Positions 1 through 38,986 of a DNA stretch of 38,986 bases are shown one piece after another. Made by a program: the position numbers and the translations under genes. The stretch covers positions 1 through 38,986 of the forward strand of contig JAAYDL010000027.1 in NCBI GenBank assembly GCA_012729265.1, read 5' to 3'. How positions within the stretch are numbered: the first letter of the stretch is position 1; each line of letters opens with the position of its first letter. The notes under the pieces were generated by a model, which saw nothing but the letters and a program-made list of their open reading frames with translations, searched no databases and was not told where the DNA came from. This stretch comes from Lentisphaerota bacterium (GTDB lineage: Bacteria > Verrucomicrobiota > Kiritimatiellia > Kiritimatiellales > Pontiellaceae).

Positions 1-2
1 CA

Positions 3-737
3 TTTACTGACTACTCGACTGCTACACCAACGACGTATTATGCCGTAAAGGATCATCAAAACTCGGTTATCGCCATGGTTAATGCTTCCGGCTCCGTTGT
101 TGAATCCTACGAATATGATGCGTACGGAAATACAAAAATATTTAATGCCTCCGGCACCGAGCTTACGACTTCTGCCATTGGAAATCGATATATGTTCCAA
201 GGCCGGGAATATGATTCCGCTACCGGGCTGTATTATTTCCGAGCTCGTTGGTATGATCCCGATACAGGACGCTGGCTGTCAAAAGATCCGGTTGGTATCG
301 AAGGCGGCTTGAATCAGTATGTTTTCTGTGATAACAATCCGGTCAATAATGTTGACCCTACAGGCAATTTTTCAATTTTAATTGCTGTATGCGCGATCAC
401 CATTGCTGTAGTTGTTTTTGCAGTAGCAAATTCTATCATTTCAGGAAGCTCTAGGAGTAAAAAAATTGATGATGCGCAGTTTGACAAAGAGCATAAAAAG
501 TCAATGAAAGAATATGGGGATTTAATTGGTAAGGTTTTAGATGGTACGGCGACTCCTGAGGAAGAAGACCGTCTGTTAAATGGTGATCATGAGCAGAAAA
601 GGCGAGATAATGTGTTAGAAAACGCGCCTAATATCATAGATCTTGCAGAGGATGGCATGAAAAGTGATGGTATAGGGGCGGCGGGTGGAAAAATTATGGG
701 GGCTGGAGTTCCTGGACTTCCAGTATTGGTGAAGTAA
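3..737 (+). CDS. RHS repeat-associated core domain protein, C-terminal fragment with variable tail (5' end outside window)
   Basis: Frame is open from base 3. RHS core motif YEYDAYGN...RYMFQGREYDSATGLYYFRARWYDPDTGRWLSKDPVGIEGGLNQYVFCDNNPVNNVDPTGN, then a ~125-aa non-RHS tail with a hydrophobic segment. Confidence 0.93.
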   Translation, partial: FTDYSTATPTTYYAVKDHQNSVIAMVNASGSVVESYEYDAYGNTKIFNASGTELTTSAIGNRYMFQGREYDSATGLYYFRARWYDPDTGRWLSKDPVGIEGGLNQYVFCDNNPVNNVDPTGNFSILIAVCAITIAVVVFAVANSIISGSSRSKKIDDAQFDKEHKKSMKEYGDLIGKVLDGTATPEEEDRLLNGDHEQKRRDNVLENAPNIIDLAEDGMKSDGIGAAGGKIMGAGVPGLPVLVK

Positions 738-742
738 ATTTT

Positions 743-1153
743 ATGAAAATGCGTATACTAATTTTTATTGCATCGGTGTTTTTGGTTATATCCTTATATA
801 AGGGAATAATATCATTTAGATCTGATCTGATGAATGCTTCAAGCTCGGAGAATTTATTTGATTCTAAGTGGGATATTGATATGGTTGATAAGGTTGAGGT
901 GTTGAAAGAATTGAATTTGATTGTCGTTCGGGACAACACTATGCTTCTCAAAAAAATTGAATCGCTAGCCCATGAGAGAACAGAGTTGCACTTTTTGTAC
1001 GGAGTAATATTTCTTCTTATTCTTCTTGTTCTTCTTGGGGGGAGAGCTCGTGTTGATAAGTCATCGGAGGGGGGTCAGTCCCGTCTCGTAAAAAATGACA
1101 TAAAAAGCGGCGGTTGTATAATGATCATCGCACAAAAGAGCGAAGAAATTTAG
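743..1153 (+). CDS. Small hypothetical membrane protein, candidate partner/immunity of the RHS tail
   Basis: Starts 5 nt after the RHS stop. Two hydrophobic segments (ILIFIASVFLVISLY; FLYGVIFLLILLVLLGG). The 3' end lies inside a dispersed repeat. Confidence 0.55.
   Translation: MKMRILIFIASVFLVISLYKGIISFRSDLMNASSSENLFDSKWDIDMVDKVEVLKELNLIVVRDNTMLLKKIESLAHERTELHFLYGVIFLLILLVLLGGRARVDKSSEGGQSRLVKNDIKSGGCIMIIAQKSEEI
1071..1143 (+). repeat. Dispersed repeat A, copy 1 (GGGGTCAGTCCCG...)
   Basis: ggggtcagtcccgtctcgtaaaaaatgacataaaaagcggcggttgtataatgatcatcgcacaaaa aligns along its length with 2336..2407. Confidence 0.75.
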
Positions 1154-1205
1154 TGCGCTAGTATATGACCGGGAGAATCTTCGCTAGATATAGAGTTAAG
1201 ATATA

Positions 1206-2297
1206 GTGAGATTTGGTGTGTTGATGAAAAGATTATATTCGGGTGTTTATTTAAAGTGTTGTTGTGCCGTTTTCAGTCTGTTTGGGGCGGCTTCGATTTA
1301 TGCTGCAGAGCAGGAGGGTGTCGATTGGTCTGCAATCATTGAGCAGCAGAAGGAAGCTCAGTCCGTTCTTCGAGAAAAAGCTGATGCTTTAGTGGGACAG
1401 ATGACACAGAAGGAAAAGATTAATCTCTATTCCATGTCATCTAAAGAGATAACTCGTCTTGATATTCCTGCACACGATTGGTGGAATGAGGCGATTCACG
1501 GTGTCGCTCGGAATGGGATCGCGACACAGTTTCCGGTCTCTATTTCGATGGCTTCTACCTGGGATCTGGAATTAATCCTGCAAATGGCGGATGCCATTGG
1601 TCGGGAAGCGCGCGGCATACATAATTCCAGAGAAAACCCAACGGGTCGATACGAGGGACTTACGTTATGGAGTCCTACGATGAATCTTGCTCGTGATCCG
1701 CGCTGGGGTCGAAACGAAGAAACCTACGGAGAAGATCCCTTTCTCACTTCTGAAATGGCGGTTTCCTACATTCGGGGACTTCAAGGCTCTGATCCAAAAT
1801 ATTATCAGGCCGTTGCCTGTGCAAAGCATTTTATCGCTAACAATTCAGAAGAAGACCGCTATACCTCTGCTCCGATGATTAGTGAGCGGGATCTACGCGA
1901 ATGTTACATGCCTGCATTTAGGGCCGCAGTAGTGGATGCCAATGTTCAGCAGGTTATGACGGCCTACAACGGAATAAACGGAATTCCCTGTACCGTTAAT
2001 CGTTGGTTGCTTACTGATGTTTTGCGGGATGAATGGGGATTTTCAGGGTCGGTTGTAACGGATGCTGGGGCTCCCACCAGGTTGTTTGCAGATCACCACT
2101 ATGTTGAAAACAATGCCGAGGGAATGACAGCAATGCTGAATGCTGGAGTGGACGTGGTTGCAGATTTTAATGAAAATTATATAAGATATAGTATTCCTTC
2201 CGTTATTGCGGATGGGCGGGTTTCCGAAAAAATGTTTAATCGAGCCATTGTTCAAAATCTGACGACTCGAACGTCAGGTGTCGGTCCTAACATTTAA
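1206..2297 (+). CDS. Glycoside hydrolase family 3 N-terminal-domain protein (beta-glucosidase/xylosidase-like), probably truncated
   Basis: Signal peptide, then HDWWNEAIHGVARNG, LTLWSPTMNLARDPRWGRNEETYGEDPFL, ACAKHFIANN, MTAYNGINGIPCTVN, VVTDAGA. Ends at 363 aa without the GH3 C-terminal domain. Confidence 0.85.
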   Translation: MRFGVLMKRLYSGVYLKCCCAVFSLFGAASIYAAEQEGVDWSAIIEQQKEAQSVLREKADALVGQMTQKEKINLYSMSSKEITRLDIPAHDWWNEAIHGVARNGIATQFPVSISMASTWDLELILQMADAIGREARGIHNSRENPTGRYEGLTLWSPTMNLARDPRWGRNEETYGEDPFLTSEMAVSYIRGLQGSDPKYYQAVACAKHFIANNSEEDRYTSAPMISERDLRECYMPAFRAAVVDANVQQVMTAYNGINGIPCTVNRWLLTDVLRDEWGFSGSVVTDAGAPTRLFADHHYVENNAEGMTAMLNAGVDVVADFNENYIRYSIPSVIADGRVSEKMFNRAIVQNLTTRTSGVGPNI

Positions 2298-2335
2298 ACA
2301 TTTTCTGGAAAAGGTCTCGGTTGCACGGGGAGCCC

Positions 2336-2407
2336 GGGGCCAGTCCCGCAATCTCGAAAAAATGAGATAAAAAGCTTCGGGTATAGGATGATTAGCGCAG
2401 AAACGAA
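2336..2407 (+). repeat. Dispersed repeat A, copy 2 (GGGGCCAGTCCCG...)
   Basis: ggggccagtcccgcaatctcgaaaaaatgagataaaaagcttcgggtataggatgattagcgcagaaa; homologous to 1071..1143, same orientation. Confidence 0.75.
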
Positions 2408-2817
2408 CGGCTACATTTTGACCGCAGGGAATAGTCCACGCACGAAGAACACAAAGTATAGTAAATGAATTCTTGGCAACGTTGCGGCTTTGCAGAAGAT
2501 GATACCACGGAGCACGGGAGAAAACAGGGGGCTCTATTTGCAACGAATGGATGAAAAGCAGCGAATGGGGATTATTGCCGCTTCGCTGCCGTCGCTGTGC
2601 TCCAGCCTTACTTCGTATGTGCCACTGAATCATTCTGCCAAATCTCGCTTCGTGAACTTCGTGCCTTCAGCGTAGCGGGTGGTGAAAATAAAACTGAGGG
2701 TGAATGGATTTTAGGCAGAATGATGAACCGAGCCTTCAGCTCTATTTGCATTCGCAAATTATTTACCACTACGTTTTCAGCCATTGGAAATTATCTGCGC
2801 TTCGCTTCGGGGGATGA

Positions 2818-2867
2818 GGCAGGCTGGCGCGAATCCATGCTGGAGTTTGCGACAGAGAACCCTGCGG
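2818..2867 (+). repeat. Dispersed repeat B (50-bp core), copy 1
   Basis: ggcaggctggcgcgaatccatgctggagtttgcgacagagaaccctgcgg; near-identical to 21071..21120 and 23515..23564. Confidence 0.9.
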
Positions 2868-2913
2868 AACAGTTTTGAGGAGGAGATCGAGGATGTTACG
2901 AGGACGAGTAAGG

Positions 2914-3684
2914 CTAGGCGTTGGGCGTTGTGTCGAGAAATTCGTTCAACAGGGTGTTCAGCGTTTGGCGTGCAGTTTCGATTTCGGTTTCAAAGTCGGG
3001 GTGAGCGACGAGGCGTATTTCGACTTTGCCCATACCGGGGTAAAAGCCGAGGTCGATGTCGGTGGGTTGAAAATTGGCGGCTTCGAGAAGGGTGACAATA
3101 TCGGATTCTCCAACGCCTTTAGTCTGTACGATACGCACGAGTTTGGGACGCGCGTCGGCGTGTCGTATTTTGAGCCACGGAAGAATCGTTTCTTTTAGGA
3201 TGGCGTTAAACTCCAAGGGCGGTCCGGGAAGAATGAACAGGGCTTTGTTTTCGGGCAGGTCAATGCGTTGGCCGGGGGCGGCACCGACCGGGTTGGGCAA
3301 TACCGAGGCTCCTTCCAGAACGAGCGCCTGGCGCTCGGCGGCGGGCGTCATGGTGCGTCCGCGTGCGGCATAGCGCTCGGCCATCGCAACGACGCTGGGA
3401 GGGTCGAGGATAATTTTCCGGTCGAGCAGCAGGGCGAGGGCATCGCGGGTAATATCGTCGAGGGTGGGGCCGAGGCCGCCGCTGACAAAGACGAGATCGG
3501 TGCGGGCGAGGGCTTCGCGGACGGCGGATTGAATAATGGCGGGGTCGTCGGGGATCGTGGTGTCGCGCATCAGCTGTAGGCCGATGACGTAGAGTTCGCC
3601 GCCGAGATCCTTCGCGTGCGTGTTAAGTGTACGTCCGTTAAGGAGTTCATTGCCAATTGAAATGAGTTCTGCATATATATTCAT
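2914..3684 (-). CDS. CinA-like / molybdopterin-binding domain protein (competence/damage-inducible protein A family)
   Basis: MNIYAELISIGNELLNGRTLNTHAKDLGGELYVIGLQLMRDTTIPDD...VFVSGGLGPTLDDITRDALA...LPGPPLEF. Start set at the internal ATG (the listed ORF extends to 3711). Confidence 0.88.
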   Translation of the reverse strand: MNIYAELISIGNELLNGRTLNTHAKDLGGELYVIGLQLMRDTTIPDDPAIIQSAVREALARTDLVFVSGGLGPTLDDITRDALALLLDRKIILDPPSVVAMAERYAARGRTMTPAAERQALVLEGASVLPNPVGAAPGQRIDLPENKALFILPGPPLEFNAILKETILPWLKIRHADARPKLVRIVQTKGVGESDIVTLLEAANFQPTDIDLGFYPGMGKVEIRLVAHPDFETEIETARQTLNTLLNEFLDTTPNA

Positions 3685-3685
3685 G

Positions 3686-3764
3686 AACCACAACTCTCCA
3701 CTAATTTGCACTAATGATTGGTTTGCTATATGAGTGTCAATTAGTGTGGATCAGTGGTTGGGTA
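3686..3764. repeat. Degenerate 7-bp-period, partly palindromic intergenic repeat
   Basis: aaccacaactctccactaatttgcactaatgattggtttgctatatgagtgtcaattagtgtggatcagtggttgggt. Confidence 0.6.
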
Positions 3765-3768
3765 AAAT

Positions 3769-4680
3769 ATGCAAAAAAATGAAACAATTGTAGTGGAAAG
3801 TAGAAAACTCGGACGATTAGACGCATTTTTGGCGGAGCAGGAGCCGGAGGTTTCACGTTCGCAGTGGAAAACGCTGATTCAGGCGGGCTCGGTTACGGTG
3901 AACGGGGTCGCCTGTAAACCGAACCAGAAGCTGAAAGCGGCAGATGAGATTGCCTGGTCGCTGCCGGAAGAGACGTCGGCGGAGCCGCAGCCGGAGGCAA
4001 TGACGCTCGACATTCTTTATGAGGATGACGTCGTGCTGGTGCTGAACAAGCCGCCGGGGATGGTGGTTCATCCTGCGGCGGGGAATGAGACCGGTACACT
4101 GGTGAACGGCCTGCTTTTTCATGATCCGGCGTTTGCGTCGGTCGATCGCGCCGGGATTGTGCATCGGCTCGATAAGGATACGAGCGGGGTGATGGTGGTT
4201 GCGAAAACGAAGTCGGCGCAAACAGAACTGCTTCGTCAGTTTAAGGCCCGCGAGACAGAGAAGGAATATGTGGCGTTCGTGTGGGGCAAACCACCGCCCG
4301 CCGGGCGGCTGGAAACGTTGATTGGACGGCATCCGGTACATCGCCAGAAGATGGCGGTACTGGAAGAGGGGGGACGAATGGCGGTTTCAAGCTATGAAAC
4401 CGTGGAGCCCTTCGCAGAGGTTTCGTTGGTGCGCGTAAAGATTGAGACGGGGCGGACGCATCAGATTCGGGTGCATATGGCGCATTTGGGATACCCGGTG
4501 GTCGGCGATACGGTGTATGGCCGTGCGCGAAGGCATCATTTGCCGGTGCAGCCCGAGCGTCAGATGCTTCATGCCGCGCGTCTTGCTTTTACTCATCCTG
4601 TTTCGGGGAAAAGGCTTTCTTTCGAGGCGCCGTTGCTGGATGATATGCGCCATCTTTTAGAGGAACTAAGGACGGAATGA
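3769..4680 (+). CDS. rluD: RluA-family ribosomal large subunit pseudouridine synthase (RluD-like) with S4 domain
   Basis: S4 region SRSQWKTLIQAGSVTVNGVACKPNQKL; catalytic motif AGIVHRLDKDTSGVMVVAKT; GRTHQIRVHMAHLGYPVVGDTVYG. Confidence 0.93.
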   Translation: MQKNETIVVESRKLGRLDAFLAEQEPEVSRSQWKTLIQAGSVTVNGVACKPNQKLKAADEIAWSLPEETSAEPQPEAMTLDILYEDDVVLVLNKPPGMVVHPAAGNETGTLVNGLLFHDPAFASVDRAGIVHRLDKDTSGVMVVAKTKSAQTELLRQFKARETEKEYVAFVWGKPPPAGRLETLIGRHPVHRQKMAVLEEGGRMAVSSYETVEPFAEVSLVRVKIETGRTHQIRVHMAHLGYPVVGDTVYGRARRHHLPVQPERQMLHAARLAFTHPVSGKRLSFEAPLLDDMRHLLEELRTE

Positions 4681-5429
4681 CGGCAGAACCCACATTATAT
4701 GGATTGATCGACGATCTGGAAAAATATCTGGAATACCAGCGCGATGAAGGGGTGCAGCGGGTGGAGGTGGATCGTGCAGTGCTCGAAGAGCTTGCGCGGG
4801 AGCCCACCGAAGAAAAGGCGGAAGAGGTGACGGTGGAGGCCGCACCGATTCCGGCTGATTTTGAATCGCTGGAACAGATTGCTGAGCATGTGCTTCGCTG
4901 TCGGAGCTGTCCGCTCTGTCAGGAGCGCATACACGCGGTTCCCGGGGAAGGGAACGGCGACGCACCGGATATTCTTTTTGTGGGTGAGGGCCCTGGCGCA
5001 GACGAGGATCAGCTGGGGCGCCCGTTTGTGGGGAAGGCCGGGCAGTTGCTGGATAAAATGATCGAGGCGATGGGTTACAAACGGGAGCAGGTTTTTATTG
5101 CCAATATCGTCAAGTGCCGCCCGCTAAATAATCGTAAACCGCTGCCCGAGGAGATGGAAATGTGTATGCCGTATCTGCACCAACAGATTCGGTTGATTCG
5201 CCCGAAGGTGATTGTCGGACTCGGTGGAACAGCGATGGAGGGGTTGCTGGGCAATAAAGTGAGCATTACGCGAATGCGCGGGATCTGGCAGGAATATCAG
5301 GGTATTCGGCTGATGCCGACGTTCCACCCCTCGTATCTTCTGCGCGATCCCTCAAAGAAGAAAGAGGCGTGGCTCGATTTAAAGATGGTGCTGGCGGAAT
5401 TGGGAAAGGAACCTCCGCCGAGAAAATAA
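4677..5429 (+). CDS. Uracil-DNA glycosylase, family 4 (Fe-S type)
   Basis: CRSCPLCQER...FVGEGPGADEDQLGRPFVGKAGQLLDKMIEAMG...IANIVKCRPLNNRKP...PTFHPSYLLRDPSKK. ATGA overlap with rluD. Confidence 0.93.
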   Translation: MTAEPTLYGLIDDLEKYLEYQRDEGVQRVEVDRAVLEELAREPTEEKAEEVTVEAAPIPADFESLEQIAEHVLRCRSCPLCQERIHAVPGEGNGDAPDILFVGEGPGADEDQLGRPFVGKAGQLLDKMIEAMGYKREQVFIANIVKCRPLNNRKPLPEEMEMCMPYLHQQIRLIRPKVIVGLGGTAMEGLLGNKVSITRMRGIWQEYQGIRLMPTFHPSYLLRDPSKKKEAWLDLKMVLAELGKEPPPRK

Positions 5430-5506
5430 TTCAACGATTTGATGGAGAACGGGTCTTCTGAGTTTTTCCATCCGGGGGAGGTGAATGCCGAAAACGGCAC
5501 TCAATC

Positions 5507-6154
5507 ATGGAAGATAATGTACAGAATGATATAGATGAAAGCGGGGAGATCGTTAATACGAAATTCACGGCTGATTCTATGGCCGGTCCGGACGATGATG
5601 CGCTGGTGCTTAAAGCGCAGCAGGGCGATGTGCATGCCTTTGATGTGTTGGTAGAGCGCTACCAAAGCAAGATTTACGGACTCGTCTACAACATGACCTC
5701 CAACCGCGAAGATGCCGAAGATCTGGTTCAGGAAATTTTTGTAAAGGCCTATCGGGCGCTGCCCCGTTTTAAAGGGAAATCTTCCTTCTATACATGGCTC
5801 TACCGCATCGCGGTCAATAAGACCATTAACTACCGGAAAAAGCGCAATCGCAAACGTGCCATGAGTCTCGACGAGTTTGACAGCGAGATCAAACTCGACG
5901 ATGTCTATCACGACCTCACTTCCAAAGGATCGCCGCTTCGTAACCTTAGTTTGACGGAGCTTCAGAAAAAAATGAACGAGGCGTTACAAAACCTGTCTGA
6001 GAAGCACAGAACGGTTGTGATCCTGCACGATATGCAGGGTGTTCCTCACGAAAATATCGCCAAAATGACGGGCGCTTCGGTGGGAACCATTCGATCGCGG
6101 TTGTTCTATGCCAGAAGGCAGCTGCAGGCTGAACTGACGGAGTTCATAAAATGA
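5507..6154 (+). CDS. ECF-type RNA polymerase sigma factor
   Basis: FDVLVERYQSKIYGLVYNMTSNREDAEDLVQEIFVKAYRALPRFKGKSSFYTWLYRIAVNKTINYRKKR (region 2) and HRTVVILHDMQGVPHENIAKMTGASVGTIRSRLFYARRQL (region 4). Confidence 0.94.
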   Translation: MEDNVQNDIDESGEIVNTKFTADSMAGPDDDALVLKAQQGDVHAFDVLVERYQSKIYGLVYNMTSNREDAEDLVQEIFVKAYRALPRFKGKSSFYTWLYRIAVNKTINYRKKRNRKRAMSLDEFDSEIKLDDVYHDLTSKGSPLRNLSLTELQKKMNEALQNLSEKHRTVVILHDMQGVPHENIAKMTGASVGTIRSRLFYARRQLQAELTEFIK

Positions 6155-6648
6155 CGGACAACAATAGTATGGAAAAATGCAGTGTTGAGTGTGACGATGA
6201 GCTTCTGGACAAGCTCCTTCATCTCAAGTGCTACGAAACTCCTGAGACGGCGCGGATGACGCGTTGCCGACAAAACATTATGCGGGAGATTCGACAGCAG
6301 GGCCAGCGACGACGTCTTGTTGATCTTATGGAAGTTCGATTCCCTTGGTTTTTTGCCGAACCCAAATACGGCATTGCGCTGCTCTTCGTGGGATTTTTTG
6401 GACTACAGTATCTGGCCGTGAATGCCCGTTATGCCGCACAGGCCGATCCCGGTATTTATATTCAGCCGACTACTGTGGTTCAAGATGAGGGAATCCCCTC
6501 GGTCGAAAACAGGATCGCTTTAGCTCCCGAAGAGGAGGATTATTCCCGGTTTCCGGAAAATCCGGAAGATTTTACGCTCCTTAGAACCCCGCAAAACGGA
6601 AATTCATACGTCAAGCCGGTTATGGTTGAGTTTCTGCGCGAAGAATAA
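6151..6648 (+). CDS. Putative anti-sigma factor / membrane protein
   Basis: 4-nt overlap with the sigma gene; one hydrophobic segment (YGIALLFVGFFGLQYLAV). Call is positional. Confidence 0.55.
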   Translation: MTDNNSMEKCSVECDDELLDKLLHLKCYETPETARMTRCRQNIMREIRQQGQRRRLVDLMEVRFPWFFAEPKYGIALLFVGFFGLQYLAVNARYAAQADPGIYIQPTTVVQDEGIPSVENRIALAPEEEDYSRFPENPEDFTLLRTPQNGNSYVKPVMVEFLREE

Positions 6649-6666
6649 AATTTCCTCCTCCAATTA

Positions 6667-6707
6667 GAAAGCGCCCACGCATTTCTGCCGGGCGCTTTCG
6701 CTTTTTT
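6667..6707 (+). terminator. Rho-independent terminator
   Basis: GAAAGCGCCC-acgcatttctgcc-GGGCGCTTTC followed by gctttttt. Confidence 0.85.
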
Positions 6708-7015
6708 GATGCATTTTTTTTTACCAGCTGATTGACCCGCATTGTGCATTGTGAAATAAACCGCGCTTTCGATGAACGTCGAGAAGCTGAAATGGTCTCT
6801 TGAAAAACGGCGAGCGGCGCTTTGGTGCGGAAGTCTTGTCGATGGTCTCCTTTCGGAACATCTTTTCTGTGAGTGAGATTTAGAGTTTTTTGGCTCGAAA
6901 TATGCGGTTCTCTGGCGGAAGTCAGAAAAAAACTGCTTAAATGGTGTGCAATAAATGAGTGTGCGCGTCTGTTCTAGCTCATTCACGATTAATTGAACGT
7001 AGAAGGAAGTAAAAA

Positions 7016-8470
7016 ATGAAAAGAGTAGCCCTGTTGATTCTTTGTGCGGTATCGACCGTCACTTTCGGACAGCAACCTAATATGAGAGCCCAGCAGCGCC
7101 CGGCAGGAGGCGCGGGAGGTGCCATGGGCGGCGGCATGGGCGGCGGCATGGGTGGAGCCATGGGCGGCGGCGGATTCCAGGGCGGCGGCGGATTCCAGGG
7201 CGGCGGCATGGGAGGAGCCATGGGCGGCGGGTACGATGCGGCCCAATTCCAAGGTGGAGCTGGTATCGATATGAGCCAGCTTCCGCGTACCCAAAATGGT
7301 TCAACGCAAGCCCTGGCGACGGCTCAAGAGCCGGAGACAGCGGGCTATAATGAACTGATCGGCACTTTTTCAGAATTGGCTCAACAATTTGCTCAGGAAG
7401 ATACCCGAGATCTCGATGTTTTAGTTTATGAATGTAAATACATCGGTGCAGAAACCTTCCGTCAGGCCCTCGAACCGTTTCTTTCAGTTAATGGGGAGAT
7501 TTCCGATACCGACGATGCGGACTTGGTTATCATTCAGGATGACAGCGAGAGTCTTGAGCAGCTGAAGAAAATTGCGGAGTCGATCGATCGACCGGTTCGG
7601 CAGGTATTGGTCAGTGCCAGTGTGGTTGAATTCCAAATCAGCGACGGTTTTGAAAAAGATCTCAGTCTACAGTATTCGCAGTTTGTGAACATGGAACAGG
7701 TAAACCCGATCAGCGGAGCGAATACGGCCGATTTTGCTAAACGCATTATGAATGCGATTGTTCCCGCAAATCCGGCCACCATGAGCGGCTCTTCCTCCTA
7801 TCTCTATTATGATCCGGATGAGCAGACTATTATTTCTGCGTTTTTGAAATTTTTGGATACGAAAGGAACCGCTCGAATTCTTTCCTCACCCTCATTAATC
7901 ATGCGACGCGGACACACGGGGAACATTATTTCCGGTGAGGATATTCCGATCACCACTTCCAACGTAGGATCGCAGGGCATTACCTATTCGGTGCAATACA
8001 AGTCCGTCGGGATTAAGCTGCGTGTTACACCTGAATCTATTTTTGATAATCGTGTCGTGCTGGAAGTCAGCCCCGAGGTCTCCAATATTATCCGATACGA
8101 CAATCAGGGTAATCCGGTGATTGCCACCCGTAATGCCAGTACCATGTTGGAACTGAATGATGCTGAGATGGTCTCCATCGGCGGCCTTCTTCGTGAGGAA
8201 AAAACAGAGTCGGTCAAGCGGGTTCCCATTCTGGGCAGCATTCCGATTCTCGGCGCACTCTTTCGTTCCTCCAGCAGTGAGGAGATTCGCTCTCAATTGG
8301 TTATTTTCCTTACGGTCAACGTGGTTGGTCCGGATGAAATGAATTCGGATTCCATCACGCCCAGCAAGGTATCAGATGAGCTGAGAAAAAAAATTGATGC
8401 TTCCGATGAGGCCATCAATCAAAATGAGAAACCTTCCATTATCGAAGATGTTCAGCTTCTGATCAAATAA
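7016..8470 (+). CDS. Secretin (type II/III secretion-type outer-membrane channel) with Gly/Met-rich N-terminus
   Basis: Signal peptide; (GGGM)n/GGGGFQ repeats; VLVSASVVEFQ; GTARILSSPSLIMRRGHTGNIISGEDIPI; VGIKLRVTPESIFDNRVVLEVSPEVS; SIGGLLREEKTESVKRVPILGSIPILGALFRSSSSEEIRSQLVIFLTVNVV. Confidence 0.92.
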   Translation: MKRVALLILCAVSTVTFGQQPNMRAQQRPAGGAGGAMGGGMGGGMGGAMGGGGFQGGGGFQGGGMGGAMGGGYDAAQFQGGAGIDMSQLPRTQNGSTQALATAQEPETAGYNELIGTFSELAQQFAQEDTRDLDVLVYECKYIGAETFRQALEPFLSVNGEISDTDDADLVIIQDDSESLEQLKKIAESIDRPVRQVLVSASVVEFQISDGFEKDLSLQYSQFVNMEQVNPISGANTADFAKRIMNAIVPANPATMSGSSSYLYYDPDEQTIISAFLKFLDTKGTARILSSPSLIMRRGHTGNIISGEDIPITTSNVGSQGITYSVQYKSVGIKLRVTPESIFDNRVVLEVSPEVSNIIRYDNQGNPVIATRNASTMLELNDAEMVSIGGLLREEKTESVKRVPILGSIPILGALFRSSSSEEIRSQLVIFLTVNVVGPDEMNSDSITPSKVSDELRKKIDASDEAINQNEKPSIIEDVQLLIK

Positions 8471-8481
8471 GGCGGACATTT

Positions 8482-9963
8482 ATGAAATTGTTTACTATAC
8501 CACACAAATCGAATCTTTTGATCGCTACAGCAGTATCCCTGCTGGCGATCACGGGATGCGGTGAGAAAAAGAGTGAAAAGAAACAGCCGGATCAGGTCTA
8601 TGAAGTGGTTCGCGGTGACTTTAATGTTGTCGTCAGCATTCAGGGTTCTTTGGATGCCGTGAAACGGTATCTAATTGAAGCGCCTTCCATTGCTCGGCAG
8701 GGTCTCGATATTATTGAGGCCGTGCCGGACCAGACGGTGCTGAAAAAGGGCGATCAAATCGTTGCGTTCTCTGATGAGGTCTATCTCCAGGAACTGGATA
8801 GCGAGAAGGTTGAGGTGGAAGAGGCCAAAAAGGACCTGATGGTTCTCGAACAGGATTATCAGATCGCGGTGGCGGATATTGTCAGTGCGATTAAGTCATC
8901 GACCGACAGTCTTCGTCAGGCGACTGAGGCGTATGAAAAGTATGTCTATGAAGATGCTCCGCTGGATAAAGAAAATCTGATGCTGAGTGTGAAAAACGCC
9001 CGTAAAAATGTGGATGACGAAAGAGCGAATCTCGCATCACTCAAAACCGATCTGCTTTCAGCCTCTTCGGGCGATGAATCGGCGAAGACCCGGTTGGAGG
9101 GGCAGATTGAAACCTCTGAGGAGCGTATTGAAGAGCTTAAGCGTGCAGAAGAAAAGGCTTTGTATAATCTGCGTATCTTCAAGCAGTACACCTTTCCTCA
9201 GCAGGAGCGGAGGTTGGCGCAGAGCAAGACCAAGGCGGAGATGGATCTTCAGAAACAGCTCGTCAATTCGGCTGCAAAGCAGGTTCAGCTCGACACCAGA
9301 ATCGCTACGCAGAAGAGCCGTGTGAGTACCTTGGAATACCAAATGACGCAGTTGATTCAAAATATCGGGATGCTGAAGATAACCGCACCGGTGGATGGAA
9401 CGATTTCGTACGGGGATCCCGATCCGCGTCGCCGTTACGGCGAACAGAAGGAAATTGTTGTGGGAACGACGATGAACCGTCGTGAAATCATCGGCAGTAT
9501 TCCCGACCTCAGTCAGCTGATTGTAAACGTTGATGTTCCGGAAGCTTCGCGTTCCAAGGTTAAAATTGGTATGCGTGCTGAAATGCGGATTAAGGCGCTT
9601 CCCAATCTTAAGTTGTCCGGTGTGGTTCAAAAGGTATCTGATATGGCGACCAATCTGGTTCAATATGATGCGAGTACGCCAAAAATTTATCCCACAGTCA
9701 TTCAGGTGGATCAGACCGACCCCAATCTTCGTCCTGGTATGACGGTTGAAGTGGATATGATTTCAGAAGTCATTTCGGACGTGATTTATTTGCCCGTTGA
9801 AGCGCTCTATCCTAAAGAGGGCAAGGTATATTGTAACATCCTGAAGGGAGTCGGAACCGAAGCGCGCGAGGTTACCACCGGAAGAAGCTCTAACAGTTAT
9901 GTTGAAATCACAAACGGACTCAAAGAAGGGGACCGCGTGATGTTGTCTCGGGAGGAGTCGTAA
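8482..9963 (+). CDS. HlyD/MacA-family periplasmic adaptor, predicted lipoprotein
   Basis: Lipobox LLAITGC; long coiled coil; [34 protein letters not shown]...[12 protein letters not shown]...[11 protein letters not shown]...[15 protein letters not shown]. Confidence 0.9.
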
Positions 9964-9964
9964 G

Positions 9965-10636
9965 TTGAGCTTGATCGAGTTACGCGGGATCAGTCGGGTT
10001 TACGGCGAAGGCCCCACCGCTGTCCATGCATTGCGCCCTGCCAACCTAACCATAGAAGCGGGAACGCTGGTTGCAATTTTTGGAACATCGGGGTCCGGAA
10101 AATCTACGATGCTCAATATGTTGGGATTGCTGGATGAACCCACTTCGGGCGACTATCTGCTCGAAGGGCGAAATGTGGCCAACCTGACCGATGCGGTACG
10201 TTCAGAAATTCGATGTAAACAAATCGGGATTATCTTTCAGTCGTTTAACCTGTTTCCTCATTTTTCGATTTTGGAAAATGTCTGTATGCCCATGCGTTTT
10301 GCCGGGCTTGAGCGGCACGAAATGAAGGATCGTGCTTCGATGCTGCTGGATCGTGTCGGGCTGGGCGGGCGTCTGGCTCACAGTCCCTCGCAGCTTTCCG
10401 GCGGGCAATGCCAGCGAGTTGCCATTGCTCGGGCTTTGGCCAATAATCCTTCTGTTATTTTGGCGGATGAGCCGACGGGTAATCTTGATGAAAAAACAGG
10501 GAATGAAATTATCGAAATTTTTCATGAGCTGGTCGCCGAAGGCAACACGGTAATCATGGTTACACATAATGCAGAATACGAAAAAATGGTGCAGCGGGTC
10601 ATTGAGCTTCATGACGGGAATGTGGTGCGGAAATGA
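9965..10636 (+). CDS. ABC transporter ATP-binding protein (MacB/LolD type), TTG start
   Basis: Walker [46 protein letters not shown]. Confidence 0.95.
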
Positions 10637-11853
10637 GTCTTAAATACAACATAGAATCGACTTGGTTGAGTTTAAAGCATCATGCTTTCCGTTCCTTGCT
10701 CGCGATGCTTGGTGTTGTTCTCGGGGTTGCAGCGGTAGTCGGTATGCTGGCGGTCAGTGAAGGTGCACGCGTTGAGTCCGTCGAACGGATTCAGCAGCAG
10801 GGCGTCGACAACATTATTCTGCACACGGAAGAGCCCGATGCTGCCGCAATTGGAACGGAGGAACTCTTTTTTTACGGCATTACCCTCGAGGACATTGAGC
10901 ATTTCAGGACGGTTTTTGATAATGTGAAAAAGGTCGTTCCGGTGGTGCAGTTGCGTGAGACGGTGTATTCCCTAGGGAAACCGACGGATATTGTTCTCAT
11001 GGGCGTTCATCCTGCGTTTTTGAAAATATCACGTTCGGTAAACGCGGATTCGCGAGGACGATGGATTTCTGAAATGGACAGCGAGACGGCCTCTATGGTC
11101 TGCTCGGTCGGGGTTGATGCCGCACGCCAGCTTTTCGGCTTGGCTGATCCATTAGGGAAAACGATTTCCGTATACGGAGCCTCGTTCACGGTTGTCGGGC
11201 TGGTTGAAAATCCGCTGCGCTCTAAACTTGCCGGGAAGCACGATATCAATAACGTGATCTTTGTTGATTACGATAGTCTGCTCTCTATTTTTAAAAAGGA
11301 TAGTATGGAAGTGGTGGCTGACTACACCTACGTTCAGGTGGAAGATGTGGCCTATCTCAAAAACACGGCGGACCGAATTCGGACCTATCTGGCGGAGACG
11401 CACGAACTTCCTGATTATACCCTCAGTGTGCCTTATGAACTGCTTCTTGCGGAGCAGGCCACTCAGCGCGTGTTTGCCGTTGTTATGGGCTCCATTGCCG
11501 CAATCTCGCTCATCGTCGGCGGTATCGGCATTATGAATATTATGCTGGCCAATATTTATGAACGAACGAAGGAGATCGGAACCCTGCGGGCTTTGGGAGC
11601 ACAAAGGAAAACCATTCTTACTCAGTTCCTCTTTGAAGCGGTTACGCTGACGGGACTGGGCGGACTTCTCGGAGTCGGTATCGGCTTCCTCATTGCCGTG
11701 ATCATTAAATTGTCGGCGGGTATGCCCACCGTTGTTACCGCTCTCAGTGTTATGGTTTCACTTTCGGTATCGGTATTCACCGGGATTCTCTTCGGGACAT
11801 ACCCAGCGTGGAAAGCCTCCAACCTCAGTCCCATCGAGGCCCTTCGCCGTTAG
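10633..11853 (+). CDS. ABC transporter permease (MacB/FtsX family)
   Basis: N-terminal TM and periplasmic domain; [41 protein letters not shown]; terminal [17 protein letters not shown]. Overlaps the ATPase gene by 4 nt. Confidence 0.94.
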
Positions 11854-11888
11854 AATCGGCAGCAGAAATGCGGACTGTTTACTAGGAG

Positions 11889-11925
11889 CACCCTCACAAA
11901 AATTTGTGAGGGTGTTTTTGTTTTT
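11889..11925. terminator. Terminator hairpin between convergent macB-like and nifS genes
   Basis: CACCCTCACAAA-aa-TTTGTGAGGGTG followed by tttttgttttt. Confidence 0.88.
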
Positions 11926-11945
11926 GTGCAGTTCTCTGAAGCCGA

Positions 11946-13112
11946 TCAGCCCTGCGCAAACGGGGAGAGTTCGCGCAGGCGCTTGATGATTGGCGGGAGC
12001 TTTTCGAGTATATAGTCGACGTCCGCTTCCGTATTGTAGCGACCAAAGCTGAAGCGGATGGAGCCGTGCACCATGGAGCGCGGCACATCCATGGCGCGCA
12101 GCACGTGCGACGGCTCGAGCGATCCCGAGGCGCAGGCGGAGCCGGTGGACGCATAGATGCCGACGTCGTCGAGCATGAGCAGGATCGACTCGCCCTCAAC
12201 GTATTCAAAACTGATGTTAGTGGTGCCGGGCAGGCGGTTAGAAACGTCGCCGTTAATCTGCGAACCCTTGCAGGTGGCAAGAATGCCCGCTTCCAGCCGA
12301 TCGCGCAGACGGCGTTCGTGCTCGGCGTCGTTGGCCATCGTCGCCATCGTCATTTCGCAGGCGGTTCCAAGCCCCACAATGTACGGCACATTTTCGGTTC
12401 CTGCGCGGCGGCCTCGCTCCTGATGGCCGCCCATAATATGCGGCGTAATCTTGGTTCCGCGGCGGACATAAAGTGCGCCGATTCCTTTGGGTGCATACAG
12501 TTTGTGGCCGGAAATAGAGAGCAGATCAATCGGTTGGTCTTTTACCGAAATCGGCAGTTTGCCGGCGATTTGAACGGCGTCGGTATGGAATATGCCGCCG
12601 CCCTCTTTAATCAGTGCTGCTATTTCCGGAACGGGAAAAAGGACGCCGGTTTCGTTGTTGGCCCACATAATCGAGGCCACGGTTTTCTTGCCGCTTGAGG
12701 AGGCTTCGCGAACCTTGCCCATATCGAGGTTTCCCTTGGCATCAACCTCCAACGTGGTCAGTCGGTACCCGCGATCTTCAAGATAATGGCACGGCCCGAG
12801 TACTGCCGCGTGCTCCACTCGCGTAGTGATTACATGCGGATGTCCGTCCATCGCATCTACGCTCCCGCGAATCGCCATGTTGTCGGATTCCGAACCACAG
12901 CTGGTAAAAATGATTTCGCTCGGGTGCTCTGCGCCGATCAGCGCAGCCACCTTTTCGCGGGCCGCATCCACGTTCCTTTTCACTTTGCCGCCGAACGTGT
13001 GCATGCTGGAGGGATTTCCCCACTGCTCATGAAAGAAGGGCAGCATGGATTCCGTAACTTCCGGGGCCACCGCAGTGGTGGCGTTGTTATCGACGTAGAC
13101 TGTTTTGTTCAT
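11946..13112 (-). CDS. nifS: Cysteine desulfurase NifS
   Basis: VYVDNNATTAVAPEV, FTSCGSESDNMAIRG, VEHAAVLGPC, ISGHKLYAPKGIGALYVRRG, GRRAGTENVPYIVGLG, STGSACASGSLEPSHVL. Confidence 0.96.
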   Translation of the reverse strand: MNKTVYVDNNATTAVAPEVTESMLPFFHEQWGNPSSMHTFGGKVKRNVDAAREKVAALIGAEHPSEIIFTSCGSESDNMAIRGSVDAMDGHPHVITTRVEHAAVLGPCHYLEDRGYRLTTLEVDAKGNLDMGKVREASSSGKKTVASIMWANNETGVLFPVPEIAALIKEGGGIFHTDAVQIAGKLPISVKDQPIDLLSISGHKLYAPKGIGALYVRRGTKITPHIMGGHQERGRRAGTENVPYIVGLGTACEMTMATMANDAEHERRLRDRLEAGILATCKGSQINGDVSNRLPGTTNISFEYVEGESILLMLDDVGIYASTGSACASGSLEPSHVLRAMDVPRSMVHGSIRFSFGRYNTEADVDYILEKLPPIIKRLRELSPFAQG

Positions 13113-13117
13113 GAGAA

Positions 13118-13166
13118 ATCCAAATTTCCGGTTTCAAGTTTCAAGTTTCCAGTTTCAAGTTTCAAG
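13118..13166. repeat. Degenerate heptamer repeat (gtttcaa)n
   Basis: atttccg gtttcaa gtttcaa gtttcca gtttcaa gtttcaa. Confidence 0.75.
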
Positions 13167-13167
13167 A

Positions 13168-13998
13168 TCACACGGCTTCAACGACAATGTCGTCGGAGAC
13201 GGCTTCGCGCAGCTGAGCTTCGACCACATCTTTGAGTGTGACCGAAGAGACCGGACAGCTCACGCACGCACCGACAAATTTAACCAGAACGCGGTTGCCG
13301 TCGACATCGTGCAGCTCCAGATCGCCGCCGTCGCGCCGAAGAATCGGTCGGACCTGCCGATCGATGGTCTCTTCAATCAGCTTTATCTTCTGCAGCTGCG
13401 TCAGCTTTGCGGGCTGCTCGGTCTTTGTTTTTTCCTCGCCCATGACGCGATGGATGATGGCTTCAATTTCGGGAATACACTGGCCGCATCCGCCGCCGGC
13501 TTTGCAGGCGTTGGTAATATCCTCGACCGTTGTCAGATTCTGCTCGCGCGCCAGCTTTTCGATCTCTTTATCGGTTGCGCCGAAGCAGTGACAAACCACC
13601 TCGCCGTCCAGTTTTTTATCGAACTTCTTTCCGGTTCGGTAATTATAAATCGCGGCCTCAAGCGCCTCGCGCCCCATCACCGAACAGTGCACCTTCTGTT
13701 TCGGCAGTGACCCGAGATAGTCGATAATATCCTTGTTCGTAATCAGCTCCGCTTCTTCGATGGTCTTGCCGATCAGCATCTCAGTCAGCGCCGAGGAGGA
13801 GGCAATGGCACTGGCGCAGCCAAAGGTTTGGAACTTGGCTTCGCAAATCTTCTTTTCCGCATCCAGCTTAAACGTCAGCCGCAGCGCATCGCCGCACGCA
13901 AGCGAACCGACGATTCCTTCTCCGTCCGGATGTTCAACCGCTCCGACGTTGCGCGGGTTTTTAAAATGATCCGTTACCTTGTCTGTATATTCCCACAT
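13168..13998 (-). CDS. nifU: Fe-S cluster scaffold NifU (IscU-like, BFD-like and NifU C-terminal domains)
   Basis: VTDHFKNPRNVG, FGCASAIASSSALTEMLIGKT, VHCSVMGREAL; BFD-like CHCFG...CKAGGGCGQC; C-terminal GACVSCPVSSVTLKD. Confidence 0.95.
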   Translation of the reverse strand: MWEYTDKVTDHFKNPRNVGAVEHPDGEGIVGSLACGDALRLTFKLDAEKKICEAKFQTFGCASAIASSSALTEMLIGKTIEEAELITNKDIIDYLGSLPKQKVHCSVMGREALEAAIYNYRTGKKFDKKLDGEVVCHCFGATDKEIEKLAREQNLTTVEDITNACKAGGGCGQCIPEIEAIIHRVMGEEKTKTEQPAKLTQLQKIKLIEETIDRQVRPILRRDGGDLELHDVDGNRVLVKFVGACVSCPVSSVTLKDVVEAQLREAVSDDIVVEAV

Positions 13999-14013
13999 AA
14001 CTCGCTCCGTTCG

Positions 14014-14098
14014 TAAATCCTAATTCCTAAACACCTAAATCCGAAACCCCAACTTTAAGTTTCACATTGCCAATTTCACGTTTCAAGTTTCACACTTC
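14014..14098. repeat. Degenerate heptamer repeat
   Basis: taaatcc taattcc taaacac ctaaatc cgaaacc ... cacgttt caagttt cacactt. Confidence 0.65.
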
Positions 14099-14099
14099 T

Positions 14100-15005
14100 T
14101 CAACTCAGTTCCAGCATCCGCTCAATCGAGCGCCGGGCCTTATCGGCCGTCTCCTGCGGTACCGTCACTCGATACTGCATATTTTCAAGTGCCCAGAGCA
14201 CCTTTTCCACATTAATCTTTTTCATATTCGGGCAGAGTGCGCGGTCGCTGACCGCATAAAACTGCTTGCCCGGATTTTCGTTACGCAGGCGGTAGAGCAG
14301 CCCCATCTCCGTTGCAACGATAAATTCAGTTTCATCCGACTCCTTCGCGTGTTGACACATTTGCCCCGTAGAAAGGAGATAATCGGCCAAGTCGCGAATC
14401 TGCTTCGGACATTCCGGGTGCGCCATCACCTTCGCGTTGGGGTGCTTCGCCCGCTCGCGCAGGATATCGACATCGCGAATCCGCGAGTGCGTCGGGCAGT
14501 AGCCGTCCCAGATAATCATCTCCCGCCCGAGCTCCTTTTGGACATAATGGCCGAGGTGCGTGTCCGGCACAAAAATGATCTCTTTATCCGCCGGGACCGA
14601 GGCCGCAATCGCCCTCGCATTGGAGGAGGTACAGCACAGATCGCACTCCGCTTTAACGGCAGCAGAGCTGTTCACATAACAGATCACCACCGCGTCCGGA
14701 TGCTCCGATTTCTTTTCCCGAAGCTGTTCGTCGGTAATCATATCGGCCATAGGGCAGCCCGCAAAACGATCCGGAATCAGAATGGTTTTTTCGGGGCTGA
14801 GGATCGCGGCGGTCTCCGCCATAAAATGGACCCCGCAGAAGACAATCACCTCCTCCTCCAGCTCCGCCGCCTTACGGCTCAGCTCCAGCGAGTCGCCCGT
14901 AAAATCAGCAATCGCCTGTACCTCGTCGGGCTGATAGTTATGGGCAATAATAATCGCCCCGCGCTCGCGTTTCAGTTTCTGAATTTTTTCTTCTATCGTA
15001 GCCAT
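14100..15005 (-). CDS. nadA: Quinolinate synthase NadA
   Basis: AIIIAHNYQPDEVQAIADFTGDSLELSRKA, VVICYVNSSAAVKAECDLCCTSSNA, FVPDTHLGHYV, MAHPECPKQI, ATEMGLLYRL. Start set at MATIEEK (the listed ORF extends to 15056). Confidence 0.95.
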   Translation of the reverse strand: MATIEEKIQKLKRERGAIIIAHNYQPDEVQAIADFTGDSLELSRKAAELEEEVIVFCGVHFMAETAAILSPEKTILIPDRFAGCPMADMITDEQLREKKSEHPDAVVICYVNSSAAVKAECDLCCTSSNARAIAASVPADKEIIFVPDTHLGHYVQKELGREMIIWDGYCPTHSRIRDVDILRERAKHPNAKVMAHPECPKQIRDLADYLLSTGQMCQHAKESDETEFIVATEMGLLYRLRNENPGKQFYAVSDRALCPNMKKINVEKVLWALENMQYRVTVPQETADKARRSIERMLELS

Positions 15006-15150
15006 GATCCTCCCTCGAAAGGAGAGTATATAAAACAATGGGTTGCCGTATAACAAAACAAAAATGATAATGATTTGGTACCATTGCCAAAATCCAAATG
15101 CGACAACCTTGTAACCAACCCTCCCGATACGACCGTTTTTGTCGAAAAAA

Positions 15151-15203
15151 TAACCACGAAGACACCAAGCACACGAAGCTTTGCGTTCTTGGTGTCTTGA
15201 GCG
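15151..15203. repeat. Palindromic CACGAAG-type dispersed repeat
   Basis: Perfect 11-bp inverted arms AAGACACCAAG (15159-15169) / CTTGGTGTCTT (15188-15198). Confidence 0.7.
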
Positions 15204-15229
15204 GAGCGAGTGTTTAAAAACGGGTCAAG

Positions 15230-16537
15230 TTATGCCAAAAACCGCTCAACGGTCCGGTCGATGCGGGCGAGGACTTTTTCGCGGCCGAGCACGGCGAGGA
15301 TCGGAAAGAGATCGGGGCCGGACTGGGTTCCGGAAACGGCAATACGCACGGGCGGCATAACGGCACCAAAACCGAGGCCGGACTGCTCAACAAAGTCGTG
15401 GAGCGCTTTACTGGTGGACGCTTCATCGAACACCGGAAGCTCAGCCAATAACGCACGGACCTGTTTAAGAATATCGGCCACGCCCTCTTTCTGAAGCTTT
15501 TTACTCACGGCCTTTTCGTCGTAGTCATAGTCGTCGGAAAAGAAGTAAGCGATCATCGGCGCAATATCGGCCACAATTTTCACGCGTTCGCGCACAAGGG
15601 CAAAGACCTTTTCGGCGTATTCCGGCTCTGCATTGATCCCCGCCTTGTCGAGCTCGGCAAAGCAGAGGGCGGAAAATTCTTCAACGGGCAGCTTGAGCAT
15701 ATATTCGCCGTTCATCCAGGTCAGCTTTTTCAAATCCACCTGCGCGGGCGACGACTGACAGCGGTCGAGGTCAAACGCTTCGATCATTTCCTGGACGCTC
15801 ATTATTTCGCGGTCGTCGCCGGGCGACCAGCCGAGCAGCGCGAGATAGTTAAAGAGCGCCTCCGGCAGAAACCCTTTATCGCGGAAGTCGCCGACAAAGG
15901 CATCGCCGTCGCGCTTGGAATAGGGTTTGCCCTGATGGTTCACAATCATTGGAAGATGGGCAAATTGGGGCACGGGGGCGCCGAGTGCTTCGTAGAGCGC
16001 AATGTGTCGGAAGGTGTTTTCCACGTGATCGTCGCCACGGATGACGTGCGTTACGCGCTGCTCAATATCGTCGAGCACATTGGCCAGATGGAAAACGGGC
16101 GTACCGTTGGAGCGGACGATCACAAAATCCTGCATATTCTCCGCCGCTTTGGTGAGCGTTCCCTTAATGCCGTCGTCGAACGAAATATCCTTGCCCGGCA
16201 TTTTAAAAATCACGCATTCGCCCTGTCCCAGCCCCCCTTTGTCTTCTTTATAGGCATGACCTTTTTCGAGCAGCATTTCCGCTGCGGCCAGATGCGCCTC
16301 CATGCGGGTGCTCTGATAGAGGTGCTCGCCGTCCACATCCAGTTTCAGCCACTTCATCGCTTCCAGCAGCGTCTGAATGGCCTCCGGCGTGGAGCGCTCG
16401 CGGTCGGTATCCTCAACGCGCAGCAAAAATTCGCCGCCGTGATGGCGGGCGTAGAGCCAGTTATAAATGGCGGCTCGCATATTACCGATATGAACATTCC
16501 CGGTGGGACTCGGTGCAAAACGTGTACGTACTTTCAT
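15230..16537 (-). CDS. gltX: Glutamyl-tRNA synthetase
   Basis: MKVRTRFAPSPTGNVHIGNMRAAIYNWLYARHHGGEFLLRVEDTDRERST; VIRGDDHVENTFRHIALYEALG; KPYSKRDGD (KMSKR-like). Confidence 0.96.
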   Translation of the reverse strand: MKVRTRFAPSPTGNVHIGNMRAAIYNWLYARHHGGEFLLRVEDTDRERSTPEAIQTLLEAMKWLKLDVDGEHLYQSTRMEAHLAAAEMLLEKGHAYKEDKGGLGQGECVIFKMPGKDISFDDGIKGTLTKAAENMQDFVIVRSNGTPVFHLANVLDDIEQRVTHVIRGDDHVENTFRHIALYEALGAPVPQFAHLPMIVNHQGKPYSKRDGDAFVGDFRDKGFLPEALFNYLALLGWSPGDDREIMSVQEMIEAFDLDRCQSSPAQVDLKKLTWMNGEYMLKLPVEEFSALCFAELDKAGINAEPEYAEKVFALVRERVKIVADIAPMIAYFFSDDYDYDEKAVSKKLQKEGVADILKQVRALLAELPVFDEASTSKALHDFVEQSGLGFGAVMPPVRIAVSGTQSGPDLFPILAVLGREKVLARIDRTVERFLA

Positions 16538-16565
16538 TAAAAAAAACTCCAACTGAGGGTGAGGC

Positions 16566-16615
16566 GTGACGATTGAGGCGTGATTAATTCACGTTTCACG
16601 TTTCACGTTTCACCT
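16566..16615. repeat. Degenerate heptamer repeat (gtttcac)n
   Basis: cgtgacg attgagg cgtgatt aattcac gtttcac gtttcac gtttcac. Confidence 0.7.
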
Positions 16616-16654
16616 GTTTTGTTCTACCTTCTTCGAAAACGTGGAGGCTACCCC

Positions 16655-17836
16655 ATGAACGCATATGATGTAAAAGAAATCCTGATCGATAAAAATGCGA
16701 TCGCTGAACGGGTCGATGAACTGATCGATGCGATCGCTGAAGGAGCCGAGCCGGGTAATCTGGTGGTGATCGGCATTCTTAAGGGTAGTTTTATGTTTCT
16801 GGCCGATCTCATGCGCAGCTTTCACCGCCACGACATCCGCCCGCGCATCGATTTTATAACACTATCCAGCTACGGCGCCGGCACGGTCTCATCCGGTACG
16901 GTAACGGTCATTCACGACATCCGGGAAGATATTGCAGAAACCGACATTCTGCTGGTGGACGACATTCTGGACACGGGCCGCACGCTCGCCTTCTCCAAAA
17001 AGCTTTTTTTGCAGCGCGGCGCTCGTTCGGTTCAAAGCTGCGTGCTGCTTGATAAAAAGGTGCCCCGCGCTGTCGAATTCGAGGCCGATTATGTCGGGTT
17101 TGCCATCGACGATCATTTTGTGGTCGGCTACGGCCTCGATTATAACAACTATTACCGCGAGCTGCCGCACATTGCCAAACTCCACCCGATCAACGAGGAG
17201 CCGCAGCGTTGCCTGCCCATTGACCGCGAGCTGCCCGAGATTGTCCCGCTGGCCAAAGCGCATGCCGTACTTAACGAAGGCGGACTGGTGATTGTTCCCA
17301 CCGAAACCGTCTATGGCATCGCCTGCAATCCGGAGGTTCCTGGCGCTATGGAAAAGCTGATTGCCGCCAAAGGGCGTGATGGCGATAAGCCCATTGCCCG
17401 TCTGGCCGCCGATCCCCAACAGGTCGAGGACCTAGCGATTCACTGGAGCAGGCGACTACAGTCGCTCGCAGAAAAATATTGGCCCGGCGCACTGACGATT
17501 GTTCTGGAAACCGCCGAAGGCTGGACTGGTTTTCGTGTCCCCAATCACGCCGTGGCATTGCAACTGGCCCGCATCTGCCGTACACCGCTCGCGCTCACCA
17601 GCGCCAACCTCAGCGGCGAACCCGACACCCGGACCGCGCAGGAGGCGATGGCGTCGGTAGAGGCCGACCTTGTGCTCGACAGCGGCCCCTCCGCTGAACA
17701 GGCGATACCGAGCACCGTAGTCAAAGTTGACGGCGACCGGATTGAATGCCTTCGGCAAGGCAAAATTCCGTTTGAGGAAATCGAGTATACTTTTAAACAC
17801 CAAGACACTAAGGACTCAAAGGATTTACCTTTGTGA
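16655..17836 (+). CDS. Fusion: hypoxanthine phosphoribosyltransferase + L-threonylcarbamoyladenylate synthase (Hpt-TsaC/YrdC)
   Basis: N-terminal HPRT motifs VVIGILKGSFMFLADL and ILLVDDILDTGRTL; C-terminal GGLVIVPTETVYGIACN, AAKGRDGDKPIARL, WPGALTIVLE, FRVPNH, PLALTSANLSGEPDT, PSTVVKVDGDRIECLRQG. No internal stop. Confidence 0.92.
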   Translation: MNAYDVKEILIDKNAIAERVDELIDAIAEGAEPGNLVVIGILKGSFMFLADLMRSFHRHDIRPRIDFITLSSYGAGTVSSGTVTVIHDIREDIAETDILLVDDILDTGRTLAFSKKLFLQRGARSVQSCVLLDKKVPRAVEFEADYVGFAIDDHFVVGYGLDYNNYYRELPHIAKLHPINEEPQRCLPIDRELPEIVPLAKAHAVLNEGGLVIVPTETVYGIACNPEVPGAMEKLIAAKGRDGDKPIARLAADPQQVEDLAIHWSRRLQSLAEKYWPGALTIVLETAEGWTGFRVPNHAVALQLARICRTPLALTSANLSGEPDTRTAQEAMASVEADLVLDSGPSAEQAIPSTVVKVDGDRIECLRQGKIPFEEIEYTFKHQDTKDSKDLPL

Positions 17837-17863
17837 GCTTCGAGCCTTCGTGTTTAATTCTCA
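17803..17863. repeat. Imperfect palindromic CACGAAG-type dispersed repeat overlapping the 3' end of the Hpt-TsaC ORF
   Basis: AAACACCAAGACACTAAGGACTCAAAGG-attta-CCTTTGTGAGCTTCGAGCCTTCGTGTTT; arms match at about 21 of 28 positions. Confidence 0.65.
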
Positions 17864-17877
17864 GCCAGGAGTCATCG

Positions 17878-18333
17878 ATGAAGAGAATTTTATTTGTCTG
17901 CACAGGAAACACCTGCCGAAGCCCGATGGCGGCGGCGTTGTTTCGGTATCGCGCCGGCGATATCGGCTGGGAAGCGCTTTCGGCGGGTACCTTTGCAATC
18001 AGTGGTAGTCCCGCCAGCGAAAACTCCGTTACCGCTATGAAGGAGCTGGGGATCGATATTTCAAACCACCGCAGTCAACCGCTTACTCCCGAGCTGGTTA
18101 ACCGCGTCGACCTGATCATTACGATGACCGCCGAACAACGTGTACAAATCGTCGGCGCATTCCCCGATGTTGAAGAGAGAGTTTTCTTGATTAACGCCTT
18201 CGGAACCTCAAGAGTACCCGCCGATGTGTCTGATCCATTCGGTGGATCATTGCGCGAATATATCCAGATTCGCGATGAAATTGATCGGGCCCTTTCGGAC
18301 CTGATTCTTTTTATTCGCACCGGTAAAAAATAG
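17878..18333 (+). CDS. Low-molecular-weight protein phosphatase (tyrosine/arginine phosphatase family)
   Basis: ILFVCTGNTCRSPMAAAL (CX5R loop); C-terminal VSDPFGGSLREY. Confidence 0.94.
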   Translation: MKRILFVCTGNTCRSPMAAALFRYRAGDIGWEALSAGTFAISGSPASENSVTAMKELGIDISNHRSQPLTPELVNRVDLIITMTAEQRVQIVGAFPDVEERVFLINAFGTSRVPADVSDPFGGSLREYIQIRDEIDRALSDLILFIRTGKK

Positions 18334-18349
18334 AAAAGGATCCATATAA

Positions 18350-20029
18350 ATGAAGATTGCGATTGCTTCTGACCACGGTGGTTTTTTGCTGAAGAACGGC
18401 CTCGTGAGCATTCTGAAAGAAAAAGGCGTGACCGTGGAAGACCTCGGCTGCGAGAGTACTGAATCCGTCGACTATTCGGACTACGCTGCGGCAGTGGCCG
18501 ATAAGGTTTCCAACGGCGCCGTTGACCAAGGCATAATTGTCTGCACCACCGGCATTGGCGTCAGCATAACCGCCAATAAATTTCCGCATGTGCGCGCGGC
18601 ACTCTGCATGAACCCGGAAATGGCCTCCATGACCCGCCAGCATAACAACGCCAACGTGCTCTGCCTTTCAGGGAAATTCACTACGGCTGCTGATGCTCAG
18701 AAAATTCTGGAAGCTTGGCTGAGCGCTGAATTTGAAGGCGGACGCCACGAGCGCCGCGTAAATAAGATCAAGGATTATGCATCCGAAGCCGCCGGTACCA
18801 TTGCTGTCCACGATGTAGACCCTGAAATCTATTCTGTGCTTAAATCCGAAGACAAACGTCAGCGGGAAAATCTTGAGCTGATTGCCTCTGAAAACATTGT
18901 CAGTAAGGCTGTGCGCGAAGCACAGGGGTCGCGCCTGACCAACAAATATGCCGAAGGCTATCCGTCCAAGCGCTGGTACAACGGCTGCGAATGGGTCGAT
19001 GAAGCCGAGCGCCTCGCCATCGATCGCGCCAAAGAGCTCTTCGGTGCAGAGCATGTGAATGTGCAGCCGCACTGCGGCAGCAGTGCCAATATGGCCGTTT
19101 ACTATGCCGTGCTCAACCCCGGCGACACGATCCTTGCCATGAGCCTCGCCGAAGGCGGACATCTGACGCATGGACACCCGATGAACTTTTCCGGTCGCTT
19201 CTTCAACATCGTCCCTTACGGGGTGAATCAGGAAACGGAGCAGATCGACTACGAAAACCTCCAGCGGCTCGCTGATGAAAATAAGCCGAAAATGATCGTG
19301 GCCGGGGCCAGCGCCTATTCGCGGATCATCGACTTCAAGAAGCTGCGTAAGATTGCCGACAGCGTCGGCGCTTATCTGATGGTGGATATGGCACACATCG
19401 CGGGTCTCGTTGCCGCTGGTTGCCATCCCAACCCGGTGCCGCATTCCGACTTTGTAACCACCACGACACACAAAACCCTGCGCGGACCGCGCGGCGGCAT
19501 GATCCTCTGCAAAGAAAAGTTTGCTGCCGACATTGACCGTCAGGTGTTCCCCGGTATTCAGGGCGGACCGCTGATGCATATCATTGCAGCGAAAGCCGTC
19601 TGCTTCCACGAAGCGCTGCAGCCCGCGTTTAAACAGTATCAACAGCAGGTGGTTAAAAATGCGCAGGCGCTTGCCGCTGCATTGGAAGACGACGCCATCC
19701 GCATCGTTTCCGGCGGCACCGACAACCATCTGATGCTGGTGGATCTGACCAACGCCGACATTTCCGGAAAAGACGCGGCTACGGCGCTCGACAAAGCCGC
19801 GATCACCGTCAACAAAAACGGTATTCCGTTCGACAAGAAGAGCCCGTTCGTCACCTCGGGTATCCGTGTCGGTACGCCGGCGGTAACCACTCGCGGGATG
19901 AAAGAAGCCGAAATGGAAAAGATCGCGGGCTTCATTAAGCGCGTTGTTCACAACCCCAACAACGACGCCGTACTGGCGCAGGTCCGCGAAGAGGTTCTCG
20001 CCCTGACTGCACAGTTCCCGATTCCGTAA
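18350..20029 (+). CDS. Fusion: ribose-5-phosphate isomerase B + serine hydroxymethyltransferase (RpiB-GlyA)
   Basis: N-terminal [47 protein letters not shown] (RpiB); from about residue 160 [73 protein letters not shown] (GlyA). Confidence 0.95.
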
Positions 20030-20033
20030 TGGA

Positions 20034-20070
20034 AACGTGATACGTAATACGTAATGCGTGAAGTCTGAAA
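20034..20070. repeat. Degenerate heptamer repeat (tacgtaa)n
   Basis: tgatacg taatacg taatgcg tgaagtc tgaaac. Confidence 0.6.
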
Positions 20071-20076
20071 CAGAAG

Positions 20077-20106
20077 CGCCCGACGGGAAACCGCTCGGGC
20101 GTTTTT
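20077..20106 (+). terminator. Rho-independent terminator after rpiB-glyA
   Basis: CGCCCGA-cgggaaaccgc-TCGGGCG followed by ttttt. Confidence 0.85.
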
Positions 20107-20428
20107 GTCATAAGCGTTGGGCGTTACCCAGCGCGCTTGCGCTTTCAATCCGTGCAGAGCTTGCATTACGTGCCAGCTCATGCATTCCCGAATGCGTTCA
20201 AGAGTACCAGAGTGAGTGCACAAGCGCTTTTAAAAAGGGTTGGCAGTGAGCCCTTTCAGGATTTGTAGACGGAGCATTCTTGCTTCGTTTGACGTTTATC
20301 GGTTTTTGATCTCGACGTGGAATACAGCATGGGGTATTACTTACAGCGATGGCCGGGGATATTCCGGCGAAACATGGTTGAGTGCATATATGGGAACGTG
20401 AAAACGCCCAAAAATAAGGAGAGTAACT

Positions 20429-20989
20429 ATGAGAAGTATTGCACGGTTAGAACTACAGTACGCACACCGATTCTACGGATTCAAAGGTGAAGCTCAGTAT
20501 TTGCATGGCCACTCGGGTGGCTTGACGATTGAGGTGGAAGACTCCGTTAACATGGGTGTCAATATGGTTTTCCCCTGCAATGAAATCCAGAAGACTGCAT
20601 GGGATGTTTTGAAAAACTTTGACCATGCGCTGATCCTGCGAGAAGACGATCCCCTGTTGCCTGCAATCCTTGAGGTGTATGAAAAGCAGGGAATTAAGGA
20701 TGGTGCGCCGACCAACACAATGAAGGGGGCTGCTTTCAAGACAGAACTTGCAACCGCATATCCGGACTGCCGTTTGGTTGTGACCAAGGAAACAATGACC
20801 GTCGAAGGCATGATCAAGATCGTTTATGATCTCCTGAAGGATAAACTGAACATCGCCAAGATTACGTTCACCAGCGGCGTTAATGCAGCTTCTGAAACGT
20901 ATGAGACGCATAACGACATTGACCGTTGCCCGCTATGCGGTATTGCTTTGAGAAATGGCGTATGTCCCAAGTGCGGATATAAAAAGTAA
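20429..20989 (+). CDS. 6-pyruvoyl-tetrahydropterin synthase / QueD-like protein with C-terminal zinc ribbon
   Basis: YAHRFYGFKGEAQYLHGHSGGLTIEVE, NFDHALIL; C-terminal CPLCGIALRNGVCPKCGYKK. Confidence 0.82.
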   Translation: MRSIARLELQYAHRFYGFKGEAQYLHGHSGGLTIEVEDSVNMGVNMVFPCNEIQKTAWDVLKNFDHALILREDDPLLPAILEVYEKQGIKDGAPTNTMKGAAFKTELATAYPDCRLVVTKETMTVEGMIKIVYDLLKDKLNIAKITFTSGVNAASETYETHNDIDRCPLCGIALRNGVCPKCGYKK

Positions 20990-21001
20990 TTTCACTCGAT
21001 G

Positions 21002-21038
21002 AAAAAAAGGGGGGCAGTACATGCCCCCTTTTTTTTCT
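21002..21038 (+). terminator. Rho-independent terminator
   Basis: aaaaaaaGGGGGGCA-gta-cTGCCCCC-type stem followed by a long T run. Confidence 0.82.
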
Positions 21039-21070
21039 GACCTCTTTTTCGGACGAGGAAGAGGACAGCG

Positions 21071-21120
21071 GGCAGGCTGGCGCGAAGCCATTCTGGAGTT
21101 TGCGACAGAGAACCCCGCGG
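21071..21120 (+). repeat. Dispersed repeat B, copy 2
   Basis: ggcaggctggcgcgaagccattctggagtttgcgacagagaaccccgcgg, within GAGGAC/GACGAG-rich low-complexity DNA. Confidence 0.9.
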
Positions 21121-21269
21121 TACGGGGACGATTACGAGGACGAGCACGATTACAGGGGACGAGGACGAAGAAAGCAAGGCAGGCAAGATGCCTGAGCGAG
21201 AGGGCAGAAAAACGGGAGCATTTGGGTGAAATAACGAGAGATATTAACGGTTGAAATGCCGCCGAAAAT

Positions 21270-21367
21270 TGTAGGGCGGGAACGGTTAAAAACGTTGGCT
21301 TCCAAGTTTTCAGCCTCGCTACGCGTCCCACCACGGCTGGAAGGGCAATGCCCGTTCCATCCCTACA
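21270..21367. repeat. 98-bp inverted-repeat element (MITE-like)
   Basis: TGTAGGGCGGGAACGG (21270-21285) and CCGTTCCATCCCTACA (21352-21367): 14/16 complementary arms. Confidence 0.7.
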
Positions 21368-21401
21368 AAAGTATGATGCGGCATATCATTCGTGAATTGC
21401 T

Positions 21402-21932
21402 CTAGTTTGCGGGACCGAGCCCTTGTTCCGTCTTCTTAATTCCGTACTCCGACAGCATCTCTTCAATTCCGTACTCCGACACCATCTCTTCAATCATATC
21501 GGGCTCCTTTGCCAGAGGCTGAAGCATCTGCGCGTCAAGAAATCTTTCAGGCCTATCCTTAAGCACTGTTATTGCCTCCTCGTATCTTCCAAGAAGGCCC
21601 AGCAGCAGAGCATAATCGCAAAAACGTTCGGGATCGTCCATTGCCTGCTTCGCAAGAATCTGTGCAGCCGTATCGTAATGAGTTTCTGCAACATCCATCC
21701 TGCCGAGTTTGACGGCAGCCATTCCGGCTCCCGTCTGGTATTCCGCAACGGAGGGGCGCAAGGCGGAGGCGCGGACTAACTGATCATACGCCTGCTGCCA
21801 CTCTCCCTTCTGGAGCGCAACCGAAGCAAATGACGCGAGTTGGGCGGCCTCTGTGTCGTCTTGTTTACGACACGAATTCGCCGTGGCCAGCATGGCGGTC
21901 AGTATGGCAATGCAGCTTATTGTTTTCATCAT
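21402..21932 (-). CDS. TPR-type predicted lipoprotein of unknown function
   Basis: Lipobox-like signal peptide (MLATANSC); LQKGEWQQAYDQLVRASALRPSVAEYQTGAGMAAVKLGRMDVAETHYDTAAQIL. Confidence 0.7.
   Translation of the reverse strand: MMKTISCIAILTAMLATANSCRKQDDTEAAQLASFASVALQKGEWQQAYDQLVRASALRPSVAEYQTGAGMAAVKLGRMDVAETHYDTAAQILAKQAMDDPERFCDYALLLGLLGRYEEAITVLKDRPERFLDAQMLQPLAKEPDMIEEMVSEYGIEEMLSEYGIKKTEQGLGPAN
21438..21491. repeat. 27-bp tandem duplication in the 3' end of the TPR ORF
   Basis: aattccgtactccgacagcatctcttc / aattccgtactccgacaccatctcttc, encoding EEM(V/L)SEYGI twice. Confidence 0.9.
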
Positions 21933-21940
21933 TCCTTACC

Positions 21941-21994
21941 GGACATCACCACTAAGGGGCGGCGGTACGCCGTACCGTTCAGTGGTTTGTTAGC
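21941..21994 (-). other. attC-like nested inverted repeat
   Basis: On the minus strand: GCTAAC-aa-ACCACT-...CGGTAC-ggc-GTACCG...-AGTGGT-gatgtcc-GGTAAG, directly at the end of one ORF and the start of the next. Confidence 0.35.
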
Positions 21995-22665
21995 TCAATT
22001 CCCTTTTTCAATTCAAAGTGGTTGTCGACTACTTTTAGGATGCCCTCTCTATACCATTGCAGTAGCTGAGGAACATCGGAATGAGAATACCCATGGTTTC
22101 TCCCGCCAAGGAGTCCGTAATGTACCAACGTCTCTTCAGACCATGGTTCTTTCCCCCTCTTCTCCCAAATCGCGCTGTACTGTCGCTCATCGGCCAATGC
22201 TTTTGAGGCTGCTATAAGGCCGTTAAGTAAACCTGCATGAATCTCCTCGCGTGTTGCTGGACGAAGACTCCATTTTGCCCAAGAAATGCGCCCAGGGATA
22301 AAAGGGATGGCATAGTAGGACAGCCTCATGCGCCCAGCGAAAGAACGATCGTCGAGAGGCTTAGCCGTTCCGGTAAGGTTCAATGCAACTTCTGAGGATC
22401 CCATGCCGTTGCTCGATATTTTGAGTTTGCCGGTCCAACTGCGTTTGAAATCAATATAGCCCCCTCTGTAATCTTCGATGGGTACCATCCTATATTGACC
22501 GTTGGTTGAAGTAATGTCACACAGCCCTGAGTAGAGTTTGGAACATGTGAATACATATCGCCCATTGGAAATTGTATTAGCATCAGCAGATCCAATGCTC
22601 ATCAAAAGAGGCGTAGTCAAAAGGAGAGTAGTCAAAAGGAGCGTAGCTATAATTTTTATTTTCAT
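21979..22665 (-). CDS. Hypothetical secreted protein
   Basis: 228-aa ORF with signal peptide (IIATLLLTTLLLTTPLLMSIGSADA); no family recognised. Confidence 0.6.
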   Translation of the reverse strand: MKIKIIATLLLTTLLLTTPLLMSIGSADANTISNGRYVFTCSKLYSGLCDITSTNGQYRMVPIEDYRGGYIDFKRSWTGKLKISSNGMGSSEVALNLTGTAKPLDDRSFAGRMRLSYYAIPFIPGRISWAKWSLRPATREEIHAGLLNGLIAASKALADERQYSAIWEKRGKEPWSEETLVHYGLLGGRNHGYSHSDVPQLLQWYREGILKVVDNHFELKKGIELTNH

Positions 22666-22678
22666 ATTTTTATCTGCA

Positions 22679-22740
22679 GCTAACGTCTCGCGTTACTCTG
22701 AACCGTTGGAGGCGGTGATAGTGTGTGTGCTTTGGTTAGC
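22679..22740 (-). other. attC-like inverted repeat
   Basis: Perfect GCTAAC (22679-22684) ... GTTAGC (22735-22740) arms 62 bp end to end, 2 nt after the stop of the upstream ORF. Confidence 0.35.
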
Positions 22741-22742
22741 GT

Positions 22743-23288
22743 TTATTTTATTGTGACTCGCCTCACTGAAACGGTTTTTGTTTCCTTTGTTTCGCCGTTC
22801 TCATCTTTAGTGGTTTGAGTATTAGCACCGCCACCTATAGGGATTGTTTCACCTCGACGAACAGATATTTCGGTGCGTGCGCCTCGCTTGTTTTTCCCCG
22901 CTGAGAGGGAATAGTCCAGTGTGACCTTGATAAGGTCGTCGTCCCGGGCTTCTGTGGATGCTTTCAGTTTAAACTCAAAATCTTGAAGCTTTGTGACCAG
23001 ATCAATCTCCTCTCCAACAGCAATTTCCTGAGAGTGGTTAAGAAAGAGAGTTTTCTCCGCCACCAGTTCAATTTCGTTCAACACCTCTTCCTCAGCTGTG
23101 AGGGTGTCGGCAACATTTAACTCGACGGCTTTGGAGTCAGTTTTTGGCATCATGGCATTGATGTATTTCTCATAGAGCGCAGGGTATTCGGTGCAGTCTA
23201 ACTCCATGATTTCAATGACCAGTTTTTCTCCGAAACAGGGAGCTCCCAGCAACATCGCCATGAGTAGTGATATGGATGTCTTTTTCAT
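22743..23288 (-). CDS. Hypothetical secreted protein
   Basis: 181-aa ORF with signal peptide (MKKTSISLLMAMLLGAPCFG); no family recognised. Confidence 0.6.
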   Translation of the reverse strand: MKKTSISLLMAMLLGAPCFGEKLVIEIMELDCTEYPALYEKYINAMMPKTDSKAVELNVADTLTAEEEVLNEIELVAEKTLFLNHSQEIAVGEEIDLVTKLQDFEFKLKASTEARDDDLIKVTLDYSLSAGKNKRGARTEISVRRGETIPIGGGANTQTTKDENGETKETKTVSVRRVTIK

Positions 23289-23514
23289 AGTATATTCCTT
23301 CTTTCGCTAACAGTGAATCAGGCAGAAAAGGCAATTGCCCTCATATTTCCTAAAACGGTTTCTTACAAACGATTTCTTTCATTCGATGTGAAGATTGCAT
23401 GGATCAATAGTCGATGAAAAGAAGAATGTTAGACAAAGAGGACTTTTGATCGCGCGAGGGCGGTGGATGCCTGGGGTACGGGGGACGAGGACAGAAGACA
23501 GAGGACGGCGGCGA

Positions 23515-23564
23515 GGCAGGCTGGCGCGAAGGCATTCTGGAGTTTGCGACAGAAAACCCCGCGC
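23515..23564 (+). repeat. Dispersed repeat B, copy 3
   Basis: ggcaggctggcgcgaaggcattctggagtttgcgacagaaaaccccgcgc, preceded by GGACGAGGAC-rich DNA. Confidence 0.9.
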
Positions 23565-23603
23565 CACAGCAATAAGTCGTCAGCTACGTCTTTTGCTGAA
23601 ACC

Positions 23604-24923
23604 CTAGACCTTCTTCCGATGATCGACAACACGCTGGGCCTTGCCGACGAAGCGGTCGAGTGTGTTGGGCGAGACCAGTTCGACGTTCATGCGCAGACCA
23701 GTGATGCCGTGGATGGCGTGATCGATCCTTTCCCGCAGCTCCTGCATCTCCTTCATGCTGGCGCTGAACGACTTCTCGGTCAGCTCCACCTTGACGGTGA
23801 CGATATCCCTGCGGTCCGGGCGGTCGATCTCGATCTGATAGTGCGGCGCGGTCCCGTCCACCCGCAGGAGCGCCTGCTCGATCTGCGAGGGATAGACGTT
23901 TACGCCCTTGATGATCATCATGTCGTCGCTTCGGCCCGTCACCCGTCCCATGCGCACGGTGGTCCGCCCGCAGGCGCACGGTTCGGGGTTGAGCGAGGCG
24001 ATATCGCGCGTCCGGTAACGGATGATCGGCATGGCTTCCTTGCAGAGCGAGGTAAACACCAGCTCACCTTCTTCGCCGGGGGGCACCGGTTCGAGGGTTT
24101 CGGGATTGATGCACTCCACGATGAAGGCGTCCTCCGAAATGTGCATGCCGTTGCGCGCGGCGCACTCGCCGCTCACGCCGGGTCCGATCACTTCGCTCAG
24201 CCCATAGTTGTTGAAGCAAAGGATGCCCATCTCAGCCTCGATCCGGGTGCGCAAGTCTTCCGTCCACGGCTCGCCGCCGAAGTGGGCGTATTTGAGATTG
24301 AGCGCGCTGCGCGGAATATCGTTCTGGATGATGAATTCGGAGAGTGTCAGCGCATAGCTCGGGGTGCAGACGAGAGCATCAATCTGCATGTCGAGCATGA
24401 GCATGATCTGCTTGGGCGTATTGCCTGCCGACACCGGGATCACCGACGCGCCGACGCGCTCGACGCCGTAATGCAGGCCGAACCCTCCGGTGAACAGGCC
24501 ATAGCCGAAGGCGATCTGGACGCTGTGCTCGGGGCGCAGGCCGCCGCCGGTGAGGAAGCGGGCGCAGAGGTTGGCCCAGTGCTCCAAATCCTTTTTCGTA
24601 TACGCCACCATTGTCGGCTTGCCGGTCGTTCCCGACGAGCCATGATAGCGGGCGACCTCCTTTCGGTCCACGGCCAACATGCCGAGCGGATAATAGTTCC
24701 GGAGATCGTCCTTCGTGGTGAACGGCAACCGCCGGAGATCGTCGAGGCTGCGGATGGAATCGGCGGTGACGCCGGCTTTCCCCAGCGCGTCGCGATAGAA
24801 TGGAACCTTCCCGACGCGCGCCACGGTCTCCTTCAAACGAGCCGTCTGCAACGCCGTCAGCTCATTCCGGGGCAGGCATTCCTCCTGGTCCCAGATCCTG
24901 TTTTCTACGACAAACCCGTTCAT
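23604..24923 (-). CDS. paaK: Phenylacetate-CoA ligase family protein
   Basis: ARYHGSSGTTGKPTMVAYTKKDL, GYGLFTGGFGLHYG, NNYGLSEVIGPGVSGEC, MPIIRYRTRDIASL, RSDDMMIIKGVNVYPSQIE. Confidence 0.93.
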   Translation of the reverse strand: MNGFVVENRIWDQEECLPRNELTALQTARLKETVARVGKVPFYRDALGKAGVTADSIRSLDDLRRLPFTTKDDLRNYYPLGMLAVDRKEVARYHGSSGTTGKPTMVAYTKKDLEHWANLCARFLTGGGLRPEHSVQIAFGYGLFTGGFGLHYGVERVGASVIPVSAGNTPKQIMLMLDMQIDALVCTPSYALTLSEFIIQNDIPRSALNLKYAHFGGEPWTEDLRTRIEAEMGILCFNNYGLSEVIGPGVSGECAARNGMHISEDAFIVECINPETLEPVPPGEEGELVFTSLCKEAMPIIRYRTRDIASLNPEPCACGRTTVRMGRVTGRSDDMMIIKGVNVYPSQIEQALLRVDGTAPHYQIEIDRPDRRDIVTVKVELTEKSFSASMKEMQELRERIDHAIHGITGLRMNVELVSPNTLDRFVGKAQRVVDHRKKV

Positions 24924-25364
24924 CTAACTTTCGGCGCGTTGGTAGAGTTCGAGGCTGTGAAGGACACCCATTCCGCTGGCCTGTAAGGCATCGAGCGCCT
25001 TGTCCATGTCGTCGAAGCGGAAAAGCAGCACGGCATTTTCGCCGCTCTTGATCGTGAAGGCATACATGTATTCGACGCTGATTCCTGCCTCCTGCTCGAT
25101 TTGCAGGATGCGGCTCAGCCCACCCGGTTCGTCCTTGACCTCGACGGCGATGACATCCGTGAGCTTTGCGACGAATCCCTTTCCCTCCAGCAGCGACTTG
25201 GCCCGTTCATACTCCTTGATGATCAGCCGGAGAATACCGAACTGTTCCGTATCGGCCAGCGATAGGGTGATAATGTTGATGCCGTTGTCCGCCAGCAGTG
25301 CGCAGAGTTCGCGCAGGCGGCCCGGCTTATTTTCAAGGAAAACAGACAGTTGTTTCAGTTTCAT
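24924..25364 (-). CDS. ACT domain protein (two ACT repeats)
   Basis: KQLSVFLENKPGRLRELCALLADNGINIITLSLADT...DEPGGLSRILQIEQEAGISVEYMYAF. Confidence 0.9.
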   Translation of the reverse strand: MKLKQLSVFLENKPGRLRELCALLADNGINIITLSLADTEQFGILRLIIKEYERAKSLLEGKGFVAKLTDVIAVEVKDEPGGLSRILQIEQEAGISVEYMYAFTIKSGENAVLLFRFDDMDKALDALQASGMGVLHSLELYQRAES

Positions 25365-25380
25365 CTTTTACCTCCTTATA

Positions 25381-25437
25381 GTCGGGAAATCCCAAATCCC
25401 AGTTTCTAAATACTAAATAAGTTCAAATAGGGAATGA
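25381..25437. repeat. Degenerate heptamer repeat
   Basis: ggaaatc ccaaatc ccagttt ctaaata ctaaata agttcaa. Confidence 0.6.
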
Positions 25438-25451
25438 TTTAAATCTAAAAC

Positions 25452-25796
25452 TCATTCGCCGGATTTTGTGATAATTGCTCCAAAGATATGGGTGAGTTCA
25501 TTAGCCTCCTTTTCAAGACGTGATCTTTCAGACTCGGTTTGTTCTGCAAGAATCAGTTTCAGCCAGAGTCGAGATTCTTTGGCCTCTTTGCGACAGATTT
25601 TCGCCCGCATTAGAAAATCTTTTTTACTCAATGCTTCGTTTGCTTCAATGTAGTTGGCAGCGACGGATCCGGAGGAGCGAACCACCTGTTTACAGTCTTC
25701 GATATTCGGGATATCTTTGACCACTTTGCGTACGAATGCTCGGACGTCCCGAGCAAATTCAAACGTCCGCTCCTCCAAGTCATAAGTTGGACTCAC
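25452..25796 (-). CDS. Four-helix-bundle protein (23S rRNA intervening-sequence protein family)
   Basis: LEERTFEFARDVRAFVRKV...VVRSSGSVAANYIEANEALSKKDFLMRAKICRKEAKESRLWLKLI. Confidence 0.9.
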   Translation of the reverse strand: MSPTYDLEERTFEFARDVRAFVRKVVKDIPNIEDCKQVVRSSGSVAANYIEANEALSKKDFLMRAKICRKEAKESRLWLKLILAEQTESERSRLEKEANELTHIFGAIITKSGE

Positions 25797-25810
25797 AGGA
25801 TTTTCCTCAT

Positions 25811-25856
25811 TTGAATTTGTTTAGGATTTAGCATTTGTAAATTAGGATTTTAGACA
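25811..25856. repeat. Degenerate heptamer repeat
   Basis: tttgaat ttgttta ggattta gcatttg taaatta ggatttt. Confidence 0.55.
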
Positions 25857-25868
25857 GCGGAGCTGTCA

Positions 25869-27197
25869 TCAGCTCCGTTTATCGATCACTCGTTTAGCTT
25901 TTCCCATGGATCGTTCGATAGTGTTTGGCTCAACGAGGGTGAGTTTGACGCGGATGCCGAGAATGTGGGCGATGGCGTCGGACAGCTGCTTGTGCACGGC
26001 TTCGAGTCCGCGGACGGTATCGCTGAATACGTTGGCGGTAACCTCCACCTGAACTTCCATCTGGTCCATGCCGCCGGTACGGGTCAGTATAATCTGGTAG
26101 TGGGGCAGGGTGGACTCCACTTTCAGCAGCGCAGCTTCCACCTGCGACGGGAAAATGTTGACCCCGCGGATGATGAACATGTCGTCGGAGCGCCGGGCAA
26201 TCCGGTTGATGCGCCGGATGGTTCGCCCGCATTCGCATTTTTCGGGAATGATGCTGGTAATGTCGTGGGTGCGGTAACGCATGACCGGCATCGCTTTTTT
26301 GCTGAGCGTGGTGATGACCAGTTCCCCTTCTTCTCCGTCGGGCATCGGCTGGTCCGTCACGGGATCGACGATCTCGATCATGAAATGGTCTTCAAAAATG
26401 TGCAGACCGTCTTTGGTTCCGCAGGACATGCCGACGCCTGGGCCGACGATTTCGGAGAGCCCGTAGATGTCGTACGCCTTGATGCCCGTTCTGCCCTCGA
26501 TGTATTGCCGCATTTCATTGCTCCAGGGTTCCGCGCCGAAAACGCCTGCACGCAGCGGCAGGTCGTTCCAATCAATGCCCATTCCCTCGGCATATTCAAT
26601 CAGGTGCAGGAAATAGCTCGGCGTACAGCAGATCGCGGTGGCACCAAAATCGCGCATGACCATGATCTGCCGTTCGGAGTTGCCGCCGGAAATCGGGATT
26701 ACCGTGGCGCCGAGCGCCTCTACACCGTAATGAGCGCCGAGCCCTCCGGTGAAGAGCCCGTAGCCATAGGCGTTCTGGATAATGTCGCCCGAGTGAAGAC
26801 CGGCGCAGGCGAATGATCGGACCATAACTTCCTCCCAGACCTTGATGTCATCCTGGGTGTAAGCCACCACAATAGGTTTTCCGGTGGTTCCTGACGAGGC
26901 GTGCAGGCGGACGACTTCGCTCATCGGCACGGCGAACAGGCCGTAAGGATAGGTGTCGCGCAGATCGGTTTTCTGGGTAAAGGGGAGCTTTTGAATGTCC
27001 TCCAGCGTCCGTATATCTGCCGGCGCGATTCCCCTTTCGTCCATACGTTGCCTAAACAGTTCCTGATGGGCATAGGCGTGTTCGGTGATGGCGCGAAGCC
27101 GCTGGAGCTGGAGAGCCCGCAATTGTTCTTCGCGGATATAATCAGGGGCGGAAGCGGGATGGACTAAACTTTCTCGGTCGTTCCATTGTGCGTGCAT
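25869..27197 (-). CDS. paaK: Phenylacetate-CoA ligase family protein (second copy)
   Basis: VRLHASSGTTGKPIVVAYTQDD, GYGLFTGGLGAHYG, DIYGLSEIVGPGVGMSC, MPVMRYRTHDITS, RSDDMFIIRGVNIFPSQVE. Start set at MHAQWND (the listed ORF extends to 27236). Confidence 0.93.
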   Translation of the reverse strand: MHAQWNDRESLVHPASAPDYIREEQLRALQLQRLRAITEHAYAHQELFRQRMDERGIAPADIRTLEDIQKLPFTQKTDLRDTYPYGLFAVPMSEVVRLHASSGTTGKPIVVAYTQDDIKVWEEVMVRSFACAGLHSGDIIQNAYGYGLFTGGLGAHYGVEALGATVIPISGGNSERQIMVMRDFGATAICCTPSYFLHLIEYAEGMGIDWNDLPLRAGVFGAEPWSNEMRQYIEGRTGIKAYDIYGLSEIVGPGVGMSCGTKDGLHIFEDHFMIEIVDPVTDQPMPDGEEGELVITTLSKKAMPVMRYRTHDITSIIPEKCECGRTIRRINRIARRSDDMFIIRGVNIFPSQVEAALLKVESTLPHYQIILTRTGGMDQMEVQVEVTANVFSDTVRGLEAVHKQLSDAIAHILGIRVKLTLVEPNTIERSMGKAKRVIDKRS

Positions 27198-27437
27198 ACT
27201 GAACCTTTCGCTGAAATTAAAACGAATCCAGAACAACTACAGTAAACAGCGCGCCAAGGCAAGTAAGCGTGATGATGAAAATTCCGCTCGGGCTCATGTC
27301 AGTTTCGTGACGCATGAGAGAGACCCGATGAGCATTGAATTTCGTGGGGGGCTGACTTAATCAAGTGGCCTCTACTTGTTGTGGTTTGGTACGAAAAAAA
27401 TCCTTACAGCATTCGGTTGTCGCTGGCCTTTTGGGGG

Positions 27438-29012
27438 TTATTTCCGTCGAAGGGCGGATTTGATTTCGCGTAGTTCGGGTGCGCGGAGGAGGATCGAGAG
27501 CAGGAGATAGGCAAGTGCTCCGGCTCCGACGGCTGCGGTGAGAGAGGTGACCTGCGCAATTTTTATGGGAAGATGGGCGCTGAGAAGCGGCGTGGCGGCC
27601 TGAGCGGTGCTCCATGCGGCGGCGGCCATGGCGAGCGCACAGACGAATGAACGGGCGGCGGTTTGTGCGGTATTTTTCCAGGCAATGCCTTTGATGCGTC
27701 GCGCAAGTAGTATGCCGAGCACGATCATTCCGGCGGCTTCGGCGAGTACGGTGGCAAGCGCCATACCCGCGTGTTTCCAGTAGAGCGGTAGGGTAAGGAT
27801 GAAGATGATGTTCAACGTGAGGTTGAGCAAAACAACGCCAACGCCGATGCGGACGGGTGTTTTGGTGTCCTGCAGGGCATAGAAGGCGGGGACGAGCAGT
27901 TTGGCGGCGCTGAAGACGACGAGGCCGGGAGCGTAAAAGGCGAGGGCGCGCGCACTGAGCAGGGTGGATTGGGCGTTAAAGTTCCCTTTCCATTCAAAAA
28001 TGGTGCGTATAATATCGGGAGCGAGTACGAGCAGGCCAAGTGCAGCGGGCATCATGATAAAGATCATGTGGCGCATGGAGTGGGAGAGGGTGCGGGTCAT
28101 GGAGGTGTGGTCGCCTTCAGCGGCGTGAGCGGAAAAGGTGGGGAGAAGGACGGTGCCCATGGCGGTAGCGATGATGCCGAGGGGGAAATAAATCATGCGC
28201 TCACTGTAGAACAGTGCGGCGGGGGCCCAGTCGCCGATCCAAAGGGCGAGGAAGCGGTCGATCAGTACATTAAACTGAGTTACGGCCATTCCGAGTGCAG
28301 CGGGGCCCATGAGCAGCAGCATTTTACGGATACGCGGGTCGTTCCACTGGCTGGAAAAGCGGAAGGGGCAGCCGAAGCGTTTGAGTGCAGGGATCTGAAT
28401 GACCATCTGTGCTACGCCGGCCACGAGAACCGCTATGGAAAGTACATGGGCGCGGTCCAACTCATTGGAGCCGATAATCGGAAAAATGACCAGCATCACG
28501 ATGATCAGGATGAGATTGAGCAGACAGGGCGCAAAGGCTGAGGTGGAAAAGTGTTTGTATGAATTAAGCACAGCCATGAACAGCGCGGCGAGGCAGATGA
28601 AAATGACGTAGGGAAACATGATGAGCGCAAGCTCCAGCGTGACCGCCCATTTTTCGGAAATCCCGGGCAGTTTTGCGGCAACCGAAAAGAGAATCATTCC
28701 GACGATTGAAATGGTGGAGAGCAGGGCGGCGATCATCGTGACGACTTTAGAGGCCATCTCCCATGCGGCATTTTCGCCCTCTTTGGAACGGGTTTCGATG
28801 AAGATCGGAATGAATGCGGCGGAGAGGGCACCTTCGCCGAAGAGGCGGCGGAACAGATTGGGAATGGTGAAAGCGACAAAGAAGGCGGAGGCGATGAGCG
28901 AGGTGCCGAAATAGAAGCCGATGATGACATCGCGAATCATGCCGAGGCCACGGCTCAGAAGCGTAAAGCTTCCCACCACGCCGGCAGAGCGTATGACTTT
29001 TTCCTCTTTCAA
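27438..29012 (-). CDS. murJ: Lipid II flippase MurJ (MviN), probable TTG start
   Basis: SAGVVGSFTLLSRGLGMIRDVIIGFYFGTS...AFTIPNLFRRLFGEGALSAAFIPIF...LIDRFLALWIGDWAPAALFYSERMIYFPLGIIATAMGTVLLPTFS; many TM segments. A ggggg(g)a stretch precedes the TTG. Confidence 0.92.
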   Translation of the reverse strand: MKEEKVIRSAGVVGSFTLLSRGLGMIRDVIIGFYFGTSLIASAFFVAFTIPNLFRRLFGEGALSAAFIPIFIETRSKEGENAAWEMASKVVTMIAALLSTISIVGMILFSVAAKLPGISEKWAVTLELALIMFPYVIFICLAALFMAVLNSYKHFSTSAFAPCLLNLILIIVMLVIFPIIGSNELDRAHVLSIAVLVAGVAQMVIQIPALKRFGCPFRFSSQWNDPRIRKMLLLMGPAALGMAVTQFNVLIDRFLALWIGDWAPAALFYSERMIYFPLGIIATAMGTVLLPTFSAHAAEGDHTSMTRTLSHSMRHMIFIMMPAALGLLVLAPDIIRTIFEWKGNFNAQSTLLSARALAFYAPGLVVFSAAKLLVPAFYALQDTKTPVRIGVGVVLLNLTLNIIFILTLPLYWKHAGMALATVLAEAAGMIVLGILLARRIKGIAWKNTAQTAARSFVCALAMAAAAWSTAQAATPLLSAHLPIKIAQVTSLTAAVGAGALAYLLLSILLRAPELREIKSALRRK

Positions 29013-29107
29013 TAGAGTCCCCCCTCGTTTTGTTTGCGTTGGTGTCGCAAAGCCAGTAAAGATAGGACATATAAACGTACAGATCAAAGCAGAACGGATT
29101 CGATTAT

Positions 29108-30139
29108 ATGATTCATCCCGGAACAATTTTAATGGGCGACGGCGAGGCGGTTAAGGCTTCGTATGATGCAATGAACAGTCAGACCGTGGATTGGGATCTA
29201 AGCGGAACTCCGGCAGTTCCTCTGCGGAAATTCCAAACCACGCTGGCGAATACAGCTTCCATCTCGGGCCCCGGAACCTTTATCGGCAAGGCGATGCGGA
29301 CGATTACACTGGAGCCTACCTCAATGAACGGATGGTGGCTGGATCGCGTTGATCTGCCGGGTACACTGCCGATTCGGGTGAGTATTGCCAATGTCTGGAC
29401 GACCGGGCAGATTGTGAGCAATATTGTGCTGCGGAGCGGGAATCCTCACAATTATGTGCGTATGGTGGAGCACATCATTTCCCTGCGGATGGGGTTGGGG
29501 ATCGATAACGTGATGGTCAAACTGGATTCGGGCGACCCGCCGCTGTTTGATCAGGGCAGTCTGGATTTGGTGGAGGCCTTTGATCGCTGCGGCCGCGTGG
29601 AGACGGATCAGCCGATCCATTATGTGACGGTCAAGGAACCGGTGACGGTGGGGGGCAGCTACGGCGATTTTATAACGCTGGCTCCGCCGGAAGATATGGA
29701 TAATCCGGCGCTGACGGTTGACTGCGCGGTAAACTTTAATACGGCGATCGGGCAGCAGCGGATACTCTTTCCGGTGACGGAGGAATTGACGCGTATGGCT
29801 TCGGTTGCGCGAACCAATACGTCCTACGGAAAGGTGCTCTACTGTAAAACGATCGGACGTATTTTTGCGGACTTGCGGAATCTGGGCTACAACAAAACCA
29901 ACGTATCGATTGCCGGTAAAAAACGGTATATCAACGAACCGCGTCTTGTGCACGAGGGCAAAGCCCTGGAAGCGGCGTGGCATCGCTCCGTGCTGGATTT
30001 GCTGGCGGCAATTGCGTTGATCCATAACGGTCGGTTTGTGGGGCGGATAAAGTCCTACAAGGCCGGGCATCGCTTGGACTGCGAGTTGGTGCGCCAACTT
30101 TATCTGAATCAGGTATTGGTTCCGCTTAATGATTTGTGA
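29108..30139 (+). CDS. LpxC-like protein (UDP-3-O-acyl-GlcNAc deacetylase family), divergent
   Basis: YVRMVEHIISLRMGLGIDNVMVKLDSGDPPLFDQGS; KKRYINEPRLVHEGKALEAAWHRSVLDLLAAIALIHNGRFVGRIKSYKAGHRLDCELVRQL. Confidence 0.8.
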   Translation: MIHPGTILMGDGEAVKASYDAMNSQTVDWDLSGTPAVPLRKFQTTLANTASISGPGTFIGKAMRTITLEPTSMNGWWLDRVDLPGTLPIRVSIANVWTTGQIVSNIVLRSGNPHNYVRMVEHIISLRMGLGIDNVMVKLDSGDPPLFDQGSLDLVEAFDRCGRVETDQPIHYVTVKEPVTVGGSYGDFITLAPPEDMDNPALTVDCAVNFNTAIGQQRILFPVTEELTRMASVARTNTSYGKVLYCKTIGRIFADLRNLGYNKTNVSIAGKKRYINEPRLVHEGKALEAAWHRSVLDLLAAIALIHNGRFVGRIKSYKAGHRLDCELVRQLYLNQVLVPLNDL

Positions 30140-30264
30140 GTTGCGAATTTAGATTGTTGATTTGTTGGCGGAGGTTGCCCGCACCTCCCTTGGGCGGAAA
30201 GGCTTTCGCAGACCCGTAAATTAAAAATCATTAATCAAAGTTCAAAAATGGAGACGAAGCCGAA

Positions 30265-30681
30265 GTGAAATCATATCGAAAAGAGCTGTGGTTTGAGGCG
30301 CGGAGTCGGCGTCAGATCATTCATATTACGCCGCAAATTGAGGAATGTCTGCGGGAGTCCGGCATTAGGGAGGGGCTTTGTTTGGTGAATGCCATGCATA
30401 TTACCGCCTCGGTTTTTATTAACGACAATGAGAGCGGACTGCATGCGGACTATGAGCGGTGGCTCGAAAAACTTGCTCCGGAAAAGCCGTATAGCCAGTA
30501 TGCGCATAATGGGTATGAAGATAATGCGGATGCGCATCTTAAACGCACGATTATGGGGCGAGAGGTGGTGGTTGCCGTAACCGATGGGCAGCTTGACTTT
30601 GGCCCTTGGGAACAGATTTTTTATTATGAACTCGATGGGAAGCGGAAAAAGCGCGTGCTGGTGAAAATTATCGGGGAGTAA
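30265..30681 (+). CDS. YjbQ/UPF0047 family protein
   Basis: [31 protein letters not shown]...[60 protein letters not shown]. Confidence 0.93.
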
Positions 30682-30858
30682 ACTATTTTGCGTGCTGGTG
30701 AGATCGTGCATTCCGAAATGGTTTTTAGAAATCCACTTATTTGAACAGCTGGACTTTAGATTTAGTGAAGGATTCGCTCGACATTGAGAGATCGGGAAAG
30801 CACCTTTGTACTTGGCTTGGTTTGTGCTGTAAAACTCTTCCATGAAGGAGATGACCAG

Positions 30859-31704
30859 ATGATCGACAAAACAGAGAATGTGCTAGGTCAAAGGGTAATG
30901 CACAGCATTTCGATGCTGAAGCAGATTCTTGAGGTCATGCCTCACGATATAGAGGCGATGGAGGTGATCTATAGGGCTTATCGTAACATCGGAGATGACG
31001 ACAATGCATTTGCGTATCTAAAGCGGCTCGTTGATGTGAGTATAGAAGACCGCGATACCGGTGCGTTTGGTTTTATTCGTCATGAACTTAAAGATTATGC
31101 TGACAAAAAGCCGGGTATCGTCTCTTTTCTGCAGGAGCGGATGGATGTTTACGAGAGTCTTGACGAAGGTGAGCTTCTGGAAGAGGAAGTGGATCTTCCG
31201 AACGAGCAGGATCTCAGCGATGAATTTGCGCTGGTCTGGAGGCTCTATGAAGAAGGACAGCTTGATCAAGAAGAATATTTAAGTGTGCTTCATGATCTGA
31301 TGGATATTTCCGGGAGAGATATGGATGTTCCCGCCAGTATGTTGCATGTTTTAAATGACAGCGGTTTTGCTCATATAAACCGTATTATAAACTATCTTTC
31401 GGCTCGTTCAGGGGTTCCGTGCATTAGTTTATCCAATTTTGAAGTTTCTGAGGATGTGATTGGAATTCTGCCGTATAAATATCGAGCCCATAAGGGCGCT
31501 CTTCCTTTTGGCCGGCTGGGGAAAGATCTGATGGTTGCTGTGCTGAATCCTTTTAATCATCGATTGGAAGATGAAATTGAGACGGTGAGTGGGCAGCGGT
31601 GTCATACCTTTTTGGTGGAACCTTCGGATTATGATCTGGCGTTGGATCGAATTCGGTCAAAAGAGAAAAAAGGAGCAGACGGGGAGGGGGTTGCTGTAAC
31701 TTAG
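30859..31704 (+). CDS. GspE/PilB N-terminal (MshEN/T2SSE_N-like) domain protein without ATPase domain
   Basis: N-terminal helical/TPR-like region, then LVWRLYEEGQLDQEEYLSVLHDLMD...YLSARSGVPCISLSNFEVSEDVIGILPYKYRAHKGALPFGRLGKDLMVAVLNPFNHRLEDEIETVSGQRCHTFLVEPSDYDLALDRI. The ORF stops before any Walker motif. Confidence 0.78.
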   Translation: MIDKTENVLGQRVMHSISMLKQILEVMPHDIEAMEVIYRAYRNIGDDDNAFAYLKRLVDVSIEDRDTGAFGFIRHELKDYADKKPGIVSFLQERMDVYESLDEGELLEEEVDLPNEQDLSDEFALVWRLYEEGQLDQEEYLSVLHDLMDISGRDMDVPASMLHVLNDSGFAHINRIINYLSARSGVPCISLSNFEVSEDVIGILPYKYRAHKGALPFGRLGKDLMVAVLNPFNHRLEDEIETVSGQRCHTFLVEPSDYDLALDRIRSKEKKGADGEGVAVT

Positions 31705-31879
31705 TAACGTCATTGGACGGCTGGCTCCTTTTGGTGTTGATTCTATTGATTTTGCAGAAAATACATCTTTTATTTCGGACAGGATATTTGGCAAGATTCA
31801 ACCCCAGCAGGAGTCTCGTGGAGGTGGGGTACACGGTTTGGATGTGTCGGGTGTTTAAAAGGGGTGTTTTGGGGATTAA

Positions 31880-32914
31880 ATGTTAAAAAAGACTCGAAAA
31901 TCTGAAGGAGAGAACCCTGGTTTAAAAAAGCGGGCTCAGCGGAAATGTAACATTTTTCTTGGGTTTGACTTTGCCAGTACGGCCACCAAGGTTGTGCGAC
32001 TGAAGCGTTCCGGAGATTCAGCAATACTAATGAATGCTGCGCTTTTGCCGCCGATTGATTTTTCTACTCCTGTGTGTCCGGAACTGCCCCGCAAAATGAA
32101 TGCGTACTATGGGTGTCTATGCTACAGCGGGAAAAATGCGGCTATCCGGGTTCTTCATACGCCGCTGCGGCCTGATGAGATCGAACCTTCGGATGATAAA
32201 CTGCGGGAACTGCTCAGTGTGAAGAGCGATTTTCGTGTGGCGTCTCGACTGCTCCAGCAGGGGAAAGGGCGTCAGGATTCCACACTGCTCGGAGTTGCTG
32301 TTCCGAAAGCAGATGTCGATTTTTTTCTCAGTATGTTTTCGGTTGGTCCGCCTGCTCCGGCGTCACTGGAGGTCTCAGGGCTCGCTGTGATATCTGCATT
32401 TCTACATGCGCGGGGAGCTGAGTTTCAAAATGAAGTGGTTTGTTTGATTGAGGCTGGCGAAAATATAAGTACCTTCGCTTTTTTAAATAGGGATGAGGTG
32501 TTTCTGGTTGGGAAGTATAACTTTGGACTTCGCACGTTGCGGGAACGATTGATCAGGGATCTGGACGTTGATGGCGAGTTGGCCATGACTATTTTGAAGG
32601 ACCGATCCATAAATATTTCATCCTCTCTCACGGGCGTTCAGGAGGCCTTCATTAAGCAGCTTTCAGTCTCAAAGGATTTTGTAGAGCGTCACGAGAATTG
32701 TAAAATTACAAAAACCTATCTGTCCGGCGGTCTGAGTTTGCTCTCGTTCTGGCCGCAGGAAATCGAACAGCGCCTCAATACTTCAGCGCAGGTCTGGAGC
32801 CCGTTGGAAAATATTCAGCTTTCCTCTGCGGATGTGATGCCGCGTGAGCTACAGGATCAGGCAACCCGATTTACTGCCGCGATTGGCGCCGCATTAGGAG
32901 GGTTAATGGAATAA
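31880..32914 (+). CDS. PilM-like actin-fold pilus assembly protein
   Basis: IFLGFDFASTATKVVRLKRSG...; position directly before PilN/PilO-like genes. Confidence 0.72.
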   Translation: MLKKTRKSEGENPGLKKRAQRKCNIFLGFDFASTATKVVRLKRSGDSAILMNAALLPPIDFSTPVCPELPRKMNAYYGCLCYSGKNAAIRVLHTPLRPDEIEPSDDKLRELLSVKSDFRVASRLLQQGKGRQDSTLLGVAVPKADVDFFLSMFSVGPPAPASLEVSGLAVISAFLHARGAEFQNEVVCLIEAGENISTFAFLNRDEVFLVGKYNFGLRTLRERLIRDLDVDGELAMTILKDRSINISSSLTGVQEAFIKQLSVSKDFVERHENCKITKTYLSGGLSLLSFWPQEIEQRLNTSAQVWSPLENIQLSSADVMPRELQDQATRFTAAIGAALGGLME

Positions 32915-33549
32915 TGAATGTTCTACGCGTCAATTTGCTGGATAAGAGCGAGCGCCGTCATCAGGGACCCGTCAGTCGGAGGTTTGCATTCGTTTGTGCT
33001 ATGGTAACACCTGTTTTGCTGATAGCAGTAATTGCCGCCACCAAAATGGTGCAGCTTGGCATCTCAAAGCATGATCTTGAAACCAAACGGGCTGACTGGG
33101 AACGACTTCAGCCTTCGTTGGTGGAATTTGACGAGAAGGCGAAAGAGTTGGATGAAAGTCGTCAGTTGCTTGAGCTTTTTGAGGCTTGGGAAAAGTCGCG
33201 TCTTCCAATGGAAGATTTGCTGGAAGAGATTCGAGACATTGTCCCGGAGCGCGTGGAACTCAAACAGTTGAGCCTTGGCGTGACATTAGACAGAACCATG
33301 CGTTTCGGTTTCAGGAAACCTGAAGAGATGGCGTTGAAAAGCCGACTGCAGATCGGGGGACTTATTCGGGAAGAGAGAGATAAGGCGAGCGAATGTATGA
33401 CTGGATTTCTGGAGGATCTTCAGAGTAATACAGTGCTCGGCGATTCTTTTTCGTCGAAGAAGATCAACCAGATTGGTCCCCTTGTGATTCGGGCTGGTAC
33501 AGACGGTTCGGCTGCTTCTGAATTCAAGATTCAGGGGGAAGCAAAATGA
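32914..33549 (+). CDS. PilN-like assembly protein
   Basis: MNVLRVNLLDKSERRHQGPVSRRFAFVCAMVTPVLLIAVI, TM then coiled coil; 1-nt overlap with the PilM-like gene. Confidence 0.65.
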   Translation: MNVLRVNLLDKSERRHQGPVSRRFAFVCAMVTPVLLIAVIAATKMVQLGISKHDLETKRADWERLQPSLVEFDEKAKELDESRQLLELFEAWEKSRLPMEDLLEEIRDIVPERVELKQLSLGVTLDRTMRFGFRKPEEMALKSRLQIGGLIREERDKASECMTGFLEDLQSNTVLGDSFSSKKINQIGPLVIRAGTDGSAASEFKIQGEAK

Positions 33550-34202
33550 TCAATTTCAGTCAACTGACCAAAGAGCAGAAGCAATATGTTTTTCTTGGTG
33601 TCGTAGCACTGGCGATATTTGTATGGCTTGGGGTACTCGGAGCAAAAGAAGTGCTCTCTTCAATGACCTCAATTGACACAGAGTTGGCAGAGGTGGACGG
33701 TAAACTGAAAGACGGCTTGCGTAAGGAGGCGGAGTACAAGCAGGTCAGTCAAGATTATCTCCCCACGGTGCAGCAGACGATGAAATATCTTGTGCAGGAT
33801 ATCCCGAACAGGAACCGATTGACTGAAATCCAAACCAAAATTTATTTGCTGGAAAAGAACACCGAACTTACGGTTTTCGATATAAAGGAGATACCGCTCG
33901 CTCCGGGGGGGAGTGCTGGAGGCGGGGCGATTACGCTGAATTCGTATGCGCTTCAGATCAGTGCCAAAGCGAGTTATGTGGGGGTTTTGCAGTTTGTGGC
34001 GGCATTATACAAAGAGTTTCCGCTCGTCCGTGTGGTTTATCTTAATATTAGATCGCAGACCCAGGAACCGGAACAACACCTTGTGGAGATTCAGGTTCAG
34101 TGGCTGTGCGACTTTCATTCATTCCTTGAAAAATGGGAAGGGATTGATGCGTTGAGCACGAGTCAGGATGCGGAATCCGACGCCGCATTGACCGATGACT
34201 GA
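33546..34202 (+). CDS. PilO-like assembly protein
   Basis: Short N-terminus, TM (YVFLGVVALAIFVWLGVLG), coiled coil, C-terminal ISAKASYVGVLQFVAALYKEFPLVRVVYLNI. Confidence 0.75.
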   Translation: MINFSQLTKEQKQYVFLGVVALAIFVWLGVLGAKEVLSSMTSIDTELAEVDGKLKDGLRKEAEYKQVSQDYLPTVQQTMKYLVQDIPNRNRLTEIQTKIYLLEKNTELTVFDIKEIPLAPGGSAGGGAITLNSYALQISAKASYVGVLQFVAALYKEFPLVRVVYLNIRSQTQEPEQHLVEIQVQWLCDFHSFLEKWEGIDALSTSQDAESDAALTDD

Positions 34203-34232
34203 TGAACTTATTATGTGTTAGATGGTTATTTT

Positions 34233-34691
34233 ATGAATGAGTTAATATGCAGGGTGAGAAGGGCTTCCGTGAAAATTCTTTTCTTAACCGTATGGGTTCT
34301 GCTCGAATTTACGTTGGGTTCTTCCGCGCAGAATGAGAGCGAAGCCTTGGCGGAGTCGGGGCCGTCTGTTGTTGAGAAAGTGCCGATGAAGCGGGATCCA
34401 TTCTGGCCGGTGGGGTATGTTCCTAAAAGCCAAACGGTCGAAATTCCGGTTGTGGATAACTCTGCTACTCAAGTGGATTGGGAATCAGCAGAAACGCAGT
34501 TGAAAGTTAGTGCTGTGGGGGAAAAACTTGGGGTTCCTTTTGTCGTAATTAATGGGAAAGTGATGACCGAAGGTACGCGATTTCAGATTAAAATCAATCG
34601 GGTGACCTATACGTGGGAAGTGCCTGAAATTGATCCGGGAAAGAGCGCCATGGCGGTTGAGCCGCGTCGGGTGTTGGCTGAAACGGAATAA
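34233..34691 (+). CDS. PilP-like periplasmic protein (positional call)
   Basis: Signal/TM segment, KRDPFWPVGY motif, small C-terminal beta region (KVSAVGEKLGVPFVVINGKVMTEGTRFQIKINRVTYTWEV). Confidence 0.5.
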   Translation: MNELICRVRRASVKILFLTVWVLLEFTLGSSAQNESEALAESGPSVVEKVPMKRDPFWPVGYVPKSQTVEIPVVDNSATQVDWESAETQLKVSAVGEKLGVPFVVINGKVMTEGTRFQIKINRVTYTWEVPEIDPGKSAMAVEPRRVLAETE

Positions 34692-34716
34692 AAGTAGAAC
34701 AATTAGGAAGATATAG

Positions 34717-36576
34717 ATGAAAGCATATAATACGATAGGGTTTGCATTTGCTCTGGCCGTTGTAGTGCTGTCAAATGGGTATGCTCAGACCGATCAAAAA
34801 ACCGAGGCGGAAAGCGATATGCAGTCATTACTCCGCCTAATCAATCAGGGGCGTGGGAACGAGAGTTCGACCAATGATGTGGATGGCGTTGAACTGCAAG
34901 GCGATCCGGTTTCCGGGGATTCGGTAGCTTCTGATGTAGTGCTACTCAATAATCCCGAGGCAACGATTGTGCCCATGAAAAGGGATGCAGCGGGTAATGA
35001 ATTGATTTCTATCAACGATTTTAAGGGAACTCTAGCGGAGGCGATTGCATTATTTGCTGAGCTTTCTGAAAAAAATATTATTATCCCCCAGTTGCCGGAA
35101 ACCTCCACGATTGCCTTTAGCTTTACGGATGTGGAGTGGCGTTCAGCCCTGCAGTCTGTGCTTGATACGTATAACTATGAACTCTACCAACGGGTTTCCG
35201 AATCGGAGATTTACAGTGTTCGGTTGCGTCCGGAGGGCGCTCCGGACCCATTGTTGGTTCGAACCTTTGTGCTGAAATATGCAACGGTTCCGCTGGCGGC
35301 TGAGCTCGTCCGCGGAATCATGGGGGAGGATGAGGCGAAGATTTCTGAATTTGCTTCGCGCAATATGTTGGTGGTTAAAGCAAGCGAAGAACGGTTGCGC
35401 GAAATTGAAGCCATTGTGCAATCGATTGATACGGTCCGTGATCAGGTCTACATTGAATCCAAGTTTATGGAGTTGACCGACGATGCGCAGAAGGATCTCG
35501 GTATCGACTGGGCGGTTCTTCAGGCATATAGCTTAGGAACGTCCGGTGATTTAACAAAGACGATTGAGGATCTGGACAGTTCTTCACGAACCGAGACGAC
35601 CTATCGGGATTCCGAGGGGAATGTCTATGAGACGGCCAGCGGTTATTCGGAAACCCACCGCGGCGGTTCGTCGGCTGCTCCTTGGACGCTGACGGGCGTA
35701 ACGCCTTCGCTGGAGACGGTAACCGGGAGCGAGAAAACAGAGCTTCTCGCCAGTATTTTAAGTGCGGATGAATTTCGTGTGGCGCTGAGTGCTTTGGCTC
35801 AAAATAAGGGAGTGAATATTATTTCGAACCCGAAGATCATTGTGGCGAACGAAGAACCTGCGAATATTTCGATTATCCGAAAAGAACCCAACCTTCGGCA
35901 GGAACGTCAGCAGGCGATGAACGACACACCGGATACGATTACGTTCACGCTGGATGAAGACCAGCCCTTCTTTGAATACGGAATAAAGCTGGATGTAAGG
36001 CCTTCGATCAACACGTCCAGCAACATTACCGTTCAGATCAATCCTTCGCTGACCCGAAAATATGCAGATAAAGAGGCGGGGCAGAATACGTATCCGATTA
36101 TTGACGAAAAGAGTATTAAGACGGTCTTTAATCTCGCCAGCGGTCAGACGGCTGCGATCGGCGGGCTGACCGAAATTTCGGAGTCTGAAGTCGTGCGCAA
36201 GGTTCCGGTTCTGGGAAGTATTCCGTTGCTTGGAAGACTCTTCCGATGGGAACAGACGGTACGGGGTCAGAAGGAAACCATCATATTTGTAACCGTTGGT
36301 TTAGCCAATACCCATAATTTGGATCCCAATGAGGGAATGCCCGCCGATTCCGAATTGGCGCGACTTCAGATGATACAGGATGATAACACCAGACGTATTC
36401 GTGAACTGAGTCTTGAGTACTATTCTGCTGAGGAAGCAGACAAGCTCAACGATGCACTCAATGAACTTGAGCGGAAAGAGCAGGAGCGTGTTGAGACGCG
36501 TGCGCTGGAGCTGATGCGGGCCGAAGAGGAGCAGGCCATAAAAGACGCTCAGTACAATCTTGAGTCCGCAGAATAA
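34717..36576 (+). CDS. Secretin (PilQ/GspD-like) with N domains
   Basis: ISINDFKGTLAEAIALFAELSEKNIIIPQ; FVLKYATVPLAAELVRGIMGEDEAKISEFASRNMLVVKASEERLREIEAIVQSIDTVRDQVYIESKFMEL; SIKTVFNLASGQTAAIGGLTEISESEVVRKVPVLGSIPLLGRLFRWEQTVRGQKETIIFVTVGLAN. Confidence 0.92.
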   Translation: MKAYNTIGFAFALAVVVLSNGYAQTDQKTEAESDMQSLLRLINQGRGNESSTNDVDGVELQGDPVSGDSVASDVVLLNNPEATIVPMKRDAAGNELISINDFKGTLAEAIALFAELSEKNIIIPQLPETSTIAFSFTDVEWRSALQSVLDTYNYELYQRVSESEIYSVRLRPEGAPDPLLVRTFVLKYATVPLAAELVRGIMGEDEAKISEFASRNMLVVKASEERLREIEAIVQSIDTVRDQVYIESKFMELTDDAQKDLGIDWAVLQAYSLGTSGDLTKTIEDLDSSSRTETTYRDSEGNVYETASGYSETHRGGSSAAPWTLTGVTPSLETVTGSEKTELLASILSADEFRVALSALAQNKGVNIISNPKIIVANEEPANISIIRKEPNLRQERQQAMNDTPDTITFTLDEDQPFFEYGIKLDVRPSINTSSNITVQINPSLTRKYADKEAGQNTYPIIDEKSIKTVFNLASGQTAAIGGLTEISESEVVRKVPVLGSIPLLGRLFRWEQTVRGQKETIIFVTVGLANTHNLDPNEGMPADSELARLQMIQDDNTRRIRELSLEYYSAEEADKLNDALNELERKEQERVETRALELMRAEEEQAIKDAQYNLESAE

Positions 36577-36614
36577 TTTGAAGGCTGTTGACTCCGTTTT
36601 TTCTGGATTTCGAC

Positions 36615-38986
36615 ATGATGGGAGCCGTTGTGAAAAATAAAACGTTAAAATGGACCGCCGTCGGAGTTTTGCTGCTGGGTATTGGGGCGACGTTATTCAG
36701 TGCCAAGCCGGCGGATGATCCCCTGCCGGAGCGTGTTCCGGTGCCTTCTACTATCTCTGAATCGGTGATCCAGCAGCCTACAGCTGCTTTTGCGGAGAAG
36801 GCTGAATCGGTTAAGGTGTCCAATGTTTTAAACGTAATGTCTTTGGACCAACGTGAGCGGGAAACCATGCTTTCAAATGGGCAGGTTGAGCGTCGACGTC
36901 TCGTTACGCACAGCGGAAACTATCCCAACCGACTGGTGGTCGAAACGTATGCCAGAAATGCTGCTCTCCAGCAATATGTGCCGGTTTCTCGCACCGAAAT
37001 GGTGGCGGATCAGGTGTTGGTTCATTTGCGGGAGTCGGCTTCGGAAGAAGATTTGGCTGAATTGGCTCAGGCGCATAACGCCGCAGTAGTGCGCGCGTTG
37101 TCGGATGGAAAAACCTTTGTGGTTCGTTTGTCCGCTCCGGGGCTGGATGCCGTAGATGATGCGGTTGCAAAATTTTCTAGCGCTTCGGCGGAAGTGGCCT
37201 ATGCGGAGCCCGACTTTATTCGTCATCTCAGCGTTACGCCGAATGATCCGATGGTTGGAAACCTTTGGGGAATGGCAAAAATTTCCATGCCGGATGCATG
37301 GAGTCTTTCGACCGGAAACCGCAGCGCAGTGGTGGCGGTGCTGGACACCGGTGTTGATATGGACCATTCCGATCTGACGGCTAATCTTTGGATCAACAGC
37401 GCTGAGATTCCAGACGATGGAGTGGATAACGACGGCAACGGACTGATTGACGATGTGAACGGTTGGGATTTTCTGGGGAAAGATAATAATCCCGATGATA
37501 CTGACGGGCACGGAACACACTGTGCAGGAACGATCGGAGCGGTGGGAAATAATGGAACCCTGGTGGCCGGGGTTTGCTGGACAGTTTCCATTATGCCGGT
37601 GCGCATCGGAACCGAGGCGGGATTGGCGGACTCGGATATTGTGGACGGAATCCGCTATGCCGCCCGCAACGGGGCCAAGGTGCTCTCGAACTCATATGGA
37701 GGAACGGGGTTCAGTCAGACGACGTATGATGCGATTGCCTATGCCTACCAGCGCGGATGTATCTTTGTTGCTGCAGCGGGCAACGAGGGTGTGGATAACG
37801 ATGTAATCCCGCAGTATCCCGCAAGCTATGATCTGCCCAATATTATTTCTGTGGCTGCAACGGATGAAAATGATGTGCTGGCGGATTTTTCCAACTATGG
37901 AGCAACCTCGGTTGATTTGGCGGCTCCAGGGGTAAATATTGTCAGCACCTATCCCGGCGGCGGAACGGAAACCCTACAGGGGACCTCCATGGCGTGTCCG
38001 CATGTGGCCGGTGCATTGGGGTTGTTGGTAAGCGAAAATGCGGAGGTTACTCCGGAAGAAGCCAAGCAGATCCTGCTCGACAGTGTGGATCCGGTTGATG
38101 CGCTGGCGGGTAAGCTGGTTTCCGGCGGTCGCCTGAATGTCTTTACGCTCTTTTCCGGCGCGAGCGATCTGGATCAGGACGGTATGCCCGACGCGTGGGA
38201 AGAGCTTAATGGCGTGACGAATGCGGTTGGCGATCCCGACGGCGACTTTCTTGCCAATCTTCAGGAGTTCAAGAATGCGTGTGATCCGAATAATCCGGAT
38301 TCCGATGGGGACAGCTTAGTTGATGGCTGGGAGGTGCGTTACCGCTTTAATCCAGGCAATGTGCAGGGTGCGCTGCCCAAACTGCAGTATTTGGGTTTCA
38401 ATGAATTTTGTAAGGATGCCTATGATGTTGCATTGGCCGATGGTTATGCCTATGTCGCGGACGGACAATACGGACTTAAGGTGCTGGATTTGAATAATCC
38501 GGAAGCGCCCCTCGGTGTTGGCAGTTATTCTACGGGAGGCTCGGCGCGCGGCGTTTCGGTGGTCGGCAGCCAGGTATATTTGTCTGACGCGGAAAAAGGC
38601 CTTCTTATTCTCGATGTTTCCAATCCTGCTTCACCGAAGTTGACGGCTTCGCTGGCGACGTCGGCGTACAAAACCGATGTTCAGGGAAACTATGCATACG
38701 TGGCAGCCTACACCAACGGCCTGAAGATTGCGTCGATAGCCGATCCGGCCAATCCGCAATGGGTCGGGCAATTGTTGCTCACCGGTATGAAAGCATTTGA
38801 CGTGAAAGTGGCGGGTACGAAAGCCTATGTTGGTATTGATGGTGCGGTGATTATTGTGAATGTGGCTGTGCCGTCGAAACCGTCGATTGCGGCCAAGCAT
38901 ATCAGCGGTATGGATGCCGTAAGTGTGGAATCGGTCGGGAATGATTTACTGGTTGCGTATAATTCGTATGGAGTGATGGCGTATAA
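36615..38986 (+). CDS. Subtilisin-like S8 serine protease with thrombospondin-type-3-like and LVIVD-like repeats (3' end outside window)
   Basis: Open from ATG 36615 to the window edge. VVAVLDTGVDMDHSD, DGHGTHCAGTIGAVGN, AAAGNEGVDND, GTSMACPHVAGALGLL; then DLDQDGMPDAWEE...NPDSDGDSLVDGWEV and repeated VADGQYGLKVLDLNNPEAP / LSDAEKGLLILDVSNPASP. Absent from the supplied ORF track. Confidence 0.93.
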   Translation, partial: MMGAVVKNKTLKWTAVGVLLLGIGATLFSAKPADDPLPERVPVPSTISESVIQQPTAAFAEKAESVKVSNVLNVMSLDQRERETMLSNGQVERRRLVTHSGNYPNRLVVETYARNAALQQYVPVSRTEMVADQVLVHLRESASEEDLAELAQAHNAAVVRALSDGKTFVVRLSAPGLDAVDDAVAKFSSASAEVAYAEPDFIRHLSVTPNDPMVGNLWGMAKISMPDAWSLSTGNRSAVVAVLDTGVDMDHSDLTANLWINSAEIPDDGVDNDGNGLIDDVNGWDFLGKDNNPDDTDGHGTHCAGTIGAVGNNGTLVAGVCWTVSIMPVRIGTEAGLADSDIVDGIRYAARNGAKVLSNSYGGTGFSQTTYDAIAYAYQRGCIFVAAAGNEGVDNDVIPQYPASYDLPNIISVAATDENDVLADFSNYGATSVDLAAPGVNIVSTYPGGGTETLQGTSMACPHVAGALGLLVSENAEVTPEEAKQILLDSVDPVDALAGKLVSGGRLNVFTLFSGASDLDQDGMPDAWEELNGVTNAVGDPDGDFLANLQEFKNACDPNNPDSDGDSLVDGWEVRYRFNPGNVQGALPKLQYLGFNEFCKDAYDVALADGYAYVADGQYGLKVLDLNNPEAPLGVGSYSTGGSARGVSVVGSQVYLSDAEKGLLILDVSNPASPKLTASLATSAYKTDVQGNYAYVAAYTNGLKIASIADPANPQWVGQLLLTGMKAFDVKVAGTKAYVGIDGAVIIVNVAVPSKPSIAAKHISGMDAVSVESVGNDLLVAYNSYGVMAY

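Follow-up and report, generated by a model that had tools for sequence, protein, structure and literature searches.

Tripartite pumps are described with outer-membrane ducts of the TolC family, and secretins are known as the partners of pseudopilus, pilus and injectisome platforms; in the type II secretion system (T2SS), the secretin is docked through its N0 domain (on GspC) to the inner-membrane platform. With MacAB-TolC the locus described here shares the MacA-like adaptor fold, the MacB-like ATPase and a permease with MacB_PCD and FtsX domains, as well as the gene order found in homologous tolC-macA-ATPase-permease operons, but it has a secretin for TolC, an adaptor without the TolC-docking tip and with eight additional residues at its apex, and an ATPase and a permease which are separate proteins, while they are fused in E. 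coli MacB. With the T2SS it shares an outer-membrane secretin that Pfam places in one family with GspD; this secretin, however, lacks N0, has one N-domain and belongs to a clade of its own, its energy source would be an ABC ATPase, and no GspC, GspE, GspF or pseudopilin genes were seen with it. The secretin barrel is also common to PilQ and to pIV of filamentous phages (the pIV profile phrog_1012 and PilQ profiles match), whereas the unit is free of pilus and phage genes and the partner is a MacA-like adaptor. Finally, in the Aat system of lipoprotein secretion (AatPABCD), as in this locus, a transporter and an adaptor are homologous to MacB and MacA, and there they export a periplasmic substrate (PMC7943197); the Aat exit, though, is the TolC homologue AatA, in place of which this unit has a secretin. 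The four genes probably encode a tripartite, ABC-driven exporter where the secretin replaces TolC and the apex of the adaptor would be docked on it.

The unit is located in a window of 38,986 nucleotides (the whole stretch of DNA analysed) from a draft genome of Kiritimatiellales, Pontiellaceae type, with the following features and their basis.

6690-6703, + strand: terminator-like hairpin, upstream boundary of the unit, 3' of an ECF sigma factor/small ORF pair (consensus match only)
7016-8470, + strand: short secretin (ORF list, Pfam)
8482-9963, + strand: MacA-like periplasmic adaptor, lipobox at C26 (Pfam, predicted structure)
9061-9075, + strand: apex of the adaptor hairpin, residues 194-198, A-S-S-G-D (predicted structure, family alignment)
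9965-10636, + strand: ABC ATPase of MacB/LolD type, TTG start, separate polypeptide (Pfam, catalytic motifs)
10633-11853, + strand: MacB-like permease, MacB_PCD periplasmic core and FtsX (Pfam)
11883-11920, + strand: terminator-like hairpin of 17 pairs with a T-run, end of the unit (consensus match only)

The original prediction of four same-strand genes, spaced by 11 nt and 1 nt and ending in a 4-nt overlap, agrees in full with the ORF coordinates. Since terminator-like hairpins flank the set on both sides, a single transcript of exactly four genes is plausible. Pfam matches were obtained for the secretin (Secretin, 3e-41, with a weak Secretin_N), the adaptor (HlyD_D23/HlyD_3), the ATPase (ABC_tran, 8e-34), whose Walker A, LSGGQ, Walker B and H-loop are all intact, and the permease (MacB_PCD, 1e-33; FtsX, 3e-20). 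Two further claims could be upheld only in part. The absence of a TolC-like gene holds for the contig, which has no OEP/TolC domain, but several OEP loci are found on other contigs of the genome. As regards lipidation of the adaptor, the lipobox LLAITGC (C26) is kept in close orthologues, yet a crude lipobox pattern occurs in only 14 of 70 adaptors from secretin-containing operons, so that lipidation is no general feature and was rejected as a defining trait. Upstream, the stretch 5507-6648 (+ strand) holds an ECF sigma factor gene and, overlapping its end by 4 nt, a small ORF whose product has a hydrophobic segment and is a possible anti-sigma factor; as this pair stops before the terminator-like hairpin, it is probably transcribed separately from the four-gene unit.

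The adaptor profile was run against 388 genomes of the phylum, the operon genes being identified through a profile search over all ORFs, and two score groups resulted. The strong group (at least 336 bits) comprised 71 genomes among the matches listed, the adaptor being preceded by a secretin in all cases with sufficient flanking sequence; it was tolC that occupied this place in the weaker group, in all but three of the operons examined whose upstream gene was readable. The three exceptions (G412, G211 and G271) have a secretin and fall in the secretin clade on the adaptor tree. Close adaptor orthologues (54-68% identity) are present in 8 other relatives, each with the orthologous secretin (59-72%) directly upstream. 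Among the aligned operons, 70 were of secretin type, 38 of tolC type and none had both, the slot of the secretin in secretin-adaptor-ATPase-permease being that of tolC in the homologous tolC-macA-ATPase-permease operons. The source genome itself carries a second, diverged secretin-adaptor-ATPase-permease set on contig 332, and its tolC-type operons number at least one, since contig 118 has an ordinary tolC-macA-macB set. Whether distant genomes keep the order of the four genes was a test set beforehand; the order recurs in 70 operons from many families, in Kiritimatiellales as well as in other bacteria of the Verrucomicrobiota type, and in two genomes belonging to a second phylum. Homologous operons that lack a secretin, which had been named as evidence against the idea, do exist, yet they form a separate clade with tolC in the slot and the TolC-docking tip retained, which strengthens the proposal instead. 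Two secretin and adaptor pairs with no adjacent ABC ATPase or permease (L149 and L150, from G246 and G145) count against an exporter made up of all four products. No extra gene, either cargo or helper, was conserved around the operons, the genes next to them (CinA or an epimerase, for example) being of local occurrence only. In one secretin-type operon (L244) the adaptor is in two fragments with one in-frame stop, representing a decayed copy or a sequencing error.

The second phylum was reached via a planctomycete MAG and sampled with 294 genomes, where most of the matching operons examined were of tolC type and two, in G497 and G435, of secretin type. Secretin-type adaptors with no adjacent secretin were found in G544 and G659, which amounts to two exceptions among some 73 operons with such an adaptor and also counts against the exporter proposed. 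In G544 a secretin of the operon type is encoded on a different contig (399 bits); no equally strong one was detected in G659, which may be due to incompleteness or be a true exception. The adaptor profile retrieved no secretin-type operon from 40 Riflebacteria or 297 Bacteroidota genomes, a weak negative with such a profile, and only distant MacA-like adaptors were matched among PLSDB plasmids.

The history of the partner exchange was reconstructed with trees of the quick type. In the adaptor tree, built with 89 sequences (51 secretin-type and 38 tolC-type, the diversity of the latter being under-sampled since sampling began from secretin-type queries), one branch divides both types with an SH-aLRT support of 100, marking a single switch of partner. 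The same single split was recovered when the hairpin was omitted from the alignment (support 99) and on the permease tree (support 99), and therefore the swap involves the whole machine and is old. In addition, all 51 secretins from the operons group in a single clade (99), to the exclusion of 23 others from the source genome and its relatives. Adaptor and secretin distances are strongly correlated (Mantel r = 0.88; maximum among 2000 permutations, 0.12), a correlation which is partly due to shared species history. Species history, nevertheless, cannot explain that the two secretin-type operons of the source genome are placed in different subclades in the adaptor tree and likewise in the secretin tree, from which it follows that the secretin-adaptor pair is inherited as a unit. 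The operon on contig 332 (L091) clusters with that of G294 (L144), which belongs to another family, and apart from its close relatives, so that horizontal transfer of the whole unit is likely.

The adaptor consists of barrel-sandwich, alpha-hairpin, beta-barrel and C-terminal domains, and MacA from MacAB-TolC was the closest solved structure in a fold search. AlphaFold2 predicts one long alpha-hairpin of about 14 nm (helices 99-193 and 199-296, pLDDT mostly above 90), a region about twice as long as that of E. coli MacA and of the same length class as in the tolC-type adaptors of the phylum. With three exceptions, secretin-type adaptors have a hairpin region of 203-207 residues (typically 205); in 35 of the 38 tolC-type ones it spans 197-199 (typically 197), and the family alignment traces this difference to an eight-residue apex insertion in the secretin type. 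In the adaptor of the window, the insertion, a stretch absent from tolC-type adaptors, covers about residues 197-204 and borders the apex at 194-198. Three secretin-type hairpins (L161, L162 and L175) reach 263, 263 and 321 residues as against 205, with both arms equally longer, and constitute a natural ruler series.

In known pumps, binding of TolC by an RLS motif (RxxxLxxxxxxS) at the adaptor apex was demonstrated by mutation (PMC3391258). The strict form R-x3-L-x6-[ST] failed as a discriminator, since the Arg is unconserved in the phylum, even in tolC-type adaptors, as it also is in the secretin-type group. The leucine, on the contrary, is present in 38/38 tolC-type adaptors, while in the secretin-type proteins it is replaced, mostly by polar residues; in the tolC type, with one exception for the whole pattern, a hydroxyl residue or Asn follows it seven positions later, with an aromatic between them. 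The pattern L-x4-[FYH]-x-[STN] was matched by 37/38 tolC-type and 0/70 secretin-type adaptors; its exact form was set after the tolC-type sequences had been seen, the leucine/hydroxyl spacing being the published one. As about 1 of 51 secretin-type adaptors would be expected to match by chance, the absence of the tip in this group is by itself unremarkable. What stands out, as judged from the alignments, is the near-universal tip in tolC-type adaptors together with the apex insertion in the secretin-type ones. These data bear on the suggestion that the adaptor binds a TolC-family protein encoded elsewhere through a different tip contact, the secretin being an alternative second exit. The several OEP loci in the genome would provide such a protein; nevertheless, tolC occurs in 0/70 secretin-type operons, and the leucine invariant in the tolC type is replaced in these adaptors, which makes this explanation highly improbable.

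The secretin of the window has a signal peptide, a single N-domain (137-196), the secretin barrel (280-437) and no N0; its structure model was poor (mean pLDDT 53). Near the N-terminus, a Gly/Met-rich low-complexity stretch (residues about 35-90) is not found in the aligned orthologues. Of twenty operon secretins scanned, every one shows the secretin domain, while a short N-domain could be recognised in 17 and N0 in none. By comparison, N0 was present in 8 and several N-domains in 9 of ten other secretins from the source genome and relatives. The lack of N0, the docking domain in the T2SS, fits a different partner. It could still be argued that the secretin is one component of a T2SS- or type IV pilus (T4P)-like system with its remaining genes elsewhere, the MacAB-like transporter being merely co-regulated. 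In fact, the genome has other secretins, one of them next to a PilM-like gene at a distance of 23 kb, and the Geobacter 'Pul/Oxp' T2SS clusters may also carry ABC genes. However, the operon secretins form a separate clade with a single N-domain and no N0, no T2SS or T4P genes (GspE, GspF and pseudopilins included) were identified by Pfam in the flanks of the contig 332 copy, no flanking gene is conserved across operons, and mere co-regulation does not account for an adaptor that has lost its TolC tip. This alternative is therefore regarded as very unlikely. No PilM, PilN, PilO or PilP genes are found among those directly around the four-gene unit. A type IV pilus-like cluster lies outside the unit at 31880-36576 (+ strand), comprising the PilM-like gene, three more genes and an unrelated second secretin of 619 aa.

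Another alternative is that the transporter and adaptor serve to assemble or quality-check the secretin, or its helper lipoproteins, rather than forming a conduit that leads into it, with the secretin serving another system. The Lol machinery belongs to the MacB-type (type VII) ABC proteins, profile comparison did reveal similarity of the ATPase and permease to LolD and LolC, and no pilotin gene is visible beside the operon secretins. The Lol machinery, though, has no adaptor of this kind, with a full conduit architecture, a 95-residue hairpin and MacA as its nearest fold; moreover, the secretin is exactly in the tolC slot with the tip changed along with the partner, and the operon secretins lack the N0 which canonical platforms use. 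An assembly role is accordingly considered unlikely. All three alternatives leave unexplained that the change in the adaptor tip coincides exactly with the replacement of tolC by the secretin.

Returning to the exporter, its inner-membrane component would be a split MacB-type transporter (ATPase plus MacB_PCD/FtsX permease) which, by analogy with the MacB family, may act through mechanotransmission on a periplasmic substrate. The MacA-like adaptor, with its predicted hairpin of about 14 nm, would form the periplasmic conduit, and its apex, without the TolC tip and with eight more residues, would dock on the outer-membrane secretin with its single N-domain, making the passage continuous. With no TolC-docking tip in the adaptor and a secretin in place of TolC, the cargo is probably pushed outwards through the secretin pore, which could admit larger cargo than TolC. 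The original prediction that a MacB-type pump may feed a secretin channel is thus supported as far as the conserved gene order and the contrast with the tolC clade are concerned, while physical docking and transport are what we infer from them. In a wider sense, we somewhat favour the view that these operons represent a distinct and ancient class of ABC-driven secretion machine in bacteria of the Verrucomicrobiota/Planctomycetota type, with a MacB-type transporter feeding a secretin that has a single N-domain. The class would have arisen by one TolC-to-secretin swap with a change of the tip, and may export folded proteins from the periplasm for which TolC would give no passage.

The configuration had not been recognised beforehand as a characterised one, and in the open literature (subscription papers were outside the search) no machine combining a secretin with MacAB was found described; within the portion of text available from a comprehensive review on tripartite pumps, 'secretin' occurs only inside another word. 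An ABC-driven secretin, if true, would unite two machine families thought to be separate and would mean that the outer-membrane component is exchangeable, provided that the adaptor tip changes too. It would also provide a secretion route in a large bacterial group whose secretion is poorly known. Moreover, the matched operons of the two types, in some cases present together in the same genome, are suitable for tests of adaptor-duct recognition. Elsewhere in the window, two single ORFs on the + strand combine different domains: the one at 16580-17836 contains a phosphoribosyltransferase domain and a Sua5/YrdC domain, and in that at 18350-20029 an RpiB-type ribose/galactose isomerase domain is fused to serine hydroxymethyltransferase.
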